From Desulforamulus ferrireducens (lineage in GTDB: Bacteria > Bacillota > Desulfotomaculia > Desulfotomaculales > Desulfotomaculaceae): a stretch of 64,000 nt of DNA. The position numbers were made by a program, and so were the translations under genes. Where the stretch lies: the NCBI RefSeq assembly GCF_002005145.1, contig NZ_CP019698.1, positions 1,240,001-1,304,000 of the forward strand, written 5' to 3'. The notes beneath the pieces are model-generated. The model did no database searches. It saw only the letters and a list, made by a program, of their open reading frames with translations, and was not told the DNA's origin. This document shows positions 1 to 64,000 of the stretch, piece after piece (the first letter of the stretch is position 1; the number at the start of each line of letters is the position of its first letter).

Positions 1-359
1 CAGCCGATGGTTTATACCTGTGCGGCTTAGCTCACTCACCTAAACTCATTGGTGAGTCCATTGCCCAAGCCAATGCTGCAGCGGTGCGGGCAGTGACCAT
101 GCTGGCCAAGGATAAGCTGGAATCCCTTGGCAACGTGGCCCAGGTCAATCCCAAGTGGTGCAAGGGCTGCGGACTATGTATCGAAGCCTGTGCCTATGGC
201 GCTAGATATATGAACGAGCTAACCAATGTGGCTGAGGTACTGGATGTACTTTGCCAGGGCTGCGGTGCCTGTGTGGCATCCTGTCCCAGCGGGGCCTGCC
301 AACAAAAAGGCTTCGAAAAAGGACAGCTTATTGCCATGCTGGATGCTTGTAACGGCTAG
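1..359 (+). CDS. hdrA: HdrA-like protein, C-terminal end (partial, 5' end outside window)
   Basis: The frame is open from the window edge (first full codon at base 3), so this is the tail of a longer gene. What is visible is the end of the FAD-binding HdrA core (GLYLCGLAH, then an IAQANAAA helix) followed by two [4Fe-4S] ferredoxin motifs, CKGCGLCIEAC and CQGCGACVASC. HdrA is the flavin-bifurcating subunit of heterodisulfide-reductase-type complexes in the cytoplasm. The sequence closely matches the tail of the HdrA encoded at 6885-11330, including the QQKGFEKGQ(L/M)(I/L)AML ending, so the two are paralogues. The MvhD gene starts about 20 bases downstream, probably in the same operon. The partner choice of this HdrA cannot be read from the tail alone. 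Confidence 0.93.
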   Translation, partial: ADGLYLCGLAHSPKLIGESIAQANAAAVRAVTMLAKDKLESLGNVAQVNPKWCKGCGLCIEACAYGARYMNELTNVAEVLDVLCQGCGACVASCPSGACQQKGFEKGQLIAMLDACNG

Positions 360-379
360 GCTAAAAGGAGGGTTAAGTG

Positions 380-826
380 ATGAGTGTTCCTGAACAAAAA
401 GTTCAAACAGAATTTGAACCTAAGATTATCGCTATCGTTTGCAACTGGTGTACCTATACCGGTGCTGACCTGGCTGGTACCTCCCGTATTCAATATCCCC
501 CCAACGTACGGATCATCCGGGTCATGTGCAGTGGTGCTGTTGATCCCCTGTATATGATTAAACCAATTTTAGATGGTGGTGACGCCGTTCTGGTGGGTGG
601 ATGACACGAAGGTGACTGCCACTATGGTAGTGGCAATTACAAGGCACGTCGTAAAGTAGCCGTTGCTAGAAACGTACTCCAGCAATTAGGTATCCCCGAA
701 GAACGGTTGTGGTTACGTTTTATCAGTGCTTCACAGGGGGCCTACTTTGGCGAAGTTATTACAGAAATGACCAACAAGCTGAAGCAATTAGGACCAAACC
801 CCCTGCGTAAGAACTGGGAAATCTAA
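380..826 (+). CDS. mvhD: MvhD-like iron-sulfur protein with in-frame UGA read as selenocysteine
   Basis: MvhD is the small [2Fe-2S] protein that passes electrons between hydrogenase or formate dehydrogenase and HdrA. The N-terminal part (CNWCTYTGADLAGTSR, then VMCSGAVDP) is typical. An in-frame TGA at 602-604 follows VLVGG and precedes HEGDCHYGSGNYKARRK. MvhD proteins normally have Cys here (GGCHxGDCHY), so UGA most simply encodes Sec. Reading through gives 148 residues, the usual family length, ending at TAA 824-826. A hairpin just after the UGA fits a bacterial SECIS. AGGAGG at 366-371 lies 8 bases from ATG 380; GTG 377 is a possible alternative. The gene sits between hdrA and an FrhB/FdhB-like gene. 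VhuD of Methanococcus is a known selenoprotein of this family. Most gene finders would break this gene at the UGA. Confidence 0.92.
602..635 (+). promoter_or_regulatory. UGA codon and SECIS-like hairpin in mvhD
   Basis: The UGA is at 602-604. The stem is TGCCAC (617-622) paired with GTGGCA (630-635), with loop TATGGTA, which carries GGU. The stem starts 12 bases after the UGA and the loop lies about 18-25 bases after it, within the spacing seen for bacterial SECIS elements bound by SelB. The hairpin lies in coding sequence (DCHYGSGN). Confidence 0.75.
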
Positions 827-844
827 GGTGGGAGGCGTTGTAGC

Positions 845-1960
845 ATGAAATCTTACACTTTAAAAGCGGGCGACACCCTCAGTGCCGTCCAGGATTTTCT
901 TAAATCTCTGATTACCTCGGGGAAAGTTAGTGCGGTACTAGTCCCCCAGGAGGTTGCAGCAAAAACCAATGTCGCTCCCACCCTGATCAGGGACCCGGAG
1001 TTGTTCGGTTCTGCTAATCCCTTTGCTCCGGTAAACGGACTCAATGTGGCGAGATTGGTGGCCAATCTATCTCGCAACCTACCGGAAAAGGTTGCTGTGG
1101 TGCTGCGCTCCTGTGAGGTGCGTGCCTTATTTGAACTGGTAAAATTGCAGCAGGCAAAATTAGATAACCTGCTGATTATTGGGGTAGACTGTGCCGGTAC
1201 CTTTGCTGCCAGGGACTATGCCCAAATGGTCAAAGAGAACAAGGTGGATGCTAAAAAATGGGCCAGCCAGGTTGCCGCCGATGGCAAAAATCCCACCGGT
1301 GTTGCTTGGCGCCGGGCTTGCACTGTTTGCCCTTACCCCGAAGCCAGTAATGCTGATGTCATTCTAGGCTGGTTAGGAATGGCTGGCAATCTCCTGATAG
1401 CTGCTAAGGACGAAGTGGATCTGTCCGGTGTGGCTGGTTTGGAAGCTGCCTCAGTGCCTGATACGCGGATTAAGCTGCTGGAAAATCTATCTGCGGAAAG
1501 GTCCCAGGCTAAGGAAAAGGCCATAGCTGAATTTAAAAACTCCGTGGGCAGTATGGAAAAATTAGCTGAAGTGCTGGCCACTTGCATTAAATGTCAGAAC
1601 TGTCGCCAAGCCTGCCCCATCTGCTTCTGCCGTGAGTGCGTTTCTGCCGGCCCCATCTTTGACCATAACGGCGATAAATATATGGAATATGCTAAGCGGA
1701 AGGGAGCCATTGAGCTACCCACCGATACAGCCTTATTCCATCTAACCAGGGTCAACCATATGGGATTATCCTGCGTGGGCTGCGGTCAGTGTGAAAATGC
1801 TTGTCCCATGGATATTCCAGTTGGCTTAATGTTCCAAGCTCTGTCGGAAGCCAACCAAAAACGTTTCGAATACGAACCTGGCCGTTCTTTGGAAGAACCT
1901 ATTCCCATTACTGTCTACAAAGAACACGAATTGGAAGAACTCAATACCGGCAAACACTAA
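845..1960 (+). CDS. FrhB/FdhB-family iron-sulfur flavoprotein subunit
   Basis: This 371-residue cytoplasmic protein resembles the beta subunits of F420-reducing hydrogenase and formate dehydrogenase (FrhB/FdhB family). It has a long N-terminal segment with a conserved-looking SCEVRAL and GVDCAGTF, then two C-terminal cluster motifs: CIKCQNCRQACPICFCREC (residues near 245) and CVGCGQCENACPMDIP (near 310). Such proteins usually bind flavin and connect a soluble donor to an Hdr or Fdh complex. The gene follows mvhD by 18 bases, with GGGAGG about 7 bases before ATG, so hdrA-mvhD-this gene looks like one operon. It may carry electrons from formate, NAD(P)H or another donor to HdrA via MvhD; the donor cannot be named from sequence. 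A hairpin terminator follows directly. Confidence 0.85.
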   Translation: MKSYTLKAGDTLSAVQDFLKSLITSGKVSAVLVPQEVAAKTNVAPTLIRDPELFGSANPFAPVNGLNVARLVANLSRNLPEKVAVVLRSCEVRALFELVKLQQAKLDNLLIIGVDCAGTFAARDYAQMVKENKVDAKKWASQVAADGKNPTGVAWRRACTVCPYPEASNADVILGWLGMAGNLLIAAKDEVDLSGVAGLEAASVPDTRIKLLENLSAERSQAKEKAIAEFKNSVGSMEKLAEVLATCIKCQNCRQACPICFCRECVSAGPIFDHNGDKYMEYAKRKGAIELPTDTALFHLTRVNHMGLSCVGCGQCENACPMDIPVGLMFQALSEANQKRFEYEPGRSLEEPIPITVYKEHELEELNTGKH

Positions 1961-1965
1961 CCTGC

Positions 1966-1993
1966 AGAGGAGCCTTCGGGCTCCTTTGTCATT
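1966..1993 (+). terminator. Rho-independent terminator after the hdrA-mvhD-frhB-like operon
   Basis: AGGAGCC, loop TTCG, GGCTCCT, followed by TTGTCATT. It starts 8 bases past the stop at 1960 and closes the first operon. Confidence 0.8.
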
Positions 1994-2077
1994 GTAAGCT
2001 GGAGATGTGACTTCCTGGTATCTAAGGCTAAGATTTAAGCCATAATAATACCAGAACATAGACAGGGGGAATTGTTT

Positions 2078-2356
2078 GTGCAAAAGGATATCTATGTGGT
2101 TGGTTTGCTGGTGGATGAACGGGGTAGCAAGGCACCGGATGTGCAACAGGTGATCACCCGTTATGGTAGCAACATTTTATGTCGCAGTGGGATACCCAGT
2201 CCCAGTCGGGAAAGGGGTATTATCACATTAACCATGGAAGCTACCAGGGATGAATACCAGCGGCTGGAGCAGGAACTGCAAAGTTTACAGGGTGTTACCG
2301 TGGACAGCATTCATTTTAGCCAACCAGAGTCCTTTCAGGTTTGTGAAACCAACTAG
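2078..2356 (+). CDS. TM1266-type iron-only hydrogenase system regulator
   Basis: A protein of about 92 residues with the small ACT/CopG-like fold typical of the TM1266 family, which usually accompanies [FeFe]-hydrogenase maturation and structural genes. Recognisable features are an early beta strand (KDIYVVGLLVDER), the central SGIPSPSRERGIITLTMEA segment and the C-terminal LQSLQGVTVDSI strand. AGGGGGA at 2064-2070 is 7 bases from GTG 2078, which makes GTG a better start than the in-frame TTG at 2072. The gene has its own terminator and sits after the Hdr operon, so it could respond to hydrogen or redox metabolism. No hydrogenase gene is visible in this window, so the target is unknown. Family assignment is by pattern and fairly sure; function is inferred. 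Confidence 0.75.
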   Translation: MQKDIYVVGLLVDERGSKAPDVQQVITRYGSNILCRSGIPSPSRERGIITLTMEATRDEYQRLEQELQSLQGVTVDSIHFSQPESFQVCETN

Positions 2357-2360
2357 TATT

Positions 2361-2394
2361 AAGGGGGAGTCAAAGGATTTCTCCCCCTTAATTA
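2361..2394 (+). terminator. Terminator after the TM1266-type gene
   Basis: AAGGGGGAG (2361-2369) pairs with CTCCCCCTT (2381-2389), followed by AATTATG. The stem is strong but the T-run is poor. Confidence 0.65.
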
Positions 2395-2448
2395 TGCAGA
2401 AAAAAGGATTTAATTATGGTAAACTGAGGAATAGGAGTTGACAGTAAT

Positions 2449-2598
2449 ATGAGATGCCCTTGCAGTGATTGTCAATGTCTTGTCTGTGTGGGAACAACTT
2501 GTATCTGTGGGGACTGCGCCAATAACAAGATTACCTGTGGTGAACAAAAGGGGAAACCGCGCAGCAGGCAATGTCCTAAAAATCTTAAGAAAATTTAG
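2449..2598 (+). CDS. 49-residue cysteine-rich protein (metallothionein-like candidate)
   Basis: ATG 2449 to TAG 2598 encodes 49 residues, ten of them Cys. The start MRCPCSDCQCLVCVG is followed by CICGDCANNKITC, and a late Cys lies in a basic tail (KPRSRQCPKNLKKI). Paired CxC and CxxC motifs suggest binding of zinc, copper or an Fe-S cluster. AGGAG lies about 11 bases upstream. The gene stands alone between a terminator at 2394 and the symporter at 2639. Bacterial metallothioneins (SmtA/BmtA) have a similar size and Cys content, but I cannot align this one to them with confidence. A chance open frame is possible; the Cys density and ribosome binding site argue against it. Confidence 0.6.
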   Translation: MRCPCSDCQCLVCVGTTCICGDCANNKITCGEQKGKPRSRQCPKNLKKI

Positions 2599-2638
2599 TG
2601 ACAACGCGCCATCTGACAGAGAATAGGGGAAGAGGAAA

Positions 2639-4042
2639 ATGCTAGGCCTGCAACAATACATAGGTTTTTTTATCACCCTGGGGATAGCTGCGGCTATCGG
2701 TCTTTATGCCAGCCGTTTTGTGAAAACCTCGGCGGATTTCAGTATCGGCGGTGGGAAGTTGTCCAGTTGGTTAGTGACCGGCTATTTAGTGGGGGCCTTT
2801 ATAGGGGGTACCTCCACGGTGGGAACCGCCCAGGTGGCTTACCGCTTTGGTATCAGCGGCCTGTGGTTTACCTTGGGAGCCGGTTTAGGTTGTTTGTTCA
2901 TGGCCTTTTTCCTGGTAAAACCCATGCGTCAGGCCAGGGTTACTACCATTCCGCAGTTTTTAGGCAGTCACTACGGAGCGGAGGCGCCCACCTGGTCTGT
3001 ACTTTATACTACTTTGGGTATGTTTATCCAAATTATTGCCCAGGTGTTGGCAGCCATTCCACTGATGATGTCATTATTACCTGTGGGAGCAGTGGAGGCT
3101 GCTTTGGTGACGGTATTATTAATAATTGGTTATATATTTTTCGGGGGTATTTGGGGCAGCAGTTTGGTGGGCATATTTAAAACCTTCTTAATCTATCTTT
3201 CCATAGGTGTGGCAGGTATTTATTGTCTCAAATTAGTTGGTGGTCTATCAGGGTTACAGGAAGGATTACCTGTTTTTCCCTGGTTTAGTCTCTTTCCCAC
3301 GGGCGTCAGTAAAGAATTGGCAGCCTGTTTTTCCGTAGTGGTGGGTTTTATTTCTACCCAAACCTATATGCAAGCAGTTTTTGCAGGAAAGGATAGTGGA
3401 GCAGCCAGAAAGGGTATTCTCCTGTCAGCGGTATTGATACCCCTGGTGGGTGTCCTTTGTGTTGCCATTGGCATGTATATGCGCCTGGCCTATCCTGACA
3501 TTAACCCGGCCCAGGCTTTACCCCTGTTTGCGGTGCTGCATTTACAGCCGGTTTTTGCCGGAGTGCTGTTAGCAACGCTACTTATTTCTTTAATTACGGT
3601 GGGTTCTTCCTTGACCCTGGGAGTATGTACCATGTTGTCCCAGGATATTTATAAAAAAATACGTCCTAAGGTTACCGATAAGGAATTACTAATGGTAGCC
3701 AGATTTCTTGTTCTTTTGGTGATAACAGGAGCCTTGGTGGTGGTACTCTATAACAAGAATTCCCTGGTTCTTCAGTGGGCCTTTTTATCCATGGCTTTAA
3801 GGGGAGTAACGGTATTTTTACCCCTGTTGGCGGCTGTTTTCTGGCCTGGTAGGTTTAGTCCGGCAGTGGGTGCCACAGCCATTGCGGTTGCTCCGGGGCT
3901 AGCCGTTATCTGGCCTTGGTTAGGACTGGCACCAGTGGAACCACTATATTTGGGCCTGGGATTTAGTCTTTTTATTTTTTTAGGTGGACTCTTACTAGGA
4001 AACGGAAAAAATATTCATAAAGTTAAAGGACGATCTAATTGA
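2639..4042 (+). CDS. Sodium:solute symporter family protein
   Basis: The 467-residue polytopic membrane protein has about thirteen hydrophobic segments. The N-terminus (FITLGIAAAIGLYASRFV, then SADFSIGGGKLSSW and GAFIGGTSTVGTAQVAYRFG) carries the sodium-site and glycine-rich signature of the SSS family (PutP/PanF type). Such proteins import a small solute with Na+. The substrate, which could be a carboxylate, amino acid or vitamin, cannot be set from sequence. GAAGAGGA precedes ATG 2639 by a few bases. The stop is followed by a weak GACG/CGTC stem and a run of T, which may terminate transcription. The gene appears to be single; the Cys-rich gene upstream runs in the same direction and may share its transcript. 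Confidence 0.85.
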   Translation: MLGLQQYIGFFITLGIAAAIGLYASRFVKTSADFSIGGGKLSSWLVTGYLVGAFIGGTSTVGTAQVAYRFGISGLWFTLGAGLGCLFMAFFLVKPMRQARVTTIPQFLGSHYGAEAPTWSVLYTTLGMFIQIIAQVLAAIPLMMSLLPVGAVEAALVTVLLIIGYIFFGGIWGSSLVGIFKTFLIYLSIGVAGIYCLKLVGGLSGLQEGLPVFPWFSLFPTGVSKELAACFSVVVGFISTQTYMQAVFAGKDSGAARKGILLSAVLIPLVGVLCVAIGMYMRLAYPDINPAQALPLFAVLHLQPVFAGVLLATLLISLITVGSSLTLGVCTMLSQDIYKKIRPKVTDKELLMVARFLVLLVITGALVVVLYNKNSLVLQWAFLSMALRGVTVFLPLLAAVFWPGRFSPAVGATAIAVAPGLAVIWPWLGLAPVEPLYLGLGFSLFIFLGGLLLGNGKNIHKVKGRSN

Positions 4043-4210
4043 CCGTCTTTTTTCTTTTCCTGATGGTGCTAAATCTTTATTACCATGACTGCCATTATTT
4101 GTAGGTTTATCTCTGGTGCAGTCTGTGTTAGTCTAATAAACATGCGCCGCTCCGATACAAACTCCAGACATCGCAAAAGCTTTGCTTTTCCCTGAAAGGA
4201 GTGTGTTAAT

Positions 4211-4804
4211 ATGTTTAACCTAAAAAAATCAGTGGCAGCTATGCTAATCCTTGTTATATTGTCAATATCTGTGGTACCTTTAACTGGCGTGAAAAGACAA
4301 GCAAATTTAGCCAAGAAACAAGAACAACAGCAAGTTGCTAAGGTAATAGAAAAAGAGCAAAAGCAAAATGTTCATGAGAATGAAATAAAGACTGAGGCTA
4401 TAAAAGAAAGGGTAAAATCTCAGCAAAGTCAAGTTTCCCGGGGTAATCTTAATCGTCATGAGGTTACGCTGCTGGCTATGGTGGTTGAAGGGGAAGCGGC
4501 AGATGAGCCGTACCAAGGAAAAGTTGCCGTGGCAGCAGTTATCATGAACCGTATGGAAGACCAACAATTTCCTGATACACTGTCTGGAGTAGTGTATGAG
4601 GATTGGGCCTTTGAGTCGGTGATGAATAATCAATATAAGAGACCGTTATCCCAAGAATCTATTAATGCGGCGCAAGCGGCTCTGCGAGGTGAGGACCCGA
4701 CAAACGGTGCCCTGTACTTCTGGAACCCAGCAACCGCAAAAAGTAAATGGGTTTGGTCCAGAACGGTTACCCATCAGATAGGTAGACACGTTTTTGCTAA
4801 ATAA
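4211..4804 (+). CDS. SleB-family cell wall hydrolase
   Basis: The protein has 197 residues. Residues 1-25 form a signal peptide or membrane anchor (KSVAAMLILVILSISVVPLTG), followed by a charged Gln/Lys/Glu-rich linker to about residue 75. The Hydrolase_2 (SleB) domain follows: LLAMVVEGEAADEPYQGKVAVAAVIMNR holds the probable catalytic Glu, and ALYFWNPATAKSKW plus a C-terminal HVFAK complete the fold. Relatives are lytic transglycosylases that cut spore cortex or cell wall, with SleB and CwlJ acting in germination. The typical N-terminal peptidoglycan-binding domain of SleB is absent, replaced by the charged linker. AAAGGAG lies 8 bases before ATG. The gene is monocistronic with a strong terminator. 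It supports a spore-forming host. Confidence 0.88.
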   Translation: MFNLKKSVAAMLILVILSISVVPLTGVKRQANLAKKQEQQQVAKVIEKEQKQNVHENEIKTEAIKERVKSQQSQVSRGNLNRHEVTLLAMVVEGEAADEPYQGKVAVAAVIMNRMEDQQFPDTLSGVVYEDWAFESVMNNQYKRPLSQESINAAQAALRGEDPTNGALYFWNPATAKSKWVWSRTVTHQIGRHVFAK

Positions 4805-4810
4805 TAAAAG

Positions 4811-4849
4811 AAATGTCGCAAGACTAAGGTTTTGCGGCATTTCTTTTTT
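4811..4849 (+). terminator. Terminator of the GTGTCGCA family
   Basis: AAATGTCGCAA pairs with TTGCGGCATTT, followed by CTTTTTT. It is one of four related terminators in this window (others near 13766, 39169 and 56683). Confidence 0.85.
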
Positions 4850-4860
4850 GGGGAGTTAAA

Positions 4861-4884
4861 GCCAAAGGCCAATGGCTATCGGCC
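4861..4884. repeat. GGCC-rich intergenic repeat, short copy
   Basis: GCCAAAGGCCAATGGCTATC then GGCC, just after a terminator. It uses the same words (GGCCAAAGGC, GGCTATCGGCC) as the long repeat at 13806-13912. Confidence 0.55.
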
Positions 4885-4900
4885 ATATGCTTTGACAGGC

Positions 4901-5896
4901 TTAAAAAACCACCTCCAGGTAACCTATTTCATCGCCGCGATGGTTTTTCAGTATCGGTCGCCACAAATGTTCTAATTGCTTAAATTCATCATTATTTAAG
5001 TATCCTAATTTTTTGAGTACCTGGATGACCACCGGATCGATAGCCCTTCTATTTCCGTCCTCGATTTTTAAGGCTAAGCCAACCCCCTGCTCGACAATAC
5101 CTAGACAGTAGACTCCCTCAGAGCCAATCTTGGCAACTATTTTGCCGTTAGTAACCTCCATTAGTATGGTATCAAAACGATTTGTGCCTGCTACATAAAA
5201 GGGGTGTTGTGTCATAGCCTGTCGGATAAGGTTGAGAGCTTTCACTCTGTCAGGCTCAAAATAACCCTCTGGTAAGGACAGGCGGGCATAGGCCATAGCC
5301 ATATGACGCAGGGGTAAACCAAATACCGGCACACCACAACCATCTATACCTAGATGAATCTCCTCAGGGGATAGGGAGGTACATTGACATATTGTGCGAA
5401 GCATCTCCTGCTGAACCGGGTGTCCTGGTTTAATATAGTCAGTTAATGGCGCCCCCAGCAAAAGGGTAAGGGCCAGCATGCCACTGTGCTTGCCGGAACA
5501 GGGATTATTTAAGACACTGAATTTATGGCCAGAGGTCAACAGCTTGTGGGCAGAGGGAAGATGCATGGGAGCAGAGATACCGCAATTTAAGTCAGCTTCA
5601 GATAAGCCCAGTTTGGCTAATAGTTGGCGCAGGACTGCTAAATGCTGTTCTTCGCCACCATGGGAAGAGGCAAACAGAGCTAATTCCGGGCCTGATAAAT
5701 TGAACTTTTCAACCACCTGATGTTCCAGTAAGGGCAAAGCTTGAAAAGGTTTAGCCGCTGAACGCCAGTATGTAACGTGATTAGGGTTTCCTAAGCTAAA
5801 AGCTTCACGCCCATCCCGGTCAGTGACCACTAAATGTCCTCTATGTTGGGATTCAACTAAACCTCCCCGCACAACATTGACCAGTAACTCAGACAC
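4901..5896 (-). CDS. L-asparaginase II family protein
   Basis: About 331 residues of the asparaginase II (PF06089) family, unrelated to the E. coli AnsA/AnsB fold. Family marks include VVRGGLVESQHRGHLVV at the N-terminus, RSAAKPFQALP, SSHGGEEQHL, NNPCSGKHSGML and GIDGCGVPVFGLPL. Members hydrolyse L-asparagine to aspartate and ammonia; some act on other substrates. On the minus strand GGGAGGG precedes GTG at 5896 by about 8 bases, and the protein then starts MSELLVNVVRGG as in relatives. The in-frame ATG 24 bases upstream would place the SD inside the gene. The C-terminus runs to YLEVVF at 4901. The gene is transcribed towards sleB and appears single. Confidence 0.87.
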   Translation of the reverse strand: MSELLVNVVRGGLVESQHRGHLVVTDRDGREAFSLGNPNHVTYWRSAAKPFQALPLLEHQVVEKFNLSGPELALFASSHGGEEQHLAVLRQLLAKLGLSEADLNCGISAPMHLPSAHKLLTSGHKFSVLNNPCSGKHSGMLALTLLLGAPLTDYIKPGHPVQQEMLRTICQCTSLSPEEIHLGIDGCGVPVFGLPLRHMAMAYARLSLPEGYFEPDRVKALNLIRQAMTQHPFYVAGTNRFDTILMEVTNGKIVAKIGSEGVYCLGIVEQGVGLALKIEDGNRRAIDPVVIQVLKKLGYLNNDEFKQLEHLWRPILKNHRGDEIGYLEVVF

Positions 5897-5971
5897 CTTT
5901 TTACCCTCCCACCATAACATTGGCTAAAAGGCATAATTCTATAACCTACTTAACCTTAATCTAATAGAAAA

Positions 5972-5998
5972 CCCGCTGCCAAAACAGCGGGAGTATGA
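5972..5998 (-). terminator. Terminator of the DUF1294 gene (minus strand)
   Basis: CCCGCTG (5972-5978) and CAGCGGG (5985-5991) form the stem. Read on the minus strand it is followed by TTTTCTATT. It lies between the DUF1294 stop and the asparaginase start. Confidence 0.7.
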
Positions 5999-6011
5999 AC
6001 AAATTAGTTGA

Positions 6012-6269
6012 TTAAATAAGCCAGATCAATAATACTAACTGGGTAATCCCCAGTATAGGTACGCCCAGGGAAAAAACTGATTTTCTTGTTTTGTGTTGGG
6101 CAAATTTCATACCCAGATAACCGCCGGGAGCTCCCCCGAGTAAACAGGCAATAAGGAGATTTCTTTCGGGTATCCGCCAGCCTCCGGTGGTGGCATACCA
6201 CTTATCAATATTGAACATGATGAAAGTTAGAATATTCACTGCCAGCAGATACAAAAGTAAAACTTTCAT
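6012..6269 (-). CDS. DUF1294 family small membrane protein
   Basis: The 85 residues contain three hydrophobic segments (LLLYLLAVNILTFIMF; LLIACLLGGAPGGYLG; VPILGITQLVLLIW) and the family's central DKWYATTGGWRIPE and GGAPGG motifs. DUF1294 proteins are inner-membrane proteins of unknown function, often free-standing or fused to cold-shock domains. AGGGGGG on the minus strand lies about 8 bases before ATG 6269. The gene is divergent from the PspC gene at 6386, and the AT-rich 115 bases between them must hold both promoters. A TATAAT-like sequence occurs near 6312. The family call is solid; the role is unknown. Confidence 0.8.
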   Translation of the reverse strand: MKVLLLYLLAVNILTFIMFNIDKWYATTGGWRIPERNLLIACLLGGAPGGYLGMKFAQHKTRKSVFSLGVPILGITQLVLLIWLI

Positions 6270-6385
6270 GCATATCCCCCCTTATTTGCAATGGTTACGG
6301 TTCTTAATTATAGTATAATGGAATATGGTTTAATTTGTCTAATAAAATTTAATTAGGTCTAATATGTACCTGAAAGGGTGAAAAA

Positions 6386-6571
6386 ATGAAGCGCTTGGTC
6401 CGTTCTCGAACCCATAAAATGATTGCCGGTGTTTGCGGGGGTCTGGCGGAATACTTTGATATGGATCCAACGGTTGTGCGGGTGATTTATATTATTGTTT
6501 CTATACTTTCCGCTGCCTTTCCAGGTTTGTTAATTTATCTAATGCTGGTTTTTGTGATACCCAGCGAATAG
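6386..6571 (+). CDS. PspC-domain membrane protein
   Basis: The 61-residue protein is essentially one PspC domain: KRLVRSRTHKMIAGVCGGLAEYFDMDPTVVR followed by one hydrophobic helix (VIYIIVSILSAAFPGLLIYLMLVFVI). PspC proteins sit in the cytoplasmic membrane and take part in envelope-stress responses such as the phage-shock and LiaRS systems. Minimal PspC proteins like this are common in Firmicutes. AAAGGGTG precedes ATG 6386 by a few bases. No pspA or two-component genes are adjacent, so the stress link is by family only. A good terminator follows the stop. Confidence 0.87.
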   Translation: MKRLVRSRTHKMIAGVCGGLAEYFDMDPTVVRVIYIIVSILSAAFPGLLIYLMLVFVIPSE

Positions 6572-6583
6572 ATAGATGATTTT

Positions 6584-6617
6584 ATCCCATCCGATTTTGG
6601 ATGGGTTTATTTTTTTG
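6584..6617 (+). terminator. Terminator after the PspC gene
   Basis: ATCCCATCC, loop GATTTT, GGATGGGTT, followed by TATTTTTTT. Stem and T-run are both good. Confidence 0.85.
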
Positions 6618-6884
6618 CAATTGAAAGATGTCAATTAATAAGCTAAACAATAAATAATTATGAATATTATTAATTGTTAACATACGAATAAAAATTTATT
6701 TAATATCAAATTTAAATAGTATTTATATTAAAATAAAATTTTATAAATATTCAATAAATCATTTGAACTACGCTATAATTTGTGTTAAAGTAAACCTATA
6801 AAAAGCATATGCGTAATGACAAATAAAGGGGGTGTTATTCGGTCGGATTTTCCTTAGATAGTTGGTAAGGAGGTTAGTTATTTG
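6618..6884. other. AT-rich intergenic region with promoter of the large hdrA gene
   Basis: No gene is seen in this stretch. Bases 6640-6780 are extremely AT-rich with many short A/T tracts. TATAAT at about 6774 could be the -10 box, with TTCAAT about 18 bases upstream as a weak -35. The leader contains AAAGGGGGTG near 6827, an SD-like sequence not followed by a useful start. The real SD is AAGGAGG at 6867-6873. Confidence 0.5.
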
Positions 6885-9800
6885 ATGAAAAATTCCTCTG
6901 CGGAACAATCCATGGTAGGTGCAGTCATGGTGGTGGGTGGCGGTATATCGGGTATGCAATCGGCCCTGGATTTAGCTGAGTCCGGTTTTAAGGTTTATTT
7001 AATAGATGAAAAACCAGCCATTGGGGGTACCATGGCTCGCTTAGATAAAACCTTTCCCACTAATGACTGTGCCATGTGTATTATGTCTCCTAAATTAGTG
7101 GATACAGGTCGTCATAAAAATATTGAAATTATTACCGGTGCCAAACTTACCGAGGTTTCCGGTGAACCGGGAAATTTTAAGGTAAAGGTAAGGCAAAAAG
7201 CCCGTTATATTGATACAACTAAGTGCACTGGTTGTGGAGACTGTGCCAGAGCTTGTCCGGTAGAACTACCCAACGAATTTAACGGTAATATTGACACACG
7301 GAAAGCCACCTATAAACTCTACGCCCAAGCAACCCCCAATGCCTTTGCCATAGATAAACGAGGTGTAGCTCCTTGTAAAGCTGCCTGCCCTGCAGGCATC
7401 AATGTGCAAGGCTATGTACAGCTTATTAAGTCCGGTAAACCTGTGGATGCCTGGCAAATGATTTATCAAGAGATGCCTTTCCCCGCTGTATTGGGCAGAA
7501 TCTGTGCCCACCCCTGTCAAACTGCCTGTAATCGGGTTAAGATTGATGACCCTGTTCAAATCAAGAACCTGAAAAGGTTTGCGGCTGATGTAGCCTACTC
7601 CCAGCTAGAAAAACTCCCTTTACCTGTAAAGCCAGTACAAAGAGAAGAAAAAATAGCGGTAATTGGTGCCGGTCCCGCCGGTTTATCCTGTGCTCACTTC
7701 CTTGCCCTCAAGGGTTATCAGGTTACTGTTTTTGAAGCTCTGCCGGTCACCGGCGGGATGATGAGGGTGGGTATTCCGGAGTATCGACTGCCTAAAAAAT
7801 GGGTGGACCTGGAAGTGAGCTTAATAGAAAGGCTGGGTGTGGAAATAAAATTAAACACCGCCTTAGGCAAAGACATTACTATTGATCAATTATTTGCCGA
7901 GGGCTATCAGGCTATCTTTTTAGGGGTTGGCGCACAAAAAGGGTTGTCCTTAAACGTTCCAGGCAGCGAAGCAGACGGCGTTATTACTGCCGTGGAAATG
8001 TTGCGTCAAGTGAACTTAGGTGAGCAGGTTAATTTAGGAAAGAAAGTTGCTGTTATCGGCGGTGGTAATGTGGCCATGGACGCAGCCCGTGTTGCCCGTC
8101 GCTTAAAGGCCGAAGTTCATGTAATATGTCTGGAGGCCGAAGGTACCTTGCCGGCTGATCCAGAGGAAATTAAAGAAGCTAAAGAAGAAGGTATCTTCTT
8201 CCACTATGCCCAGAGTGTACAGGAAATTAAAGTAACCAATGGTAGGGTTAGTGGCTTGAGCACAGTAAATGTTCTCAGTCTCTTTGATCTGGCCGGCAAT
8301 TTCGCACCCCAGTGTGGAGATACAGTCACAGAGTGGCAGTACTTTGATTGTGTAGTGGTAGCCATTGGTCAAACCCCGGATTTATCCTTTGTTGAGGGAA
8401 AACCCTTAACCAATGAAAAGGGCAATCGACTGCAGGCGGATTTTGATACCCTGGCTACCAATGTACCGGGAATCTTTACCGGCGGCGATGCCTTAACAGG
8501 TCCGCGTTTGTTAATAGACGCAGTGGCTGCTGGCAAGAGAGCCGCTGAAAGCATCCATCGCTATGTGCAGGGGGAGGATCTAATAAAGGGACGTACTTTT
8601 CAGGTGCCCGAGGAGAATATTGCTCCTCTCCGTCAAAAGGTGGAAGAAGTGAAGACTGCAAAGGCATTAGCTCAAAATTATGCCGATCCGGGTGAAAGAG
8701 CGGAAAACTTTACCGAGGTGGCTTTAGGATATGACGCCGAACAGGCCAAGGAGGAGGCGGAACGCTGCCTTAACTGTGCCGTCTGTTCCGAATGTTTACA
8801 ATGTGTGGATGTTTGCATCCCTAAAGCTATTAACCATGAGATGCAGGATCAGGAACTAGAACTGCAAGTGGGAGCACTAATTTTAAATCCTGGCTTTAAT
8901 CCTTACGATCCCAGTGATTTAACCACCTATGGCTATGGTAAATATCCCAACGTTGTAACCAGCATCCAATTTGAAAGAATTCTCTCAGCCAGTGGACCCT
9001 TTGCCGGACATATGGTTCGTCCGTCAGATCATAAAGAACCAACCAGGATTGCCTGGATTCAATGTGTGGGTTCCCGCAATGAGAAAATAGGCCATGGTTT
9101 TTGTTCTTCGGTTTGTTGTATGTATGCCATTAAACAAGCCATTATTGCCAAAGAACATAGCCATGAACCACTGGCAGCAACCTTGTTTTACATGGATATG
9201 CGCACACCCGGTAAGGATTTTGAACGGTATCAAAACCGTGCGAAAAATGAACATCAAATTAGATTTGTTCGTTCTCGAATATATCAGATTGATCAGGCAA
9301 CAGATGGCAGCAATGATTTAGTCATTCGTTATGCCGATGAAGAGGGAAGAATTAATTATGAAACCTTTGACATGGTGGTGCTCTCCATTGGTTTAACACC
9401 CCCTGCAGGCGCCAAAGATTTGGGGGCAGCTGCGGGTGTCGAGCTGGATAAATATGGCTTTTGCCGAAGTGATGAGTTTAATCCTGGTTGTAGCTCTCGG
9501 GAGGGTATCTTTGTCAGTGGTGCCTTTGCCGAGCCCAAGGATATCCCAGAAACAGTGGTGGATGCCAGTGCTGCTGCAGCCCTTGCCTCTCGTTTATTGG
9601 CACCGGTACGAGGCACTTTAACAACCAAGCAAGAGTTTCCACCGGAGAAGAATGTTACCAACCAGGTACCCAGGGTGGGTGTCTTTGTCTGTAACTGTGG
9701 CATCAATATTGGTGCTGTGGTTAAAGTACCTCAGGTGGTGGAATATACCAAAACCCTGCCGGGGGTTGTTCATGCTGAGGAATTTCTTTTTACCTGTTCC

Positions 9801-11330
9801 TCAGACAATATCATTAAAATTAAGGAACGAATCATCGAACATAACCTCAACCGGGTAGTGGTGGCATCCTGTACCCCCAGGACCCATGCGCCCCTCTTCC
9901 AAAGCTGTATGAAAGAAGTAGGCCTTAATCCCTACCTCTACGAACACGCTAATATTCGGGAACAATCCTCCTGGGTGCACCGGGATTATCCGGTGGCAGC
10001 CACTGAAAAGGCCCAGGATTTAGTAAGAATGGCAGTGGCTAAAGTTAGACTGTTGAAGCCAGTACAAACTACTTACATTAGTATAGACCAGCGGACCTTG
10101 GTGGTTGGTGGTGGGGTGGCTGGCATGACCAATGCCTTAGCGTTAGCCGAGCAGGGTTATCCCGTAACCTTGGTGGAAAGCAGTGGTAACCTGGGAGGGC
10201 AGGCGCAGCAACTGCGTTATAGTTTAACAGGACAAAATATACCGGAGTTTTTACAAGAACTGAAATCTAAAGTACAGGGCCATCCGCTCATCGACATTAT
10301 CCTTAATGCCCAGGTGGACGATGTGACCGGTTATCTGGGAAATTATCAAACCACCCTGGTACAAGAAAATGGAACAAAGCACGAAATAAAGCATGGTACA
10401 GTGGTTATTGCCACCGGGGCAGAGCCCGTGGAACCTACCGAATACCTCTATGGCCATCATCCCTCTGTCATCACACAAACCGCCCTGGAGCAAAGATTAG
10501 CGGACGCCGGACTGGGGGCGGCCAAAACGGTAGTGATGATCAATTGCGTAGGTTCCCGAGAACCGGATAGGCCTTACTGCAGTCGAGTCTGTTGTACCCA
10601 ATCAATTAAAAATGCTTTAAAAATAAAAGAACTACAGCCGGCCACCAATGTGGTTATCCTCTACCGAGATATTCGTACCTATGGCTTTAAGGAAGAATAC
10701 TATACCCGGGCCAGACGGCAGGGAGTAATCTTTATCCGCTATGGTAGCGACAGTAAGCCAGAAGTGTCTGCCAGGGGAGATAAGGTCCTGGTGGCAGTAA
10801 CGGATCATGTATTACAACAGAGGATAGAAATTGAGGCGGATATACTGGCTTTATCCAATGGTATCCAACCAAGGAAAGACTCCGAAGGTTTGAGTCAACT
10901 ATTTAAAGTACCACTGAATGATGACGGCTTTTATCTAGAGGCCCACATGAAACTTAGACCGGTTGATTTTGCGGCCGATGGTTTATATCTATGTGGATTA
11001 GCCCATGGTCCCAAGCTGATGAGTGAAACCATTGCTCAGGCCAATGCAGCGGCCATCCGCGCGGTGACTTTACTCTCTAAGGGAAAATTGGAATCTTTGG
11101 GTATTACCGCTGAGGTGGATGCTGAGCTTTGTAAGGGATGTGGTATTTGTGTAAGTGTCTGCCCCTATGGTGCTCGGGTCATGGATGAAAAAAGAAGAAT
11201 TGCCCTGGTGCGGGAAGTGCTTTGTCAGGGATGCGGTGCTTGCGCTGCTGCCTGTCCCAGCGGAGCAACTCAACAAAAGGGTTTTGAAAAAGATCAAATG
11301 CTGGCCATGTTGGATGCAGCCCTGATCTAA
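6885..11330 (+). CDS. hdrA: Giant HdrA with internal GltD-like NAD(P)H oxidoreductase module
   Basis: A protein of about 1,481 residues built from three flavoprotein units. Residues 13-130 start an HdrA (VVGGGISGMQSALDLAESG, CAMCIMSPK, then CTGCGDCARACP). Residues about 160-610 are a GltD/NfnB-like module: a cluster domain (CKAACPAGINVQ, CAHPCQTACNR), an FAD site (VIGAGPAGLSCAHFLA) and an NAD(P)H site near 390 (VIGGGNVAMDAARVARR). HdrA resumes at about 628 (CLNCAVCSECLQCVDVC; CVGSRN...CSSVCC near 730; CNCGINIG near 936). A second HdrA FAD unit starts near 1072, with NCVGSR...CSRVCC near 1221 and two C-terminal ferredoxins (CKGCGICVSVC, CQGCGACAAAC). The fusion suggests direct NAD(P)H input to a bifurcating HdrA; that is inference. 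ATG 6885 and TTG 6882 are both possible starts after AAGGAGG. A shortened paralogue follows. Confidence 0.9.
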   Translation: MKNSSAEQSMVGAVMVVGGGISGMQSALDLAESGFKVYLIDEKPAIGGTMARLDKTFPTNDCAMCIMSPKLVDTGRHKNIEIITGAKLTEVSGEPGNFKVKVRQKARYIDTTKCTGCGDCARACPVELPNEFNGNIDTRKATYKLYAQATPNAFAIDKRGVAPCKAACPAGINVQGYVQLIKSGKPVDAWQMIYQEMPFPAVLGRICAHPCQTACNRVKIDDPVQIKNLKRFAADVAYSQLEKLPLPVKPVQREEKIAVIGAGPAGLSCAHFLALKGYQVTVFEALPVTGGMMRVGIPEYRLPKKWVDLEVSLIERLGVEIKLNTALGKDITIDQLFAEGYQAIFLGVGAQKGLSLNVPGSEADGVITAVEMLRQVNLGEQVNLGKKVAVIGGGNVAMDAARVARRLKAEVHVICLEAEGTLPADPEEIKEAKEEGIFFHYAQSVQEIKVTNGRVSGLSTVNVLSLFDLAGNFAPQCGDTVTEWQYFDCVVVAIGQTPDLSFVEGKPLTNEKGNRLQADFDTLATNVPGIFTGGDALTGPRLLIDAVAAGKRAAESIHRYVQGEDLIKGRTFQVPEENIAPLRQKVEEVKTAKALAQNYADPGERAENFTEVALGYDAEQAKEEAERCLNCAVCSECLQCVDVCIPKAINHEMQDQELELQVGALILNPGFNPYDPSDLTTYGYGKYPNVVTSIQFERILSASGPFAGHMVRPSDHKEPTRIAWIQCVGSRNEKIGHGFCSSVCCMYAIKQAIIAKEHSHEPLAATLFYMDMRTPGKDFERYQNRAKNEHQIRFVRSRIYQIDQATDGSNDLVIRYADEEGRINYETFDMVVLSIGLTPPAGAKDLGAAAGVELDKYGFCRSDEFNPGCSSREGIFVSGAFAEPKDIPETVVDASAAAALASRLLAPVRGTLTTKQEFPPEKNVTNQVPRVGVFVCNCGINIGAVVKVPQVVEYTKTLPGVVHAEEFLFTCSSDNIIKIKERIIEHNLNRVVVASCTPRTHAPLFQSCMKEVGLNPYLYEHANIREQSSWVHRDYPVAATEKAQDLVRMAVAKVRLLKPVQTTYISIDQRTLVVGGGVAGMTNALALAEQGYPVTLVESSGNLGGQAQQLRYSLTGQNIPEFLQELKSKVQGHPLIDIILNAQVDDVTGYLGNYQTTLVQENGTKHEIKHGTVVIATGAEPVEPTEYLYGHHPSVITQTALEQRLADAGLGAAKTVVMINCVGSREPDRPYCSRVCCTQSIKNALKIKELQPATNVVILYRDIRTYGFKEEYYTRARRQGVIFIRYGSDSKPEVSARGDKVLVAVTDHVLQQRIEIEADILALSNGIQPRKDSEGLSQLFKVPLNDDGFYLEAHMKLRPVDFAADGLYLCGLAHGPKLMSETIAQANAAAIRAVTLLSKGKLESLGITAEVDAELCKGCGICVSVCPYGARVMDEKRRIALVREVLCQGCGACAAACPSGATQQKGFEKDQMLAMLDAALI

Positions 11331-11373
11331 TAGTTAAGAAAAATCACAAGGAGGTTGATTATATGCAAAGCCC

Positions 11374-13728
11374 TTGACGGGGGATAAAAGCCCCCTTGGT
11401 TCGGTATTGGTGGTGGGAGGCGGTTTCTTTGGTATGCAGTGTGCTTTGGATTTGGCCGAGTCTGGGTTTCTCATTTATCTAATGGAAAAGAAACCTACCA
11501 TTGGTGGAATCATACCACAAAGGGATAGACTATTTCCTAATGATAGTTGTGCCCTGTGCACCATGTCCCCATTGTTCATCGATGTTATACGCCACCCCAA
11601 CATAGATATTTTCACTGGTTCTGAATTAATTGATTTAACCGGTCAGACAGGTCATTTCATAGCCACTGTACTGAAGAAAACCACAGATATAGAAAAAATA
11701 AGTGCCGGGTGTTGGGCCTGTGCCAAGCAGCAGGCAGAGGGAACGGAAGAACTCAAGGGGTTACCCTGTAAGACGATACAAAGGGGCTTTGAACCAGAGA
11801 AATATAGCGAAGAAACTGTAAAATTGGAAGTTGGAGCTATTATCCTGACTAACAGACAAGATATACAACTTATTAAAACCTTTGGCTTGGCAGGAAATAC
11901 ACAGGGCATTTTTGCCAGCAGTGTGTCCTTTGAACCGAAGGATATTACAGAAAACGTCGTGGCTGCTGGTGCTGTTGCAGCTGCAGTATCTCAATTGTTA
12001 GCACCTGCCCGGGGAAGTCTGGTTCGTCGGCCCCAATATCCTGTCGTTAGGGATGTTACCGGAGAAAAACCACAGGTAGGAGTGTTTGTCTGTGGTGGCG
12101 GTATGAATATTAGTGGTGTTGTCAATGTGTCTCAGGTTACAGAATATGCCAGAAGTTTAGAACAGGTGGTCTATGCCCGGGAATTTACTTACCTTTGTTC
12201 CCGCAACAGCAGGGAAGCAATCAAAGAAGCCATTGTCAAACAAAATTTAAATAGGGTAGTGGTAGCCGCCTGTACCCCCCTTACCCACGGGAGGTTATTT
12301 CAAGATTGTTTACGGGAAGTTGGGTTAAACCCGGAGCTTTACGAACAGGCCAACATTAGGGAACAGGTTGCTTGGGTTCATTTGGAATTGCCGGGAAAAG
12401 CAACGGAGAAAGCGAAGGATTTATTAAAGATGGCGGTTGTTAAAGCCCGTTTGCAAAAACCTGCGGAAAAAACCAGATTTAATTTTAAACGTTGTGCCCT
12501 GGTGGTGGGCGGTGGTATTGCCGGGATGACCAGTGCCCTGTCACTGGGCAACCAGGGGTATGAAGTAATTCTTGTGGAAAAAACCAGCAAACTGGGCGGT
12601 CATGCTGCCCATCTTAAATATACGCTGACTGAGGTTAATCCTATGTTACTGGTGCAGCAGCTTATCAAACAAATCTCAGAGCATCCCAAAATCCGGGTAA
12701 TATTTAATGCGGAGATAGAGCGGGTAAATGGTTCCATGGGAAATTACCAGACTGTAATCAAAATTAAGCATGGTTCCAGTTTAACAGTAGAACATGGCGT
12801 TGTTATTATAGCCGTTGGTGCTCAGGCAGTTCTAACCAAGGAATATCTATACGGACGGCATCCTTTAGTAATTACCCAACAGGAATTAGAAGAATGTCTG
12901 GACTTATTAAAGCCGTCAAACTTGAAAACAGTTGTGATGATTCAGTGTGCGGGTTCACGGGAAGAAAACAGGCCCTATTGTAGTAAGATTTGTTGTATGC
13001 AAGCCATTAAAAATGCCATTAGATTAAAAAATCAAAATCCCGACATGCAAATATATATCCTATATCGTGATATTGGTACCGGTTTCAAAGAAAGATATTA
13101 TAGCCTGGCCAAGCAAAAGGGAGTAAACCTGGTTCGTTATCATATAAATCATAAACCTCTGGTTACTCCCCATGGGGAAACAGTGTCCTTAGAAGTCATG
13201 GATGAGATTACTGGTCTAAACTTACACCTGGAAGCGGATTTGCTGGTTCTCTCCACCGGCATTGAACCACAGGAAGCTAATCGGTCATTGAGCAAACTAT
13301 TTAAAATACCACTAAACAGCCATGGTTTTCTGGCAGCGGTGGATCATAAATATAAACCCTTAGAATGCCCGGCGGAGGGAGTTTTTATATGTGGCATGGC
13401 TCAAGGGCCCAATACCATGGAAGAAAGTATAGCTCAGGCAGAGGCTGCAGCGGTTAAGGCAGTAGCTTTTTTAACCAGAGAATACCTGGAGTCACCTGCC
13501 CATATTGCCACTGTAGATGAAGAACTATGCCGGGGCTGTGGTTTATGTAGTAAGAGCTGTCCCTATGATGCCAGGGTACTGGATAAGAAGAAAAACATCT
13601 TTCGGGTGCAAGAAAAGTTATGTAAGGGTTGTGGTATATGTGCATCGGTTTGCCCATCCGGGGCCAGTCAACAAAAGGGATTTGCCCGGGAACAACTACT
13701 CAACATGATCGATGCTGCCTTAGAATAA
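11374..13728 (+). CDS. Shortened HdrA paralogue with a disturbed start
   Basis: A protein of about 784 residues homologous to the gene before it, but without the GltD module and most of the first HdrA unit. It keeps an N-terminal FAD motif (LVVGGGFFGMQCALDLAESG), a second one near 372 (LVVGGGIAGMTSALSL), the cluster motif QCAGSR...CSKICC and two ferredoxins (CRGCGLCSKSC, CKGCGICASVC). The HdrA CNCG motif reads CGGG here and the following FTCSS reads YLCSR. AAGGAGG at 11348-11354 points to ATG 11363, but that frame stops at TGA 11375 after four codons. The gene's own frame has only TTG 11374, 19 bases from the SD. One missing base between 11363 and 11374 would explain this. It may be a decaying copy, a poorly translated gene, or a sequencing error. 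Confidence 0.75.
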   Translation: MTGDKSPLGSVLVVGGGFFGMQCALDLAESGFLIYLMEKKPTIGGIIPQRDRLFPNDSCALCTMSPLFIDVIRHPNIDIFTGSELIDLTGQTGHFIATVLKKTTDIEKISAGCWACAKQQAEGTEELKGLPCKTIQRGFEPEKYSEETVKLEVGAIILTNRQDIQLIKTFGLAGNTQGIFASSVSFEPKDITENVVAAGAVAAAVSQLLAPARGSLVRRPQYPVVRDVTGEKPQVGVFVCGGGMNISGVVNVSQVTEYARSLEQVVYAREFTYLCSRNSREAIKEAIVKQNLNRVVVAACTPLTHGRLFQDCLREVGLNPELYEQANIREQVAWVHLELPGKATEKAKDLLKMAVVKARLQKPAEKTRFNFKRCALVVGGGIAGMTSALSLGNQGYEVILVEKTSKLGGHAAHLKYTLTEVNPMLLVQQLIKQISEHPKIRVIFNAEIERVNGSMGNYQTVIKIKHGSSLTVEHGVVIIAVGAQAVLTKEYLYGRHPLVITQQELEECLDLLKPSNLKTVVMIQCAGSREENRPYCSKICCMQAIKNAIRLKNQNPDMQIYILYRDIGTGFKERYYSLAKQKGVNLVRYHINHKPLVTPHGETVSLEVMDEITGLNLHLEADLLVLSTGIEPQEANRSLSKLFKIPLNSHGFLAAVDHKYKPLECPAEGVFICGMAQGPNTMEESIAQAEAAAVKAVAFLTREYLESPAHIATVDEELCRGCGLCSKSCPYDARVLDKKKNIFRVQEKLCKGCGICASVCPSGASQQKGFAREQLLNMIDAALE

Positions 13729-13765
13729 GCTATTAGGTCCAGAGACCTAATTTCTCCTCTCTTGA

Positions 13766-13805
13766 AAGTGTCGCAAAACTAGGCTAATGCGACACTTCTT
13801 TTTTT
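13766..13805 (+). terminator. Terminator of the GTGTCGCA family
   Basis: AAGTGTCGCA (13766-13775) pairs with TGCGACACTT (13788-13797), followed by CTTTTTTTT. It lies after the hdrA pair and directly before the GGCC-rich repeat. Confidence 0.88.
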
Positions 13806-13912
13806 GGCCATCAGCCGTCGGCTAAAATATTGGCCATGGCCTTTGGCTGTTAGCCAATGGCCAAAGGCTAAAGGCCAAAAGCCAAAGGCCGACGGCTGAT
13901 GGCCGATAGCCT
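13806..13912. repeat. Large GGCC-rich inverted repeat
   Basis: GGCCATCAGCCGTCGGC (13806-13822) is the exact reverse complement of 13888-13904. The 65 bases between are a mosaic of GGCCAAAGGC, GGCCATGGCC and AGCCAATGGCC words that can fold on themselves. No coding frame is evident. Shorter relatives lie at 4861, 21594 and 39207, each beside a gene end. Confidence 0.8.
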
Positions 13913-14091
13913 GTTGCACATCATCCCCTATGAAGCAACAGACTTTCTAACCAGAGGGTTGGGCAACAACAGCTCCCTGTTATTCCTAAAATGCAATACC
14001 AGGGATAATTCAAACTATTTTTCTCTAAATAATTAAAATAAAAACATTTAATTAAATGAAGAACAACAAATAAAATAATTCAAAATAATTA
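13913..14091. other. Non-coding stretch before the UPF0251 operon
   Basis: Together with the terminator and repeat this makes a gap of over 400 bases without a gene. After 13913 I see no coding frame or clear hairpin. From 14030 it becomes AT-rich and leads into the promoter at 14092. Confidence 0.5.
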
Positions 14092-14139
14092 TTGACATAT
14101 GTTTATTATAGTTATAATATGGTTATGAACAAAAGTTCA
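14092..14139 (+). promoter_or_regulatory. Promoter and TGAAC-N4-GTTCA palindrome of the UPF0251/Mrp operon
   Basis: TTGACA (14092-14097) is followed by TAATAT (14115-14120) at 17 bases, or TATAAT (14113-14118) at 15. Just downstream, TGAAC AAAA GTTCA (14126-14139) is a perfect palindrome placed near the expected transcription start, where a repressor would block initiation. The first gene of the operon is a helix-turn-helix protein, so autoregulation is plausible. Confidence 0.65.
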
Positions 14140-14155
14140 AAACGAGGTGTGTAAA

Positions 14156-14563
14156 TTGGCAAGACCACCCAAATGCCGCATGGTTGAAAGACTACCGACT
14201 GTTACCTATTTTAAGCCTCAGGGTATCCCCATGAGTAAGTTATCCGAGGTCATTTTGACTGTGGAAGAACTGGAAGCTGTACGCTTGGCCGACTTGGAAG
14301 GCATGGAACAGGAAGCTTGTGCAGAAAAAATGGCTGTGTCCCGACCAACTTTTCAAAGGATGCTGACAGGGGCCAGAAAGAAGATTGCTGAGGCACTTAT
14401 CAATGGCTTGGCCATTAGGGTGGAGGGTGGCAATTATCAAGTCATCCTTAGTCATTTGCAGTGTAATCAATGCGGTTACAAGTGGGAAGGAACCTTTTGC
14501 CGACGTCATACAAAGTGCCCCAGATGCTGCTCCAAAAACTGGCGGATCTTTGTAACGGAGTAG
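14156..14563 (+). CDS. UPF0251 (DUF134) DNA-binding protein with zinc ribbon
   Basis: About 135 residues. The N-terminus MARPPKCRMVERLPTVTYFKP matches the UPF0251 family start, so TTG 14156 is preferred over the upstream in-frame GTG 14147, which lies in the SD region (GAGGTG). A helix-turn-helix occupies roughly residues 40-80 (VEELEAVRLADLEGMEQEACAEKMAVSRPTFQRML). The C-terminus has a zinc ribbon, CNQCGYKW...CPRCCSKNW. Family members are sigma-like DNA-binding proteins that often sit beside Mrp and NifX-type genes. Here the gene opens such an operon, so it probably regulates it, possibly through the palindrome at 14126. The metal in the ribbon may be a sensing site; that is inference. Confidence 0.85.
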   Translation: MARPPKCRMVERLPTVTYFKPQGIPMSKLSEVILTVEELEAVRLADLEGMEQEACAEKMAVSRPTFQRMLTGARKKIAEALINGLAIRVEGGNYQVILSHLQCNQCGYKWEGTFCRRHTKCPRCCSKNWRIFVTE

Positions 14564-14594
14564 GCAAATTTACATAGGCGGAGGAGGAAAAAGA

Positions 14595-15437
14595 ATGAGT
14601 AAGGAAAACGGACAATGTTCAAGCTGTGATGAGATGAAAGAGGGTACCTGCGGTGGGGAGAAATGCAGCCCACCTCCCAAACTTTATCCCGGTGGCCAAA
14701 GTAAAATTAGCAATGTTATTGCGGTGATGAGCGGTAAAGGTGGGGTAGGTAAATCTTCTGTTACTTCTTTAATGGCTGTGAACTTAAAAAGAATGGGTTA
14801 TAAAGTAGGAATTCTAGATGCGGATATTACCGGCCCTAGTATTCCTAAGATGTTTGGATTAAAAAGAATACCCCCCAGTCAGGGTTTAATGTTGCCTGCC
14901 CAGAGTCGTACCGGCATCTCCATTATGTCCTTAAATCTGTTATTAGAAAATGAGGATGAGCCCGTGATTTGGCGAGGACCACTGATTGCCGGGGCTGTAA
15001 AACAGTTTTGGACCGATGTAAATTGGGGTGAATTAGATTACCTGCTTATTGACATGCCACCCGGCACCGGTGATGTACCTTTAACCATTTTACAGCAAAT
15101 TCCCATTGATGGCATAGTGGTGGTCACTTCGCCTCAAGATCTGGCAGTTATGGTTGTGAAGAAAGCAGTAAATATGGCAGGTATTATGGCGGCACCCCTG
15201 CTTGGTTATGTCCAGAACATGGCCTATGCCACCTGCCCAAAATGTGGTGAAAGGTTTGAAATTTTTGGTAAAGCCCTGGAAAAGGGAGCGATGCTAGATG
15301 GACTGCCAGTCCTGGAGGTTCTCCCCATTGACCAAGAGTTTACCAGGTTATGTGACACAGGTATGGTTGAGGAAACTTCTATCAAGGCCTTTCAAGCTAT
15401 CCCGCAACTTACCAAAGTTAAAAATCAAGTAAGCTAA
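14595..15437 (+). CDS. Mrp/NBP35-family Fe-S carrier ATPase
   Basis: 280 residues. The short Cys-rich N-terminus (CSSCDEMKEGTCGGEKC) resembles the NBP35 type. The deviant Walker A MSGKGGVGKSS lies near residue 45, ADITGPSIPKMFG follows, and DMPPGTGDVPLT is the Walker B/switch region. The CxxC near the C-terminus (CPKCGERF) is the cluster-bridging pair of Mrp/ApbC proteins. These proteins bind and hand over [4Fe-4S] clusters in the cytoplasm, using ATP, as dimers. GGAGGAGG precedes ATG by about 8 bases. It is the second gene of an operon that also holds two MinD-type ATPases with ferredoxins and two NifX-like proteins, as in the Desulfovibrio ORP operon. A role in assembling or moving a metal cluster is likely. 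Confidence 0.9.
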   Translation: MSKENGQCSSCDEMKEGTCGGEKCSPPPKLYPGGQSKISNVIAVMSGKGGVGKSSVTSLMAVNLKRMGYKVGILDADITGPSIPKMFGLKRIPPSQGLMLPAQSRTGISIMSLNLLLENEDEPVIWRGPLIAGAVKQFWTDVNWGELDYLLIDMPPGTGDVPLTILQQIPIDGIVVVTSPQDLAVMVVKKAVNMAGIMAAPLLGYVQNMAYATCPKCGERFEIFGKALEKGAMLDGLPVLEVLPIDQEFTRLCDTGMVEETSIKAFQAIPQLTKVKNQVS

Positions 15438-15456
15438 ATTAAAGGAGGGATGCCGG

Positions 15457-15648
15457 ATGCGACAAACTAGATACTCTTCCTGCAAGAAGCAATCGTCGAG
15501 ATTTTTCTGTACTGGCGAAAGAAGACAAGGAAGACAGAGGGCCTGTGGTCAAGGATTTTACCGACAATCACAAGGTTTAAGAGCTCAGCAGCAGTTTGGC
15601 GATTGGTTAAGGGGACTGTTTTCCCCTAATGTAAAAAGGAGTGAGTAA
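15457..15648 (+). CDS. Small basic Gln/Arg-rich protein of unknown function
   Basis: 63 residues, strongly basic, starting MRQTRYSSCKKQSSRFFC and ending NVKRSE, with three Cys. I do not recognise it. AGGAGG at 15443-15448 lies 8 bases before ATG 15457, and the stop is only two bases before the next start (15650), so it fits the operon as a translated gene. In comparable Mrp/NifX clusters a short Gly/Arg-rich protein often occupies this place. I cannot show homology to those. It has no membrane segment. It might be a small metal- or nucleic-acid-binding protein. Confidence 0.55.
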   Translation: MRQTRYSSCKKQSSRFFCTGERRQGRQRACGQGFYRQSQGLRAQQQFGDWLRGLFSPNVKRSE

Positions 15649-15649
15649 A

Positions 15650-16009
15650 ATGAGAGTTGCCGTTTCCGCTTCCGGCCAGACCCTCTCAGAACAATTAAAT
15701 CCCCGTTTAGGCAGATGTGAGTATTTTGTCATAGTGGACGACGTCACCAATGACACCATAGCTGTGGAAAATACCGGTCGGCTCTCTACCGGTGCTGCCG
15801 GTATTGCCACAGCCAATCTGTTAAATAACCATCAGGTGGATGTGGTTATTACCGGCAAAGTTGGGCCCAATGCTTTCACTGCCCTGCAGGCTGCAGGAAT
15901 TAAGGTTTATTCCAGCACCGGTGGTACCATAGAGGATGTGTTGAAGAAATATCGGCAGGGTAATCTGAGCGAGGCCGGTGGCCCCAACGTCGGGCTCCAC
16001 GGGCGTTAG
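15650..16009 (+). CDS. NifX/NafY-like (dinitrogenase Fe-Mo cofactor family) protein
   Basis: 119 residues forming one Nitro_FeMo-Co domain: MRVAVSASGQTLSEQLNPRLGRCEYFVIVDD, then GIATANLLNNHQVDVVITGKVGPNAFTALQAAGIKVYS. The fold is RNase H-like and in relatives binds FeMo-co or other metal clusters; the orange protein (ORP) of Desulfovibrio belongs to this group. GGAG at 15638-15641 is 8 bases from ATG 15650, whereas GTG 15641 overlaps the SD. The protein lacks the NifB radical-SAM domain, and no nitrogenase genes are nearby, so a role in nitrogen fixation is unlikely. It may be the cluster-binding client of the ATPases encoded on either side. Confidence 0.88.
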   Translation: MRVAVSASGQTLSEQLNPRLGRCEYFVIVDDVTNDTIAVENTGRLSTGAAGIATANLLNNHQVDVVITGKVGPNAFTALQAAGIKVYSSTGGTIEDVLKKYRQGNLSEAGGPNVGLHGR

Positions 16010-16020
16010 GCGGTGATGGG

Positions 16021-16869
16021 ATGAGAATAGCTGTAGCCAGTGGTAAAGGGGGTACCGGTAAAACGCTGGTTGCTACCAGCTTGGCCATATCCCTGGCAGA
16101 ACAAAAAAAGCCAGTTCAGCTCCTGGACTGCGATGTGGAAGAACCCAATGCCCATATTTTTTTAAAGAATAAGCCAAATGCAGAAGAAACGGTATTTTTG
16201 CCCATTCCCCAGGTGGATTATGGACTGTGCCAGTACTGTGGTAAGTGTGCTGAGGTTTGCCAGTTCAATGCCATTGCCCTAATGAAAAGAACCCTGGTGA
16301 TTTTTCCGGATGTTTGTCATAGTTGTGGGGGTTGCTGGCATCTTTGTCCCGCCGATGCCCTAAAACCGGTTGCCAGAGAAGTGGGAACGGTGGAGATGGG
16401 TCAATCAGATCCCATCAAACTGGTCAGTGGCAGGTTAAAACTGGGGACACATATCAGCCCACCGGTAGTCAAAGCAGTAAGGGAAAAGGAAGACCCCGCC
16501 AGTATTATCATCATCGATGGTCCTCCCGGTAGTTCTTGTCCGGTGATGACTGCGGTGGCAGGAACTGACTATTGTATTTTAGTCACCGAACCTACGCCCT
16601 TCGGTTTAAATGATTTGGTTTTAGCTGTGGAAATGCTGCGGGTTCTAGGTGTGCCCTGTGGGGTAGTCATTAACCGAGACGTGCCAGGACAGGACATCAT
16701 TGACCGCTACTGCGAAATGCAAGGACTTCCGGTGCTAATGCGGATTCCCCTGCAAACCCAAATTGCCAGGGCTTATGCTAAGGGGATACCCCTGGTGGAA
16801 AGTGACCCCACCTGGCGGGCAAAGTTCCTGGAACTCTATCAGCGGGTGGCCGGGGAGGTGGTATCATGA
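16021..16869 (+). CDS. MinD/Mrp-type ATPase with inserted 2x[4Fe-4S] ferredoxin
   Basis: 282 residues. The Walker A SGKGGTGKT lies at residues 8-16, DCDVEEPNAHIF near 38, and a ferredoxin inserted at about 62-115 carries CQYCGKCAEVCQFNA and CHSCGGCWHLCPADA. The ATPase resumes with IIIDGPPGSSCPVM and a C-terminal switch region (VTEPTPFGLNDLVLAVEML). This architecture defines the pair of ATPases in the Desulfovibrio ORP operon and relatives in many anaerobes. ATP hydrolysis presumably drives cluster insertion or transfer. The stop overlaps the start of the next gene by four bases (ATGA), so the two are translationally coupled and may form a heterodimer. Confidence 0.9.
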   Translation: MRIAVASGKGGTGKTLVATSLAISLAEQKKPVQLLDCDVEEPNAHIFLKNKPNAEETVFLPIPQVDYGLCQYCGKCAEVCQFNAIALMKRTLVIFPDVCHSCGGCWHLCPADALKPVAREVGTVEMGQSDPIKLVSGRLKLGTHISPPVVKAVREKEDPASIIIIDGPPGSSCPVMTAVAGTDYCILVTEPTPFGLNDLVLAVEMLRVLGVPCGVVINRDVPGQDIIDRYCEMQGLPVLMRIPLQTQIARAYAKGIPLVESDPTWRAKFLELYQRVAGEVVS

Positions 16870-17729
16870 AAGAACTGACCATTATCAGTGGTAAAGGTGG
16901 TACCGGCAAAACCAGTATTTTGGGAGCCTTTGCTACCCTGGCGGGCAAATCGGTAATCTGTGATTGTGATGTTGATGCCGCCAACCTCCATATTTTACTG
17001 CAACCTAACATTAAAGAAACCCATGATTTTTATGGCGAAAAAAAGGCGGAAATTGTTCCGGAACTTTGTACCAACTGCGGTAAATGTGAGGAATTGTGCC
17101 AGTTTCAGGCTATCCAACAGGGACAAATAAACCCCTATGCCTGTGAAGGCTGTGCGGTCTGCTATCATGTTTGCCCGGCAGGAGCGGTTAATATTAAGCC
17201 GCATCTCTCCGGTCAGTGGTATATTTCCGAGACTAAGTGGGGTCCCATGGTGCATGCCAAACTGGGTATTGCCCAGGGTAATTCCGGTCTGCTGGTAAAT
17301 ATGGTGCGCAAGAAAGCCAGAGAGATAGCCAGGGAACAGAGTTTACCTCTGATTATCAGTGATGGACCACCAGGTATAGGCTGCCCTGTAATTTCATCCC
17401 TGGCGGGAACTGACATGGCCTTAATTGTAACAGAGCCTACGGTCTCGGGTATTCACGATCTGGAAAGAATTGTCAAAGTGGCTGCTGGTTTTGGCTGTGT
17501 TAGTGCCGTTTGTATTAATAAATATAATTTAGATGAGTATAACTGCAGGTATATTGAAGATTTAGCCGAAAGATTACAAGTACCGGTTATTGGCAGGATT
17601 CCCTATGATTTAACCGTAACCGAGGCGGTTTTGCAAGGGATTCCCGTTACCACCTTGGGCAAAGGAGATGCCCAAGGGCCAATCCAAGAACTCTGGCAGC
17701 AGGTAGGCAATTTACTGGGAGTTCGGTAA
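16866..17729 (+). CDS. Second MinD/Mrp-type ATPase with inserted ferredoxin
   Basis: 287 residues, the partner of the preceding protein with the same layout. It has SGKGGTGKTS at residues 8-17, CDVDAANLHILL near 37, inserted clusters CTNCGKCEELCQFQA and CEGCAVCYHVCPAGA at about 65-115, then SDGPPGIGCPVISSLAGTD and VTEPTVSGIHDLERIV. The two proteins are clear paralogues that kept all eight ferredoxin Cys. In the Desulfovibrio ORP system the corresponding pair interacts with ORP and other operon products. The tight coupling and conserved ligands suggest both remain functional. A short possible gene and a NifX-like gene follow. Confidence 0.9.
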   Translation: MKELTIISGKGGTGKTSILGAFATLAGKSVICDCDVDAANLHILLQPNIKETHDFYGEKKAEIVPELCTNCGKCEELCQFQAIQQGQINPYACEGCAVCYHVCPAGAVNIKPHLSGQWYISETKWGPMVHAKLGIAQGNSGLLVNMVRKKAREIAREQSLPLIISDGPPGIGCPVISSLAGTDMALIVTEPTVSGIHDLERIVKVAAGFGCVSAVCINKYNLDEYNCRYIEDLAERLQVPVIGRIPYDLTVTEAVLQGIPVTTLGKGDAQGPIQELWQQVGNLLGVR

Positions 17730-17730
17730 C

Positions 17731-17922
17731 ATGATGCGCTATCAGTGTTTGCTTTGTGGTAAAATTGTTGAATATCTCAGGGTTTATGGCCAGGGCAAGG
17801 AAAAACCTCAGAAGTGCAGTTGTGGAGGAGATTTGGTACCAATCCACACAAATATAGATAGCTTAAAAGGAGGAATAACGAATGAAAATCGCTATGCCAG
17901 CCAGAAACGGACAAGTGAATGA
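17731..17922 (+). CDS. Possible small zinc-ribbon protein
   Basis: ATG 17731 begins one base after the preceding stop and encodes 63 residues: MMRYQCLLCGKIVEYL, then CSCGGDLVPI. A CxxC near the start and a CxC in the middle could bind zinc or an Fe-S cluster. There is no clear SD, so translation would rely on coupling. The frame overlaps the next gene by 41 bases, unusual in this operon, and the residues after about 45 may be fortuitous. The Cys pattern and position argue for a real gene; the overlap argues against. Confidence 0.4.
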   Translation: MMRYQCLLCGKIVEYLRVYGQGKEKPQKCSCGGDLVPIHTNIDSLKGGITNENRYASQKRTSE

Positions 17923-18268
17923 ACATTTTGGCACTACCCAGGAGTTTTGTATCATTGAATTGGAAAATGGCAAAGTAAAAAGTAAGCAGATTATCTCCAA
18001 CGAAGGTTTGCAACATAATCACGGCGGTATTGCCAATATGTTAAAGAACGAGAAAATTGAAGTTATTATCTGTGGTGGCATTGGTGGCCATATGATGCAA
18101 GCTCTGGAGAACCTCGGTCTCAAGGTGATCAACGGAGCGTCCGGTCCCTTAGAGAGTGTTGCCGAGGCCTTTGCTGCCGGTACTTTGGTAACTCGCCCTG
18201 TTAGCTGTGGCTGTGGCGGTGGACATCACCACCACCATCATCATGGCGGCGGTGGCTGTGCACACTAA
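17882..18268 (+). CDS. NifX-like protein with Gly/His/Cys metal-binding tail
   Basis: 128 residues. Residues 1-105 form a Nitro_FeMo-Co domain (MKIAMPARNGQVNEHFGTTQEFCIIEL, then GGIANMLKNEKIEVIICGGIGGHMMQALENLGLKV). The tail is CGCGGGHHHHHHHGGGGCAH, with seven consecutive His flanked by Gly and Cys. Such tails resemble those of nickel-, zinc- or copper-handling proteins (HypB, SlyD, UreE) and suggest metal storage or delivery. AGGAGG lies about 8 bases before ATG. It is the last gene of the operon and a strong terminator follows. The domain is more typical of the family than that of the 15650 gene (HFG motif kept). The metal is unknown. Confidence 0.9.
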   Translation: MKIAMPARNGQVNEHFGTTQEFCIIELENGKVKSKQIISNEGLQHNHGGIANMLKNEKIEVIICGGIGGHMMQALENLGLKVINGASGPLESVAEAFAAGTLVTRPVSCGCGGGHHHHHHHGGGGCAH

Positions 18269-18274
18269 AAATGC

Positions 18275-18317
18275 AAACACCCGTAATGTTTACAAAAACA
18301 TTGCGGGTGTTTTTTTA
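18275..18317 (+). terminator. Terminator of the Mrp/NifX operon
   Basis: AACACCCGTAATGTTT pairs with AAACATTGCGGGTGTT across a few bases and is followed by TTTTTT. A long stem with one G:T pair. Confidence 0.9.
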
Positions 18318-18320
18318 TAC

Positions 18321-19646
18321 CTATAACAAACCCATTTTTTTAGCCTGTTCCCTCAGTTCCCCACGATGATCCGGGTGGGCAATGTTAATAAGAGCCTCTG
18401 CCCGTTGCTTAAAAGTACGTCCCGATAATTTAGCCACTCCATATTCCGTAACTACATAGTCCACGTCATTCTTACTGGTAGTAATAACAGTACCTTCCCT
18501 AAACATGGGAACAATCTTGGATTTTCCTTTGACGGTGGAATGTAAAACGATAAAGGCTTTGCCCTCGGGGGCTTGCACAGCACCTCGTACAAAATCCACT
18601 TGCCCGCCGGTACCGCTATATTGTATGGGACCAATGGTCTCGGAGGCACACTGTCCCAACAGATCCACCTCAACAGTGGCGTTGATGGAAACCATCTTAA
18701 TATTTTTGCCGATGATATTGGGATTATTGGTATAAGAAACCGGGTGGAGTTCAAACATGGGATTGTCATCGATAAAATCGTATAATTTTTTGGTTCCCAG
18801 GGCGGCACAGGCTATAGCTTTACCACGGTGAATTGATTTGGCGTTATTGGTAACCGCCCCAGCCTCAATGAGATCCACCATGCCATCGGTGAGAATTTCC
18901 GAATGTATACCCAGGTTTCTTTTGGTTAACAGGGCCTGAGCCACAGCATTAGGAATTTTACCGATACCCAGTTGCAAGGTGGAACCATCATCAATTAACT
19001 CTGCCACATATTGTCCGATAGCCAAATCCTCGGGGCCGGGAGTTAGAGAGGGGAGTTCCGGCAGGGGAGAATCGTCTTCCACCAGGTAATCTGCCTGGGT
19101 TACATGAATAAAGGTATTGCCATGGGTGCGAGGCATATTGGGGTTAACCACTAAAATGATTTTCTTAGCCTTTTCTGCAACGGTTGTTGTGTAATCTATA
19201 GAAGTACCAAAACTAAAGAAGCCATATTTATCCATCGGGGAAACCGTGGCCATCAGTACATCCACTTCAATGTATTCCGCAAACATACGGGGAGAGAGGG
19301 AAAAATAGTTTGGCATAATGTCAAACCGGCCACTTTGTACACCGTTTCGACTGGCCCCGCTGGTGAACCAGGAAACATGGGTAAAATGTTGCTCCATGCC
19401 GGGTTCCAAATATTTTGCTGGTCGCATGGGAATCATTTGATGGACGCGAACATCCCTTAATTGATCCTTGCGGTTGGCCATTGCATCAAGCAGTACAGGG
19501 GTTTCTGCTACGCCGAAGGCTACTACAACATCGTTATCCGGACGAATACATTCCACTGCCTCAGCGGCAGTTACCAGTCTAGCCTGGTATTGCTCCCTTA
19601 ATAAAGTAGGATTACAGGTAACAAATCCCCTATTTTGCCAGGCCAT
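18321..19646 (-). CDS. Acetyl-CoA hydrolase/transferase family (4-hydroxybutyrate-type CoA-transferase)
   Basis: 441 residues of the family I CoA-transferase type (AcoA hydrolase/4-hydroxybutyrate CoA-transferase). Marks include VVVAFGVAETPVLLDAMA near the start, QLGIGKIPNAVAQAL, the active-site region GIHSEILTDGMVDLIE (Glu forms the CoA thioester) and a C-terminal VVTEYGVAKLSGRTFKQRAEALINIAHPDHR. It exchanges CoA between acyl-CoAs and carboxylates such as acetate, useful in organic-acid activation in sulfate reducers. AAGGAGG lies 8 bases before ATG 19646; the frame opens further upstream without good starts. The gene converges on the operon ending at 18268. Confidence 0.88.
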   Translation of the reverse strand: MAWQNRGFVTCNPTLLREQYQARLVTAAEAVECIRPDNDVVVAFGVAETPVLLDAMANRKDQLRDVRVHQMIPMRPAKYLEPGMEQHFTHVSWFTSGASRNGVQSGRFDIMPNYFSLSPRMFAEYIEVDVLMATVSPMDKYGFFSFGTSIDYTTTVAEKAKKIILVVNPNMPRTHGNTFIHVTQADYLVEDDSPLPELPSLTPGPEDLAIGQYVAELIDDGSTLQLGIGKIPNAVAQALLTKRNLGIHSEILTDGMVDLIEAGAVTNNAKSIHRGKAIACAALGTKKLYDFIDDNPMFELHPVSYTNNPNIIGKNIKMVSINATVEVDLLGQCASETIGPIQYSGTGGQVDFVRGAVQAPEGKAFIVLHSTVKGKSKIVPMFREGTVITTSKNDVDYVVTEYGVAKLSGRTFKQRAEALINIAHPDHRGELREQAKKMGLL

Positions 19647-19805
19647 AAAAAACCTCCTTGAAATTAGAATAGATAGAATAATGAAAAAGGACCAACAATA
19701 ATTTTCTGCAAGGTGGTGGCAAAACCCTTTCAACTGCCAGCCCCCGCATAGATTTTCTTGCATATTGAAAGAATAAAAAAAGTTGAGAAGAAGGGAGGAG
19801 ATTAA

Positions 19806-20264
19806 TTGCCCTGGGTTGTCACTGCCATAGTATCTTGGATTCTCTTATATTTGTTGGTAGATGTTCAACAGTTAAAAAGAACAATATTTGGTGGCTTTTT
19901 CGCCGTAGCTCTGGCAAGCCTGGTAGACTGGGGCGGACAGCAACTGCATTTATATGAATTCAGGGATATTATCATTCCTTGGGCTAATTGTTCAGCTTTT
20001 TATATGCTTGGTCCAGTTTTTGTGATCGGGGTTTTGTTTAGCCAGTTCTTGCCCAGGGATAGAGCCTTACAGGTGATTAATATTGTGGTGATCTCACTAC
20101 TGTATTTGGCCATGGAATTTCTGATTTTACAAACCGGTGCGGCTGTTTATCTCAATTGGCATTTATTGGCCAGCTTAACGGTGGATCTTGCTGCCATGAC
20201 CTCCCTCACCTGGGTGGCCCAAACATTTGAGTTAGCACCCAGCTATAAAAGATGTTACTTCTAA
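19806..20264 (+). CDS. Small polytopic membrane protein (CBO0543-like)
   Basis: 152 residues with about five hydrophobic segments (VVTAIVSWILLYLLV, IFGGFFAVALASLV, FYMLGPVFVIGVLF, VINIVVISLLYLAMEFLI, LLASLTVDLAAMTSLTWV). The pattern resembles CBO0543-type membrane proteins of spore-forming Firmicutes, whose function is unknown. GGAGATTAA places the SD close to TTG 19806, the only plausible start. It is divergent from the CoA-transferase and precedes the Hsp33 promoter, so it is probably monocistronic. Family placement rests on topology and size. Confidence 0.65.
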   Translation: MPWVVTAIVSWILLYLLVDVQQLKRTIFGGFFAVALASLVDWGGQQLHLYEFRDIIIPWANCSAFYMLGPVFVIGVLFSQFLPRDRALQVINIVVISLLYLAMEFLILQTGAAVYLNWHLLASLTVDLAAMTSLTWVAQTFELAPSYKRCYF

Positions 20265-20320
20265 GCCTCCATCTAGGTTTATATAATTATATTCACTATC
20301 ACAACAACTGTTGAGAAAAA

Positions 20321-20349
20321 TTGACATTTAGGGTCAGCGGGGGTAAGAT
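20321..20349 (+). promoter_or_regulatory. Promoter of hslO
   Basis: TTGACA (20321-20326), 17-base spacer, TAAGAT (20344-20349), which places the start of transcription about 30 bases before ATG 20385. A CAACA-AC-TGTTG palindrome lies at 20302-20313, just upstream of the -35. Confidence 0.65.
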
Positions 20350-20384
20350 TTACTTTGGATAAATATGATGGAGGTTTAGGCCAA

Positions 20385-21269
20385 ATGGATTATTTAGTAA
20401 GGGCAGTTGCTACTGATGGTAGCTTTCGCATATTTGCGACCAGGACGACTAAGACAGTGGAGGAGGCCAGGCAAAGACATAACTGCTGGCCGGTAGCTGC
20501 GGCAGCATTGGGACGTACCATGACAGGGGCTTTGTTATTAGGAGCCAACTTAAAGGGAGAAGACATTTTAACCATACGAGTATTGGGGGATGGCCCCCTG
20601 GGGGCAATTATTGTCTCTGCCAATGCCAATGGGGAGGTAAAGGGATATGTGCAAGAACCCCAGGTAGATCTACCCAGCACCCCGGAAGGTAAGCTGCCGG
20701 TGGGGGCTGCCGTGGGCAAAGGACATCTGCATATTACCCGTGATTTGGGGTTAAAGGAACCCTTTACCGGTAGTGTGGAATTGGTATCCGGAGAAATTGC
20801 CGAGGACATGGCTCATTACCTGACCATATCAGAGCAAACTCCTTCAGCGGTAGCTCTGGGAGTTTTAGTGGATACCGATAACTCCGTGAGTGCCGCCGGA
20901 GGCTTACTATTGCAGCTATTTCCCAATGCTGATGAGGAAGTATTACAGAACTTAGAGAAAAATTTGGCGGAGTTTCCTCACCTTAGTTCCTTAATTAAAG
21001 AAGGTAAAACCCCCGAGGATATTATTAATTTGGTTACCAAGGGGCTGGATATTAAGATATTAGAAAGCAGCCCCGTTTGCTTCCGTTGTAACTGTTCGCG
21101 GGAAAGGTTAGAGGATTTACTCATTGGCATTGGCCAGGAGGAGGTTAGTGCCATGCTGGAGGAACAGGGGGGGGCAGAAATAAACTGCCATTTTTGTGCC
21201 CAACAGTATCGTTTTGATGCAGGGGATTTGCAAAGGATATTAGAAAGAATAAAGGAGCAAACCAAATAA
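20385..21269 (+). CDS. hslO: Hsp33 redox-regulated chaperone
   Basis: 294 residues with the complete Hsp33 plan. The N-terminal substrate-binding domain has MDYLVRAVATDGSFRIFATRTTKTVEEAR and GRTMTGALLLGANLKGEDILTIRVLGDGPLG. A linker leads to the C-terminal redox switch with four zinc-binding Cys, CFRCNC and CHFC. Oxidation releases zinc and activates the holdase in the cytoplasm. GGAGG lies 10 bases before ATG 20385; an in-frame TTG at 20355 would place that SD inside the gene and adds residues not typical of the family. The Dabb-domain gene follows six bases after the stop. Confidence 0.95.
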   Translation: MDYLVRAVATDGSFRIFATRTTKTVEEARQRHNCWPVAAAALGRTMTGALLLGANLKGEDILTIRVLGDGPLGAIIVSANANGEVKGYVQEPQVDLPSTPEGKLPVGAAVGKGHLHITRDLGLKEPFTGSVELVSGEIAEDMAHYLTISEQTPSAVALGVLVDTDNSVSAAGGLLLQLFPNADEEVLQNLEKNLAEFPHLSSLIKEGKTPEDIINLVTKGLDIKILESSPVCFRCNCSRERLEDLLIGIGQEEVSAMLEEQGGAEINCHFCAQQYRFDAGDLQRILERIKEQTK

Positions 21270-21275
21270 AGGAGA

Positions 21276-21566
21276 GTGGCAAAGCTGATTACTCACATTG
21301 TTTTCTTTAAGTTGAAGGATGTCAAGGATATTGACAGGGTTAAGGAAGCCCTGCTGGGTTTAAAGGACAAGATACCCCAAATTCGTCACCTGGAAGTTGG
21401 CGTTGATGTTATCCGTTCGGAACGTTCCTACCATCTGGCTTTGGTATCTAAATTTGATTCCCTGGCTGATCTGGAAGCCTACCAGGTACATCCAGACCAT
21501 CAGGAAGTGGTAAAACTCATCAACACTGTCAAAGAATCAGTGGTGTCAGTGGATTACCAGTCTTAA
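21276..21566 (+). CDS. Dabb (stress-responsive A/B barrel) domain protein
   Basis: A single ferredoxin-like Dabb domain: LITHIVFFKLKD, then KIPQIRHLEVGVDVIRSERSYHLALVSKFDSLADLEAYQVHPDHQEVV. Dabb proteins are small dimeric alpha/beta barrels of varied or unknown function. The only SD (AAAGGAG, 21268-21274) is one base from GTG 21276, which is very tight, but ten bases from an in-frame CTG at 21285 that would give LITHIVFF, the usual family start. So translation may begin at CTG. Coordinates use the GTG. The gene follows hslO closely and is probably cotranscribed. Confidence 0.82.
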   Translation: MAKLITHIVFFKLKDVKDIDRVKEALLGLKDKIPQIRHLEVGVDVIRSERSYHLALVSKFDSLADLEAYQVHPDHQEVVKLINTVKESVVSVDYQS

Positions 21567-21593
21567 AAAGAACTGCAGAGACGAAAAATGTTT

Positions 21594-21619
21594 GGCCATC
21601 GGTTTGGCAGCCGATGGCC
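21594..21619. repeat. GGCCATCGG hairpin between convergent genes
   Basis: GGCCATCGG (21594-21602) and CCGATGGCC (21611-21619) are perfect inverted repeats with an 8-base loop. Related to the repeats at 13806 and 39207. Read on the minus strand it is followed by AAACATTTTT and could terminate the sdpI-like transcript. Confidence 0.65.
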
Positions 21620-21630
21620 TACGCTTATTT

Positions 21631-22281
21631 CTATTTCATCCTTTGATATGCACGATAAGAATAAATAATGGTAATGACGAAGGGTAGAAAAATACCCAGC
21701 ATGAACAGGACAAAACCCGGTGTTGAATCCAAGAAGGCCGACAGGAAGGCCACCAGCCCACCCAAAACCATTAATCTCCCGCCTACACGATGGGTTTTAT
21801 TCCAGACATCCTCATTGTCCAAAGTCCAGGGCAGCCGAAAGCCCACCAGATAGTTGTGCCTGATTTTGCCCATGTAATTACCTAATACCACAAATAACAG
21901 GGCAACCAGGGCTTTCACCAGCAGAGCTATATTGACCGAATAGCCCATGGCGGCAACCAGCGGTAAAAATGTAACCACCATCATAACCAACACAATGGCC
22001 AGTCGTACTTTTTCGTAACTGGCAGCAAATTTCTCATAGTTTTGTTTTTTGGGATCAAGCAGCGGCGCAAAGGTTAACCCCAGGTAAAGAGCCAGAGGCA
22101 GCAATGGCAAAATTAAACTGGCCACAGACTTATGTGAATAGCCATCCACTTCGCCATGTATGTTCCAATGTGTTGGCACCTGTTCTGGCAGGGAAGGATA
22201 AAAGGAAGCGCAAATACCCCAGAAAATAACCAGCACTACCACGGTCAGCCAATTAATTTTAATAACATGTTTTGTACCCAT
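21631..22281 (-). CDS. SdpI-like / DUF1648 membrane protein
   Basis: 216 residues with six or so membrane helices. The N-terminus has the DUF1648 signature FYPSLPEQVPTHWNIHGEVDGYSHK. The C-terminal SdpI part has GNYMGKIRHNYLVGFRLPWTLDNEDVWNKTHRVGGRL. In Bacillus subtilis SdpI confers immunity to the SdpC toxin and sequesters the SdpR repressor at the membrane. No sdpABC toxin genes are nearby. AGGGAGG lies 8 bases before ATG 22281. The ArsR-type regulator gene lies directly upstream, ending two bases before this start, so the pair is an SdpR/SdpI-like unit. Confidence 0.85.
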   Translation of the reverse strand: MGTKHVIKINWLTVVVLVIFWGICASFYPSLPEQVPTHWNIHGEVDGYSHKSVASLILPLLPLALYLGLTFAPLLDPKKQNYEKFAASYEKVRLAIVLVMMVVTFLPLVAAMGYSVNIALLVKALVALLFVVLGNYMGKIRHNYLVGFRLPWTLDNEDVWNKTHRVGGRLMVLGGLVAFLSAFLDSTPGFVLFMLGIFLPFVITIIYSYRAYQRMK

Positions 22282-22282
22282 G

Positions 22283-22558
22283 CTAATTCCCTCCTTTATC
22301 CATAAAGCCCGCAAACCAACCCATAACTTCTTCCAAAACTGAAGTATTCAAAGAATAATAAATGAATTGACCTTTACGTTCGTCTATTACCAAATTAGCA
22401 TTTTTTAAGATGCTCAGGTGGTGTGATATACTGGGGCGGGTGATGCGAAAATGGTCGGCTATTTCGCCGGCGGTTAAGTCTTTTTCCCGCAACATTTTTA
22501 GGATTTCCCTGCGTGTGGGATCTGATAACGCTTGAAAGGTTGCATTAATACCAGCCAT
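22283..22558 (-). CDS. ArsR-family repressor (SdpR-like)
   Basis: 91 residues with a winged helix: FQALSDPTRREILKMLREKDLTAGEIADHFRITRPSISHHLSILKNANLVIDERKGQFIYYSLN. No ArsR metal-binding Cys box is present (no ELCVCD), so it is not a metal sensor of the classical type, in line with SdpR, which is controlled by binding to SdpI. It is the first gene of the pair, with a weak SD (AAAGGATG). A perfect 10-bp inverted repeat in its promoter region is the probable operator. Confidence 0.87.
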   Translation of the reverse strand: MAGINATFQALSDPTRREILKMLREKDLTAGEIADHFRITRPSISHHLSILKNANLVIDERKGQFIYYSLNTSVLEEVMGWFAGFMDKGGN

Positions 22559-22573
22559 AAGATCATCCTTTTA

Positions 22574-22599
22574 GATATTTAGAAATTTATCTAAATATC
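22574..22599. promoter_or_regulatory. Probable operator of the ArsR/SdpI-like pair
   Basis: GATATTTAGA (22574-22583), 6-base spacer AATTTA, TCTAAATATC (22590-22599): a perfect inverted repeat 16 bases upstream of the regulator start. Length and position suit a dimeric winged-helix repressor acting on its own promoter. Confidence 0.75.
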
Positions 22600-22768
22600 A
22601 ATATAGTAAAATTTTGAGTAAAAGTCAATAAAAACAGGACAGTAAATATTTACCAAATGAAAAGGTTCAAGGTAAGTATAACTATTTTTTGCTACTTTCA
22701 CTTTTGAACCGTCAGCCAGCGGAGATGGCTAACGTCTTTATAAAAAAGAGAAGACAGGTGGTAAAAAT

Positions 22769-23431
22769 ATGAAAAAGCTGTGCCGGAGGATGAGCTTGCT
22801 TTTGGTAATTCTCTTTGTGGCATTGTTGGGTGTCAATGGGTATGTGAAAAAAGTTGGACAAGAACAGATATTAAAGCCAGATGATGACTATGAAGCACAA
22901 GCTGCCCTTGTCTTAGGGGCCTATGTTACTCCTAACGGCTATCTTTGTGATATGCTGCGGGATCGGGTGGAAACTGCTGTGGAGCTATATCAGGCGGGTA
23001 AGGTGAAGAAGCTTTTAATGAGCGGTGATCATGGTCAGGAGGCCTATGACGAAGTTAATCACATGAGACGCTATGCCGAACAGCTGGGTGTGCCGGCCGA
23101 AGATATTTTTATGGATCATGCCGGTTTTAGCACCTACGACAGTATGTATCGCAGCAGGGATGTTTTTCAGGTATCCTCTGCCATCATTGTTACCCAGGAA
23201 TTTCATTTGCCCAGGGCCATTTATATTGCCCGCGCACTGGGGTTAGAGGCCAAAGGTTACAAGGCGGATAAACACCTGTACAGCGGCATTCAGTACAATG
23301 AAGCCAGGGAAATTCTAGCCAGAAACAAGGATTTTATCAATGTACACCTCTTAAAGCCACAGCCTAAATTTCTCGGTCCGGTTATATCCATCAGTGGTGA
23401 TGGCAGACAGACTTGGGACTTAGAAGAATAG
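22769..23431 (+). CDS. SanA/YdcF-like DUF218 protein
   Basis: 220 residues. The N-terminal hydrophobic helix (MSLLLVILFVALLGVNGYV) anchors the protein in the membrane. The DUF218 domain follows: AALVLGAYVTPNGYLCDMLRDRVETAVELYQAGKVKKLLMSGDHG, NHMRRYAEQLGVPAEDIFMDHAGFSTYDSMYRSRDVF and IIVTQEFHLPRAIYIARALGL. It resembles SanA, implicated in vancomycin tolerance and envelope permeability in enterobacteria. The biochemical activity of the family is not settled. The SD is ACAGGTGG about 7 bases before ATG. No operon partners are seen; a loose AGCCA/TGGCT stem lies upstream near 22713. Confidence 0.85.
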   Translation: MKKLCRRMSLLLVILFVALLGVNGYVKKVGQEQILKPDDDYEAQAALVLGAYVTPNGYLCDMLRDRVETAVELYQAGKVKKLLMSGDHGQEAYDEVNHMRRYAEQLGVPAEDIFMDHAGFSTYDSMYRSRDVFQVSSAIIVTQEFHLPRAIYIARALGLEAKGYKADKHLYSGIQYNEAREILARNKDFINVHLLKPQPKFLGPVISISGDGRQTWDLEE

Positions 23432-23542
23432 CGATAACCACGCGATATTTCAACCTTTTCCTTGGCAGGACTTTCCTAAACAATGTGTAATAAAATATCT
23501 AAGATATTAGACAGATTTTACAATGTAACGAGGAGAACCAGC

Positions 23543-24919
23543 ATGCAGCAAATTCTAATCAAAAATGGTTTAGTGATAACCATGAACAGCCAGCGGCAAG
23601 TATTTGACGTTGGCAGTGTGCTCATTGAAGGAGAGCGTATACTCGCAGTGGGCAGGATTGCCCCGGAAATGATCAGAGAGGATGCCGAGGTTGTTGATGC
23701 CAGAGGGAAAATTATTCTGCCCGGGCTAATTAACACCCATGTCCATTTGTCCCAACAATTGGCCAGGGGTATTGGTGACGATGTGGACTTGTTGACCTGG
23801 CTAAGACAGAGGATATGGCCCTATGAAAGTAATATGGATTTGGAAGATTCCTATGTTTCTTCCCTGGCCTGCTGCCTAGAGCTAATCAAATCCGGAGTTA
23901 CCACCTTTGCTGAAGCCGGTGGTCAGGAAGTGGATGGTATGGGCCGGGCGGTGACAGAAAGCGGCCTGCGGGCCAATTTAGCCCGCTCCACCATGGATTG
24001 TGGTATTGGCTTGCCAACCCGTTGGCAGGAAAGTACCCAGGTTGCTTTGGCCAAACAAGAGGAATTGTTCGCAAGATGGCATGGACAGGCTGAAGGCCGT
24101 ATCCGCTTTTGGTTTAGTTTAAGGACCATTTTTAATAACTCGGATGAATTAATTACCAGAACCAAGGTCCTGGCAGATCAATACCGCGTGGGCATCCATA
24201 TGCACGTGGCCGAAGTGCTGGAAGAAATTCAGTTCGCCAGGGAAAGCAGGGGTCTGCCCACGGTGGAACACCTGGCCAAATTAGGTGTACTGGATAGCAA
24301 TTTCCTAGCTGTTCATACTGTGTGGTTAACGGATAAAGAAATAGACCTCTTTGCTCTCCATGATGTCAAGGTTTCCCATAATCCCGGTGCTGCCATGAAG
24401 GTATTGGGTTTTGCCAGGGTGCCGGAAATGTTGGACAGAGGTATCCCGGTTTCCATCGGTACTGACGGTGCTCCTTGCAATAACCGTATGGACATGATGA
24501 GCGAAATGTATCTCACTTCTTTAATCCATAAGGGGCGAACCCTCAACCCCCAAGTTGTGCCAGCGGAAAAGGTTTTAGAAATGGCCACCATAAATGGTGC
24601 CCGCTGTCTCCTGTGGGAGGATGAAATTGGCTCCCTGGAGCCAGGGAAAAAGGCCGATTTGATTATTATTAATCCCCAGTCACCCAGCAGTCTGCCTCTA
24701 CACGATCCCATTGCCAATTTGGTCTATGCCATGAATTCCAGCAATATTGAGTCCTCCATGTGCAATGGCCAGTGGCTCATGCGAGACAGACAAGTTTTAA
24801 CACTGTGTGAAGAGGAAATTTTACAATTGGCCCAGGAAAGGGCCACAGCCCTGATTAAAAAGGCGGGTATTACTTTACCGTCCCGTTTTCCGGTGCTAAC
24901 AAATCCACCGGTTGCGTGA
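23543..24919 (+). CDS. Amidohydrolase, 8-oxoguanine/hydroxyatrazine or SAH deaminase type
   Basis: 458 residues of the metal-dependent amidohydrolase superfamily. The metal ligands are visible: NTHVHLSQ near residue 68, HMHVAEVLEE near 220, AVHTVWLTDKE near 255 and SIGTDGAPCNNRMDM near 310. The segment LARGIGDDVDLLTWLRQRIWPYE resembles 8-oxoguanine deaminase and hydroxyatrazine hydrolase more than guanine or cytosine deaminase, but S-adenosylhomocysteine/methylthioadenosine deaminase (MtaD) is also possible. GAGGAG lies 8 bases before ATG 23543; the frame extends to 23483 without an SD. It is followed by a bidirectional terminator. Confidence 0.85.
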   Translation: MQQILIKNGLVITMNSQRQVFDVGSVLIEGERILAVGRIAPEMIREDAEVVDARGKIILPGLINTHVHLSQQLARGIGDDVDLLTWLRQRIWPYESNMDLEDSYVSSLACCLELIKSGVTTFAEAGGQEVDGMGRAVTESGLRANLARSTMDCGIGLPTRWQESTQVALAKQEELFARWHGQAEGRIRFWFSLRTIFNNSDELITRTKVLADQYRVGIHMHVAEVLEEIQFARESRGLPTVEHLAKLGVLDSNFLAVHTVWLTDKEIDLFALHDVKVSHNPGAAMKVLGFARVPEMLDRGIPVSIGTDGAPCNNRMDMMSEMYLTSLIHKGRTLNPQVVPAEKVLEMATINGARCLLWEDEIGSLEPGKKADLIIINPQSPSSLPLHDPIANLVYAMNSSNIESSMCNGQWLMRDRQVLTLCEEEILQLAQERATALIKKAGITLPSRFPVLTNPPVA

Positions 24920-24933
24920 ACTCAGTTATCACA

Positions 24934-24964
24934 AAAGCCAGTCTCCCGAGAGACTGGCTTTGAT
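24934..24964. terminator. Bidirectional terminator between convergent genes
   Basis: AGCCAGTCTC and GAGACTGGCT with loop CCGA, flanked by A and T tracts on both sides. It serves the amidohydrolase (+) and the GGDEF/EAL gene (-). Confidence 0.8.
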
Positions 24965-24977
24965 CATTTTACATGTA

Positions 24978-27653
24978 CTAGTTGCTAATTCTACCCCTTG
25001 CTAATAAGGAGGATAATTCCTGGGCTGGCAGGGGTTGGCTAAATAAATAGCCCTGCATTTCATGACAATGGTGATTTTGTAAAAACTGCAGTTGTTCCGT
25101 GGTTTCTACCCCTTCCGCAGTTACCCGCATTTTTAAGTTTTGGGCTAAGCCAATGATGGTACTAACAATGGAGGCGTCATCCGGGTCTTGGGAAATGTCT
25201 CGAATAAAGCTACGATCGATTTTGATCATATCAATAGGTAAGCGTTTAAGATAGCTTAAAGAAGAATAGCCGGTGCCAAAATCGTCGATTGCAATGGTAA
25301 TGCCCATCTTTCTCAGTTCAAATAACATTTTACCGGTGAACTCCACATCTTTCATAGCCACACTTTCAGTGATTTCCAAGCCCAACCAGCGGGGATTTAA
25401 TTGAGTATCCTCAAGGATGCCGGCTATTGTTTGCACTAAATTGGCCTGTTGAAATTGTCGGGCCGAAAGATTCACATTTATTCGCATGGGCGGGTATCCC
25501 GCGTCCTGCCAAGCTTTATTCTGGGCACAGGCGGTCCTCAATACCCACTCACCGATAGACACAATCAGTCCGGTATCCTCTGCCACAGGAATAAAATCAT
25601 CGGGTGACACGAGACCCCACTGAGGATGCTGCCAGCGGATCAAAGCTTCCATGCCATTAATCTTACCCGAGGGGATTTCCACCAAGGGCTGATAGTAAAT
25701 AACGAACTCATTCCTGGCTAGAGCCCGGCGCAGGTTATTTTCCAGTTCAAGCCTTTTTAGAGCCATGGAATTCATGGCAGGGGTATAGTATTGAAAATTG
25801 TTACGTCCCAGCATTTTGGCCTGATACATGGCAGCATCAGCATTCTTTACGAGGGATTCTATATCCTCTCCATCACTGGGATACAGAGCAATGCCAATAC
25901 TGGTGGTGATATGAAATTCATGGTTATTGATGCGCCAAGGTTCTTTCGTGGCTTCAATAATTTTTTGGGCGACATTACCGGCGTCTTCATTTTTGCTAAT
26001 GTTTGGTAATAAAATAGTAAACTCATCGCCGCCGATACGGGCGATGGTATCGCCCTTACGTAATAGGGAAGAGAGACGATCGGCAATTACTTTTAAAAAC
26101 TGATCACCCATATCATGTCCCAGGGTGTCATTCACCTGCTTAAAGTGATCCAGGTCTAAAAATAAGACAGCCAATTTACTGGCGTGCCTCTGTGCTTGGC
26201 TCAGGGCAATGGACAGTCGATCATTAAACAGGGAACGGTTGGGTAAGTCGGTTAAGGAATCGTGATAGGCCAAATACCATAACCTTTCCTCTATACGTTT
26301 ACGTTCTTTTAATTCCTGTTGAGCTGCATTATATAAGCGGGCATTATCAAGGGCGATGGAGGCTAACTGGGCAAAGCCTGTCAGCAGTGTTATTTCACTG
26401 GGCTTAATTTTTCTTTCCTTGGTCAAAAAGCTAATGCCAATGACGCCGATAATTTCGGAACCTGATTTAAGTGGAGCCGCAACAGTGGTACGAATGGTGG
26501 CAAAGTTGAACTTTGCAGATTTGCCGGACCAGTTTTCGTAATCCTCGATAACCATGGGTTCGCCGGACTGCCAAACCTTTCCCGCCAGTCCTTCCCCTGG
26601 GCTCATGCGAAAACCAATGACATCTTTATATAGTCCTATGCCCAGACGTAGTACAAGTTCCGTCTTGCTATTATTAACTAAATAAATCCAACCCTGGTCA
26701 GTTTCCAGCATGGTAGCAGCACGGATGACAATATCTTTAAGTAATTCATCAAGATCTAGCCTATTCATTAACCCCAGGGCGGTTTCATGCAAGGTTGTGA
26801 GATAGCGGTTTTGCATGGCCAGCTTTTCTTCTGCCAGCTTGTATTCCGTGATATTATGAAAATAAATGGAGATACCCTGTGGTGCCGGGTAGGCATGAAT
26901 GTTAAACCACTTCTCCAGTAACTTGAAGTAATACTCAAAATGTATGGTTTGTTGTTCGTCCATTACCTTGATGAGGTTATTGTGAAAAGGGGAACCAACT
27001 AGACGTGGAAATAGTTGCCAAATATTCTTTCCGATCAGACTTTTTCTGTTGCGTTGTAGCAATTTCTCTGCTTCTTTATTTATATAAGTAATCTCCCAGC
27101 GGTGGTTTACAGAGCAAAAGGCATCTGTGATACTTTCCAGGGTATTCACTAATTCCTGATGAGACCTGAGCAATTCCTCATTAATTTCTCTTAATTCTTC
27201 CTCAATGGATAACAATTCTTCGTTGCTGGCAGTCAGTTCCTCATTGGCAGCCATAAGCTCTTGCTCAATGAGTTTTCTCTGGGTAATGTCTCTGCCTTCA
27301 GCCACCAGATAGATCACCTGGTTATTTTCATCTAAGACCGGATTGAGAGTAAAATCGACATAGATATATTTACCTCCGGCAATGAGGTTTTTGGCTTCAA
27401 AATATATGGTTTGACCGGAAGCGGCCTTCTTAACACTCTTTTTCAGTCGGTTTACCAGGGTGGGATCATAATTCCACCAGGGAGTATCCCATAATTTCCG
27501 TCCTACCAATTGTTCAGAGGGACAGTTGATCAATTGTGCTGCTGTCTCATTAACTAGCAATATGGTTCCGTCTAGGTCTACCTTAGCGTTAAGGGTAATT
27601 AAATTATCTATATAATTTTTTAACTCCCGTTCTTTAACTGATAGATTGCTCAT
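24978..27653 (-). CDS. PAS-PAS-GAF-GGDEF-EAL cyclic-di-GMP signalling protein
   Basis: 891 residues, cytoplasmic. PAS domains lie at about 10-130 and 165-275, separated by a Glu-rich coiled coil (ELTASNEELLSIEEELREINEELL). A GAF domain at about 285-440 is followed by GGDEF (LTDLPNRSLFNDRL; active-site RIGGDEFTILLP) and EAL (IYYQPLVEIPSGKINGMEALIRWQHP; GLEITES; IDDFGTGYSSLSYL; AEGVET). Both catalytic motifs are intact, so it may both make and degrade c-di-GMP. The sensor half has no membrane segment and no obvious haem or flavin Cys, so its signal is unknown. GAGG precedes ATG 27653. It is monocistronic. Confidence 0.93.
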   Translation of the reverse strand: MSNLSVKERELKNYIDNLITLNAKVDLDGTILLVNETAAQLINCPSEQLVGRKLWDTPWWNYDPTLVNRLKKSVKKAASGQTIYFEAKNLIAGGKYIYVDFTLNPVLDENNQVIYLVAEGRDITQRKLIEQELMAANEELTASNEELLSIEEELREINEELLRSHQELVNTLESITDAFCSVNHRWEITYINKEAEKLLQRNRKSLIGKNIWQLFPRLVGSPFHNNLIKVMDEQQTIHFEYYFKLLEKWFNIHAYPAPQGISIYFHNITEYKLAEEKLAMQNRYLTTLHETALGLMNRLDLDELLKDIVIRAATMLETDQGWIYLVNNSKTELVLRLGIGLYKDVIGFRMSPGEGLAGKVWQSGEPMVIEDYENWSGKSAKFNFATIRTTVAAPLKSGSEIIGVIGISFLTKERKIKPSEITLLTGFAQLASIALDNARLYNAAQQELKERKRIEERLWYLAYHDSLTDLPNRSLFNDRLSIALSQAQRHASKLAVLFLDLDHFKQVNDTLGHDMGDQFLKVIADRLSSLLRKGDTIARIGGDEFTILLPNISKNEDAGNVAQKIIEATKEPWRINNHEFHITTSIGIALYPSDGEDIESLVKNADAAMYQAKMLGRNNFQYYTPAMNSMALKRLELENNLRRALARNEFVIYYQPLVEIPSGKINGMEALIRWQHPQWGLVSPDDFIPVAEDTGLIVSIGEWVLRTACAQNKAWQDAGYPPMRINVNLSARQFQQANLVQTIAGILEDTQLNPRWLGLEITESVAMKDVEFTGKMLFELRKMGITIAIDDFGTGYSSLSYLKRLPIDMIKIDRSFIRDISQDPDDASIVSTIIGLAQNLKMRVTAEGVETTEQLQFLQNHHCHEMQGYLFSQPLPAQELSSLLARGRISN

Positions 27654-27755
27654 TAATAATAACCTCGATCTGGGAAACCGTTTAATTATAATTAATATTC
27701 TACAATATCCTTATTTTACCTTTTATTTAATATATAGTAATCAAAAATAAATATA

Positions 27756-27779
27756 TAAAAAGGCCCCGCCGGGGCCTTG
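27756..27779 (-). terminator. Terminator of the YpiB/ReoY-like gene
   Basis: AAGGCCCC, loop GCC, GGGGCCTT; on the minus strand it is followed by TTTTTATAT. Directly downstream of the stop at 27782. Confidence 0.85.
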
Positions 27780-27781
27780 AA

Positions 27782-28315
27782 TTAATCAAGTCTATGGAGT
27801 TCTTCAGTAAGCTCCTTAAATTTAGGAAAGTTCCTTTCATCCAAACACTCATCAATTTTTGACATCAGTGCCTTGCGGCGGGCCTCCTTCTTGTTCACAG
27901 CTCGCACCGCGTCCACCAACATGCGATGGGCAACGGCGGCGGGGTTTGGCTTGGCAGAAGCCTTGCGCCGGTTGGCTTGGGTGCAAAGCAAGCAATTGGG
28001 TGGGCTGACATAGGACAGCCAGAGGTATAATTTGTTGGGAGGATTATGTTTTAACTGATGAATAACCTCATCCACTGAGCCAAAACTAACGTTATTGATA
28101 CGGCAATCAAAGGGGAAGGTATTGGTATACACTGCGGAAATCAATAAGGCATCTTTTTTATCCGACAAGTTTTGGGTAAACTGTACCCTGGAAAGCAGAG
28201 TCTTGTTATCCTTAATAAACTCAAGTACGCGGGCTGCCTCAGGTTTTTTTAGACGATTGGTACGCAGAAACCAGACAATCAATTCCCTTTTTTCGGCCAA
28301 ACTATTGGCTAGCAT
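27782..28315 (-). CDS. ReoY/YpiB-like (UPF0302) protein with IDEAL domain
   Basis: About 177 residues. The N-terminal part (EKRELIVWFLRTNRLKKPEAARVLEFIKDN, then RVQFTQNL) matches the UPF0302 pattern of YpiB, and the C-terminus (ALMSKIDECLDERNFPKFKELTEELHRL) is an IDEAL motif. In Listeria ReoY acts with the ClpCP protease to control MurA stability, and hence peptidoglycan synthesis. A middle segment with CLLCTQANRRKASAK is less typical and has a CxxC. AAGGGGGG lies about 9 bases before ATG 28315. Identification rests on the two end motifs; the middle may reflect the distance from Bacillus. Confidence 0.68.
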   Translation of the reverse strand: MLANSLAEKRELIVWFLRTNRLKKPEAARVLEFIKDNKTLLSRVQFTQNLSDKKDALLISAVYTNTFPFDCRINNVSFGSVDEVIHQLKHNPPNKLYLWLSYVSPPNCLLCTQANRRKASAKPNPAAVAHRMLVDAVRAVNKKEARRKALMSKIDECLDERNFPKFKELTEELHRLD

Positions 28316-28515
28316 GATGGTCCCCCCTTTATAAAATTGTTGATACTTAAACAAAATAAATTAGCCCTAAACCATGCTAAATCCTGCTTTTGAAAAATGG
28401 TAAGATCTAGATAGGTTGCAAGGGGTTATATCTATGTTTATGTTTATTCGCTAATAATACTGTATTTGCCTCAGATAAGTTAATTGCCAATTGCCATTTT
28501 TAACATACTTCGGAG

Positions 28516-29388
28516 GTGTCTTCAATAAAAATAATCATAAATCAGGAAATGGATCACTGGACGGTGGAACGTGTATTAAGGAAGAAGGGGATATCCCGTA
28601 GTTTACTGCGCCGGGCAAAAGCGGGGGAGCAAATACTGCTGAATGGTGAAAGGGTAAAATCTAATCACCCTGTGCGGAAGGGAGACTGTCTGGAACTGCT
28701 TATGGAACAGCAGTCCTCTGCGGTTATTCCGGAACAAATCAAACTAAACATTATATATGAAGATGAGGACTTGTTGGCTGTCAGCAAACCGCCCCAGATG
28801 CTGGTTCACCCGCTAACTAACCAAGCCACCGGTACCCTGGCTAACGCCATTGCCCACCACTGGCAACAAAAAGGGGAACAAAATTTAATAAGATTGGTAC
28901 ATCGGTTGGATCGGGATACCTCTGGGTTGGTGCTGGTAGCCAAAAATCCATATGTTCATCAACAACTGCAACAACAAATGCAGCGGGAGCAGTTTGTGCG
29001 GCGTTATCTGGCTTTGGTGCAAGGGGTTCCGGTACCGGCAAGGGGAGTTATTGATGCCCCCATTGGGTTGGTCCCAGGCAGTATCATTGAGCGGGTGGTA
29101 ACTCCCACAGGAAAAGCTGCCGTTAGTCACTATTGGGTACTGCGCCAAGATAAATATCACAGTCTGGTCTGTCTGGAATTAAAGACTGGACGTACCCACC
29201 AGGTACGGGTTCACATGGCTCACCTGGGCCACCCCCTGCTGGGAGATTCACTTTATGGTGGGGAAATGGGGTTAATCAAACGCCAAGCACTACATTGTGC
29301 TTATCTAGCCTTTACCCACCCGATAACGGGCAAAAAAATGCAATTGGTTTGTCCGTTACCGGAGGATATGAAAGGTTTGTTAAATTAA
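28516..29388 (+). CDS. RluA-family pseudouridine synthase
   Basis: About 290 residues. An S4-like RNA-binding region at 15-60 (RVLRKKGISRSLLRRAKAGEQILLNGERVKSNHPVRKGDCLEL) precedes the catalytic domain. The active-site motif HRLDRDTSGLVLVAKN (Asp of HRLDRDTSG) and the C-terminal LKTGRTHQVRVHMAHLGHPLLGDSLYGG are typical of RluA/RluD enzymes, which isomerise uridine in rRNA or tRNA. The start is unusual: GGAGG at 28512-28516 overlaps the in-frame GTG 28516, while an in-frame ATA at 28525 is at ideal spacing. No ATG lies before residue 12. The MFS gene converges and overlaps the last four bases. Confidence 0.9.
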   Translation: MSSIKIIINQEMDHWTVERVLRKKGISRSLLRRAKAGEQILLNGERVKSNHPVRKGDCLELLMEQQSSAVIPEQIKLNIIYEDEDLLAVSKPPQMLVHPLTNQATGTLANAIAHHWQQKGEQNLIRLVHRLDRDTSGLVLVAKNPYVHQQLQQQMQREQFVRRYLALVQGVPVPARGVIDAPIGLVPGSIIERVVTPTGKAAVSHYWVLRQDKYHSLVCLELKTGRTHQVRVHMAHLGHPLLGDSLYGGEMGLIKRQALHCAYLAFTHPITGKKMQLVCPLPEDMKGLLN

Positions 29389-30587
29389 ACGGTAGCCGAA
29401 GTATTATCGGGAACAGACCTAACCCCTTTAATTTTTAAAGCCGCAAGTAAATTAATTAAGGCAATCACAGCTGCCACTAAAAAAACAGATTGGTAGCCGA
29501 ATTTTGCCCACAGCAGTCCGCCAAAGAAGGGAATGGACATGGATACCAGATGGTCAATGGTAATACCCATGGATAGGGTAGGGGTTAAATCTGCGGGTGA
29601 ATCCGCAATTTTATTTAAGTAAGTAGTTCGGGCGATGTTACAGGCAAACAGCAGCTGATCACCAATGTAACAGGCAAAAACTAACCAAATGGCTAAGTTG
29701 CCCAGTCCCAATTCCCGAGCAAAACCGTAACCCAGGCAGACAAATACCAGTAGGATGGATTCAGCAGCAATAACCAGACGTTCACCGAATCTATCAATGG
29801 CCCGTCCCAGTATAGCCCGAAAGGGTATGCCTAGCACCGTACCAACTATCCCCAGGAGAGCAAAGGTGGTAACCGGTTGCTCAAAGATTTTAATGAGAAC
29901 CCAGGGAGCAAAGGTCAAGAAAACTTGCTTACGGGCTCCCATTAAGACATTCAGCCAGTAGAAGAGGATGTATTTTTTCTTAAATAACAATTTTTGGCGT
30001 TTCCGCGTACTTTGCCGGGGATACATTAGCAGTAAGCAGACAGAGGCTGCGATAGCGCAAAGACCTGCCAGAGCAAAAATGACGGTATATTGCACGTCGA
30101 TATAGCGAAAGCCTAACCATACTATTAAAAAACCCACTAAAGAAGCAGCAGTCTTTACTGCACCCAATTGACCTAAGGTCTGACCCTCCTGACCAGGCTT
30201 AGAAAGGGCTACCCCGATACTGGATTCCACGGGCATATATAGGTGGGCACCTACACTCCAGGTAATCATCCAGACAACTAACCAGGAAAAGGAAGGAGAA
30301 AGGAAGCCTAAGCCTAATAACCCAGTGGCCAGGATGAGGTTGGCTGCCACGGCAATACGCACATCGGGTAAAAAAATTAATAATCCGGCAGTAAAAACCA
30401 CCAGGAAGCCCGGCAGTTCCCGGGGAAATTCCAGACCACCTCTGGCCACCTCACTAATATGGAAGACGTCATCTAGATAATTATTAAAGGATGGTTCGTA
30501 CAAACCGGCGTAAAGACCAAGAAAAATTGCAGTTAACATAAAAAGAAAAAAGTCCCGTTTATTACGGACTTCTGAATATGACTCCAA
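29385..30587 (-). CDS. Major facilitator superfamily transporter
   Basis: 400 residues with about 12 membrane helices and the usual MFS two-halves plan. The loop motif RAILGRAIDRFGERLVI in the second half matches the MFS GxxxDRxGRR loop. The N-terminus (FFLFMLTAIFLGLYAGLYEPSFNNYLDDVFHIS) resembles drug-efflux and sugar transporter-like MFS proteins. The substrate cannot be set. TAGGAGGA lies about 8 bases before TTG 30587, which decides this rare start. It overlaps the RluA stop by four bases tail to tail, with no clear terminator between the two genes. Confidence 0.85.
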   Translation of the reverse strand: MESYSEVRNKRDFFLFMLTAIFLGLYAGLYEPSFNNYLDDVFHISEVARGGLEFPRELPGFLVVFTAGLLIFLPDVRIAVAANLILATGLLGLGFLSPSFSWLVVWMITWSVGAHLYMPVESSIGVALSKPGQEGQTLGQLGAVKTAASLVGFLIVWLGFRYIDVQYTVIFALAGLCAIAASVCLLLMYPRQSTRKRQKLLFKKKYILFYWLNVLMGARKQVFLTFAPWVLIKIFEQPVTTFALLGIVGTVLGIPFRAILGRAIDRFGERLVIAAESILLVFVCLGYGFARELGLGNLAIWLVFACYIGDQLLFACNIARTTYLNKIADSPADLTPTLSMGITIDHLVSMSIPFFGGLLWAKFGYQSVFLVAAVIALINLLAALKIKGVRSVPDNTSATV

Positions 30588-30736
30588 CTAACATTCCTCC
30601 TATCTACTGAGCCATGGTGTAAAGCCGCGGCTGGGTAACAATTGCCGGAATAGCGTACCATTGGCTAACTTCACACGTATAATACGTTCCTATTTTATAC
30701 CTAATATGTCTAAAAAGGCAATAAAAAAAGGCCCTC

Positions 30737-30886
30737 TTAAGCCTGCTGCAGTGTTTCTATTGCTTTCCACAAATCCCGATTGAGCCCATTAAACCAGTCC
30801 CTTAATTTGCTTTCCTTTTGCCCGCGAGCTTCGTTTTGCTCAATCATTTGCCGCAGTGCCTTAATAGCCTTTTCCTTTTCAGACAT
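30737..30886 (-). CDS. Small charged helical protein, 49 residues
   Basis: ATG 30886 to TAA 30737 encodes MSEKEKAIKALRQMIEQNEA followed by RGQKESKLRDWFNGLNRDLW and KAIETLQQA. AGGAGGG lies about 8 bases upstream. The composition is Lys/Glu/Gln-rich with one predicted amphipathic helix, a WF pair and no Cys. I do not recognise it. It sits alone between the MFS gene and glpX. The strong SD and coding-like codon use make it credible. It could be a small DNA-binding or sporulation protein, but nothing in the sequence shows that. Confidence 0.6.
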   Translation of the reverse strand: MSEKEKAIKALRQMIEQNEARGQKESKLRDWFNGLNRDLWKAIETLQQA

Positions 30887-31104
30887 ACTTTAACCCTCCT
30901 TTGATTCTAATTTACCAGACTAAGACGAAATTTATATTAAGATTGGGTTAATTTTAAGTAAAATTGCTTATGCCGTCAAGATTTAATTTAGAAAAATTAC
31001 CGGGTGTGCAAAAAGAATACAAGCAAGTAAAAAGGTATCTTCAATATGTCCCTTAGGTGCTATAATAGTAGCAGGACAGGTTAATTTATAAGGAGGTCTT
31101 TATT

Positions 31105-32073
31105 GTGGATAGAGAACTTGCTCTGGAGATAGTTAGGGTCACTGAGGTAGCGGCTCTGGCATCTTCCCGCTGGATGGGCAGAGGTAAGAAAAATGAAGCG
31201 GATCAGGCAGCCACCAGTGCCATGCGGGCGATGTTTGATTCTGTAAATATTACGGGAACGGTTGTTATTGGTGAGGGGGAAATGGATGAGGCCCCCATGT
31301 TATATATTGGCGAAATGGTTGGTACCGGCCAGGGGCCAGAGGTTGATGTGGCAGTGGATCCCTTGGAAGGAACTAACATTGTGGCCAAGGGCCTGAACAA
31401 TGCCCTGGCAGTGGTGGCTATTTCCGATAGGGGTAATCTTCTCCACGCACCGGATATGTATATGGAGAAAATTGCCGTAGGCCCAAGAGCAGCAGGCTTA
31501 ATTCATATAGACGATCCTATTCCTCGGACGCTGGAAATAGTGGCTCGGGCAAACCGCAAGAGAATTCAAGACTGCACAGTGATGATTCTGGAACGGGAGC
31601 GGCATAATCAGATTATTGAGGCTGTTCGTCGCACCGGGGCCAGGGTTAGACTTTTTAGTGACGGTGACGTAGGTGCTGCCATTGCCACATGTTTTGAAGA
31701 TACAGGTATTGATCTGTACATTGGTATCGGGGGAGCACCGGAGGGTGTAATCTCTGCCGCTGCCATTAAGGCCCTTGGGGGGGAAATGCAAGGACGTCTG
31801 GTGCCGGGTAATCAGGAAGAATATGATCGTTGTGTGAAGATGGGCTTAAAAGATCCCCGGCAGATACTCTTCATGAATGATATGGTCAAGGGAGAAGATG
31901 CTATTTTTGCTGCCACCGGTGTGACCGATGGCGAACTGCTGCGGGGAGTACGTTTTGTGGGTAATGACAGGGCAGAGACCCACTCTCTGGTCATGCGAGC
32001 TCGCACCAAAACAGTTCGCTGGATCAAGGCTTTGCATAGCATTCCTAACAAGCCTCATTTGGTAATGGAATAG
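31105..32073 (+). CDS. glpX: Class II fructose-1,6-bisphosphatase
   Basis: 322 residues of the GlpX family. Motifs: [18 protein letters not shown] and [16 protein letters not shown] (metal and phosphate binding), [20 protein letters not shown] and [20 protein letters not shown]. GlpX hydrolyses fructose-1,6-bisphosphate to fructose-6-phosphate in gluconeogenesis, with Mn2+ or Mg2+. AAGGAGG lies about 10 bases before GTG 31105. A TATAAT (31061-31066) lies about 40 bases before the start and could be its -10. It is a single gene with its own terminator. Confidence 0.95.
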
Positions 32074-32097
32074 TATTATTTAATTAATCATTTAATC

Positions 32098-32132
32098 AAA
32101 AAGGCTCGCTGCTTAGGTGGCGAGCTTTTTAT
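32098..32132 (+). terminator. Terminator of glpX
   Basis: AAAGGCTCGC, loop TGCTTAGGTG, GCGAGCTTTTT. Good stem and T-run. Confidence 0.88.
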
Positions 32133-32256
32133 ATGACATCAGTTAGCAATCAGTATAGCACCCAGAAATTTCTCTTTCTCTGCCGTTACATTTCCCTGTC
32201 GCCAGCGTCTTATAAAATGAGTACTCAAACATATGCAACATGAAATGAGGTTATTA

Positions 32257-32796
32257 ATGATGACTCCGGCAACCAATCAAAGGCATCCGGATGGTGACTT
32301 ACCCTTTGAAGAATTATATGATCGTTATTTTGAACCAGTAAATAGATATCTGCGCTACAGGGTAGATAACACCTGGGATGCTGATGATTTGACCACAGCG
32401 GTTTTTATGAAAGCACTGGAGAATTTTCATAAGTACCGGGCAGATGGTCCCTTTGCTGCTTGGATCTTTCGGATTGCTCATAATGTCTATGTAGACTATA
32501 TCAGGGGTAAAAGGGAATACGCCACCCAAGATGTCATTCTCGAACTGGCTGCAGGTACCGATACAGGACCGGAACAGGCAGTGCTGCAAGGTGAAGAAGT
32601 AAAGAAGCTGCGCCAGCTATTGAAAGATCTTTCTGTGGATTATCGTGATGTGGTGGCGCTGCGTTATGCCGGTGAACTGCGCTTTGCCCAAATTGCAGAA
32701 GTGTTGGGCAAGACTGAATCAGCGGTACGCATGTTGCACCACCGGGCGTTAAAACAGCTTAGGCAGAAATATGTTCGGGAAGGGGGGAGTGTCTGA
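32257..32796 (+). CDS. ECF-type RNA polymerase sigma factor
   Basis: About 179 residues. Region 2 is YDRYFEPVNRYLRYRVDNTWDADDLTTAVFMKALENF with WIFRIAHNVYVDYIRGKR; region 4 is LLKDLSVDYRDVVALRYAGELRFAQIAEVLGKTESAVRMLHHRALKQLRQ. Region 3 is absent, as in ECF sigmas. ATGAGG upstream supports ATG 32257 rather than ATG 32233, which has no SD. The next gene starts two bases after this stop and encodes a membrane protein whose cytoplasmic N-terminus could be the anti-sigma domain. ECF sigmas commonly drive their own operon; I did not find a duplicated -35/-10 pair that proves this. Confidence 0.9.
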   Translation: MMTPATNQRHPDGDLPFEELYDRYFEPVNRYLRYRVDNTWDADDLTTAVFMKALENFHKYRADGPFAAWIFRIAHNVYVDYIRGKREYATQDVILELAAGTDTGPEQAVLQGEEVKKLRQLLKDLSVDYRDVVALRYAGELRFAQIAEVLGKTESAVRMLHHRALKQLRQKYVREGGSV

Positions 32797-32797
32797 T

Positions 32798-34246
32798 ATG
32801 TCTGACGACAAGATTTATGATCCGGATAAAAAAGTACTTCCCATCGAAGATTATCTGAAACTTAGAGAAGCTGAGGAAGATGGTATATCCCAGTTACTCA
32901 ATCATATGCGGCGGGTGAGGGAGGCAGTTCCCGTTAATCGCCAATTGCAAGTTGAATTAAGAAAAAAACTGCTGGCAAGACAATTGGAGTTAAGGCAACA
33001 ACAGCAGGTACCAGAGCCCAGCAGGCCGGTGGAGGCCAGAAAACAAAGTAAGTTCATCCAACATCCCTGGTTCAAAAATCTTCTGGGAGCGGTGGCCGTG
33101 CTGCTCATTGCCTTTGCTCTAACAGGAATTTGGCGTCATACCAGCGGCAATTATTATCTGGAAGCAGGTACCCCCCAGGAACTGACGCGTTTTTGGACTG
33201 AGTCATTACCCTTGCAGCCAACTATCAGTCCCGATGGAAGTAAAATATTACTGGTTCGGGGTGGTAGTTTGGTGATGCTATCGGAAACCGGCGCTCAACT
33301 GGCTGCCTTAGAACCACCTGAGGGGCAGGTTTTTCGATCCCCGGCTTGGGCACCCAATGGTAAACATATTTCATATATCGTTAGCCAAAACGGTTATGAA
33401 GAAATAAAACAACTTGCTACCGAAGAATTACTCTCCGCCCAGGAGAAAAATTTCACCGTGATGGCCAAAGCCAGTGAGCAACCGGCCATAGCCTCTGTAA
33501 TGATGGCAGAAGAGGAACAGGATACTGCGGCAAAGCGGGCGTCACTTACTACCAAGCACTATTCTAATTTAGTATATGCACCCAATGGTAAAAGCTTGGC
33601 CTATGTAGTGCACCGTGTGGGCGCTAATCCGGAAGTCTGGATTAGGTCTGAGGATAACCAAGAAAAACGAATAACCGAAGGGGATGCGCCCACTTGGTCT
33701 CCCGATGGCAAGCATTTGGTTGTACAAAGACCTAGTCGGGCCAATGGTAATGAACTATGGTTGGTAAATGTGCAAACAGGAAAGGCCCATTTATTAGGAC
33801 AAGGTGAAAATCCCGTTTGGGGTGCCAATGGTTACCTGGCCTTTTGTTCCGAAAAGGTCCAAGAGCGGGTCTTAACCTTCCAGCCCAATGGAGAACCACA
33901 ATACAGTGTCCGTCAACAGGTGGCTGAGATGCGCATTATTTATCTGGGAGAAGATGGTTCCCCGGCTTTAAAGAAGTTAAATGAAGGTATTAGCTGGTTG
34001 GCTGCAAGTCATTTACTAGTACCCATCGAAAACCGTATTTCCGGCGTAGAGATTAATTGGCTACGACAACAGGAATTAAGTGGTACCCGGGAGCCAAAAA
34101 CCTTAGTGCTTAATGAGGTTAATAAATGTGAGGGACAGGTTTTTAGTCCCGATGGCAAGTGGCTGTTATATGCTCGCCGGGACGGTGACACAGTGGCCTT
34201 ACTCAAGGTCAGTCTGGCAGAACGGTGGGAAAAGGAGAGAGACTAG
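32798..34246 (+). CDS. Membrane-anchored beta-propeller (PD40/TolB-like) protein, likely anti-sigma
   Basis: About 482 residues. A 90-residue charged cytoplasmic N-terminus (EDYLKLREAEEDGISQLLNHMRRVREAVPVNRQL, then KKLLARQLELRQQQQ) precedes one membrane helix near residue 100 (LLGAVAVLLIAFALTGIW). The rest is an extracytoplasmic propeller with PD40-type repeats: LQPTISPDGSKILLV, SPAWAPNGKHISYIV, YAPNGKSLAYVVHRV, APTWSPDGKHLVVQR, GQVFSPDGKWLLYAR. GGGGGGAG lies about 9 bases before ATG 32798. The arrangement (sigma, then a one-pass protein with a cytosolic head and an external sensor) is typical of sigma/anti-sigma pairs, but I see no clear zinc anti-sigma HxxxCxxC motif. Confidence 0.78.
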   Translation: MSDDKIYDPDKKVLPIEDYLKLREAEEDGISQLLNHMRRVREAVPVNRQLQVELRKKLLARQLELRQQQQVPEPSRPVEARKQSKFIQHPWFKNLLGAVAVLLIAFALTGIWRHTSGNYYLEAGTPQELTRFWTESLPLQPTISPDGSKILLVRGGSLVMLSETGAQLAALEPPEGQVFRSPAWAPNGKHISYIVSQNGYEEIKQLATEELLSAQEKNFTVMAKASEQPAIASVMMAEEEQDTAAKRASLTTKHYSNLVYAPNGKSLAYVVHRVGANPEVWIRSEDNQEKRITEGDAPTWSPDGKHLVVQRPSRANGNELWLVNVQTGKAHLLGQGENPVWGANGYLAFCSEKVQERVLTFQPNGEPQYSVRQQVAEMRIIYLGEDGSPALKKLNEGISWLAASHLLVPIENRISGVEINWLRQQELSGTREPKTLVLNEVNKCEGQVFSPDGKWLLYARRDGDTVALLKVSLAERWEKERD

Positions 34247-34249
34247 CAA

Positions 34250-36607
34250 ATGATCAAAATAAAACAGAGAACTAGGTTTTGGCAGGTCTTGCTGTTAACA
34301 CTGTTTGGATTGGTATCCCTACTACAACCTACGGCTTCTCTGGCAGAGGAGACAGCATCTGTGCGGCTGGCAGTCCAACCAGGTTTAGGTGGCATTTATA
34401 AGCTGGGACTACCCACCGGGCTTCAGGTGACCATTGCCAACCAAGGGGAAGCATTTACCGGTTTACTGGTGGTGGAACCAGAGAGAAATCAACTGGAAGT
34501 AAGCGGGCCGCCGCAGAATTATACTCGTTACCAAAGGGTTGTCCAGGTACCGGCAGGGCAACTTACCCAAACGATGTTAATGGTGCCCAGTGATTTGATT
34601 AATAACGGTGCCTCGCTGCTATTGTTGGCTGGGGGTAAACCGATTGCTGTCACTCCAATACAGGGAACAGCAGTAAATGGAGGCTTTATTGCCTTGAGTT
34701 TAGGGGAAAAACCGTTAAAGGGTGGTATTGCCGCCTGGTTTGACCAATCCTTTGGTGGTCAAACTGCCATCAAATATCTTTCCCCCAAAGCATTGCCTGA
34801 AGATCCCCTGCAGTTGATTTTGGCAGATATCATTATTGTGGATGACGTTGCTGTGGCGGAGCTAACAGAGCAGCAAATTGTCACCCTCAAGGATTGGACT
34901 GCTTTGGGAGGTATGTTGATAATTTCCGGTGGGGCAGGGGCAAACCCCGGTGGGCCATTGGCTGAGATTTCTCCGATTTTGGCTCAGAGGCAGCAAAATG
35001 TCTCGGCGGATCTGGGAGGCTTGCAGGTGGTTAAAGGAGCCATGCAGGTAACCACCGGCCCTCTGCAGGCGGGTGACGCCCATATCAAGGTGAACGGTGT
35101 TAATGTGGTGGCCTCACGGGAATATGGTAAGGGTCAGGTAATTTATTCCGGGATTCCCTTAGAGAATATTACCTCAGAGTCTGCTGCGGTATGGCCACTG
35201 GTTTTTGGCAACAAGTATGGCCAGGTAGGTAGTAATATAAAAATGCAAATGGCCCAGGAAAAAAGACATATGGGCAATGACGGTCTGGCATATGCAGCCA
35301 ACTATCTACCACAGATAGAAACACCACCCATTCCCCATGTGATAGTAGCTTGGGTGGTTTATGTGCTGGTGTTAGGACCGGGTTTATATCTGGTATTAAA
35401 ACGTTACGATAAAAGGGATTGGATGTGGTGGTTAATACCTGCCTGTGCTCTGCTAACCACAGGGGTGGTTTATCTGATGTCACCCGCCCAAAGGATTAAT
35501 GCACCCATTAGCCAAACCCTGGCAGTGGTGGAAATACTGGATGAGCAACGGGCAGAGATTAATGCCACGGCAGCCTTTGTTAGTCCCTATGGTGGCAACT
35601 TAAATGTTGAAGGTCCCCGGCAAGCCATTGTCTGGCCATCAAACGCATATTACCAGCAGAATAAAGGCATTGTCATAGAATATCATGACGCAGCGGCACC
35701 CCAAATCTCCTTTTCTAATGTGGAGTACTGGTCCATGCGTCATACCAGGGCTACCACCTTCACAAAAGATCTAGGGCAGATAAGTGGCAACTTGGTATTA
35801 AAAAACGGAGCTTTACAAGGGGAAATCGTTAACCAGACCAAGACTAACCTAAGAGATTGCCGTATTTTACTGGGCGGTCGTTCAATTAACCTGGGAAATC
35901 TGCCAGCCGGTGGTAGTGTGTCAGTGAATCAATCCCTGGCCAAATGGCCAGGTAGTTTAGGACCTAATGAATTTAGGGATCTACTGGTACCGCCGAGCAA
36001 ACCAGGTCAGCAGGATATTTATATCCGGGAAAGACAAATGGTGGATACTGCCATAGGGGCCCGTCTGTATGAAGGTAACAGTCAGCCGATATTCTTTGGC
36101 TGGAGTGATGATTCTCTAGGTATGTTCCGGATCCTTTCGGACAGGCAAAAGGTTAGTGAGCACCATTTAATGTTAGTGACCCAGAATCTGCAGTTAGATA
36201 TTCCCCTGGGGGAAACTGTAGAGTTGCCCCAGGGTATGTATCTGCCGAGAGTAATTGACAACCGGGGGGCTTATAATCAAACTCCCATAGGTTTCACCCT
36301 CTACGAAGGTAAAGTTACACTGGAATACGAGCTTTGGCGAGCTCTCAATAAGCCAAACATCCGGGTGGAGGCCATAGCTTTCCCTGCTCAAACCAAAAAT
36401 AATTTAAGCCTCAAAATTTATGACTGGCAAGAAAAGCAGTGGACTGAGATACCATCTAATGGTTTATTCCTGGGCCCAGAGGAGTTAAAGCGTTATGGTT
36501 CCGCCACGGGAGAATTCCGTATCCAAGTGGAAAAGATAGCTGGCTTAGGGGATCCCGATAGAATTGAAATGCCTGTCATAACGGTGAAAGGGGTGGATGT
36601 ACAGTGA
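34250..36607 (+). CDS. Large exported membrane protein with GATase-like domain, unknown function
   Basis: 785 residues. The signal peptide at 1-32 (FWQVLLLTLFGLVSLLQPTASLAEE) is followed by an Ig-like region. A flavodoxin/GATase-like segment at about 175-310 contains IIIVDDVAVAELTEQQIVTLKDW and GGMLIISGGAGANPGG. Two membrane helices at about 365-415 (IVAWVVYVLVLGPGLYLVL; WWLIPACALLTTGVVYLM) separate this from a 370-residue C-terminal part that is beta-rich. The plan resembles proteins found beside Gld/Nos-type ABC transporters in other bacteria. It starts three bases after the propeller gene and its stop overlaps the ABC ATPase start, so it works with both. The molecular role is unknown. Confidence 0.8.
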   Translation: MIKIKQRTRFWQVLLLTLFGLVSLLQPTASLAEETASVRLAVQPGLGGIYKLGLPTGLQVTIANQGEAFTGLLVVEPERNQLEVSGPPQNYTRYQRVVQVPAGQLTQTMLMVPSDLINNGASLLLLAGGKPIAVTPIQGTAVNGGFIALSLGEKPLKGGIAAWFDQSFGGQTAIKYLSPKALPEDPLQLILADIIIVDDVAVAELTEQQIVTLKDWTALGGMLIISGGAGANPGGPLAEISPILAQRQQNVSADLGGLQVVKGAMQVTTGPLQAGDAHIKVNGVNVVASREYGKGQVIYSGIPLENITSESAAVWPLVFGNKYGQVGSNIKMQMAQEKRHMGNDGLAYAANYLPQIETPPIPHVIVAWVVYVLVLGPGLYLVLKRYDKRDWMWWLIPACALLTTGVVYLMSPAQRINAPISQTLAVVEILDEQRAEINATAAFVSPYGGNLNVEGPRQAIVWPSNAYYQQNKGIVIEYHDAAAPQISFSNVEYWSMRHTRATTFTKDLGQISGNLVLKNGALQGEIVNQTKTNLRDCRILLGGRSINLGNLPAGGSVSVNQSLAKWPGSLGPNEFRDLLVPPSKPGQQDIYIRERQMVDTAIGARLYEGNSQPIFFGWSDDSLGMFRILSDRQKVSEHHLMLVTQNLQLDIPLGETVELPQGMYLPRVIDNRGAYNQTPIGFTLYEGKVTLEYELWRALNKPNIRVEAIAFPAQTKNNLSLKIYDWQEKQWTEIPSNGLFLGPEELKRYGSATGEFRIQVEKIAGLGDPDRIEMPVITVKGVDVQ

Positions 36608-37536
36608 ATGTAGTGGAAATAAAGTCACTAACTAAAATCTATGGCACTAACTACGCCCTGAGGGATTTCACCCTAAACATCGAGGCAGGCCGCGTTTATG
36701 GTTTGATTGGCCCTAACGGAGCCGGTAAAACCACTGCTATGTCCATTTTAGCCACCCTCTTAGCTCCCGATGGTGGTACCGCTACCGTTGGGGGATATGA
36801 TGTGATCAAAGAAGCGGCGGCTGTCAGGCGGCTGATTGGCTATATGCCAGACTTTTTTGGTGTCTACGACGGTCTAAAGGCATGGGAATACTTGGAATTT
36901 TATGCTGCCGCTTATCGCATACCTGTGGCCAAGCGACCACAACTTTGTCGGGATCTCTTAGAATTAGTAAACCTTTCGGAAAAAGCTGATTCCTATGTAG
37001 ATTTGCTGTCTCGAGGGATGAAGCAGCGCTTGGCTATGGCACGTTGTCTGGTCCATGACCCGGCTGTATTGATTCTGGATGAACCTGCATCCGGGCTGGA
37101 TCCCCGGGCCAGGGCGGAAATGAAGGAGGTAATCCGTCAACTGCGGCGGATGAATAAAACCATCCTGATAAGTTCACATATTCTGCCGGAACTGGCGGAA
37201 ATGTGTGACAACATCGCTATCCTGGAGCAGGGTCGCCTGGTGGCCAATGGTACAGTGGAAGAAGTGACAGCTGCCCGCCAGGGAACCCGTGTTTTAAAGG
37301 TGGATGTGGCAGAAAAGTTACCAGAGCTGTTGGATTTTTTGCGTGATCAGCCAGGTGTGGTAAACCTGGATGGTGATGCCGGTTGGGCCAGGGTTTCTTT
37401 CTCCGGTAATAAAAAAGAACAAGGGGAATTACTGCAGGAAATTATTAAACAGGGTTTTTACGTCCTGGAGTTTGCCGAGGTTAAGGGCAATTTGGAAGAC
37501 GCCTTTATGGCTATGACCGGGGAGGTAGGTGCATGA
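36604..37536 (+). CDS. ABC transporter ATP-binding protein
   Basis: 310 residues. Walker A GPNGAGKTT lies near residue 38, the signature LLSRGMKQRLAMARCL near 135, Walker B VLILDEPASGLDPRA near 155 and the switch His in ISSHILPEL. A 90-residue C-terminal domain follows (RVLKVDVAEKLPELLDFLRDQPGVV), as in CcmA/NatA-type exporters. GTG 36604 overlaps the upstream stop (GTGA) with AAAGGGG before it, and the permease start overlaps this stop (ATGA), so the three genes are translationally coupled. The substrate is unknown. Confidence 0.95.
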   Translation: MNVVEIKSLTKIYGTNYALRDFTLNIEAGRVYGLIGPNGAGKTTAMSILATLLAPDGGTATVGGYDVIKEAAAVRRLIGYMPDFFGVYDGLKAWEYLEFYAAAYRIPVAKRPQLCRDLLELVNLSEKADSYVDLLSRGMKQRLAMARCLVHDPAVLILDEPASGLDPRARAEMKEVIRQLRRMNKTILISSHILPELAEMCDNIAILEQGRLVANGTVEEVTAARQGTRVLKVDVAEKLPELLDFLRDQPGVVNLDGDAGWARVSFSGNKKEQGELLQEIIKQGFYVLEFAEVKGNLEDAFMAMTGEVGA

Positions 37537-38384
37537 TGAAGGAATTAAACCCGGTATTACTTAAGGAGATGCGTCAAAGATTTCGTACCTATCGTTCTCC
37601 TCTGGTGTTGCTGCTTTATTTGATGGTAGTTGGTGGCTTTTCGTTATGCTATATTTATCTGCGCTGGCGCAGTGCGCCTTCCTTTTCACCGGGCAGCAGT
37701 AAAGATATTTTCACGGTGCTGAGCATGGCTCAGTTAGGACTGCTGGCCTTTGTAGTTCCTGGCCTGACAGCTGGGGTGATCAGTGGCGAAAGGGAGAGAC
37801 AGACACTGAATGTATTATTGACCACAGAATTAAGCCCTTTGGGCATTGTGGTTAGTAAAATGATCTCCTCCTGTTCTTTCATAGCCCTGCTACTTTTTGC
37901 CACCTTGCCTTTGTATAGCCTGGTCTTTATGTATGGTGGTCTGGCACCCCTACAAATTCTGGGCATCTTAGGCTTTTTCCTGATCACCATGCTGCTTTAT
38001 GCGGCCATTGGCATTAGTTGCTCCACATATTTTAAAAGAACAGGTATTAGTACCGTTACTGCCTATGGCCTTGTCTTTTTTCAACTGGCCGGTACCGGTT
38101 TTTTAGGGGCTTTTATCTATACCCTTTATTTGCAGCAGGCTGAAATGGCCATGGTTAGATTGCAAGAAACTCCTCTTATTGTCCAACTGTTGCAGGATAA
38201 TAACCCGGTAATGGTGATGTTAAGAATTTTAGGGGAAAGTGCTACCTTTGGACCGGACAGGGAGATGTGGCTACCCTACTGGGGCACCTACACAGTTACC
38301 TGCTTAGTGATTAGTGTTATCCTAATCCTTTGGAGTGGCTGGAAGTTAAATCCCGTCAATCATAACAGGAAATTATTTAGGTAA
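37533..38384 (+). CDS. ABC transporter permease, ABC-2 type
   Basis: 283 residues with about six membrane segments. The cytoplasmic N-terminus (MMKELNPVLLKEMRQRFRTYR) leads to the first helix (PLVLLLYLMVVGGFSLCYIYL), and GVISGERERQTLNVLLTTELSPLGIVVSKM is the conserved loop of ABC-2/NatB-type exporters. Further helices are IALLLFATLPLYSLVFMYGG, IISCSFI-type segments and VTCLVISVILILWSGWKL. It forms the transporter with the ATPase encoded just upstream. It is the last gene of the ECF operon; a strong terminator follows. With the propeller and the large exported protein it may move a lipid or peptide, or exert force on the envelope. Confidence 0.9.
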   Translation: MMKELNPVLLKEMRQRFRTYRSPLVLLLYLMVVGGFSLCYIYLRWRSAPSFSPGSSKDIFTVLSMAQLGLLAFVVPGLTAGVISGERERQTLNVLLTTELSPLGIVVSKMISSCSFIALLLFATLPLYSLVFMYGGLAPLQILGILGFFLITMLLYAAIGISCSTYFKRTGISTVTAYGLVFFQLAGTGFLGAFIYTLYLQQAEMAMVRLQETPLIVQLLQDNNPVMVMLRILGESATFGPDREMWLPYWGTYTVTCLVISVILILWSGWKLNPVNHNRKLFR

Positions 38385-38392
38385 GTATGGCG

Positions 38393-38422
38393 AAGGGCTG
38401 CACCCCATGGGTGCGGCCCTTA
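38393..38422 (+). terminator. Terminator of the ECF/ABC operon
   Basis: AAGGGC-T-GCACCC, loop CAT, GGGTGC-G-GCCCTT. Stem strong, T-run short. Confidence 0.78.
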
Positions 38423-38485
38423 ATAGCTTAGATATGGTTGTTATGATAAAATGAAATAGAAAATATCTTCAAGAAGGAGACGAGG

Positions 38486-39160
38486 ATGAACGCTACCAGA
38501 ACGGAAATTGCCAAAACGATTGACCATACCCTGTTAAAAGCCGTTGCCACAGGGCAGGATATTATAAAGTTATGCCAAGAGGCCAAGGAGTACGGCTTTG
38601 CCTCAGTCTGTGTCAATCCGACATTTGTTTCCTTGGCTGCGGAGCAGCTTAAAGACTCAGGGATCATGGTTTGTACAGTGGTAGGCTTTCCCCTGGGGTG
38701 CACTACCACAGCCACTAAAGTAGAGGAGACCAGGGAAGCTGTTAATAATGGAGCTCAGGAAATTGATATGGTGATTAATCTTGGGGCTTTAAAGGAAGGC
38801 AATGATGACTTGGTTTGCCAGGATATTGCCGCAGTGGTTAAAGCAGCCCAAGAAGCCAACCCGTCAACTGCCGTTAAGGTGATTATTGAAACCTGTTACC
38901 TTACCCATGAAGAAAAAATACTGGCTTGTCAACTGGCCAAGACAGCGGGGGCACACTTTGTCAAAACCAGTACTGGTTTTGGTACCGGCGGGGCCACCAT
39001 AGAGGACGTAGCCCTGATGCGTGAGGTTGTTGGTCCGGCTATGGGGGTTAAAGCCTCGGGCGGCATTAAAACCAGCGCGGATGTGCTTGCTCTGCTTAAA
39101 GCCGGTGCCAATAGAATTGGTGCCAGTGCAGGTGTCAAGATCATGAAGGAATTAAGCTAA
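38486..39160 (+). CDS. deoC: Deoxyribose-phosphate aldolase
   Basis: 224 residues with the complete DeoC TIM barrel: [74 protein letters not shown], and [22 protein letters not shown], where Lys forms the Schiff base; [10 protein letters not shown] completes the site. It cleaves 2-deoxyribose-5-phosphate to glyceraldehyde-3-phosphate and acetaldehyde in deoxynucleoside breakdown. GAAGGAGACGAGG precedes ATG. No other deo genes are adjacent. It ends before a GTGTCGCA-type terminator. Confidence 0.96.
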
Positions 39161-39168
39161 CGGTTGGG

Positions 39169-39202
39169 GTGTCGTATAAATATGGAATGCGACACTTACT
39201 TG
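39169..39202 (+). terminator. Terminator of the GTGTCGCA family after deoC
   Basis: GTGTCG(T)AT pairs with AT(G)CGACAC, followed by TTACTTGTTTT. The T-run is interrupted. It leads directly into the GGCC-rich repeat at 39207. Confidence 0.72.
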
Positions 39203-39206
39203 TTTT

Positions 39207-39237
39207 GGCCATCGGCCATCAGCCTTCGGCCGTCGGC
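39207..39237. repeat. GGCC-rich intergenic repeat copy
   Basis: GGCCATCGGCCATCAGCC then TTCGGCCGTCGGC. It shares GGCCATCAGCC and CGTCGGC with the arm of the 13806 repeat, and the same position after a GTGTCGCA-type terminator. Confidence 0.7.
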
Positions 39238-39347
39238 TTGGTTGGATTATACATGGTACTCGTAGCACACTTTCCTGGAGTGGGGATAATAGAGCCCCCT
39301 CGCTGAGGAGGGCACTGTAAAATGGGTACTTTTTTAAATAAAATTAA

Positions 39348-39377
39348 GCACCACTACAACTTCCAGTGGTGCCTTTG
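39348..39377. terminator. Hairpin at the end of the radical SAM gene
   Basis: GCACCACT (39348-39355) and AGTGGTGC (39365-39372). Read on the minus strand it is followed by TTAATTTTATTT, which fits a terminator for the gene ending at 39403. Confidence 0.68.
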
Positions 39378-39402
39378 TCATACCTAGCATATATAGTAGG
39401 TC

Positions 39403-40389
39403 TTAGTATAATTTATGTGTTTTGCAGTCTTGTAAATTTATATGCCGAAGGGCTTTACCGTTTAAATAATCGCATTTTTTTCCCTGCCAGGTATTCCTTT
39501 CCTCTAAGCCTTTTTCTATACTTTCCTTTATTTTCCACCAACTGGTAGCCCAATTGGAAAAGAGTTGGCGTGTCTTGGGGCCTTTGCCCACCAGCCGCTG
39601 CACCACTATATCCGGATGAAGATATTCTAAAAAAGTGATCACACGGTTAATGTACTCTTCCAGGGGGATAATACTGATCTCCTGTCGTTCATACATTTGC
39701 GCCAGGACTGTACCCTTGACCACATAGAGGGCATGCAGTTTTACATAATCGATACCCAGCACAGAAAGAATCTTAGCATTTTCCTGGACATCCAGTAAAT
39801 TATCCCAGGGTAAATTCAAAATAATGTGGGTGCAGATTTCAAAGTTCCTTTTTTTAATCCGCTGTACGGCGTCTAGAAACTCTGCCAGGGTATGGCCCCT
39901 GTTTACCTTGGTCAGGGTATGATAGTTAACCGTTTGCAGACCAAGTTCTATATTAATATCCAAGTTATATTTTTGTTGTACTTCCCATAAAAAATCCAGG
40001 TAAGTATCGTTAATGCAATCCGGTCTGGTGGATATGGAAATGCCGACAATATCTTCCTGGGAAGCTGCTGTCAGCATATTTTCTTTAAATTGTTCCAAGG
40101 TCAAGTAGGTATTGGTAAAGGCCTGGAAATAAACAATAAATTTTTTGGCATTAAAGCGTTTAATAAAAAAGTCGCGGTTTTGGGCAATTTGCTGTTGAAT
40201 ATCTAAGGAATTTGGCAGACATTCAAAACCAGCCCCTTCTTCGTCACAAAAAATGCAGCCACCCTTACCCACGGTGTTGTCCCGGTTAGGGCAGGTACCA
40301 GGTAAATTAACTGGTAACTTATAGACCTTTTGGCCGAATTTTTTTATTAAATGCTCCGAGTATTGCCGATAACGCGTTGTTCCGTCCAT
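39403..40389 (-). CDS. TIGR01212-type radical SAM protein (YhcC/YtqA-like)
   Basis: 328 residues. The N-terminal cluster region CPNRDNTVGKGGCIFCDEEG holds the three Cys that bind the SAM [4Fe-4S] cluster in this family. Further family marks are YFQAFTNTYLTLEQFKENML, GISISTRPDCI, NIELGLQTVNYHTLTKVNRGHTLAEF and CTHIILNLPWDN. Members are elongator-protein-like radical SAM enzymes whose substrate is not well established. ATG 40389 is preceded by GAGGTG on the minus strand. It is a single gene; the Lon-like gene is divergent. Confidence 0.88.
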   Translation of the reverse strand: MDGTTRYRQYSEHLIKKFGQKVYKLPVNLPGTCPNRDNTVGKGGCIFCDEEGAGFECLPNSLDIQQQIAQNRDFFIKRFNAKKFIVYFQAFTNTYLTLEQFKENMLTAASQEDIVGISISTRPDCINDTYLDFLWEVQQKYNLDINIELGLQTVNYHTLTKVNRGHTLAEFLDAVQRIKKRNFEICTHIILNLPWDNLLDVQENAKILSVLGIDYVKLHALYVVKGTVLAQMYERQEISIIPLEEYINRVITFLEYLHPDIVVQRLVGKGPKTRQLFSNWATSWWKIKESIEKGLEERNTWQGKKCDYLNGKALRHINLQDCKTHKLY

Positions 40390-40550
40390 TTATCTCACCT
40401 CTAAAAATCACTTACATCAGAAAATCACACTTCTCCAAAGTATACCATAGCGCTTTTGCTCCCAACAACTTTTTATATTTCTGTCACCTTTTAGCAGGAG
40501 GTGTTTTAATTTAATAGTATATATCAAGAAAAGGTTAGTGGAGGAAATTT

Positions 40551-42929
40551 ATGAAACTTGAACATACCATTGTCAGTGCAGAAAGGCTAAGACGCCGTTG
40601 CCTGCCGGAGGAACTGGAGTTTTGTGAAAGCTCAGCAGACGTGCCCCCTCTCAAGGATTTTATAGGTCAGGAGAGGGCTGTGCGGGCCATGCAGTTTGGC
40701 CTTAATATGAAGGCCCATGGCTACAATATTTTTGTGGCTGGTCCAGTGGGTACCGGTAAGACAACCTATACCCAAACTGTGGTCACCCAGTTTGCCGCTA
40801 AGGAAGAAGTGCCCGGAGATTGGTGCCTTATTTATAACTTTCAAAATCCGGATGTGCCTTTGGCTGTGACTTTACCCGCCGGCATGGGTGCTAAGTTTAA
40901 GCAAGACATGGCTGATTTGACCTATAAAATGAAAACAACCCTGGCCAAATTATTTGAGGGAAAAGAGTATAGTCAGAAAAAAAATGAGGTTATTCAGGAA
41001 ATTACCAAAAAAATAGATGGAAGTTTGGAAAAGCTTAAGGAAGATGCCCAAGCGGCAAATTTTTTAATGAAAACCACAGAACAGGGGATTTTCTTTGTAC
41101 CTTTAAAAGAGGATAGGCCCTTAACCAAGGAACAATATGAGGCCTTATCCACCGAAGAAAAAGAAGGGCTGGAGCAGACTTTAAAGGAACTGCAACAGAG
41201 AACAGAGGAAATTGCCTACCATAGCAAGCTGTTAGAAAAAGAAGCAGAACAAGTAGTTAGTGAATTGGATACTAAGTTGGTACAGGAAAGTGTCGGTCCT
41301 CTGGTTAAAAAATTACAAAAGAAATACAAGGATGTTCCCAAGATACAGGCTTTTCTTAAAGGTTTGGTGGAGGATATCACCAGCAATATCAGGTGTCTGG
41401 CCGATGAAGAGGATACTAATAAAGATGCATTGTACGAGGAATTGTATAAGAAGTACCGAGTTAATCTACTGGTAAATAACCAATTTACTGTGGGAGCTCC
41501 GGTGGTGGTGGAGACCAACCCCCATTACTATAATTTATTTGGTAAGATTGAATATCGCAGCCAAATGGGTTCGGTAAATACTGACTTTACCATGATTAAA
41601 GCCGGTGCCCTGCATCGTGCCAATGGCGGTTATTTAATTCTGCAAGCCAAAGATCTGCTGGCTGACCCCAATTGTTGGGAGACATTAAAAAAGTCTTTGA
41701 AGAACCGCCAGGTATTGATCGAAAATATTGGTGAACAGTACCGCTCAGTGCCTACCGCTAGTTTAAGCCCCGAGCCCATCCCTTTAAATGTTAAGGTGAT
41801 TTTGATTGGCACTCCTAAAATCTATAATCTGCTGCAACAGGCTGATGAAGATTTTGCCAAGTACTTTAAAGTGATGGTGGATTTTGAGGTAGTCATGCCC
41901 CGCACACCGGAAAATCTCCGAAATTATGTGGCCTTTGTGGGTTCGGTTTGCCGACGGGAGAAACTACCCCATTTTGATAAATCTGCCCTGGCAGAATTGA
42001 TTGAGTATGGTTCCCGTTTGGCCGGTAACCAGAAAAAACTGTCCACCCAATTTAATGAAGTGGTGGAAATCATTTTGGAGGCAGCCTCCTGGGCACAGAT
42101 GGCCGGGGCTGAGATGGTCAGCGGAGAATTTGTACGCCAAGCCATTAAGGAAAAAATATACCGCTCGCGGCGGGTGGAGGAACGCTTACAGGAATTAATT
42201 CTCCGTGGCAAAATACTGGTGGACACTGCCGGTTCAGTGGTGGGGCAAATTAATGGTTTAGCGGTGTTGGATGTGGGCAATTATGCCTTTGGCAAACCCT
42301 CACGTATTACAGCTAAAACATATATGGGTCAAGAGGGACTGGTTAATATCGAGCGTGAAACCGAGATGAGCGGTAGTATTCACGCTAAGGGAGTATTAAC
42401 CTTAACCGGCTTCCTGGGGCATATGTTTGCCCAAAATAAACCTCTTAGCCTTTCAGCTCGCATTACCTTTGAACAGCTCTATGAAGGGGTAGAGGGAGAT
42501 AGCGCCTCCAGTGCGGAACTCTATGCACTGCTTTCCAGCCTTGCTGAGGTGCCGATCAAACAATGCCTGGCGGTAACAGGTTCCGTTAACCAAAACGGAG
42601 AAATTCAACCCATCGGAGGGGTTACGGAAAAGATTGAGGGCTTCTTTGAAGTGTGTCAGGCCAGGGGGTTAACCGGGGAACAGGGAGTGATCATTCCGGT
42701 ACAAAATGTGGACAATGTGATGCTCAGCCACGAAGTAGTAGAAGCGGTGGAAAAAGGTCTGTTTCATATTTATGCCATCTCCCGGGTGGAAGAGGGCATT
42801 GAGTTACTCACTGGTATGCCTGCTGGTGAGCGTTTACCGGATGGTGGCTACCCGGAGAATACCATTTACTACCTAGTAGATCAAAAGTTACAGCATTTTA
42901 CCGAAGGGCTTTGTCAATATAGCAAATAA
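40551..42929 (+). CDS. Lon-like ATP-dependent protease (AAA + S16 domains)
   Basis: 792 residues. An N-terminal helical domain leads to Walker A FVAGPVGTGKTTYTQ near residue 70. A long coiled-coil insertion occupies about 130-260. The AAA module resumes with VETNPHYYNLFGKIEYRS, AGALHRANGGYLILQAKDLL (Walker B-like) and LIGTPKIYNLL. The C-terminal S16 protease has the catalytic Ser in EGDSASSAELYALLSS and Lys in IGGVTEKIEGFFEV. This is the AAA_32-type Lon found in many Firmicutes and Proteobacteria, distinct from classical LonA. GTGGAGG precedes ATG. It may degrade misfolded or regulatory proteins. A long hairpin terminator follows. Confidence 0.92.
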   Translation: MKLEHTIVSAERLRRRCLPEELEFCESSADVPPLKDFIGQERAVRAMQFGLNMKAHGYNIFVAGPVGTGKTTYTQTVVTQFAAKEEVPGDWCLIYNFQNPDVPLAVTLPAGMGAKFKQDMADLTYKMKTTLAKLFEGKEYSQKKNEVIQEITKKIDGSLEKLKEDAQAANFLMKTTEQGIFFVPLKEDRPLTKEQYEALSTEEKEGLEQTLKELQQRTEEIAYHSKLLEKEAEQVVSELDTKLVQESVGPLVKKLQKKYKDVPKIQAFLKGLVEDITSNIRCLADEEDTNKDALYEELYKKYRVNLLVNNQFTVGAPVVVETNPHYYNLFGKIEYRSQMGSVNTDFTMIKAGALHRANGGYLILQAKDLLADPNCWETLKKSLKNRQVLIENIGEQYRSVPTASLSPEPIPLNVKVILIGTPKIYNLLQQADEDFAKYFKVMVDFEVVMPRTPENLRNYVAFVGSVCRREKLPHFDKSALAELIEYGSRLAGNQKKLSTQFNEVVEIILEAASWAQMAGAEMVSGEFVRQAIKEKIYRSRRVEERLQELILRGKILVDTAGSVVGQINGLAVLDVGNYAFGKPSRITAKTYMGQEGLVNIERETEMSGSIHAKGVLTLTGFLGHMFAQNKPLSLSARITFEQLYEGVEGDSASSAELYALLSSLAEVPIKQCLAVTGSVNQNGEIQPIGGVTEKIEGFFEVCQARGLTGEQGVIIPVQNVDNVMLSHEVVEAVEKGLFHIYAISRVEEGIELLTGMPAGERLPDGGYPENTIYYLVDQKLQHFTEGLCQYSK

Positions 42930-42930
42930 A

Positions 42931-42976
42931 AAACGGGAATGCACGGTCTTGACAAGACTGTGCATTCCCGTTTTTT
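42931..42976 (+). terminator. Terminator of the Lon-like gene
   Basis: AAACGGGAATGCAC and GTGCATTCCCGTTT with an inner GTCTTGACAAGAC stem, then TTTT. Very strong. Confidence 0.92.
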
Positions 42977-43052
42977 GGGACAAATCACATCTTTAGGAAC
43001 GTTAACATATTTTATACAAACTTATGCTAATGTGCTATAAAGGAGGGGTATC

Positions 43053-43994
43053 ATGGCAGTCCTGCGCGTTCCTAAGGGATATTGCACCATACAAGAAGCA
43101 GTTAATGCTGCCAGACCAGGTGATGTCATTCTGGTAGATGAAGGAACCTACCCGGAGCAGGTTATCATTGATAAAAATAATATCTGTTTGGTGGCTAGGT
43201 GTCGCAATGCCGTCTTGGATGGCAATTGTCTTTGGGATTTTGGGTTTATCTTAAACAATGTTGTGGGAGTAGAGATAAAGGATTTTACTATTAAGAATTA
43301 TGACTTGGCAGGTATTTTTCTTCTTGGTGGGCAGGCCAACCGCATAATTAATAACAACATCAAGAAGAATGATCTGGCAGGGATTGTCCTGAGCGGCTCT
43401 AATAGAAATTTGATCTCCAGGAATACAATAAGAGAAAATAAATTTGGCATTCTCGGTCTTGATATAGATCAAAATTGGCTGGTTAAAAATAGGGTTTACA
43501 AAAATTGCCAAAGCGGTATCGTGTTAGGCCTAGGCAACTCGGGTTGTAACGATAATGCTTTAATCAATAATTCTTCGGTGGGTAATGCAAGCATTGGCAT
43601 ATTAGCGCTGGGTTGCAATAACCTGCTGCTGCAAAATCAGGTACTCCAAAACGAGCTGGGTATCTTGGCAGTGGATGACCATAATGTGCTACAAGGTAAC
43701 ATAGTGAAAAGAAATAATTGTGATGCTGTCTTAGCTGTCAATGCAGATAACCTCTATATTGCCAATAACTTAATTAGTAATAACTGTGGCACTGGTATCC
43801 AGCTGGTCAATAACGAATTTGATATTATTGAAGAAAATAAAATTGTCCTCAACAAGGATTCTGGCATTAAAGGTTCGGTGGACTCGATAAACAATATCAT
43901 CATTAGGAACTGGATTCAACTAAATACACCCTGTAATATCGATCTGATGAATCCCGATAATAACGTAATAAATTACCGCTTGTTTAAATCTTAA
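43053..43994 (+). CDS. Right-handed beta-helix (NosD-like) repeat protein
   Basis: 313 residues, largely parallel beta-helix repeats of about 22 residues rich in Asn: LAGIFLLGGQANRIINNNI, LAGIVLSGSNRNLISRNTI, FGILGLDIDQNWLVKNRVY, SGIVLGLGNSGCNDNALI, LGILAVDDHNVLQGNIV, GIQLVNNEFDIIEENKI. The N-terminus (YCTIQEAVNAARPGDVILVDEGTYPEQVIIDK) is the usual cap of NosD/pectate-lyase-like folds. There is no signal peptide, so the protein is likely cytoplasmic or spore-associated rather than exported. AGGAGGGG lies about 7 bases before ATG. A small gene follows after 13 bases and may be cotranscribed. Confidence 0.85.
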   Translation: MAVLRVPKGYCTIQEAVNAARPGDVILVDEGTYPEQVIIDKNNICLVARCRNAVLDGNCLWDFGFILNNVVGVEIKDFTIKNYDLAGIFLLGGQANRIINNNIKKNDLAGIVLSGSNRNLISRNTIRENKFGILGLDIDQNWLVKNRVYKNCQSGIVLGLGNSGCNDNALINNSSVGNASIGILALGCNNLLLQNQVLQNELGILAVDDHNVLQGNIVKRNNCDAVLAVNADNLYIANNLISNNCGTGIQLVNNEFDIIEENKIVLNKDSGIKGSVDSINNIIIRNWIQLNTPCNIDLMNPDNNVINYRLFKS

Positions 43995-44007
43995 GGGAGG
44001 TGCTACC

Positions 44008-44178
44008 TTGAGTAATCAGGATTTCTATGCTGGTTTATTTAAGCCTTACCAAGAGGGGTTAAAGAAGCTTAAAGGAGTGCAGGGTTTACCGGAGATTGTG
44101 CTGGATAATTATAAGGCCATTAAGGAAAAAGCTGAGCAACATGAGCAAAAAATGAGAATCGGGAGTAAGCAGGCTTAA
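44008..44178 (+). CDS. Small protein, 56 residues, unknown function
   Basis: TTG 44008 to TAA 44178 encodes MSNQDFYAGLFKPYQEGLKK, then LKGVQGLPEIVLDNYKAIKE and KAEQHEQKMRIGSKQA. AGGGAGG lies 7-8 bases upstream and decides the start. It is soluble, helical and Lys/Glu-rich, with no Cys. It follows the beta-helix gene by 13 bases and precedes a terminator, so it belongs to that transcript. I do not recognise the family; the YAGLFKPYQEGL segment is faintly reminiscent of phasin-type helices, but I would not name it on that. Confidence 0.6.
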   Translation: MSNQDFYAGLFKPYQEGLKKLKGVQGLPEIVLDNYKAIKEKAEQHEQKMRIGSKQA

Positions 44179-44190
44179 ATGAAGGGATAA

Positions 44191-44225
44191 AATGTACGGC
44201 TGAATTTTTGCTGTACATTTTTTTA
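44191..44225 (+). terminator. Terminator after the small gene
   Basis: AATGTACGGC, loop TGAATTTTT, GCTGTACATT, then TTTTTT. One G:T pair in the stem. Confidence 0.87.
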
Positions 44226-44352
44226 TGTGGCAAAAGTTAGTATAATAAGAATAATGGTACTTATTGTCGTATTAAGACAAATGGGACGGACTTATGAGTG
44301 TAAAGGAACCTGCTAGACTTTGGTAATAAAATGTGGAAAGAGGTAGTTCAAA

Positions 44353-45645
44353 CTGGGTCATATAGAAAACTCGGATCGGGAGTACCAACTGTTACAAAAA
44401 CGCTTGGATCATTGCATCGAGGGGGCACCTAACTCGCCGGTATTTATTAGCATATTAAAAATGCTCTTTACCCAGGCAGAGGCAAATTTGGCCAGACAGA
44501 TTCCCCTCAGACCCACTCCTCTGCCGAAATTGGCTAAGAAGATAGGCATGCCAGTGGAGGCATTGGAGGAAAAAATCACTGACATGGCCCGGCGGGGGTT
44601 GGTTTTTGATGCGGAACATAAGGGTCAGCGCTATGTTGTGCTGGCACCGGTGGTTATTGGTTTTTTTGAATTTACCTTTATGCGTACCAGGGACAACCTG
44701 CCCATGGCAGAGCTGGCCAAACTTTTTGACCAGTACATGATGCAGGATGATAAATTCGCCCATGGCGTTTTTGCCGGCCAGACACAAATAGGACGCTCAC
44801 TGGTGCGGGAAGAAGCCCTGCCAGACAGTGATTATGCAGAGATCTTAGATTGGGAGCGGGCCAGTTATATCATAGAAAGCGCCAGCCGGGTGGGACTTTC
44901 CCTTTGTGCCTGCCGCCATAAGGCAGAACACCTGGGAAAAGCCTGTGACAAACCGCAGCAAACCTGCCTTACCTTAAATAATGGAGCCAAGATATTAATT
45001 CAAAATGGCTTAGCGGAAGAGATATCCAAAGCCAAGGCCCTGAGTATTTTGCAACAATGTAAAGAACAGGGGTTGGCCCAGACCGCTGATAACGTACAAA
45101 GAAATGTTGGTTACATCTGTAATTGTTGCGGTTGCTGCTGTGGTATGTTCAAGGCCATGAAAACCTTTAATCTCAATAAAGCCATTGTTTCCTCCAACTG
45201 GGTGATGCAAATAGAGCAGAGCAAGTGTACTGGTTGCGGTGCCTGTACCAGAATTTGCCCCCTGGGCATTATTTCCTTGCAGGAGGAAGTCATAGGCGAT
45301 AAGAAAAGGAGGAAAGCCTCATGCTCAGAGGATATCTGCCTGGGCTGTGGAGTTTGTTATGCCTCCTGCAAATTTGGTGCAATTTCCTTGCGACCCCGCA
45401 GTCAGCGAGTTTTTACCCCGGAGACCACCTTTGATAAAATCATAATGATGGCCATTGAACGGGGCAAACTTACCAATCTAATCTTTGATGATCCCAGTCG
45501 CCTCAGCCACCGGGCATTGGGCCGGGTGATGAACATTATTGAAAAATCCCCACCGGTGAAGGCGGTTATCAATTCACAACCATTTAAATCAGTCTTTCTA
45601 AATACCATCCTAGCTAAAGTAAAAAAGCTGGCCGATGATTATTAA
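44353..45645 (+). CDS. 4Fe-4S ferredoxin protein with N-terminal winged helix
   Basis: About 430 residues. Residues 30-100 form a winged-helix-like region (ISILKMLFTQAEANLARQIPL, then KLAKKIGMPVEALEEKITDMARRGLV). A central domain has CACRHKAEHLGKACDKPQQTC and CNCCGCCCGMFKAMKTF. The C-terminus has two clusters, CTGCGACTRICPLGI and CLGCGVCYASCKFGA. Relatives are single-gene Fe-S proteins of anaerobes with unknown partners. The frame is open upstream of TTG 44404 and the homologous region (YQLLQKRLD) lies there, so translation probably starts at CTG 44353, 9 bases after AAAGAGG; no ATG or GTG is available. It is preceded by a promoter-like TATAAT near 44240. Confidence 0.8.
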   Translation: MGHIENSDREYQLLQKRLDHCIEGAPNSPVFISILKMLFTQAEANLARQIPLRPTPLPKLAKKIGMPVEALEEKITDMARRGLVFDAEHKGQRYVVLAPVVIGFFEFTFMRTRDNLPMAELAKLFDQYMMQDDKFAHGVFAGQTQIGRSLVREEALPDSDYAEILDWERASYIIESASRVGLSLCACRHKAEHLGKACDKPQQTCLTLNNGAKILIQNGLAEEISKAKALSILQQCKEQGLAQTADNVQRNVGYICNCCGCCCGMFKAMKTFNLNKAIVSSNWVMQIEQSKCTGCGACTRICPLGIISLQEEVIGDKKRRKASCSEDICLGCGVCYASCKFGAISLRPRSQRVFTPETTFDKIIMMAIERGKLTNLIFDDPSRLSHRALGRVMNIIEKSPPVKAVINSQPFKSVFLNTILAKVKKLADDY

Positions 45646-45678
45646 AGAGTGTCAAGGGGATGGTTATCTTGACACTCT
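45646..45678 (+). terminator. Hairpin after the ferredoxin gene
   Basis: AGAGTGTCAAG (45646-45656) and CTTGACACTCT (45668-45678) form a perfect 11-bp stem just past the stop. It is followed by CCCCTT, so termination without a T-run is uncertain. Confidence 0.6.
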
Positions 45679-45720
45679 CCCCTTAACACTGGTGGTTTAC
45701 ATTTAACGGAGGTGACTGAC

Positions 45721-46680
45721 TTGAAGACATGTCCATCTGTATTAGAAGCTATCGGCAACACACCTATCATTGAATTATCCCGCATTGCCAAGGATTTGCC
45801 CGGCCGTATCTTTGCCAAGGCTGAATTTATGAATCCCACAGGCAGCATGAAGGACCGCATCGCCCTGAAAATGATTGAACAGGCGGAACAAGAGGGTAAA
45901 TTGCAACCTGGGTCTATTGTGATAGAAGAAACCAGCGGCAATACCGGTATTGGCCTAGCCATGGTTTGTGCCATCAAAGGTTATCAATTTATTGCTGTCA
46001 TGTCCGCAGGTAACAGCCCCGAGCGTCGGCAGATTTTAGAAGCTATGGGAGCTAAGGTGGAGTTGGTACCACAAACACCTGATGGCAAGCCGGGGCAGGT
46101 AACAGGGGAGGACTTGGCTTTAGTGGAAAAAAGGGCCCGGGAGATGGCAGAAGAAATGGGTGCCTTTTTAGTTAACCAATTCCACAACCCTGACAACTGC
46201 CTGGCCCATTATGAGACCACAGCCCAGGAAATTTGGCAGCAAATGGACGGCAAGATTGATTATTTCCTGGATGTGGTTGGTACTTCCGGCACCTTTACCG
46301 GTATTGCCAGGGCCCTGAAGGAAAAGGACCCCAACATTCAGTGCTGGGTGGTGGAGCCTGCCACCGCAGCTGTGTTGGCTGGTAAACCAGTCACTAATCC
46401 CCGGCATGTGCTGCAAGGCTCCAGCTATGCCAAAGTTCCTGATCTCTGGGATCCTGCAGTTTGCGACGGCTATATCACCGTGAGTGATGGGGAAGCCATC
46501 CGTTCAGCCCGACGTTTGGCCACGGAAGAGGGTTTGCTCTGTGGTTATACAGCGGGAGGCAATGTGGCAGCAGCCACCAGAATTGCCGGTTGGTGCGATC
46601 CTGGGGCCAGAATTGTCACCATTTTATGTGATAGTGGGATGAAGTATTTAAGTACAGATCTCTTTAAGGCCAAAGGTTAA
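45721..46680 (+). CDS. cysK: Cysteine synthase family PLP enzyme
   Basis: About 319 residues of the fold-type II beta-family. PLP Lys lies in NPTGSMKDRIALKMIE; the substrate loop is EETSGNTGIGLAMVCAIKGY; the phosphate loop is VGTSGTFTGIARALKE; the C-terminal GYTAGGNVAAA and LCDSGMKYLSTDLF fit. It makes cysteine from O-acetylserine (or O-phosphoserine) and sulfide. The PTGSMKDR form, with Met rather than Val or Ile before Lys, also occurs in cystathionine beta-synthase-like relatives, so some substrate doubt remains. GGAGG is 8 bases from TTG 45721; GTG 45712 overlaps the SD. The selenoprotein gene downstream has its own promoter. Confidence 0.88.
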   Translation: MKTCPSVLEAIGNTPIIELSRIAKDLPGRIFAKAEFMNPTGSMKDRIALKMIEQAEQEGKLQPGSIVIEETSGNTGIGLAMVCAIKGYQFIAVMSAGNSPERRQILEAMGAKVELVPQTPDGKPGQVTGEDLALVEKRAREMAEEMGAFLVNQFHNPDNCLAHYETTAQEIWQQMDGKIDYFLDVVGTSGTFTGIARALKEKDPNIQCWVVEPATAAVLAGKPVTNPRHVLQGSSYAKVPDLWDPAVCDGYITVSDGEAIRSARRLATEEGLLCGYTAGGNVAAATRIAGWCDPGARIVTILCDSGMKYLSTDLFKAKG

Positions 46681-46700
46681 AGGCCTAGAACAATTTTTTC

Positions 46701-46754
46701 TTGCATTAATCCAGGAATTTAGTGGTATAATGAAACTTGGTAAATTTATCAAGT
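46701..46754 (+). promoter_or_regulatory. Promoter and palindromic operator of the SelW-like gene
   Basis: TTGCAT (46701-46706), 19-base spacer, TATAAT (46726-46731). At 46735-46754, ACTTGG TAAATTTA TCAAGT is a 20-base palindrome with one mismatched pair, covering the expected transcription start. Confidence 0.6.
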
Positions 46755-46770
46755 CAAGGGAGGCTATATA

Positions 46771-47010
46771 ATGGCTGGGGAAGTTAAGTTATCTATTGAG
46801 TACTGTACTGCTTGAGGTTATCTGCCAAAGGCAGCCGGTCTGGCTGAAATACTTTTACGGTTATACAAAAATAAAATTAGTTCCTTCGAATTAATCCCCT
46901 CCAGCGGTGGAGTATTTGAAGTTAAGAAAAATGGCGAGCTTATTTTCTCTAAGAAGGCACTGGGCAGATTCCCAGAAAAGGAAGAGATAATAGCTAAATT
47001 AGATTTATAG
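46771..47010 (+). CDS. SelW/Rdx-family selenoprotein (CxxU motif)
   Basis: 79 residues including selenocysteine. MAGEVKLSIEYCTAUGYLPK carries the redox motif CxxU, with TGA at 46813-46815. The rest (AAGLAEILLRLYKNKISSFELIPSSGGVFEVKKNGELIFSKKALGRFPEKEEI) is the Rdx fold (SelW/SelT/SelH) with the conserved G-x-FEV and LIFSK strand pair. Relatives with Cys have CxxC in the same place, so UGA as Sec is the simplest reading. The downstream hairpin matches a SECIS. AGGGAGG lies about 8 bases before ATG. Rdx proteins are thioredoxin-like thiol/selenol redox proteins. The gene has its own promoter and a bidirectional terminator, and lies after cysK. Without recoding it would be a 14-residue peptide. 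Confidence 0.93.
46813..46846 (+). promoter_or_regulatory. UGA codon and SECIS-like hairpin in the SelW-like gene
   Basis: CAGCC (46832-46836), loop GGTCT, GGCTG (46842-46846). The apical GGUCU is the same as in the E. coli fdhF SECIS. The loop begins about 21 bases after the UGA, in the range accepted by bacterial SelB. A competing CTGCC-AAA-GGCAG hairpin at 46822-46834 overlaps its 5' arm. Confidence 0.82.
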
Positions 47011-47018
47011 ATAATGCT

Positions 47019-47060
47019 AAAAATAAAAGTTTCCCAACAACCGGGAAACTTTTATTTTTT
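47019..47060. terminator. Bidirectional terminator between selW-like and VanW/G5-like genes
   Basis: AAATAAAAGTTTCCC (47021-47035) and GGGAAACTTTTATTT (47043-47057), 15-bp perfect stem with A and T tracts at both ends. Confidence 0.9.
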
Positions 47061-48086
47061 GACAATACCCTTTGTATTTATCTTTGGGCCAACTGCTATT
47101 ATTTCAGACTCTGGCTCCACAACATTTTCGGAAATGAGCTGTCGCTGTACTTCTTTGCCGTTTTCCAAGGTGACTTCATAGGTTTTTAACCTATATCCAT
47201 CACGTCCCGGACGCTGCACCAGGACTTGACCAGGGGCTAAGTTTGCCTGTTCAATATATTCCCGGCTGGCTTTATTCACCACTCGTTCGGTTTCAATTTT
47301 AACCAAACGTGAGGTAGCTCCTTCCCGGTGACCAAAAATACTAACTATTACTTTGCTTTGTTGAACCTGGCTGTTAATAAGTATAGGAAAGTCAGTGCTA
47401 TTCAGAAATTTAAAATCTATTATATCCCCGGCCAGGGTGGCATCCTTACCCGGAGGCGCATAGGGTACAGGCAGACTATGTTCAAAGGCCACGGGTTCCT
47501 CGGGAGTAACCTCAGCCACAGGCTGTTCAAAGGCCACGGGTTCCTCGGGGGTAACCTCAGCCACAGGCTGGTCAAAGGCCACAGCTTCTTCAGGAGTAGT
47601 CTCAACCACAGGTTGTACTACCACAACAGGCTCAGTAGAAATCTCGTTAGCTTTCTTATCTGCCGTTACCTCTAAATAACCCTTATCCTTAGCTTGAGTC
47701 TCCACAGGTAGGGTTTTAATTAATACTGTGGCACCATCCTCTTGATAGTTCCCTTTCTGTATACCGTCTATTAGTATATCCTGATTCTCAACATAGAGTT
47801 CCGGTATTTTTGCTTCCCCATTATCCGGTATTGAGGTGTCGGTACTGTCTTGCTTCTCCCAACGTGGGTCCAATCTTGAAATGGTGACACCTAAAAACAA
47901 AAGTAATACGCTAACTATCATAACTACCTGTAACAAGGATAGCTTGGCCTGGAGTAGGGGATAAATTAAGCCAATAATAAAAGTACCGATGGAAGCTCGG
48001 ATAGCTATATTGGTGGAGAAAATCTTTTTACACGGAAAAAATAATAAAAAAGATAAGGATCCTAGCGAAAGCCAGTAAACCCACAT
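47052..48086 (-). CDS. VanW/G5-domain-like cell-surface protein with Pro/Glu repeat linker
   Basis: About 344 residues. Two N-terminal hydrophobic segments (WLSLGSLSFLLFFPC; TFIIGLIYPLLQAKLSLLQVVMIVSVLLLFLG) anchor the protein. A low-complexity linker at about 150-225 contains three copies of a 15-residue unit (QPVAEVTPEEPVAFE type). The next part, DIIDFKFLNSTDFPILINSQV, then VSIFGHREG, resembles the end of VanW proteins, and the C-terminus (VNKASREYIEQANLAPGQVLVQRPGRDGYRLKTYEVTLENGKEV) resembles a G5 domain, which binds peptidoglycan or heparin-like sugars. The SD GGAGG touches ATG 48092, so ATG 48086 is the better start. Role: probably wall-associated. Confidence 0.75.
   Translation of the reverse strand: MWVYWLSLGSLSFLLFFPCKKIFSTNIAIRASIGTFIIGLIYPLLQAKLSLLQVVMIVSVLLLFLGVTISRLDPRWEKQDSTDTSIPDNGEAKIPELYVENQDILIDGIQKGNYQEDGATVLIKTLPVETQAKDKGYLEVTADKKANEISTEPVVVVQPVVETTPEEAVAFDQPVAEVTPEEPVAFEQPVAEVTPEEPVAFEHSLPVPYAPPGKDATLAGDIIDFKFLNSTDFPILINSQVQQSKVIVSIFGHREGATSRLVKIETERVVNKASREYIEQANLAPGQVLVQRPGRDGYRLKTYEVTLENGKEVQRQLISENVVEPESEIIAVGPKINTKGIVKK
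47481..47615 (-). repeat. 45-bp tandem repeat, three copies, in the VanW/G5-like gene
   Basis: Units at 47481-47525, 47526-47570 and 47571-47615. The first two are nearly identical; the third has several changes (QPVVETTPEEAVAFD). All stay in frame, so copy number can vary without breaking the protein. Confidence 0.9.
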
Positions 48087-48219
48087 GTACATCCTCCGAC
48101 AAATTATGATAATAATATCTTAAAATCTTTTAAAACTATATAAAAATACGTCATTTCCCGCCATAAATCCTGCGTAAAACAATTATTTTAGAAAAAATCT
48201 ACAAAATCCAGTGCATATC

Positions 48220-48256
48220 TTATGGTTATTAGTAGGCAAACTACTAATAACCATAA
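48220..48256. promoter_or_regulatory. 16-bp perfect inverted repeat upstream of glycogen phosphorylase
   Basis: TTATGGTTATTAGTAG (48220-48235), loop GCAAA, CTACTAATAACCATAA (48241-48256). It lies 47 bases before the glgP start with no T-run after it, so an operator or a structured 5' leader is more likely than a terminator. Confidence 0.7.
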
Positions 48257-48302
48257 CCATGCCTTAGTTCCCAAGGTTAAAACATAACTGGAGGGTAAAA
48301 AT

Positions 48303-50852
48303 ATGTATTTTTTTCGTACCATTACCGTTAACCCCAATGTACCGGAGAGAATTGGTCGGCTCAAAGAGTTATCCTATAACCTTTGGTTCAGTTGGCAACC
48401 AGATGCCCTGGAACTATTTCGCAGACTCAATGAGGCAAAGTGGGATGAGTTAAAACACAATCCGGTTAAAATGCTGCTAGAGGTTAACCATGAGGATTTA
48501 CAGAGGGCTGCCCAGGATGCCGAGTTTCTGGAGCTCTACGATAAAGTAATGCTGGACTTAGATAATTATATAAATGGCGACACCTGGTTCAAACAAAAAT
48601 ATCCTGATCTGGCAGACAAGACCATCGCCTATTTTTCCGCAGAATTTGGCCTCCACGAATCATTGCCCATCTATTCCGGGGGACTGGGGGTTCTGGCCGG
48701 TGACCATTGTAAAGCAGCCAGTGACATTGGTTTACCTTTGGTTGGTGTAGGACTGTTGTACAAACAGGGTTACTTTACCCAACAGATAAACCGAGAGGGC
48801 TGGCAAGAGGCTCACTATCCTTATCAAAACTACAACCAAATGCCCGTTAGATCTGCCGTGGACCACGAAGGAAAAGAAGTAATTGTTTCGGTGGAATTGC
48901 CCGGCAGGGAGATCTATCTGAAGGTTTGGCAAATTCAAGTTGGCCGCATTTTCATTTATTTAATGGATGCGGATATCACCATGAATAGTGAACAGGACAG
49001 GCAATTAACCGCCCAACTTTACGGTGGAGATAAGGACACAAGAATTTCCCAAGAAATGATTCTGGGTATTGGTGGGGTAAGGGCCTTACGCAGGCTGGGT
49101 ATTAATCCCGTGGCTTGGCATATCAATGAAGGACATGCCGCCTTCCTATGTTTGGAACGCCTCAAGGAATTAGTGCAGGCAGGGGTACCCTTGGCGGCAG
49201 CCAGAGAGGCTGTACGGGCCAGTACTATTTTTACCACCCATACACCTGTTCCGGCAGGTCATGATGTATTTGAGATAGATAAGGTGGATTTCTATTTACA
49301 TCGCTACTACAATCTGCTGGGCATAGATAAGAGTAGTTTTATGCAGTTTGGCTATGATCACCAGCGGCAAGGCTTTAACATGACTATTTTAGCCATGAAT
49401 TTTGCGGCCTACTGCAATGGTGTAAGTAAGCTGCATGGTGAAGTCAGCAGAAAAATGTTTCATTATTTATATGAGAATATTCCCGTTGAAGAGGTACCCA
49501 TAACATCGGTTACCAACGGCATTCATACCTTAACCTGGATTGCTCACGAGCTGAGGCAGTTGTTGGATGCCCAGCTTGACCCGGCCTGGAAAACTGACAT
49601 CAGTAATCACAGCATTTGGCAAGGGGTAGATAATATACCCGATCAAGAACTCTGGGATATGCATAAGAATTTAAAGAAGAAGGCCATTCAATATGTTAGA
49701 CAATCCATCAGTAACCAAATGGTCCGTAATCAAGAAGCAGCCGAGGATATTGACAGTGTGGCAGAATATTTAAACCCCGATGCTTTTACCATCGGTTTTG
49801 CCAGACGCTTTGCTACCTATAAAAGAGCTACCCTACTGTTCCGTGATAAAGAAAGATTAGCCCGACTTTTTACCCATCCGGAAAGACCGGTGCAGATTAT
49901 CTTTGCCGGTAAAGCACATCCCGCCGATCGCCCGGGGCAGGAATTAATCAAGGAGATTTTTGAGTTATCTCGGCAGGAACCCTTTCGGGGCAAGATAATT
50001 TTTATAGAAAACTATGATATGGACGTGGCCAGACACCTGGTGCAAGGGGTTGACATGTGGCTAAACACACCTCGCTGGCCCATGGAAGCCAGTGGTACCA
50101 GTGGCATGAAGGCCGCAGCCAACGGAGTGATAAATTGCAGTGTACTGGATGGTTGGTGGCCGGAAGCCTATCAACCGGATAATGGATTTGCCATTGGTAA
50201 ACAAACCGGTTATCGCACCGATGATGAACAGGATATGGATGACGCTTATCACCTCTACTCCATTCTAGAGGAGCAAATTATCCCAACTTATTACCAACAG
50301 GTGGATGGATACCCCCAGGAATGGCTCAGGATGATGAAAAACTGTATTAAGAGCATTGCTCCGCAGTTTAGTACCGAAAGGATGGTAAAGGAATACACCG
50401 AGCGCTTCTATAGCGACGCTATTAGACGGGGGGAAAAATTTGCTGCCGATCACTTTCGCCTGGCTACAGAAGTCCATGACTTTAAGAGATATATCAAAGA
50501 TAATTGGCACCATATAGCTATAAAAAATGTACAGATCAATGGTGATAATGAAAGTGAATTAAAGGTAGGAGATTCCCTCTATCTGACAGCCAATGTATAT
50601 TTGGGGCCGATCCAACCTAAAGATGTCAAAGTAGAAGTGGTATATGGTTGTGAAGGGGACCATACCTTGGAACAAATTAAGACAGCCCCCCTTAATCATG
50701 AAGGAACATTGGAGGAAGGCATTCACCAATATCGAGGTGGTTTTACCCTGGATCAGGGAACCTGTGGCTTTACAGTGCGAGTTCGACCGGAACATCCGCT
50801 CTTTGCCACAAAATTTGAATTACCTCTGACCAGTTGGGCCCATAGTTTTTAA
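48303..50852 (+). CDS. glgP: Alpha-glucan (glycogen) phosphorylase
   Basis: 849 residues of the TIGR02094-type phosphorylase. The N-terminal DUF3417 region (RIGRLKELSYNLWFSWQPDALELFRRL) is followed by IAYFSAEFGLHESLPIYSGGLGVLAGDHCKAASDIGLPLVGVGLLYKQGYF. Further marks are WHINEGHAAFLCLERL, FTTHTPVPAGHDVF and TSVTNGIHTLTW; near residue 600, EASGTSGMKAAANG holds the PLP Lys. It releases glucose-1-phosphate from glycogen or maltodextrin. A beta-rich C-terminal extension (about 735-849) matches the family. GGAGGG lies about 8 bases before ATG. No other glg genes are adjacent. The palindrome at 48220 is the likely control site. Confidence 0.95.
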   Translation: MYFFRTITVNPNVPERIGRLKELSYNLWFSWQPDALELFRRLNEAKWDELKHNPVKMLLEVNHEDLQRAAQDAEFLELYDKVMLDLDNYINGDTWFKQKYPDLADKTIAYFSAEFGLHESLPIYSGGLGVLAGDHCKAASDIGLPLVGVGLLYKQGYFTQQINREGWQEAHYPYQNYNQMPVRSAVDHEGKEVIVSVELPGREIYLKVWQIQVGRIFIYLMDADITMNSEQDRQLTAQLYGGDKDTRISQEMILGIGGVRALRRLGINPVAWHINEGHAAFLCLERLKELVQAGVPLAAAREAVRASTIFTTHTPVPAGHDVFEIDKVDFYLHRYYNLLGIDKSSFMQFGYDHQRQGFNMTILAMNFAAYCNGVSKLHGEVSRKMFHYLYENIPVEEVPITSVTNGIHTLTWIAHELRQLLDAQLDPAWKTDISNHSIWQGVDNIPDQELWDMHKNLKKKAIQYVRQSISNQMVRNQEAAEDIDSVAEYLNPDAFTIGFARRFATYKRATLLFRDKERLARLFTHPERPVQIIFAGKAHPADRPGQELIKEIFELSRQEPFRGKIIFIENYDMDVARHLVQGVDMWLNTPRWPMEASGTSGMKAAANGVINCSVLDGWWPEAYQPDNGFAIGKQTGYRTDDEQDMDDAYHLYSILEEQIIPTYYQQVDGYPQEWLRMMKNCIKSIAPQFSTERMVKEYTERFYSDAIRRGEKFAADHFRLATEVHDFKRYIKDNWHHIAIKNVQINGDNESELKVGDSLYLTANVYLGPIQPKDVKVEVVYGCEGDHTLEQIKTAPLNHEGTLEEGIHQYRGGFTLDQGTCGFTVRVRPEHPLFATKFELPLTSWAHSF

Positions 50853-50858
50853 TAGCAA

Positions 50859-50886
50859 GATACCTGGTTTTGCCAGGTATTTTTCT
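50859..50886 (+). terminator. Terminator of glgP
   Basis: ATACCTGG, loop TTTTG, CCAGGTAT, then TTTTC. Confidence 0.87.
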
Positions 50887-51050
50887 TTAACCATTTTGGA
50901 AGAAGTTTATTAGGAAGTTAGGAATTGGTTCTGATACGAAATAAATCTACTTTACTGTGACAAATTGTTTTGCTACTATTAAAAACGTAATTCGATAAAA
51001 GTTAATGCTGATTTTTGTAAATATTTAAAATTCAGGAGAGGTGATAAATA

Positions 51051-51845
51051 ATGCATATTATCGTATGTGTTAAACAAGTTCCTGATACAACAGAAGTGAA
51101 AATAGATCCCGTTACAAATACATTGGACCGCTCCAGTGCGCCGGCTATTATTAATCCCTACGATAGTCACGCTGTGGAAGAGGCTGTGCGAATAAAAGAA
51201 GAACATGGCGGTAAGGTCACAGTTATTTCCATGGGACCACCTAATGCTGTGGACGTGATTAAAAGATGTATTACTTTAGGTGCAGATGACGGATATTTGT
51301 TAAGTGATAGAGCCTTTGCCGGTTCCGATACCCTGGCCACCAGTTATATCCTGTCCCAGGGTATAGCCTATATCAGCCGCCAGGAGCCAGTTGACCTAAT
51401 CATATGCGGTAAGCAAGCCATTGACGGCGATACCGCCCAGGTTGGTCCGGGTATTGCCCGACGCTTAGGCATACCACAATTAACCTATGTTAATCATATC
51501 GCTGGACTGGACCTGGCAAATAAAGAAATCAAGGTTCACCGTAAACTGGATGAAGCCTACGAAGTGGTGGTAGCTAAGCTGCCCTGTCTGCTGACGGTGG
51601 AAAAAGAGATTAATGAATTAAGATATTCTACACTTCCCAACATGTTAAGGGCCGTTCGTTACCAACCCAAGGTTTTGACAGCGGCTGATCTGCAGGCAGA
51701 TATATCCATGATGGGTCTCAAGGGATCTCCCACCTCGGTCAGCAAAATTTTTGCACCTTCCCAGAGAAGCGGGGGAGAAATTCTCAAAGGCCAGGATCAA
51801 CAACTTGTAAGTCAGCTTGTAGAAAAGCTGGTTCAATGCATCTAG
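51051..51845 (+). CDS. etfB: Electron transfer flavoprotein beta subunit (FixA/EtfB)
   Basis: 264 residues: MHIIVCVKQVPDTTEVKIDP, INPYDSHAVEEAVRIKEEHGGKVTVISMGPPNAVDVIKRCITLGADDGYLLSDRAFAGSDTLATSYIL, then ICGKQAIDGDTAQVGPGIARRLGIPQLTYV, all typical of EtfB. The EtfAB dimer binds FAD at the subunit interface and, with FixCX-type partners, can bifurcate electrons. AGGAGAGG lies about 10 bases before ATG. It is the first gene of etfB-etfA-fixC-fixX. The usual substrates are NADH as donor and quinone plus ferredoxin as acceptors; the direction here is not shown by sequence. Confidence 0.95.
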   Translation: MHIIVCVKQVPDTTEVKIDPVTNTLDRSSAPAIINPYDSHAVEEAVRIKEEHGGKVTVISMGPPNAVDVIKRCITLGADDGYLLSDRAFAGSDTLATSYILSQGIAYISRQEPVDLIICGKQAIDGDTAQVGPGIARRLGIPQLTYVNHIAGLDLANKEIKVHRKLDEAYEVVVAKLPCLLTVEKEINELRYSTLPNMLRAVRYQPKVLTAADLQADISMMGLKGSPTSVSKIFAPSQRSGGEILKGQDQQLVSQLVEKLVQCI

Positions 51846-51884
51846 AAGGAGTCAGACCCCAAAAAAGTCGAAAGGGTGAATAAT

Positions 51885-53177
51885 GTGGCGGTAAAAGTAA
51901 CTCCAGCCTGCATGGGCTGCCAAGCCTGTCTTGGGGCTTGCCCTGAGGAGGCTTTATATATGAATGAAGATGGCGTTTGCCGTGTTATTGAGGAAAAATG
52001 CACAGAATGCGGTCAGTGTGTGGATGGCTGCCCGGTAACTGCCCTAGAGTTGCCTAAGGTTAGCTCTGCAGAAACCACAGTGGCGGAAGCAACAGAAAAT
52101 GAAACTGTCAAGCCGCAGCAACAGGACAAGCCTGCTGAGAAAGCGGTGCAGTTAAAGGGTGAGTTAGCGGCTTATCAAGGGGTTTGGGTATTTATTGAGC
52201 AAAGGGAAGGTATAGTAGCACCGGTATCTTTAGAACTTTTGGGTGCCGGGCGACAACTGGCCGATAAGCTTGGCGTGGAACTGTGCGGTGTACTGTTGGG
52301 TGACCAAGTTAGCGGCTTGGTTAATATGCTTTATGAATACGGAGCCGATAAGGTTTATCTGGCTGAGCACCCACTTTTACATTTTTATCGCACAGAAACC
52401 TATATGAAGATTTTTGTTGAATTGGTGCAACAATATAAACCGGAGATTATTTTAATGGGTGCCACCACCACCGGGCGCGATTTAGCCGGTGCAGTGGCAA
52501 CGGATCTAGCCACTGGCCTAACAGCCGATTGTACTGGTCTGGATATCGATTTAGAGCAAAGACTGCTGTTAGCCACCCGGCCGGCCTTTGGCGGTAACAT
52601 TATGGCCACCATTCTCTGTAAAAAGCATCGTCCCCAAATGGCCACTGTTCGTCCCAAGGTTATGAAAATGGCTGCACCGGTGCCAGGACGTCGGGGTGAA
52701 TTAATTATCAGCGAGGTAAATTTGCAGGAGGAAAAGCTGTTAACCAAAGTTCTGGAGATTGTGAAGGAACAAGGGGAACAGGTCAATTTGCAAGAGGCAG
52801 AAATTATTGTGGCCGGTGGTCGTGGTTTGGGAGACCGGGAGAACTTCCGCAAGCTTTGTTTTGGTTTGGCTGAGGCCATTGGCGGCAAGGTGGGTGCTTC
52901 CCGGGCGGCTGTGGAAGCCGGTTGGATAGAACAAAAATATCAGGTAGGACAAACGGGAGTTACCGTGGCACCGAAAATATATTTTGCCCTGGGCATTTCC
53001 GGTGCCATACAACACCTGGTGGGTATTCGAGGCTCGGATATTATCATCGCTATCAACAGCGATCCGGAAGCCCCCATCTTTAAGGAGTGCACTTACGGTA
53101 TTGTGGGTGATGTCTTTACCATTGTACCGCTGCTCATCGAACAGTTGAAGGAAAAAGGGGGGATTCTCTGTGCCTGA
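51885..53177 (+). CDS. etfA: Electron transfer flavoprotein alpha subunit with N-terminal ferredoxin (EtfA/FixB)
   Basis: About 430 residues. Residues 5-60 carry two [4Fe-4S] motifs, [15 protein letters not shown] and [16 protein letters not shown] charged linker ([23 protein letters not shown]) leads to Etf[61 protein letters not shown], and the C-terminal FAD site [36 protein letters not shown]. The added ferredoxin gives an extra electron path not present in aerobic EtfA. AAAGGG supports GTG 51885 over GTG 51876. The gene overlaps fixC by 8 bases. Confidence 0.93.
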
Positions 53178-54465
53178 GAAATTTGATGCTATCGTGGTGG
53201 GGGCAGGCGTAGCCGGCCTAGCTGCTGCTTATAAAATGTCCCAGGCGGGCTTGTCTGTGGTGGTCATTGAACGTGGCGACTATCCCGGTGCAAAAAACGT
53301 TATGGGTGGCGTATTGTATCGTTCCATGATGGAGGATCTTATTCCTGAATTTTGGAAGGAAGCCCCGCTACAGAGACCAGTGGTGGAACAACGCTTTTGG
53401 TTCATGGATATTGATTCGGTAGTTACCACCGGTTATAAAAGTCAGGATTGGGCCAGAGAACCCTATAACTGTTTCACCGTTTTCCGGGGCCAATTTGATC
53501 AATGGTTTGCCCGTAAATGTACCGAGGCCGGTGTAGTAATTGTTAACGAAACATTGGTGGAAGAGTGTCTGGTGGAAAATGACAAGGTGGTAGGGGTACG
53601 TACCAACCGTCCGGAAGGAGATATCTATGCCAACGTGGTGGTACTGGCCGATGGGGTCAACTCTCTGTTAGCTAAACAATTGGGTTTTCACCAGGAGTGG
53701 CAACCTCAGCAAGTGGCCCTGGCTGTCATGGAAGAATTGAAATTACCCTCTGAGGTGATTGAGGAACGCTTTAATCTGGAGCCAGGGATGGGAACAACCA
53801 TTGAAATATTTGGCGGTGGCACCCTGGGCTTGGTGGGCACTGCCTTTATCTACACCAACAAAGAGCATTTGTCCCTTGGTGTAGGGGCGTTACTTTCCCA
53901 GCTCAGACAGGCCAAGATAAAACCCTATGATTTACTGGAAAACCTTAAAAAACATCCTGCCGTACGTCCCCTCATCCGTAACGCAGAACCTGTAGAATAC
54001 TACGCTCATTTGATTCCCGAGGGGGGATATAAGGCTGTCCCGCAATTGGTTGGCAACGGTGTGGTGGTGGTGGGTGACGCCGCCCAACTGGTCAATGGTA
54101 TTCACCGGGAAGGCAGTAACCTGGCCATGACCTCCGGTCGACTGGCTGCGGAAGCTATAATTCGCGCCCATCAAATGGGAGAATTTGACCGGCGTGCCTT
54201 ATCCCATTATGAAGAAACCCTGCGCAACAGTTATGTCATGGCTGACTTGAAAAAATACAAAGACTCCTCGCATCTGTTTGAGAAAAACCCCAAGTACTTT
54301 AACGAATACTTGCCTGCTGCCAACATGGCCTTGCATGAAATGCTCACAGTGGATGGTACCAGTAAGAAGGACAAACAAAAACGAATTATGCAGCGCATAT
54401 TAGGTGGTAACTCCCTGTATTCTGTAGGGAAAGACCTATATCAGGCATGGAAGGCGATGAGATAA
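53170..54465 (+). CDS. fixC: FixC-type flavoprotein (ETF:quinone oxidoreductase family)
   Basis: 431 residues. The FAD motif VVGAGVAGLAAAYKMSQAGLSVVVIERGDYPGAKNVMGG opens the protein. FTVFRGQFDQWFARKC, VVVLADGVNSLLAKQLG, and VVVGDAAQLVNGIHREGSNLAMTSGRLAAEAI are the other GR2-family blocks. FixC receives electrons from EtfAB and passes them to menaquinone. GTG 53170 follows AAAGGGGGGA and overlaps etfA. The last codons overlap the next start (TAATG). There is no membrane helix; quinone binding is expected at a hydrophobic patch. Confidence 0.94.
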   Translation: MPEKFDAIVVGAGVAGLAAAYKMSQAGLSVVVIERGDYPGAKNVMGGVLYRSMMEDLIPEFWKEAPLQRPVVEQRFWFMDIDSVVTTGYKSQDWAREPYNCFTVFRGQFDQWFARKCTEAGVVIVNETLVEECLVENDKVVGVRTNRPEGDIYANVVVLADGVNSLLAKQLGFHQEWQPQQVALAVMEELKLPSEVIEERFNLEPGMGTTIEIFGGGTLGLVGTAFIYTNKEHLSLGVGALLSQLRQAKIKPYDLLENLKKHPAVRPLIRNAEPVEYYAHLIPEGGYKAVPQLVGNGVVVVGDAAQLVNGIHREGSNLAMTSGRLAAEAIIRAHQMGEFDRRALSHYEETLRNSYVMADLKKYKDSSHLFEKNPKYFNEYLPAANMALHEMLTVDGTSKKDKQKRIMQRILGGNSLYSVGKDLYQAWKAMR

Positions 54466-54785
54466 TGAAAGAGAACTTCACTACCAAGATTCGCGAATTA
54501 AAAACCGAGATTAATATTGATGATAAGCTCTATTTAAACCGCTGGAAGCCGGATCATCAATCCCATTTAGAAATCATTGATCCCAAGGTGTGTGAGGCTA
54601 AATGCAGCGGTAAGGATTGCACGATCTTCTGTCCCGCCAGGGTTTATGAATGGCGGGATGGGCGTATCGCTGTAGGTTATGAAGGCTGTTTGGAATGTGG
54701 AGCCTGTCGTATAGGCTGTCCTCACCAGAACATCCGTTGGCGTTATCCAAGGGGTGGCTACGGTGTGCAATTTAGATTAGCATAA
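54465..54785 (+). CDS. fixX: FixX-type ferredoxin-like protein
   Basis: 106 residues of the FixX/YdiT ferredoxin-like family: IDDKLYLNRWKPDHQSHLEIIDPKVC, then CSGKDCTIFCPARVYEWRDGRIAVGYEGCLECGACRIGCPHQNIRWRYPRGGYGVQF. Seven to eight Cys support one or two clusters, as in the ETF-QO C-terminal domain. It works with FixC as its electron relay. ATG 54465 overlaps the fixC stop. It is the last gene of the ETF operon. Confidence 0.93.
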   Translation: MKENFTTKIRELKTEINIDDKLYLNRWKPDHQSHLEIIDPKVCEAKCSGKDCTIFCPARVYEWRDGRIAVGYEGCLECGACRIGCPHQNIRWRYPRGGYGVQFRLA

Positions 54786-54807
54786 TGATAAAAAGTCATG
54801 CTAAAAA

Positions 54808-54845
54808 GTGATCTTTATCAACGGAAAGTGATATAGATCACTTTT
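54808..54845. promoter_or_regulatory. Tandem CRP/FNR-like palindromes (also a possible terminator) between fixX and hcp
   Basis: GTGAT-CTTT-ATCAA (54808-54821) and GTGAT-ATAG-ATCAC (54828-54841) share the 5-4-5 layout and lie exactly 20 bases apart. The second is part of an AAAGTGAT/ATCACTTT stem followed by T, so it can also be read as the fixX terminator. CRP/FNR-family HcpR regulates hcp in other anaerobes. Confidence 0.5.
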
Positions 54846-55031
54846 TTTTGTTTCTATAAGTTATATTATTGTTCCAATGGAAAACCACTAAATGGCAAAC
54901 AGCATATTTTATAGAATTTTAAGAAAATTAATACTTTTGTAAGTAGGAATATGTTAGTATTTGTTGAAGTGTTTCATCTTAAGTTAAATAACTAGCTTTT
55001 TGGTGATAAAAAAATAAAGGAGGTTATGGCA

Positions 55032-56660
55032 ATGTTCTGTAATCAATGTGAACAAACTGCTAAGGGAACAGGATGTACTGTGGTTGGGGTGTGTGGTAAA
55101 AAACCTGAAGTGGCAGCCCTGCAGGATTTGCTGCTCCATGCCCTGAAGGGGTTGGCCCTTTACGCCGGTGAAGGAAATAAACTGGGCATCATTGACCGAG
55201 AAATGGATCGCTTTACCGTAGGGGCAATTTTTACTACCTTAACTAACGTAAACTTTGACGCTACTCGCTTTGTTCCCCTTATCAATCAATGCGTACAATA
55301 CCGGGAGGTTATGAAGGAAAAGGTGGCTGCGGCCGGTGGCCAGGTAAGCTTTGCCGACCCCTCTGCCAGCTTCCAGCCAGCAGCAGACTTGGACGGTTTG
55401 GTAAAACAGGGTGAGGAAGTGGGTCTGGTCAATGACCATGATGCCCCTGCTGATATCCAATCCTTACAGCAAATTTTAGTTTACGGCATCAAGGGTATTT
55501 CTGCCTATGCTGATCATGCCCGTATTTTAGGGCAAGAGGATGATGTTGTTTATGCCTTTATCTATGAAGGCTTGGCCGCCCTCACTAACAAGGATTTAGG
55601 CCTCAATGATTGGGTTGGATTAGTGCTCAAGTGCGGAGAAATTAACCTGCGCGCTATGGAACTGTTGGATGCAGCCAATACCGGCAAATTTGGCCACCCT
55701 GTACCAACTGAGGTTCCGCTGGGCCATAAAGCAGGTAAGTGTATTTTGATTTCCGGCCATGACCTGCAAGATTTAGCTAACCTATTGGAACAGACCGAGG
55801 GCAAGGGAATTTATGTCTACACCCATGGCGAAATGTTACCCACCCACGGCTATCCCGAATTGAAGAAATACAAGCATTTTTACGGGCATTATGGTACCGC
55901 CTGGCAGAACCAAAAGAAAGAGTTTGCTGCCTTCCCCGGCGCCATTCTGATGACTACCAACTGCATTCAAGATCCCCAGGCTTATATGGATAATATTTTC
56001 ACCACCGGTATGGTTGGTTGGCCTGGTGTACAGCATGTGCAAAACGGCGATTTCGGTCCGGTTATCGAACGTGCTCTGGCTATGCCAGGTTTTGCAGAAG
56101 ATGAAGATAAAGGCAGCGTGATGGTAGGTTTTGCCCGCAACACCGTGATGAGTGTAGCTGGTAAAGTAATTGAAGCAGTTGAAAATGGTGACATTAAGCA
56201 CTTCTTCCTGGTGGGCGGTTGCGATGGTGCCAAGGTTGGACGTAGCTACTACAGCGAATTTGTGGAAAAGGCTCCCCAAGATACCGTTATCCTAACCCTG
56301 GCCTGTGGTAAATTCCGCTTCTTTGATAAGAAATTAGGTGATATCGGCGGCATTCCCCGTCTCTTAGATGTCGGTCAGTGTAACGATGCTTATTCCGCCA
56401 TTCAAATTGCTGTGGCGCTGGCCGATGCCTTTGAATGCGGTGTAAATGACCTGCCCCTGTCCCTGATATTATCCTGGTACGAGCAAAAGGCTGTAGCTAT
56501 CTTACTTACCCTGCTCTACCTGGGCATCAAGGATATTCGTTTGGGACCCAGCCTGCCGGCCTTCATCACACCAAACGTGCTGGATGTACTGGTGAAAAAC
56601 TTTAATATTAAACCCATTACCACTCCGGATGAAGATCTGGCTGCTATTCTGAACAAATAA
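55032..56660 (+). CDS. hcp: Hybrid-cluster protein (hydroxylamine reductase)
   Basis: About 542 residues. Cys residues 3, 6, 15 and 21 (MFCNQCEQTAKG, then C-x5-C) form the C-x2-C-x8-C-x5-C pattern for the N-terminal [4Fe-4S] of Hcp from strict anaerobes. Hybrid-cluster ligands are in GILMTTNCIQDP-like (AILMTTNCIQDP), FLVGGCDGAKVGRSYY, LTLACGKFRF and LDVGQCNDAYSAI. The protein reduces hydroxylamine in vitro and acts as NO reductase or S-nitrosylase elsewhere. AAAGGAGG is 8 bases from ATG 55032 and only 2 from the in-frame ATG 55026, so 55032 is the start. No Hcr gene follows. It is monocistronic. Confidence 0.96.
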   Translation: MFCNQCEQTAKGTGCTVVGVCGKKPEVAALQDLLLHALKGLALYAGEGNKLGIIDREMDRFTVGAIFTTLTNVNFDATRFVPLINQCVQYREVMKEKVAAAGGQVSFADPSASFQPAADLDGLVKQGEEVGLVNDHDAPADIQSLQQILVYGIKGISAYADHARILGQEDDVVYAFIYEGLAALTNKDLGLNDWVGLVLKCGEINLRAMELLDAANTGKFGHPVPTEVPLGHKAGKCILISGHDLQDLANLLEQTEGKGIYVYTHGEMLPTHGYPELKKYKHFYGHYGTAWQNQKKEFAAFPGAILMTTNCIQDPQAYMDNIFTTGMVGWPGVQHVQNGDFGPVIERALAMPGFAEDEDKGSVMVGFARNTVMSVAGKVIEAVENGDIKHFFLVGGCDGAKVGRSYYSEFVEKAPQDTVILTLACGKFRFFDKKLGDIGGIPRLLDVGQCNDAYSAIQIAVALADAFECGVNDLPLSLILSWYEQKAVAILLTLLYLGIKDIRLGPSLPAFITPNVLDVLVKNFNIKPITTPDEDLAAILNK

Positions 56661-56682
56661 GATAAACCTCAAAGTATATCAA

Positions 56683-56726
56683 GGGAAGTGTCGCATGACT
56701 TCGGTTTTGCGATACTTCCCTTTTTT
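56683..56726 (+). terminator. Terminator of hcp, GTGTCGCA family
   Basis: GGGAAGTGTCGCA (56683-56695) and TGCGATACTTCCC (56708-56720), then TTTTTT. Confidence 0.9.
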
Positions 56727-56838
56727 ACCTGAAAACTAGCTGTAAGCAGGTAGACTGACTGTCCCATAAGGAAAGTGAAGAGTATGGATGCGTTCATTGA
56801 CAAGAGCAAAGGCTCAGAGTATGATTAAAGCTAAGGAT

Positions 56839-56848
56839 TACAGATGTA
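56839..56848. promoter_or_regulatory. BlaI/MecI-type operator upstream of blaI
   Basis: TACAGATGTA matches the TACA-N2-TGTA core of BlaI/MecI operators. It lies 16 bases before the blaI start. Confidence 0.72.
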
Positions 56849-56864
56849 GTTTAAGAGGTGTAAC

Positions 56865-57239
56865 ATGAGACCATTGCCGAAAATATCCGATGCTGAGTGG
56901 CAGGTTATGAAAGTCATTTGGGCTGAGTCACCTGCTACAGCCAATGATGTAATAAAAAAACTGGACGGTGTTATGCCCTGGAATGACAAAACCATTAAGA
57001 CCCTGTTAGGCAGGCTGGTTAAGAAAGGAGCAATTTCTTACCAAAAGGAGGGGAGGACTCATGTTTATTTTCCCCTTGTTTCTGAAGAGGAGTGCATTAA
57101 GGAGGAAAATCGCTCCTTCCTGAAAAGAGTCTATGACGGAGCCCTTAGTGTCATGTTTGTTAATTTTCTTGAACAGCACAAACTATCGCCCAAAGAAATT
57201 GAAGAGTTAAAAGAAATTCTGGATAAAAAACAGCAGTAA
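56865..57239 (+). CDS. blaI: BlaI/MecI-family repressor
   Basis: 124 residues. The winged helix is ISDAEWQVMKVIWAESPATANDVIKKLDGVMPWNDKTIKTLLGRLVKKGAISYQKEGRTHVYFPLV, and the C-terminal dimer helices are FLKRVYDGALSVMFVNFLEQHKLSPKEIEELKEILDKK, both typical of BlaI. The protease-sensitive region between them is kept. BlaI represses bla genes until the BlaR1 sensor triggers its cleavage. Here the adjacent blaR1 is reduced to a fragment, so this BlaI may no longer be inducible. AAGAGGTG precedes ATG. Operator-like sites lie before this gene and before the bla fragment. Confidence 0.93.
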   Translation: MRPLPKISDAEWQVMKVIWAESPATANDVIKKLDGVMPWNDKTIKTLLGRLVKKGAISYQKEGRTHVYFPLVSEEECIKEENRSFLKRVYDGALSVMFVNFLEQHKLSPKEIEELKEILDKKQQ

Positions 57240-57252
57240 AGGGGTATTAATC

Positions 57253-57417
57253 ATGGAAAATTTCAATTTTATCCCTTGGCTGCTGAAAACATCCTTTGCG
57301 GGAAGTTTACTGGTTGGGTTAATTTTACTCATCAGGTTTATTTTTAGGAATGAATTAGCTCATATAAAGAGAAAGGATCTTTGGCTCAATTGGCTGCTGT
57401 ATATGCTGCGTGTTTAG
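57253..57417 (+). pseudogene. blaR1 remnant with internal and 3' deletion
   Basis: 54 residues: MENFNFIPWLLKTSFAGSLL, VGLILLIRFIFRNELAHIKR, KDLWLNWLLYMLRV. The first 32 residues look like the first membrane helix of a BlaR1/M56 sensor. The text then jumps to NELAHIKRKDLWLNWLLY, which resembles the HELAHxKRKDL zinc motif that normally lies about 150 residues further on. So an internal segment is missing, and so are the rest of the peptidase domain and the penicillin-binding sensor domain. The zinc-motif His is Asn. A spaced ATG follows blaI by 13 bases, as in intact operons. It cannot act as a sensor. Confidence 0.82.
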
Positions 57418-57733
57418 TTCCATCCCATTTTTTGTGGGAATTATCTCTCTGTATCACGCCACTTTGTAAGGCGATAAGAGAGTTCATTATTTTAAAGGAC
57501 GACATGGGGGAGAACCTTTTTTGGGAATTCATTTCATTATAGATATCCAACTGACCAGATTGAATATCCTTGACCACCAAGGTACCAGTTAAACCATTGA
57601 ATGAGTTGCTTAGGTCTACAATATTTTTAACAGTATTGCCCGGTGGGGCTGTGGGGTTACTTTCTGCAATAGGTTTGCACCCTACTACTAGGGTAAGTGC
57701 AAGTAATAGAAACAGCAGCTTAGTTGCTTTCAA
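57386..57733 (-). pseudogene. Class D beta-lactamase, truncated
   Basis: About 115 residues on the minus strand. AGGAGG points to TTG 57733. The signal peptide and lipobox (LLFLLLALTLVVGCKP) are intact. The mature part starts like a class D (OXA) enzyme: GLTGTLVVKDIQSGQLDIYNEMNSQKRFSPMSSFKIMNSLIALQSGVI, where SSFK holds the active-site Ser and Lys (usually STFK), and NSHKKWDGTK follows. The text then changes to HAAYTAAN and stops; these residues are read from the opposite strand of the blaR1 remnant. About 150 residues, including the SxV and KTG motifs, are missing. One deletion that joined the two convergent genes explains both losses. Confidence 0.83.
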
Positions 57734-57806
57734 TGGCTTATCCTCCTCACAGATAGTTTCTTGCACAATGGCTCTCAGAGTTAACTAAAAAACACCTCCT
57801 TTTAGG

Positions 57807-57820
57807 ATTACAATTGTAAT
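57807..57820. promoter_or_regulatory. BlaI-type operator upstream of the bla remnant
   Basis: ATTACAATTGTAAT is a perfect palindrome with the TACA-N2-TGTA core. It lies about 75 bases upstream of TTG 57733 on the minus strand. Confidence 0.75.
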
Positions 57821-57957
57821 TCATGTTTGTCAACGGATAGTTAGTTATAAAGTTTAGCGGGGTTCCACAGAAGTCCCTATTTTGCCAGCGGGAAAGAAGG
57901 GATATAATTACAAATTGTCGAACAAACCACAAAAAGATATTTTGAGGGGTTAACGGC

Positions 57958-59835
57958 ATGGCCAAAGTAATATTTGATGAAAATAATACAATCTTTGCCT
58001 TAGACATTGGCACTAGGACTGTGATTGGGGTTGTGGCGACCTTTGTGGATGGCAATATTAAGGTACTGGCCCAGTCTATGGTGGAACATCAGAGTAGGGC
58101 TATGCTTAGTGGTCAAATACACGATATACCTAAGGTTGCCCAGGCAGTGCAAAAGGTGAAAGAGCAGTTAGAAAAAAAACTAAAGGTAAAACTGCACAAG
58201 GTAGCCATAGCTGCCGCGGGCCGTTCATTAAAAACCATTCGTTGCCGGGTTGATCAAGAGACAACAGGTGAACTGGAAATTGACCAGATGCAAATTAATG
58301 CCCTGGAACTATTGGGTGTGCAACGGGCCCAGGACTCCCTGGAACAGGATGCAAGCCAGGTGGGCAAGGAAAAATACTATTGCGTGGGGCACAGCGTTAT
58401 TGGTTATTATTTAGATGATTTTCCCATCAACAATCTAGAAGGACACCGGGGTAAGAAGATAGGTGCCGAGGTCCTGGCTACCTTTTTGCCCGTTTCAGTG
58501 ATTAACAGCTTACATGCGGTGTTAGCAAGGGTTGGCCTGGAGCAGCTCTACTTAACCCTGGAGCCTATAGCGGCCTGTGAAGTAGTGATCCCTGAACAAC
58601 TGCGCTTGCTTAATTTAGCTTTGGTGGATGTGGGGGCAGGCACTTCAGATATTGCCATTGCCAAAGATGGTACCATTACGGCCTACGGTATGGTGCCACT
58701 GGCAGGGGACGGTATCACTGAATTAATTGTTGAAGGTTTAATGGTTGATTTTCTGACTGCCGAGTCAATTAAGCGCCAGTTGTATCTGGGTAAGGATATT
58801 CACTTCCAAGATGTTCTTGGTGTGTCAATGACGGTCTCCTGTGAACAAGTTTTGCAGTTGGTGGAACCGGCCTTGGAAAAACTAGCCCAGGAAATTACCC
58901 AAAATATACTGGAATTAAACGGCCAGATACCGCCTAAATCTGTCATGTGTGTGGGAGGTGGCTCCCAAATCCCCACCCTGGTGGAGAGGATTGCGAGGAA
59001 GCTGAACCTGGTACAACAGAGGGTAGTGATTAGAAACCGTTCTAACATTAATTGCCTAATACAAGACAAGAAAAAAGCACTTTCAGGGCCGGATGGAGTT
59101 ACCGTTATTGGTATTGCCACCTTAGCTTATAAAAAACTGGGACAAAATTTTGTCACTGTATCGGTTAATGGACAGTGCTTTACCCTGTTTAATAGGAATA
59201 GGTTAAATGTACTCCAGGCCTTAGGTATGCTGGAATTCAATCCGCGGGAACTCCTCGGGCAAAATGGCAAGGACTTACATTTTACCCTCAATGGCAAGCC
59301 CAAAACAATTTTTGGGGAATTAGCTAAACCAGCAAAGATCACAGTTAATGGACACCCGGCTAACTTACAAACTCTCATTAAAGACGGAGATGTTATTTTA
59401 GTGGAGAAGGCAGTAAATGGTAGAGATGCTGCTGCCTTGGTGGAAGATATTTTGGCTGAAATGATGGAACAAAGAAAGGGTCAAGGTATGCCAATCCTTA
59501 CCTTAAATGGGGAAGTGGTTGCGGCAAAGACTCCCATATCACCTGGGGATAGCTTGGAAATTGTCTGGTGGGAGCGGGCAGAAGTAGCTGCAGCCAAAGA
59601 GGATATTACCGAAGAAAAACAGGAATCCCCTCAAGGTATACCGCTGGAGGTAACCGTTAACGGTATAAATATTAAAATGGAAGGTAAAAGGGAATATATT
59701 TTAATTGATATCTTTAATTATTATGATCTGGATATAACCTCTTTTAGCGGTCAGGTAAAAATTAAACGGAACGGCAATGATGCCGAGTATACCGAAGTAT
59801 TGCAAAATGGTGATAACATAGAAATATCTTTTTAA
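57958..59835 (+). CDS. FtsA-like actin-fold ATPase with C-terminal beta-grasp-like repeats
   Basis: 625 residues. The actin-like part spans about 10-390: FALDIGTRTVIGVVATF (phosphate 1), VAIAAAGRSLKTIRC, ALVDVGAGTSDIAIAKDGTI (phosphate 2) and VMCVGGGSQIPTLVERIA (adenosine site), as in FtsA/PilM. The remaining 235 residues look like repeated small beta-grasp domains (VSVNGQCFTLFNRNRLNVLQALGM; ITVNGHPANLQTLIKDGDVILVEKAVNG; LEVTVNGINIKMEGKREYILIDIFN...VLQNGDNIEISF), each with a NG turn and a GD(x)I strand like ThiS/SLBB. FtsA's C-terminal amphipathic membrane anchor is not seen. GAGGGG precedes ATG. Function is likely structural or related to pili, division or spore formation. Confidence 0.8.
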   Translation: MAKVIFDENNTIFALDIGTRTVIGVVATFVDGNIKVLAQSMVEHQSRAMLSGQIHDIPKVAQAVQKVKEQLEKKLKVKLHKVAIAAAGRSLKTIRCRVDQETTGELEIDQMQINALELLGVQRAQDSLEQDASQVGKEKYYCVGHSVIGYYLDDFPINNLEGHRGKKIGAEVLATFLPVSVINSLHAVLARVGLEQLYLTLEPIAACEVVIPEQLRLLNLALVDVGAGTSDIAIAKDGTITAYGMVPLAGDGITELIVEGLMVDFLTAESIKRQLYLGKDIHFQDVLGVSMTVSCEQVLQLVEPALEKLAQEITQNILELNGQIPPKSVMCVGGGSQIPTLVERIARKLNLVQQRVVIRNRSNINCLIQDKKKALSGPDGVTVIGIATLAYKKLGQNFVTVSVNGQCFTLFNRNRLNVLQALGMLEFNPRELLGQNGKDLHFTLNGKPKTIFGELAKPAKITVNGHPANLQTLIKDGDVILVEKAVNGRDAAALVEDILAEMMEQRKGQGMPILTLNGEVVAAKTPISPGDSLEIVWWERAEVAAAKEDITEEKQESPQGIPLEVTVNGINIKMEGKREYILIDIFNYYDLDITSFSGQVKIKRNGNDAEYTEVLQNGDNIEISF

Positions 59836-59861
59836 AAGGACCTTGAGTGGGGGAGAAGGAT

Positions 59862-60314
59862 ATGTCGGGTAAAATTATTGTGGATGCAGATGCCTGTCCC
59901 AAAACAGTGCTGGCTATTGCCCAAAGTATAGGCAGTGAATTTGGCTGGGAGCTTTGGACGGTGGCCAGTTTCAACCATAACATCCAATCCCCCCACCATA
60001 TCACAGTTGGCAACTCCTCCCAGGAAGCAGATATGCAAATTATCAATATCACTGGCAAAGGTGATATTGTGGTAACTCAGGATTGGGGTTTAGCTGCCAT
60101 GGTTTTGGCCAAGGGTGCCGGGGCCATTTCACCTGGGGGAAAAATTTTTCGCCAAGAAACAATAGACTTTCTGTTGGAGGAAAGGGAAATAAAGGCTAAG
60201 TACAGAAGGGGTGGCGGCAGAACTAAAGGACCTCGTAAAAGAACACCCCAGGACGATGAGGTTTTTGCCAGCCAGCTCAGAAAATTAATCAATGAATATT
60301 TGTCACAAAGCTAA
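59862..60314 (+). CDS. YaiI/YqxD-family protein (DUF188, PIN-like)
   Basis: About 150 residues: [21 protein letters not shown], then [79 protein letters not shown]. This is the UPF0178 family, with a PIN-like fold and acidic residues (DADACP, TQDWG) that could bind metal. Nuclease activity is suspected but not established. GGAGAAGG places ATG 59862 at 7-8 bases; ATG-like codons upstream overlap the SD. It follows the FtsA-like gene by 27 bases and may be cotranscribed. Confidence 0.9.
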
Positions 60315-60332
60315 TATGGTTAGAAAACACAG

Positions 60333-60394
60333 AAAAGCTTGGTTATCGTCTAATGGCTTAGAGCTTTATCGTAGACGACAACCAAGTTTTTCTA
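60333..60394 (+). terminator. Terminator after yaiI
   Basis: GCTTGGTTATCGTCTA and TAGACGACAACCAAG with an 18-base inner loop (ATGGCTTAGAGCTTTATCG region), then TTTTTCT. Confidence 0.82.
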
Positions 60395-60616
60395 ACGTTT
60401 TATAATGGTTTTTGTCATCAAATTATGTTAACATAATTCTGATACTGTATTTTCTAATTAGTTTGTATTTATGCAATTTTTAGAGACACTATAGCAGGAA
60501 AGTCAGAAATTTTTGTCGAAGATATCATGTATAATGTCGAAGGGTATAGCCTCTCCAGGCAGGTCATACCAGCATACCATAATACAAATATTAATTCATC
60601 ATGGGGGGATTTCTTA
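60395..60616. promoter_or_regulatory. Leader and promoter region of the glcD-like operon
   Basis: No gene seen. TATAAT at 60530-60535 could be a -10 box, but no good -35 lies at 17 bases. GTCGAAG occurs twice, directly before and after the -10 region (60515 and 60537 areas). GGGGGGA precedes ATG 60617. Confidence 0.4.
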
Positions 60617-61996
60617 ATGTCAAAGGCACAAGCAATTGAAGCATTGATCAAAGCAATTGGCAAAGAAAATGTTGTCACAGAACACGAAGAATTGGTTTGC
60701 TATTCATTTGACGCAACCGCTGATATGCCTAGCCAGTTGCCGGATGTTGTGGTGACACCTACCTGTACTAATGATGTGGTGGAAATTTTAAAAGTTGCTA
60801 ATCAATACAAAATCCCCATTTACCCTAGAGGCTCTGGTACCAATCTATGTGGCGATACCATTCCTTTGCAGGGGGGTATAGTATTAAGAACACAAAAAAT
60901 GAACAAAATCCTGGAGGTAGATGCAGATAATTTGGTGGCAGTGGTTCAGCCCGGTGTGGTGATAAATGACCTAAATATTGCTGTGGCTCCCTACGGTTTA
61001 ATTTATCCCCCAGACCCTGGTACTGTACTCACTGCCACTATGGGCGGCAGTGTTTCTGAATGCTCCGGCGGACTCAGGGGACTAAAATATGGTGTCACTA
61101 AAAATTATGTGATGGGTTTGGAAGTTGTCATGGTTGATGGCTCAGTGGTTCGTTTTGGCGGTAAGACCGTGAAAAACGTTACTGCCTATGATATGGTGAA
61201 ATTGTTTACCGGTGCGGAGGGTACCCTGGGCATTATTACCGAGATTACAGTTAAACTTATCCCTGCGCCTGAAACCAAAAAATCCATGCTGGCTCACTTT
61301 GCTAAATTAGAGGATGCGGGTAATACCGTTACTGAAATTATTAGAAGCAAAGTAATTCCTGCCACTATGGAGATTATGGACCAAGTAACTATCCGTACGG
61401 TGGAAAACTTTGCCAAGGTGGGTCTGCCCACCGATGCAGAAGCTTTGCTGCTTATAGAAGTGGACGGTATTCCCGAAGTGGTAGAGCGTGAAGCAATGGC
61501 CGTTGTCAAAGCAGTGGAGAAACATAATGGTGTCATCAAAGTGGCCAAGGATGATAAGGAACGTGATAATCTGTGGGCCGCCCGCCGGGCAGCACTGCCA
61601 GCTTTGGCACAAATGAAGCCCACCACTGTATTAGAAGATGCCACAGTACCCCGCAGCAGACTAACTGAAATGTTATTGAGATTGCAGGATATTGCCAAGA
61701 AGTACGACTTAACCATTGGTACCTTTGGACATGCTGGGGACGGTAATTTGCACCCCACCATCCTTACCGACGAGCGGAACGCCGAAGAAATGAAACGAGT
61801 TCACGCAGCGGTGGATGAAATCTTTAAAACTGCTTTGGAACTGGGTGGTACCATCAGTGGTGAGCATGGTATTGGTATGGCCAAAGCTAAATATCTGCCC
61901 TTGGAGTTTGGTGATCAGGGCGTTGAAGTAATGAAGAAAGTGAAGCGGGCACTGGATCCTGAGAACTTACTGAATCCTGGCAAAATGATGGGCTAA
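60617..61996 (+). CDS. glcD: FAD-linked oxidase, GlcD / D-lactate dehydrogenase type
   Basis: 459 residues. The FAD domain (PCMH) has VVTPTCTNDVVEILKVANQYKIPIYPRGSGTNLCGDTIPLQGGIVL, PPDPGTVLTATMGGSVSECSGGLRGLKYG and GKTVKNVTAYDMVKLFTGAEGTLGIITE. The C-terminal domain holds TFGHAGDGNLHPTI and GGTISGEHGIGMAK, with the His residues for substrate. GlcD-type proteins oxidise glycolate or D-lactate and pass electrons to the partner Fe-S protein. GGGGGGA lies about 7 bases before ATG 60617. The in-frame ATG at 60527 lies upstream of the -10 region and is not used. The partner gene follows after 13 bases. Confidence 0.93.
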   Translation: MSKAQAIEALIKAIGKENVVTEHEELVCYSFDATADMPSQLPDVVVTPTCTNDVVEILKVANQYKIPIYPRGSGTNLCGDTIPLQGGIVLRTQKMNKILEVDADNLVAVVQPGVVINDLNIAVAPYGLIYPPDPGTVLTATMGGSVSECSGGLRGLKYGVTKNYVMGLEVVMVDGSVVRFGGKTVKNVTAYDMVKLFTGAEGTLGIITEITVKLIPAPETKKSMLAHFAKLEDAGNTVTEIIRSKVIPATMEIMDQVTIRTVENFAKVGLPTDAEALLLIEVDGIPEVVEREAMAVVKAVEKHNGVIKVAKDDKERDNLWAARRAALPALAQMKPTTVLEDATVPRSRLTEMLLRLQDIAKKYDLTIGTFGHAGDGNLHPTILTDERNAEEMKRVHAAVDEIFKTALELGGTISGEHGIGMAKAKYLPLEFGDQGVEVMKKVKRALDPENLLNPGKMMG

Positions 61997-62009
61997 AGGA
62001 GGGCAGGTT

Positions 62010-63281
62010 ATGGCAATATACGATAATATGCAAGCAATGGAAGAAGAAATTATTAAATGTATGAAATGCGGTAACTGCCAGGCTGTCTGTCCGGTTTATA
62101 AAGAGGTTTCCACCGAATCAGGGGTAGCCAGAGGTAAGATACAATTGGCTGCCAAAATTCTCAGGGGAGAAGCAAAATATACACCGGAATTATATAAAAA
62201 ATTTGACCTCTGTTTGCAATGTCAGGCCTGCAGTGCTAACTGTCCCTGCGGTGTTAAAGCCCATAAAATTATTATGGCAGCAAGGGCTGAACTAACCAGA
62301 CAGGATATGTTGCCCTTTGCTAAAAAGGCTGCCTTTAATGTTTTGCGCAGACCGGCATTGTTTGACTTTGGTTTACGCCTTGGTAGTACCTTCCAGAGTT
62401 TAGCCTTCAAGAAAAATGACACCGGCATGAGCCCGCGCTTTCCCATTGGTTTAGAAATGCGTCGGGTGATACCTGCACTGGCAGATAAACCGCTGCGGTC
62501 TGAACTTCCTGAGGTAAATGCGGTGGCTAACGCCAAAAGAAAGGTAGCTTTCTTTACTGGCTGTGTTACTAATTACATTTATACCAATGTGGGCAAAGCG
62601 GTGGTGGAAGTGCTTAACCACAACGGAGTGGATGTAATTATTCCTAAGGAGCAGCATTGCTGTGGGGCTCCAGCCACCATTAACGGTGATATAGAGACAG
62701 GTAAAGCCATGGCTAAATCCCATGTGGATATTTTCAGCAAACTTGATGTAGAAGCCATTATTACCGTTTGTGGTACTTGTGGTGGTACCTTTGAACAAAA
62801 ATATCTGGAATTACTGGCAGATGATCCGGTCTATGCAGAAAAAGCCAAGGTCGTGGCCAGTAAAATTCGTGACATTGCCGAATATCTTGTGGATGAATTG
62901 CAGGTAGATTTTAGTCAGCTGGGTAACGTACCCATTACCTTTACCTACCATGAACCCTGTCATATTGGCAGAGGCATGGGACTAACCCGTCAACCTCTGG
63001 AGATGCTGACTAAACTTCCGGGGATCACCTATAAGCCCATGTCGCAACCTAACCGTTGCTGCGGTGGGGCAGGATCCTTTAGTCTAACTAACTATGATGT
63101 TTCTTACGGGATTCTTCAGAAAAAGATAGACGATATCCAAAGTACCAATGCCAATGTAGTGGTTACCGGCTGCGGTTCCTGCCGTATGCAGCTTGAGGAT
63201 GGTTTAGCCCAGGGCAAACTGCCGCATAAAGTAATGCACGTCATAGAAGTGGTTCAGCAGGCTTACCGTAACGCTAAGTAA
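62010..63281 (+). CDS. glcF: GlcF/lactate-dehydrogenase-type Fe-S protein (CCG domain)
   Basis: 423 residues. Two N-terminal [4Fe-4S] motifs, CMKCGNCQAVCPVYKE and CLQCQACSANCPCGVK, precede two CCG domains: CCGAPATINGD and CGTCGGTFEQ in the first; EPCHIGRGMG, CCGGAGSFS and CGSCRMQLEDGL in the second. CCG domains bind noncubane clusters in HdrB and clusters in GlcF/LutA-like proteins. It forms a complex with GlcD and delivers electrons from 2-hydroxyacid oxidation, probably to menaquinone or ETF. AAAGGAGGG lies 8 bases before ATG. Both genes fit growth on lactate by a sulfate reducer. A strong terminator follows. Confidence 0.93.
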   Translation: MAIYDNMQAMEEEIIKCMKCGNCQAVCPVYKEVSTESGVARGKIQLAAKILRGEAKYTPELYKKFDLCLQCQACSANCPCGVKAHKIIMAARAELTRQDMLPFAKKAAFNVLRRPALFDFGLRLGSTFQSLAFKKNDTGMSPRFPIGLEMRRVIPALADKPLRSELPEVNAVANAKRKVAFFTGCVTNYIYTNVGKAVVEVLNHNGVDVIIPKEQHCCGAPATINGDIETGKAMAKSHVDIFSKLDVEAIITVCGTCGGTFEQKYLELLADDPVYAEKAKVVASKIRDIAEYLVDELQVDFSQLGNVPITFTYHEPCHIGRGMGLTRQPLEMLTKLPGITYKPMSQPNRCCGGAGSFSLTNYDVSYGILQKKIDDIQSTNANVVVTGCGSCRMQLEDGLAQGKLPHKVMHVIEVVQQAYRNAK

Positions 63282-63293
63282 GGATAATTTAGT

Positions 63294-63338
63294 AAGGGGA
63301 GCGTCCATCACTACGGTGAGGTGACGCTCCCTTTTTTG
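63294..63338 (+). terminator. Terminator of the glcDF-like operon
   Basis: AAGGGGAGCGTC, loop, GACGCTCCCTT, then TTTT. Long G/C-rich stem. Confidence 0.9.
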
Positions 63339-63599
63339 TGGCTGTCAGTCAGCGGCCTTAGATTTAAGGCTTTAGGCTAATGTTTTACAACAACATTTAA
63401 TTTATGCATTACTTTTTGGCGAACCTTGCCAGCATGCCTGGAATACTATGTAAAGTCATGGTTTAGTGCAGGTAATGAGACTAGGAAAAACGGTTACTAC
63501 TGTCACAAAATTTTTGTTGAAAAATTTATTTTAGAAAAAGAGAAACCAAGCAGGAAGATCACCTTATACGTCGAATAATAATCGATTGTCTGCCAAATA
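63339..63599. other. Non-coding stretch without a recognised feature
   Basis: No coding frame with a ribosome binding site. The second half is AT-rich (63510-63545) and probably contains the promoter of the leader that follows; I could not choose a convincing -35/-10 pair. Confidence 0.5.
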
Positions 63600-63970
63600 A
63601 GGCTCAGGAGTAAGGAATTCCTGAGGAAAATCTAAGGAAATGTTAAACCAGTTAGGTCGGTTAGAGGTAGGGATACAACGGCGTTTCTACCACTGCTAAA
63701 AAGGCAGAACCGGCATTGGCCTAAACGCGCAGCTATTCCCCAGGCCATTGGCAGGGCGGGCCAGGATGGTTTAACCTTTCGGAGAAGCACCGTTGTGTAC
63801 TCCACTCCTTGGGAATTGCCAGAGAGTATGACAGTAGAAAAACGGTAAAAAGGCAGAGCCATCGTAAACCCTTTGGTAGGGAAGCATTATCCTGTTGCCA
63901 CTGTGGTTGATGGTCAAAAAATTCGGGGGTGTTATAACGAAACACAACTTGCCTGACCAAAGTCAGGCCA
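63600..63970 (+). ncRNA. Candidate structured RNA leader upstream of the next gene
   Basis: No credible coding frame, but many paired elements. A 9-bp long-range stem, GTTAAACCA (63642-63650) with TGGTTTAAC (63767-63775), encloses CTGC(T)/(G)GCAG (63693-63707), GGTAG/CTACC (63666-63691) and GGCCT/AGGCC (63718-63746). Outside it lie CTCAGGA/TCCTGAG (63603-63625), CCCT/AGGG (63870-63881), GTGTT/AACAC (63929-63945) and GCCTGAC-CAAA-GTCAGGC (63951-63968), the last directly before the SD. I could not match it to a riboswitch class I know; no T-box, cobalamin, c-di-GMP or SAM consensus was seen. The type is inference. Confidence 0.5.
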
Positions 63971-63987
63971 CGGGAGGAGAATGAAAG

Positions 63988-64000
63988 ATGTCAGTAAGAG
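63988..64000 (+). CDS. Start of a further gene (partial, 3' end outside window)
   Basis: GGGAGGAG at 63972-63979 is about 8 bases from ATG 63988, followed by TCA GTA AGA (MSVR). Too short to identify. An ATG at 63981 is too close to the SD. Confidence 0.6.

What the first reader, a model, noticed from the sequence alone, without database searches (positions are those of the whole stretch)
46771..47010. SelW/Rdx selenoprotein with an fdhF-like SECIS loop
MAGEVKLSIEYCTAU carries CxxU in an Rdx fold. The hairpin CAGCC-GGUCU-GGCUG has the same apical loop as E. coli fdhF. Two unrelated UGA genes in one window, each with a hairpin, make recoding in this genome much more likely. Bacterial SelW proteins are few and poorly studied.
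Basis: partly seen in the sequence, partly recalled or inferred. Interest (0 to 1): 0.72.

Follow-up and report, generated by a model that had tools for sequence, protein, structure and literature searches.

The report
SelW-like selenoprotein gene with SECIS hairpin
The finding is real: a small redox protein gene whose internal UGA codon is almost certainly read as selenocysteine, but it belongs to a selenoprotein family already catalogued in bacteria and in close relatives of this organism.

Summary
The ORF at 46771-47010 encodes a 79-residue Rdx/SelW-like protein (Pfam Rdx E=1.6e-22; NCBIfam SelT/W/H over cut-off) with UGA in a CxxU motif. The genome has selA, selB, a UGA-reading tRNA-Sec and a selD that itself carries UGA; three FdhA-like and four FlpD-like genes carry in-frame UGA too. 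In 113 genomes of the class, all 23 Rdx matches contain one in-frame TGA. After the UGA, nine congeners show purifying selection (pN 0.16, pS 0.70). The hairpin CAGCC-GGUCU-GGCUG fits the published bacterial SECIS model. In the window alone it is not significant, because the peptide largely forces it (synonymous-codon shuffles reach 5/5 pairs with P about 0.12). Across 30 relatives it is decisive: 98% paired against 76% after shuffling and 18-46% when slid, with a wobble-wobble pair switching between AU, GC, UA and CG without a break. It is not novel: a SelW-like selenoprotein was listed for Desulfotomaculum reducens (as I recall, now the same genus) in 2006, and C. jejuni SelW has been confirmed by ribosome profiling and peptides. 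The biochemical role remains open.

The parts
46723..46731 (+). extended -10-like promoter element TGGTATAAT (no good -35)
   Evidence: sequence; a TGATATAAT element lies at the same place in the nearest relative L022; the consensus scan did not list it
46756..46763 (+). Shine-Dalgarno AAGGGAGG, 7 nt before ATG
   Evidence: sequence
46771..47010 (+). selW-like gene, 79 aa with Sec at residue 15 (C12-T-A-U15)
   Evidence: Rdx PF10262 E=1.6e-22, NF041051 and TIGR02174 over cut-off, orthologues, purifying selection after UGA, predicted fold TM 0.88-0.91 to solved Rdx proteins
46813..46815 (+). in-frame UGA, selenocysteine codon
   Evidence: TGA inside all 23 Rdx matches of the class and in 28 of 29 relatives from genome contigs; the exception has Cys
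46832..46846 (+). SECIS hairpin CAGCC-GGUCU-GGCUG, loop 21 nt after UGA
   Evidence: RNAfold, bSECIS rules, covariation, same core in three FdhA-like genes of this genome
47025..47060 (+). intrinsic terminator (AAAAGTTTCCC...GGGAAACTTTT then T run), shared with the convergent gene
   Evidence: sequence, by eye; not listed by the consensus scan; most genus relatives show a hairpin with a T-rich tail right after the downstream stop
380..826 (+). second UGA gene: FlpD/MvhD-type delta subunit with Sec codon at 602-604 and hairpin UGCCACUA-UGG-UAGUGGCA (corroborating; a separate finding)

Best explanation
This is a selenoprotein gene of the SelW-like (Rdx, CxxU) family, probably transcribed alone and ended by its own terminator. 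When the ribosome reaches UGA 46813, the hairpin 21 nt downstream is bound by the genome's SelB carrying Sec-tRNA-Sec, Sec is inserted at residue 15, and translation continues to the TAG at 47008. The product folds as a small thioredoxin-like (Rdx) protein whose Cys12/Sec15 pair sits in the loop between strand 1 and helix 1. It most likely works as a thiol/selenol oxidoreductase, forming a reversible selenenyl-sulphide that reduces a peroxide or a partner disulphide. Shown here: the gene, its conservation, the machinery, the covarying hairpin and the predicted fold. Inferred: Sec insertion in vivo and the redox role (I would give the redox role about 0.75). Unknown: substrate and reductant.
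For: Family. Machinery in the same 3.24-Mb genome: selA next to selB, selD with its own UGA, tRNA-Sec with anticodon TCA. Nine UGA genes of known selenoprotein kinds found there: SelW, SelD, 3 FdhA-like, 4 FlpD. UGA kept in 23/23 Rdx matches of 113 class genomes. Post-UGA pN/pS 0.16/0.70 in nine congeners. Hairpin covariation: 98.0% of cells paired against 76.3% shuffled (0/500) and 18-46% for slid versions, covariation score 0.600 against 0.152. The pair at columns 21-33 joins two third-codon positions and takes AU, GC, UA and CG in 30/30 without a mismatch, with at least 9 changes on the protein tree. Precedent: C. jejuni SelW translated through UGA with peptides beyond it (PMC11955535).
Against: The hairpin in the window alone is not significant given the encoded peptide (P about 0.12). 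Isolated-hairpin energy is only -6.9 kcal/mol, although the 48-nt fold is -10.5. A competing CUGCC-AAA-GGCAG hairpin can be drawn in this sequence (46822-46834), though the minimum-energy fold does not choose it. No expression or selenium data for this organism. The protein tree is poorly resolved (4 starred branches), so the count of changes is rough. Nothing here tests a redox activity.
Confidence: 0.95

Rival explanations
1. UGA 46813 is an ordinary stop: the gene is a pseudogene or makes only a 14-residue peptide, and the rest is decaying Rdx sequence.
For: Standard table 11 reading gives only 14 codons; the single-sequence hairpin is not significant.
Against: Sequence after UGA is conserved at protein level in nine congeners with near-saturated synonymous sites; one TGA and no other stop in all 23 class matches; the frame stays open to a similar C-terminal end in the relatives, mostly with a terminator-like hairpin behind it in the genus.
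Confidence: 0.02
2. The UGA is read through without SECIS, by a near-cognate tRNA, as Trp, Cys or Arg.
For: Read-through cannot be excluded from sequence alone.
Against: Complete Sec machinery; covarying hairpin at fixed distance; the single non-UGA homologue in the set has Cys there, as for Sec/Cys exchange; the best solved relatives have Cys at this position.
Confidence: 0.02
3. The hairpin is only a by-product of the peptide A-A-G-L-A, or a weak transcription terminator, and whatever directs Sec insertion is another structure.
For: The peptide alone gives 3.7 of 5 pairs on average; the terminator scan listed this hairpin.
Against: Third-codon positions that the peptide leaves free covary without a break; the tail AAATACTTTT is not a proper T run; distant relatives with other residues keep the pairing. 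In Tissierellia-type relatives the hairpin has moved, so the exact element can differ by lineage.
Confidence: 0.04

Closest known systems
Bacterial SELENOW-like selenoproteins (PF10262, CxxU); reported for Desulfotomaculum reducens by Zhang and Gladyshev 2006 (PMC1794560)
   Same: Same family and CxxU motif; D. reducens is, from my own knowledge, now placed in Desulforamulus, the genus of this window (named congeners D. putei and D. aeronauticus)
   Different: Only the species; no new domain or motif
Campylobacter jejuni SelW (PMC11955535)
   Same: 80-81 aa SelW with a UGA read by tRNA-Sec; the window protein passes the cut-off of the NCBIfam model SelTWH_Campy
   Different: There translation past UGA is shown by ribosome profiling and peptides; here it is inferred
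Solved bacterial CxxC Rdx proteins (2fa8, 2obk, 2p0g, 3dex, 2oka, 2ojl)
   Same: Fold: TM 0.86-0.91 to the predicted model, 30-36% identity
   Different: Cys instead of Sec; slightly longer chains
Mouse selenoprotein W (2npb)
   Same: Rdx fold and CxxU (the latter from general knowledge); TM 0.71, weak sequence match
   Different: Distant in sequence (26% in the fold alignment); eukaryotic SECIS lies in the 3' UTR (general knowledge)
E. coli fdhF SECIS
   Same: GGUC(U) at the apex, similar distance from UGA
   Different: fdhF stem is shorter or bulged; here a perfect 5-bp stem

Membership tests
SelW-like / Rdx (PF10262) | score over curated cut-offs | tested here: met
   79.9 bits against 22.6; 95.2 against 88 and 66.2 against 34.2 in NCBIfam
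SelW-like / Rdx (PF10262) | CxxU (or CxxC) between strand 1 and helix 1 of a thioredoxin-like fold | tested here: met
   C12, U15; strand 5-12, helix 18-31 in the model, pLDDT 83.8; fold matches
Selenoprotein (bacterial) | in-frame UGA with conserved coding sequence after it | tested here: met
Selenoprotein (bacterial) | selA, selB, selD and tRNA-Sec in the genome | tested here: met
Bacterial SECIS (bSECIS model, PMC13188914) | loop 3-9 nt, stem 4-16 bp, G in first two loop positions, 16-37 nt from UGA, MFE at most -7.5 | tested here: met
   loop 5, stem 5, G first, 21 nt, -10.5 kcal/mol for UGA plus 45 nt; the isolated hairpin is -6.9
Bacterial SECIS (bSECIS model, PMC13188914) | pairing conserved by compensatory change | tested here: met
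Selenoprotein (bacterial) | selenium present in the protein | not testable with these tools
   needs 75Se labelling or mass spectrometry
SelW-like / Rdx (PF10262) | redox activity of the CxxU pair | not testable with these tools
   needs biochemistry

The most novel reading that the evidence does not exclude
In this lineage Rdx proteins are obligately Sec, with no Cys form kept, and the SECIS has shaped the protein: the unrelated SelW and FdhA genes of one genome share the AGLA peptide, encoded by the same GCCGGTCTGGCT stretch, just downstream of Sec, because the RNA hairpin rather than the protein is what is conserved there.
Probability: 0.35. Interest if true: 0.4.

Novelty: new member of a known kind. 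Interest (0 to 1): 0.22.

Why it matters
It adds a well-supported case to a common but functionally unstudied selenoprotein family. The strong wobble-wobble covariation gives a clean set for studying how a coding-region SECIS constrains a protein, and an all-Sec clade makes the question 'why Sec and not Cys' testable. It does not change what is known about recoding.

Tried and rejected
Rfam scan of the window: no match at gathering score, so Rfam neither supports nor opposes the SECIS reading. A codon-usage scan for UGA-interrupted genes found the two real cases (602 and 46813) among ordinary gene boundaries. An operon with cysK was considered: cysK lies directly upstream in several congeners but is 2.8 kb away in one and not found near selW in three others, so a functional link is not claimed. 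The terminator reading of the hairpin was rejected (see rivals). The literature searches found no function for bacterial SelW-like proteins; the 2026 review lists them as predicted with high confidence.

Full report
OBSERVATION. The window carries an ORF from ATG 46771 to TAG 47008-47010, interrupted at codon 15 by TGA 46813-46815; with TGA read as U the product has 79 residues and the motif YCTAUGY. A Shine-Dalgarno sequence AAGGGAGG lies 7 nt before ATG, an extended -10 element at 46723-46731 and a bidirectional terminator-like hairpin at 47025-47060 (by eye). A second UGA gene, an FlpD/MvhD-type subunit, lies at about 380-826.

WHAT IT IS. The protein is a clear Rdx family member with solved bacterial CxxC relatives. 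A model built on 24 relatives matches them with TM 0.86-0.91 and mouse SelW with 0.71; the CxxU pair lies between strand 1 and helix 1.

MACHINERY. selA and selB are neighbours (near 2.25 Mb), tRNA-Sec has anticodon TCA, and selD is present and carries an in-frame UGA itself. Three FdhA-like genes and four FlpD genes have an in-frame UGA, each followed by a hairpin within the distance set for bacterial SECIS elements.

RELATIVES. Among 113 genomes of the class, 22 have Rdx matches, 23 in all, each with exactly one TGA inside; none is open without it. selA is over its cut-off in 107 of the 113 genomes, so the presence of Sec machinery does not explain why only a fifth have SelW. In genome contigs 28 of 29 relatives, from Bacillota to Acidobacteriota, Planctomycetota and Thermodesulfobacteriota, have TGA; an Anaerolineales protein has Cys. 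Among nine congeners non-synonymous differences after UGA average 0.16 per site and synonymous 0.70.

HAIRPIN. It meets the bSECIS rules given in PMC13188914. A control matters here: when codons are replaced by synonyms at window codon usage, 3.7 of 5 pairs still form on average and 5 of 5 in about 12% of draws, so one sequence proves little. In an ungapped alignment of 30 relatives 98.0% of cells pair, against 76.3% after shuffling (0 of 500 as high) and 18-46% when the partner strand is slid. Two of the five pairs join third codon positions. The pair at columns 21-33 shows AU, GC, UA and CG with no mismatch in 30 sequences, and the pair at 24-30 shows CG, GC, UA and AU; on the protein tree these need at least 9 and 4 changes, though that tree is poorly resolved. 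The coding sequence does not cause this. The 30 sequences are those of the main hairpin register; eleven Tissierellia-type and other Clostridia relatives, most of which pair differently, were left out of this alignment and are reported as such.

SAME CORE IN FDHA. The three FdhA-like genes of the genome carry AGCC-GGUCU-GGCU at 18 nt from UGA. SelW and FdhA thereby share the peptide AGLA after Sec with the same codons, although the proteins are unrelated.

FUNCTION. By family knowledge the CxxU pair of a thioredoxin-like fold points to a thiol/selenol redox role. Substrate and reductant are unknown, and gene context gives no firm hint: cysK is a frequent but not constant neighbour.

NOVELTY. 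Zhang and Gladyshev listed SelW-like among the selenoproteins of Desulfotomaculum reducens in 2006 and noted few Cys homologues in Sec-using organisms (PMC1794560). Reviews list the family as known, epsilonproteobacterial SelW and its SECIS were described in 2015 (PMC4607533), and C. jejuni SelW is confirmed experimentally (PMC11955535). The present gene is a further, well-supported member, not a surprise.

Noticed in passing
L039:1477-2367 (G013:C109): A distant SelW-like Sec domain (ITYCVEUGF) is fused in frame to a DUF2703 domain (Pfam E=8.6e-38); neither review read here mentions DUF2703. Other members of this second subfamily are in L038, L040, L041, L042 and L092.
   Followed up: partly
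L046, L048, L050, L054, L056, L057, L058: In Tissierellia-type relatives the hairpin after UGA appears shifted about 4 nt towards UGA, with AGUU at the loop (for example AGAGC-AGUU-GCUCU), so the SECIS seems to have moved while the UGA stayed.
   Followed up: partly
window 380-826: FlpD/MvhD-type gene with Sec codon at 602-604 and hairpin UGCCACUA-UGG-UAGUGGCA; the genome has four such UGA genes and a fifth FlpD domain without UGA inside an open frame of 732 codons.
   Followed up: partly
G000:C1:299688-300056 and 308193-308561: Two FlpD copies 8.5 kb apart have the same score and identical sequence around the UGA, suggesting a recent duplication.
   Followed up: no
window 56865-57766: A BlaI-like repressor gene stands next to a short reverse-strand ORF that resembles the start of a class D beta-lactamase; by eye it looks truncated.
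   Followed up: no
G070 (L036): This 84% complete genome has a SelW-like UGA gene but only a weak selA match; the missing selA may be an assembly gap.
   Followed up: no
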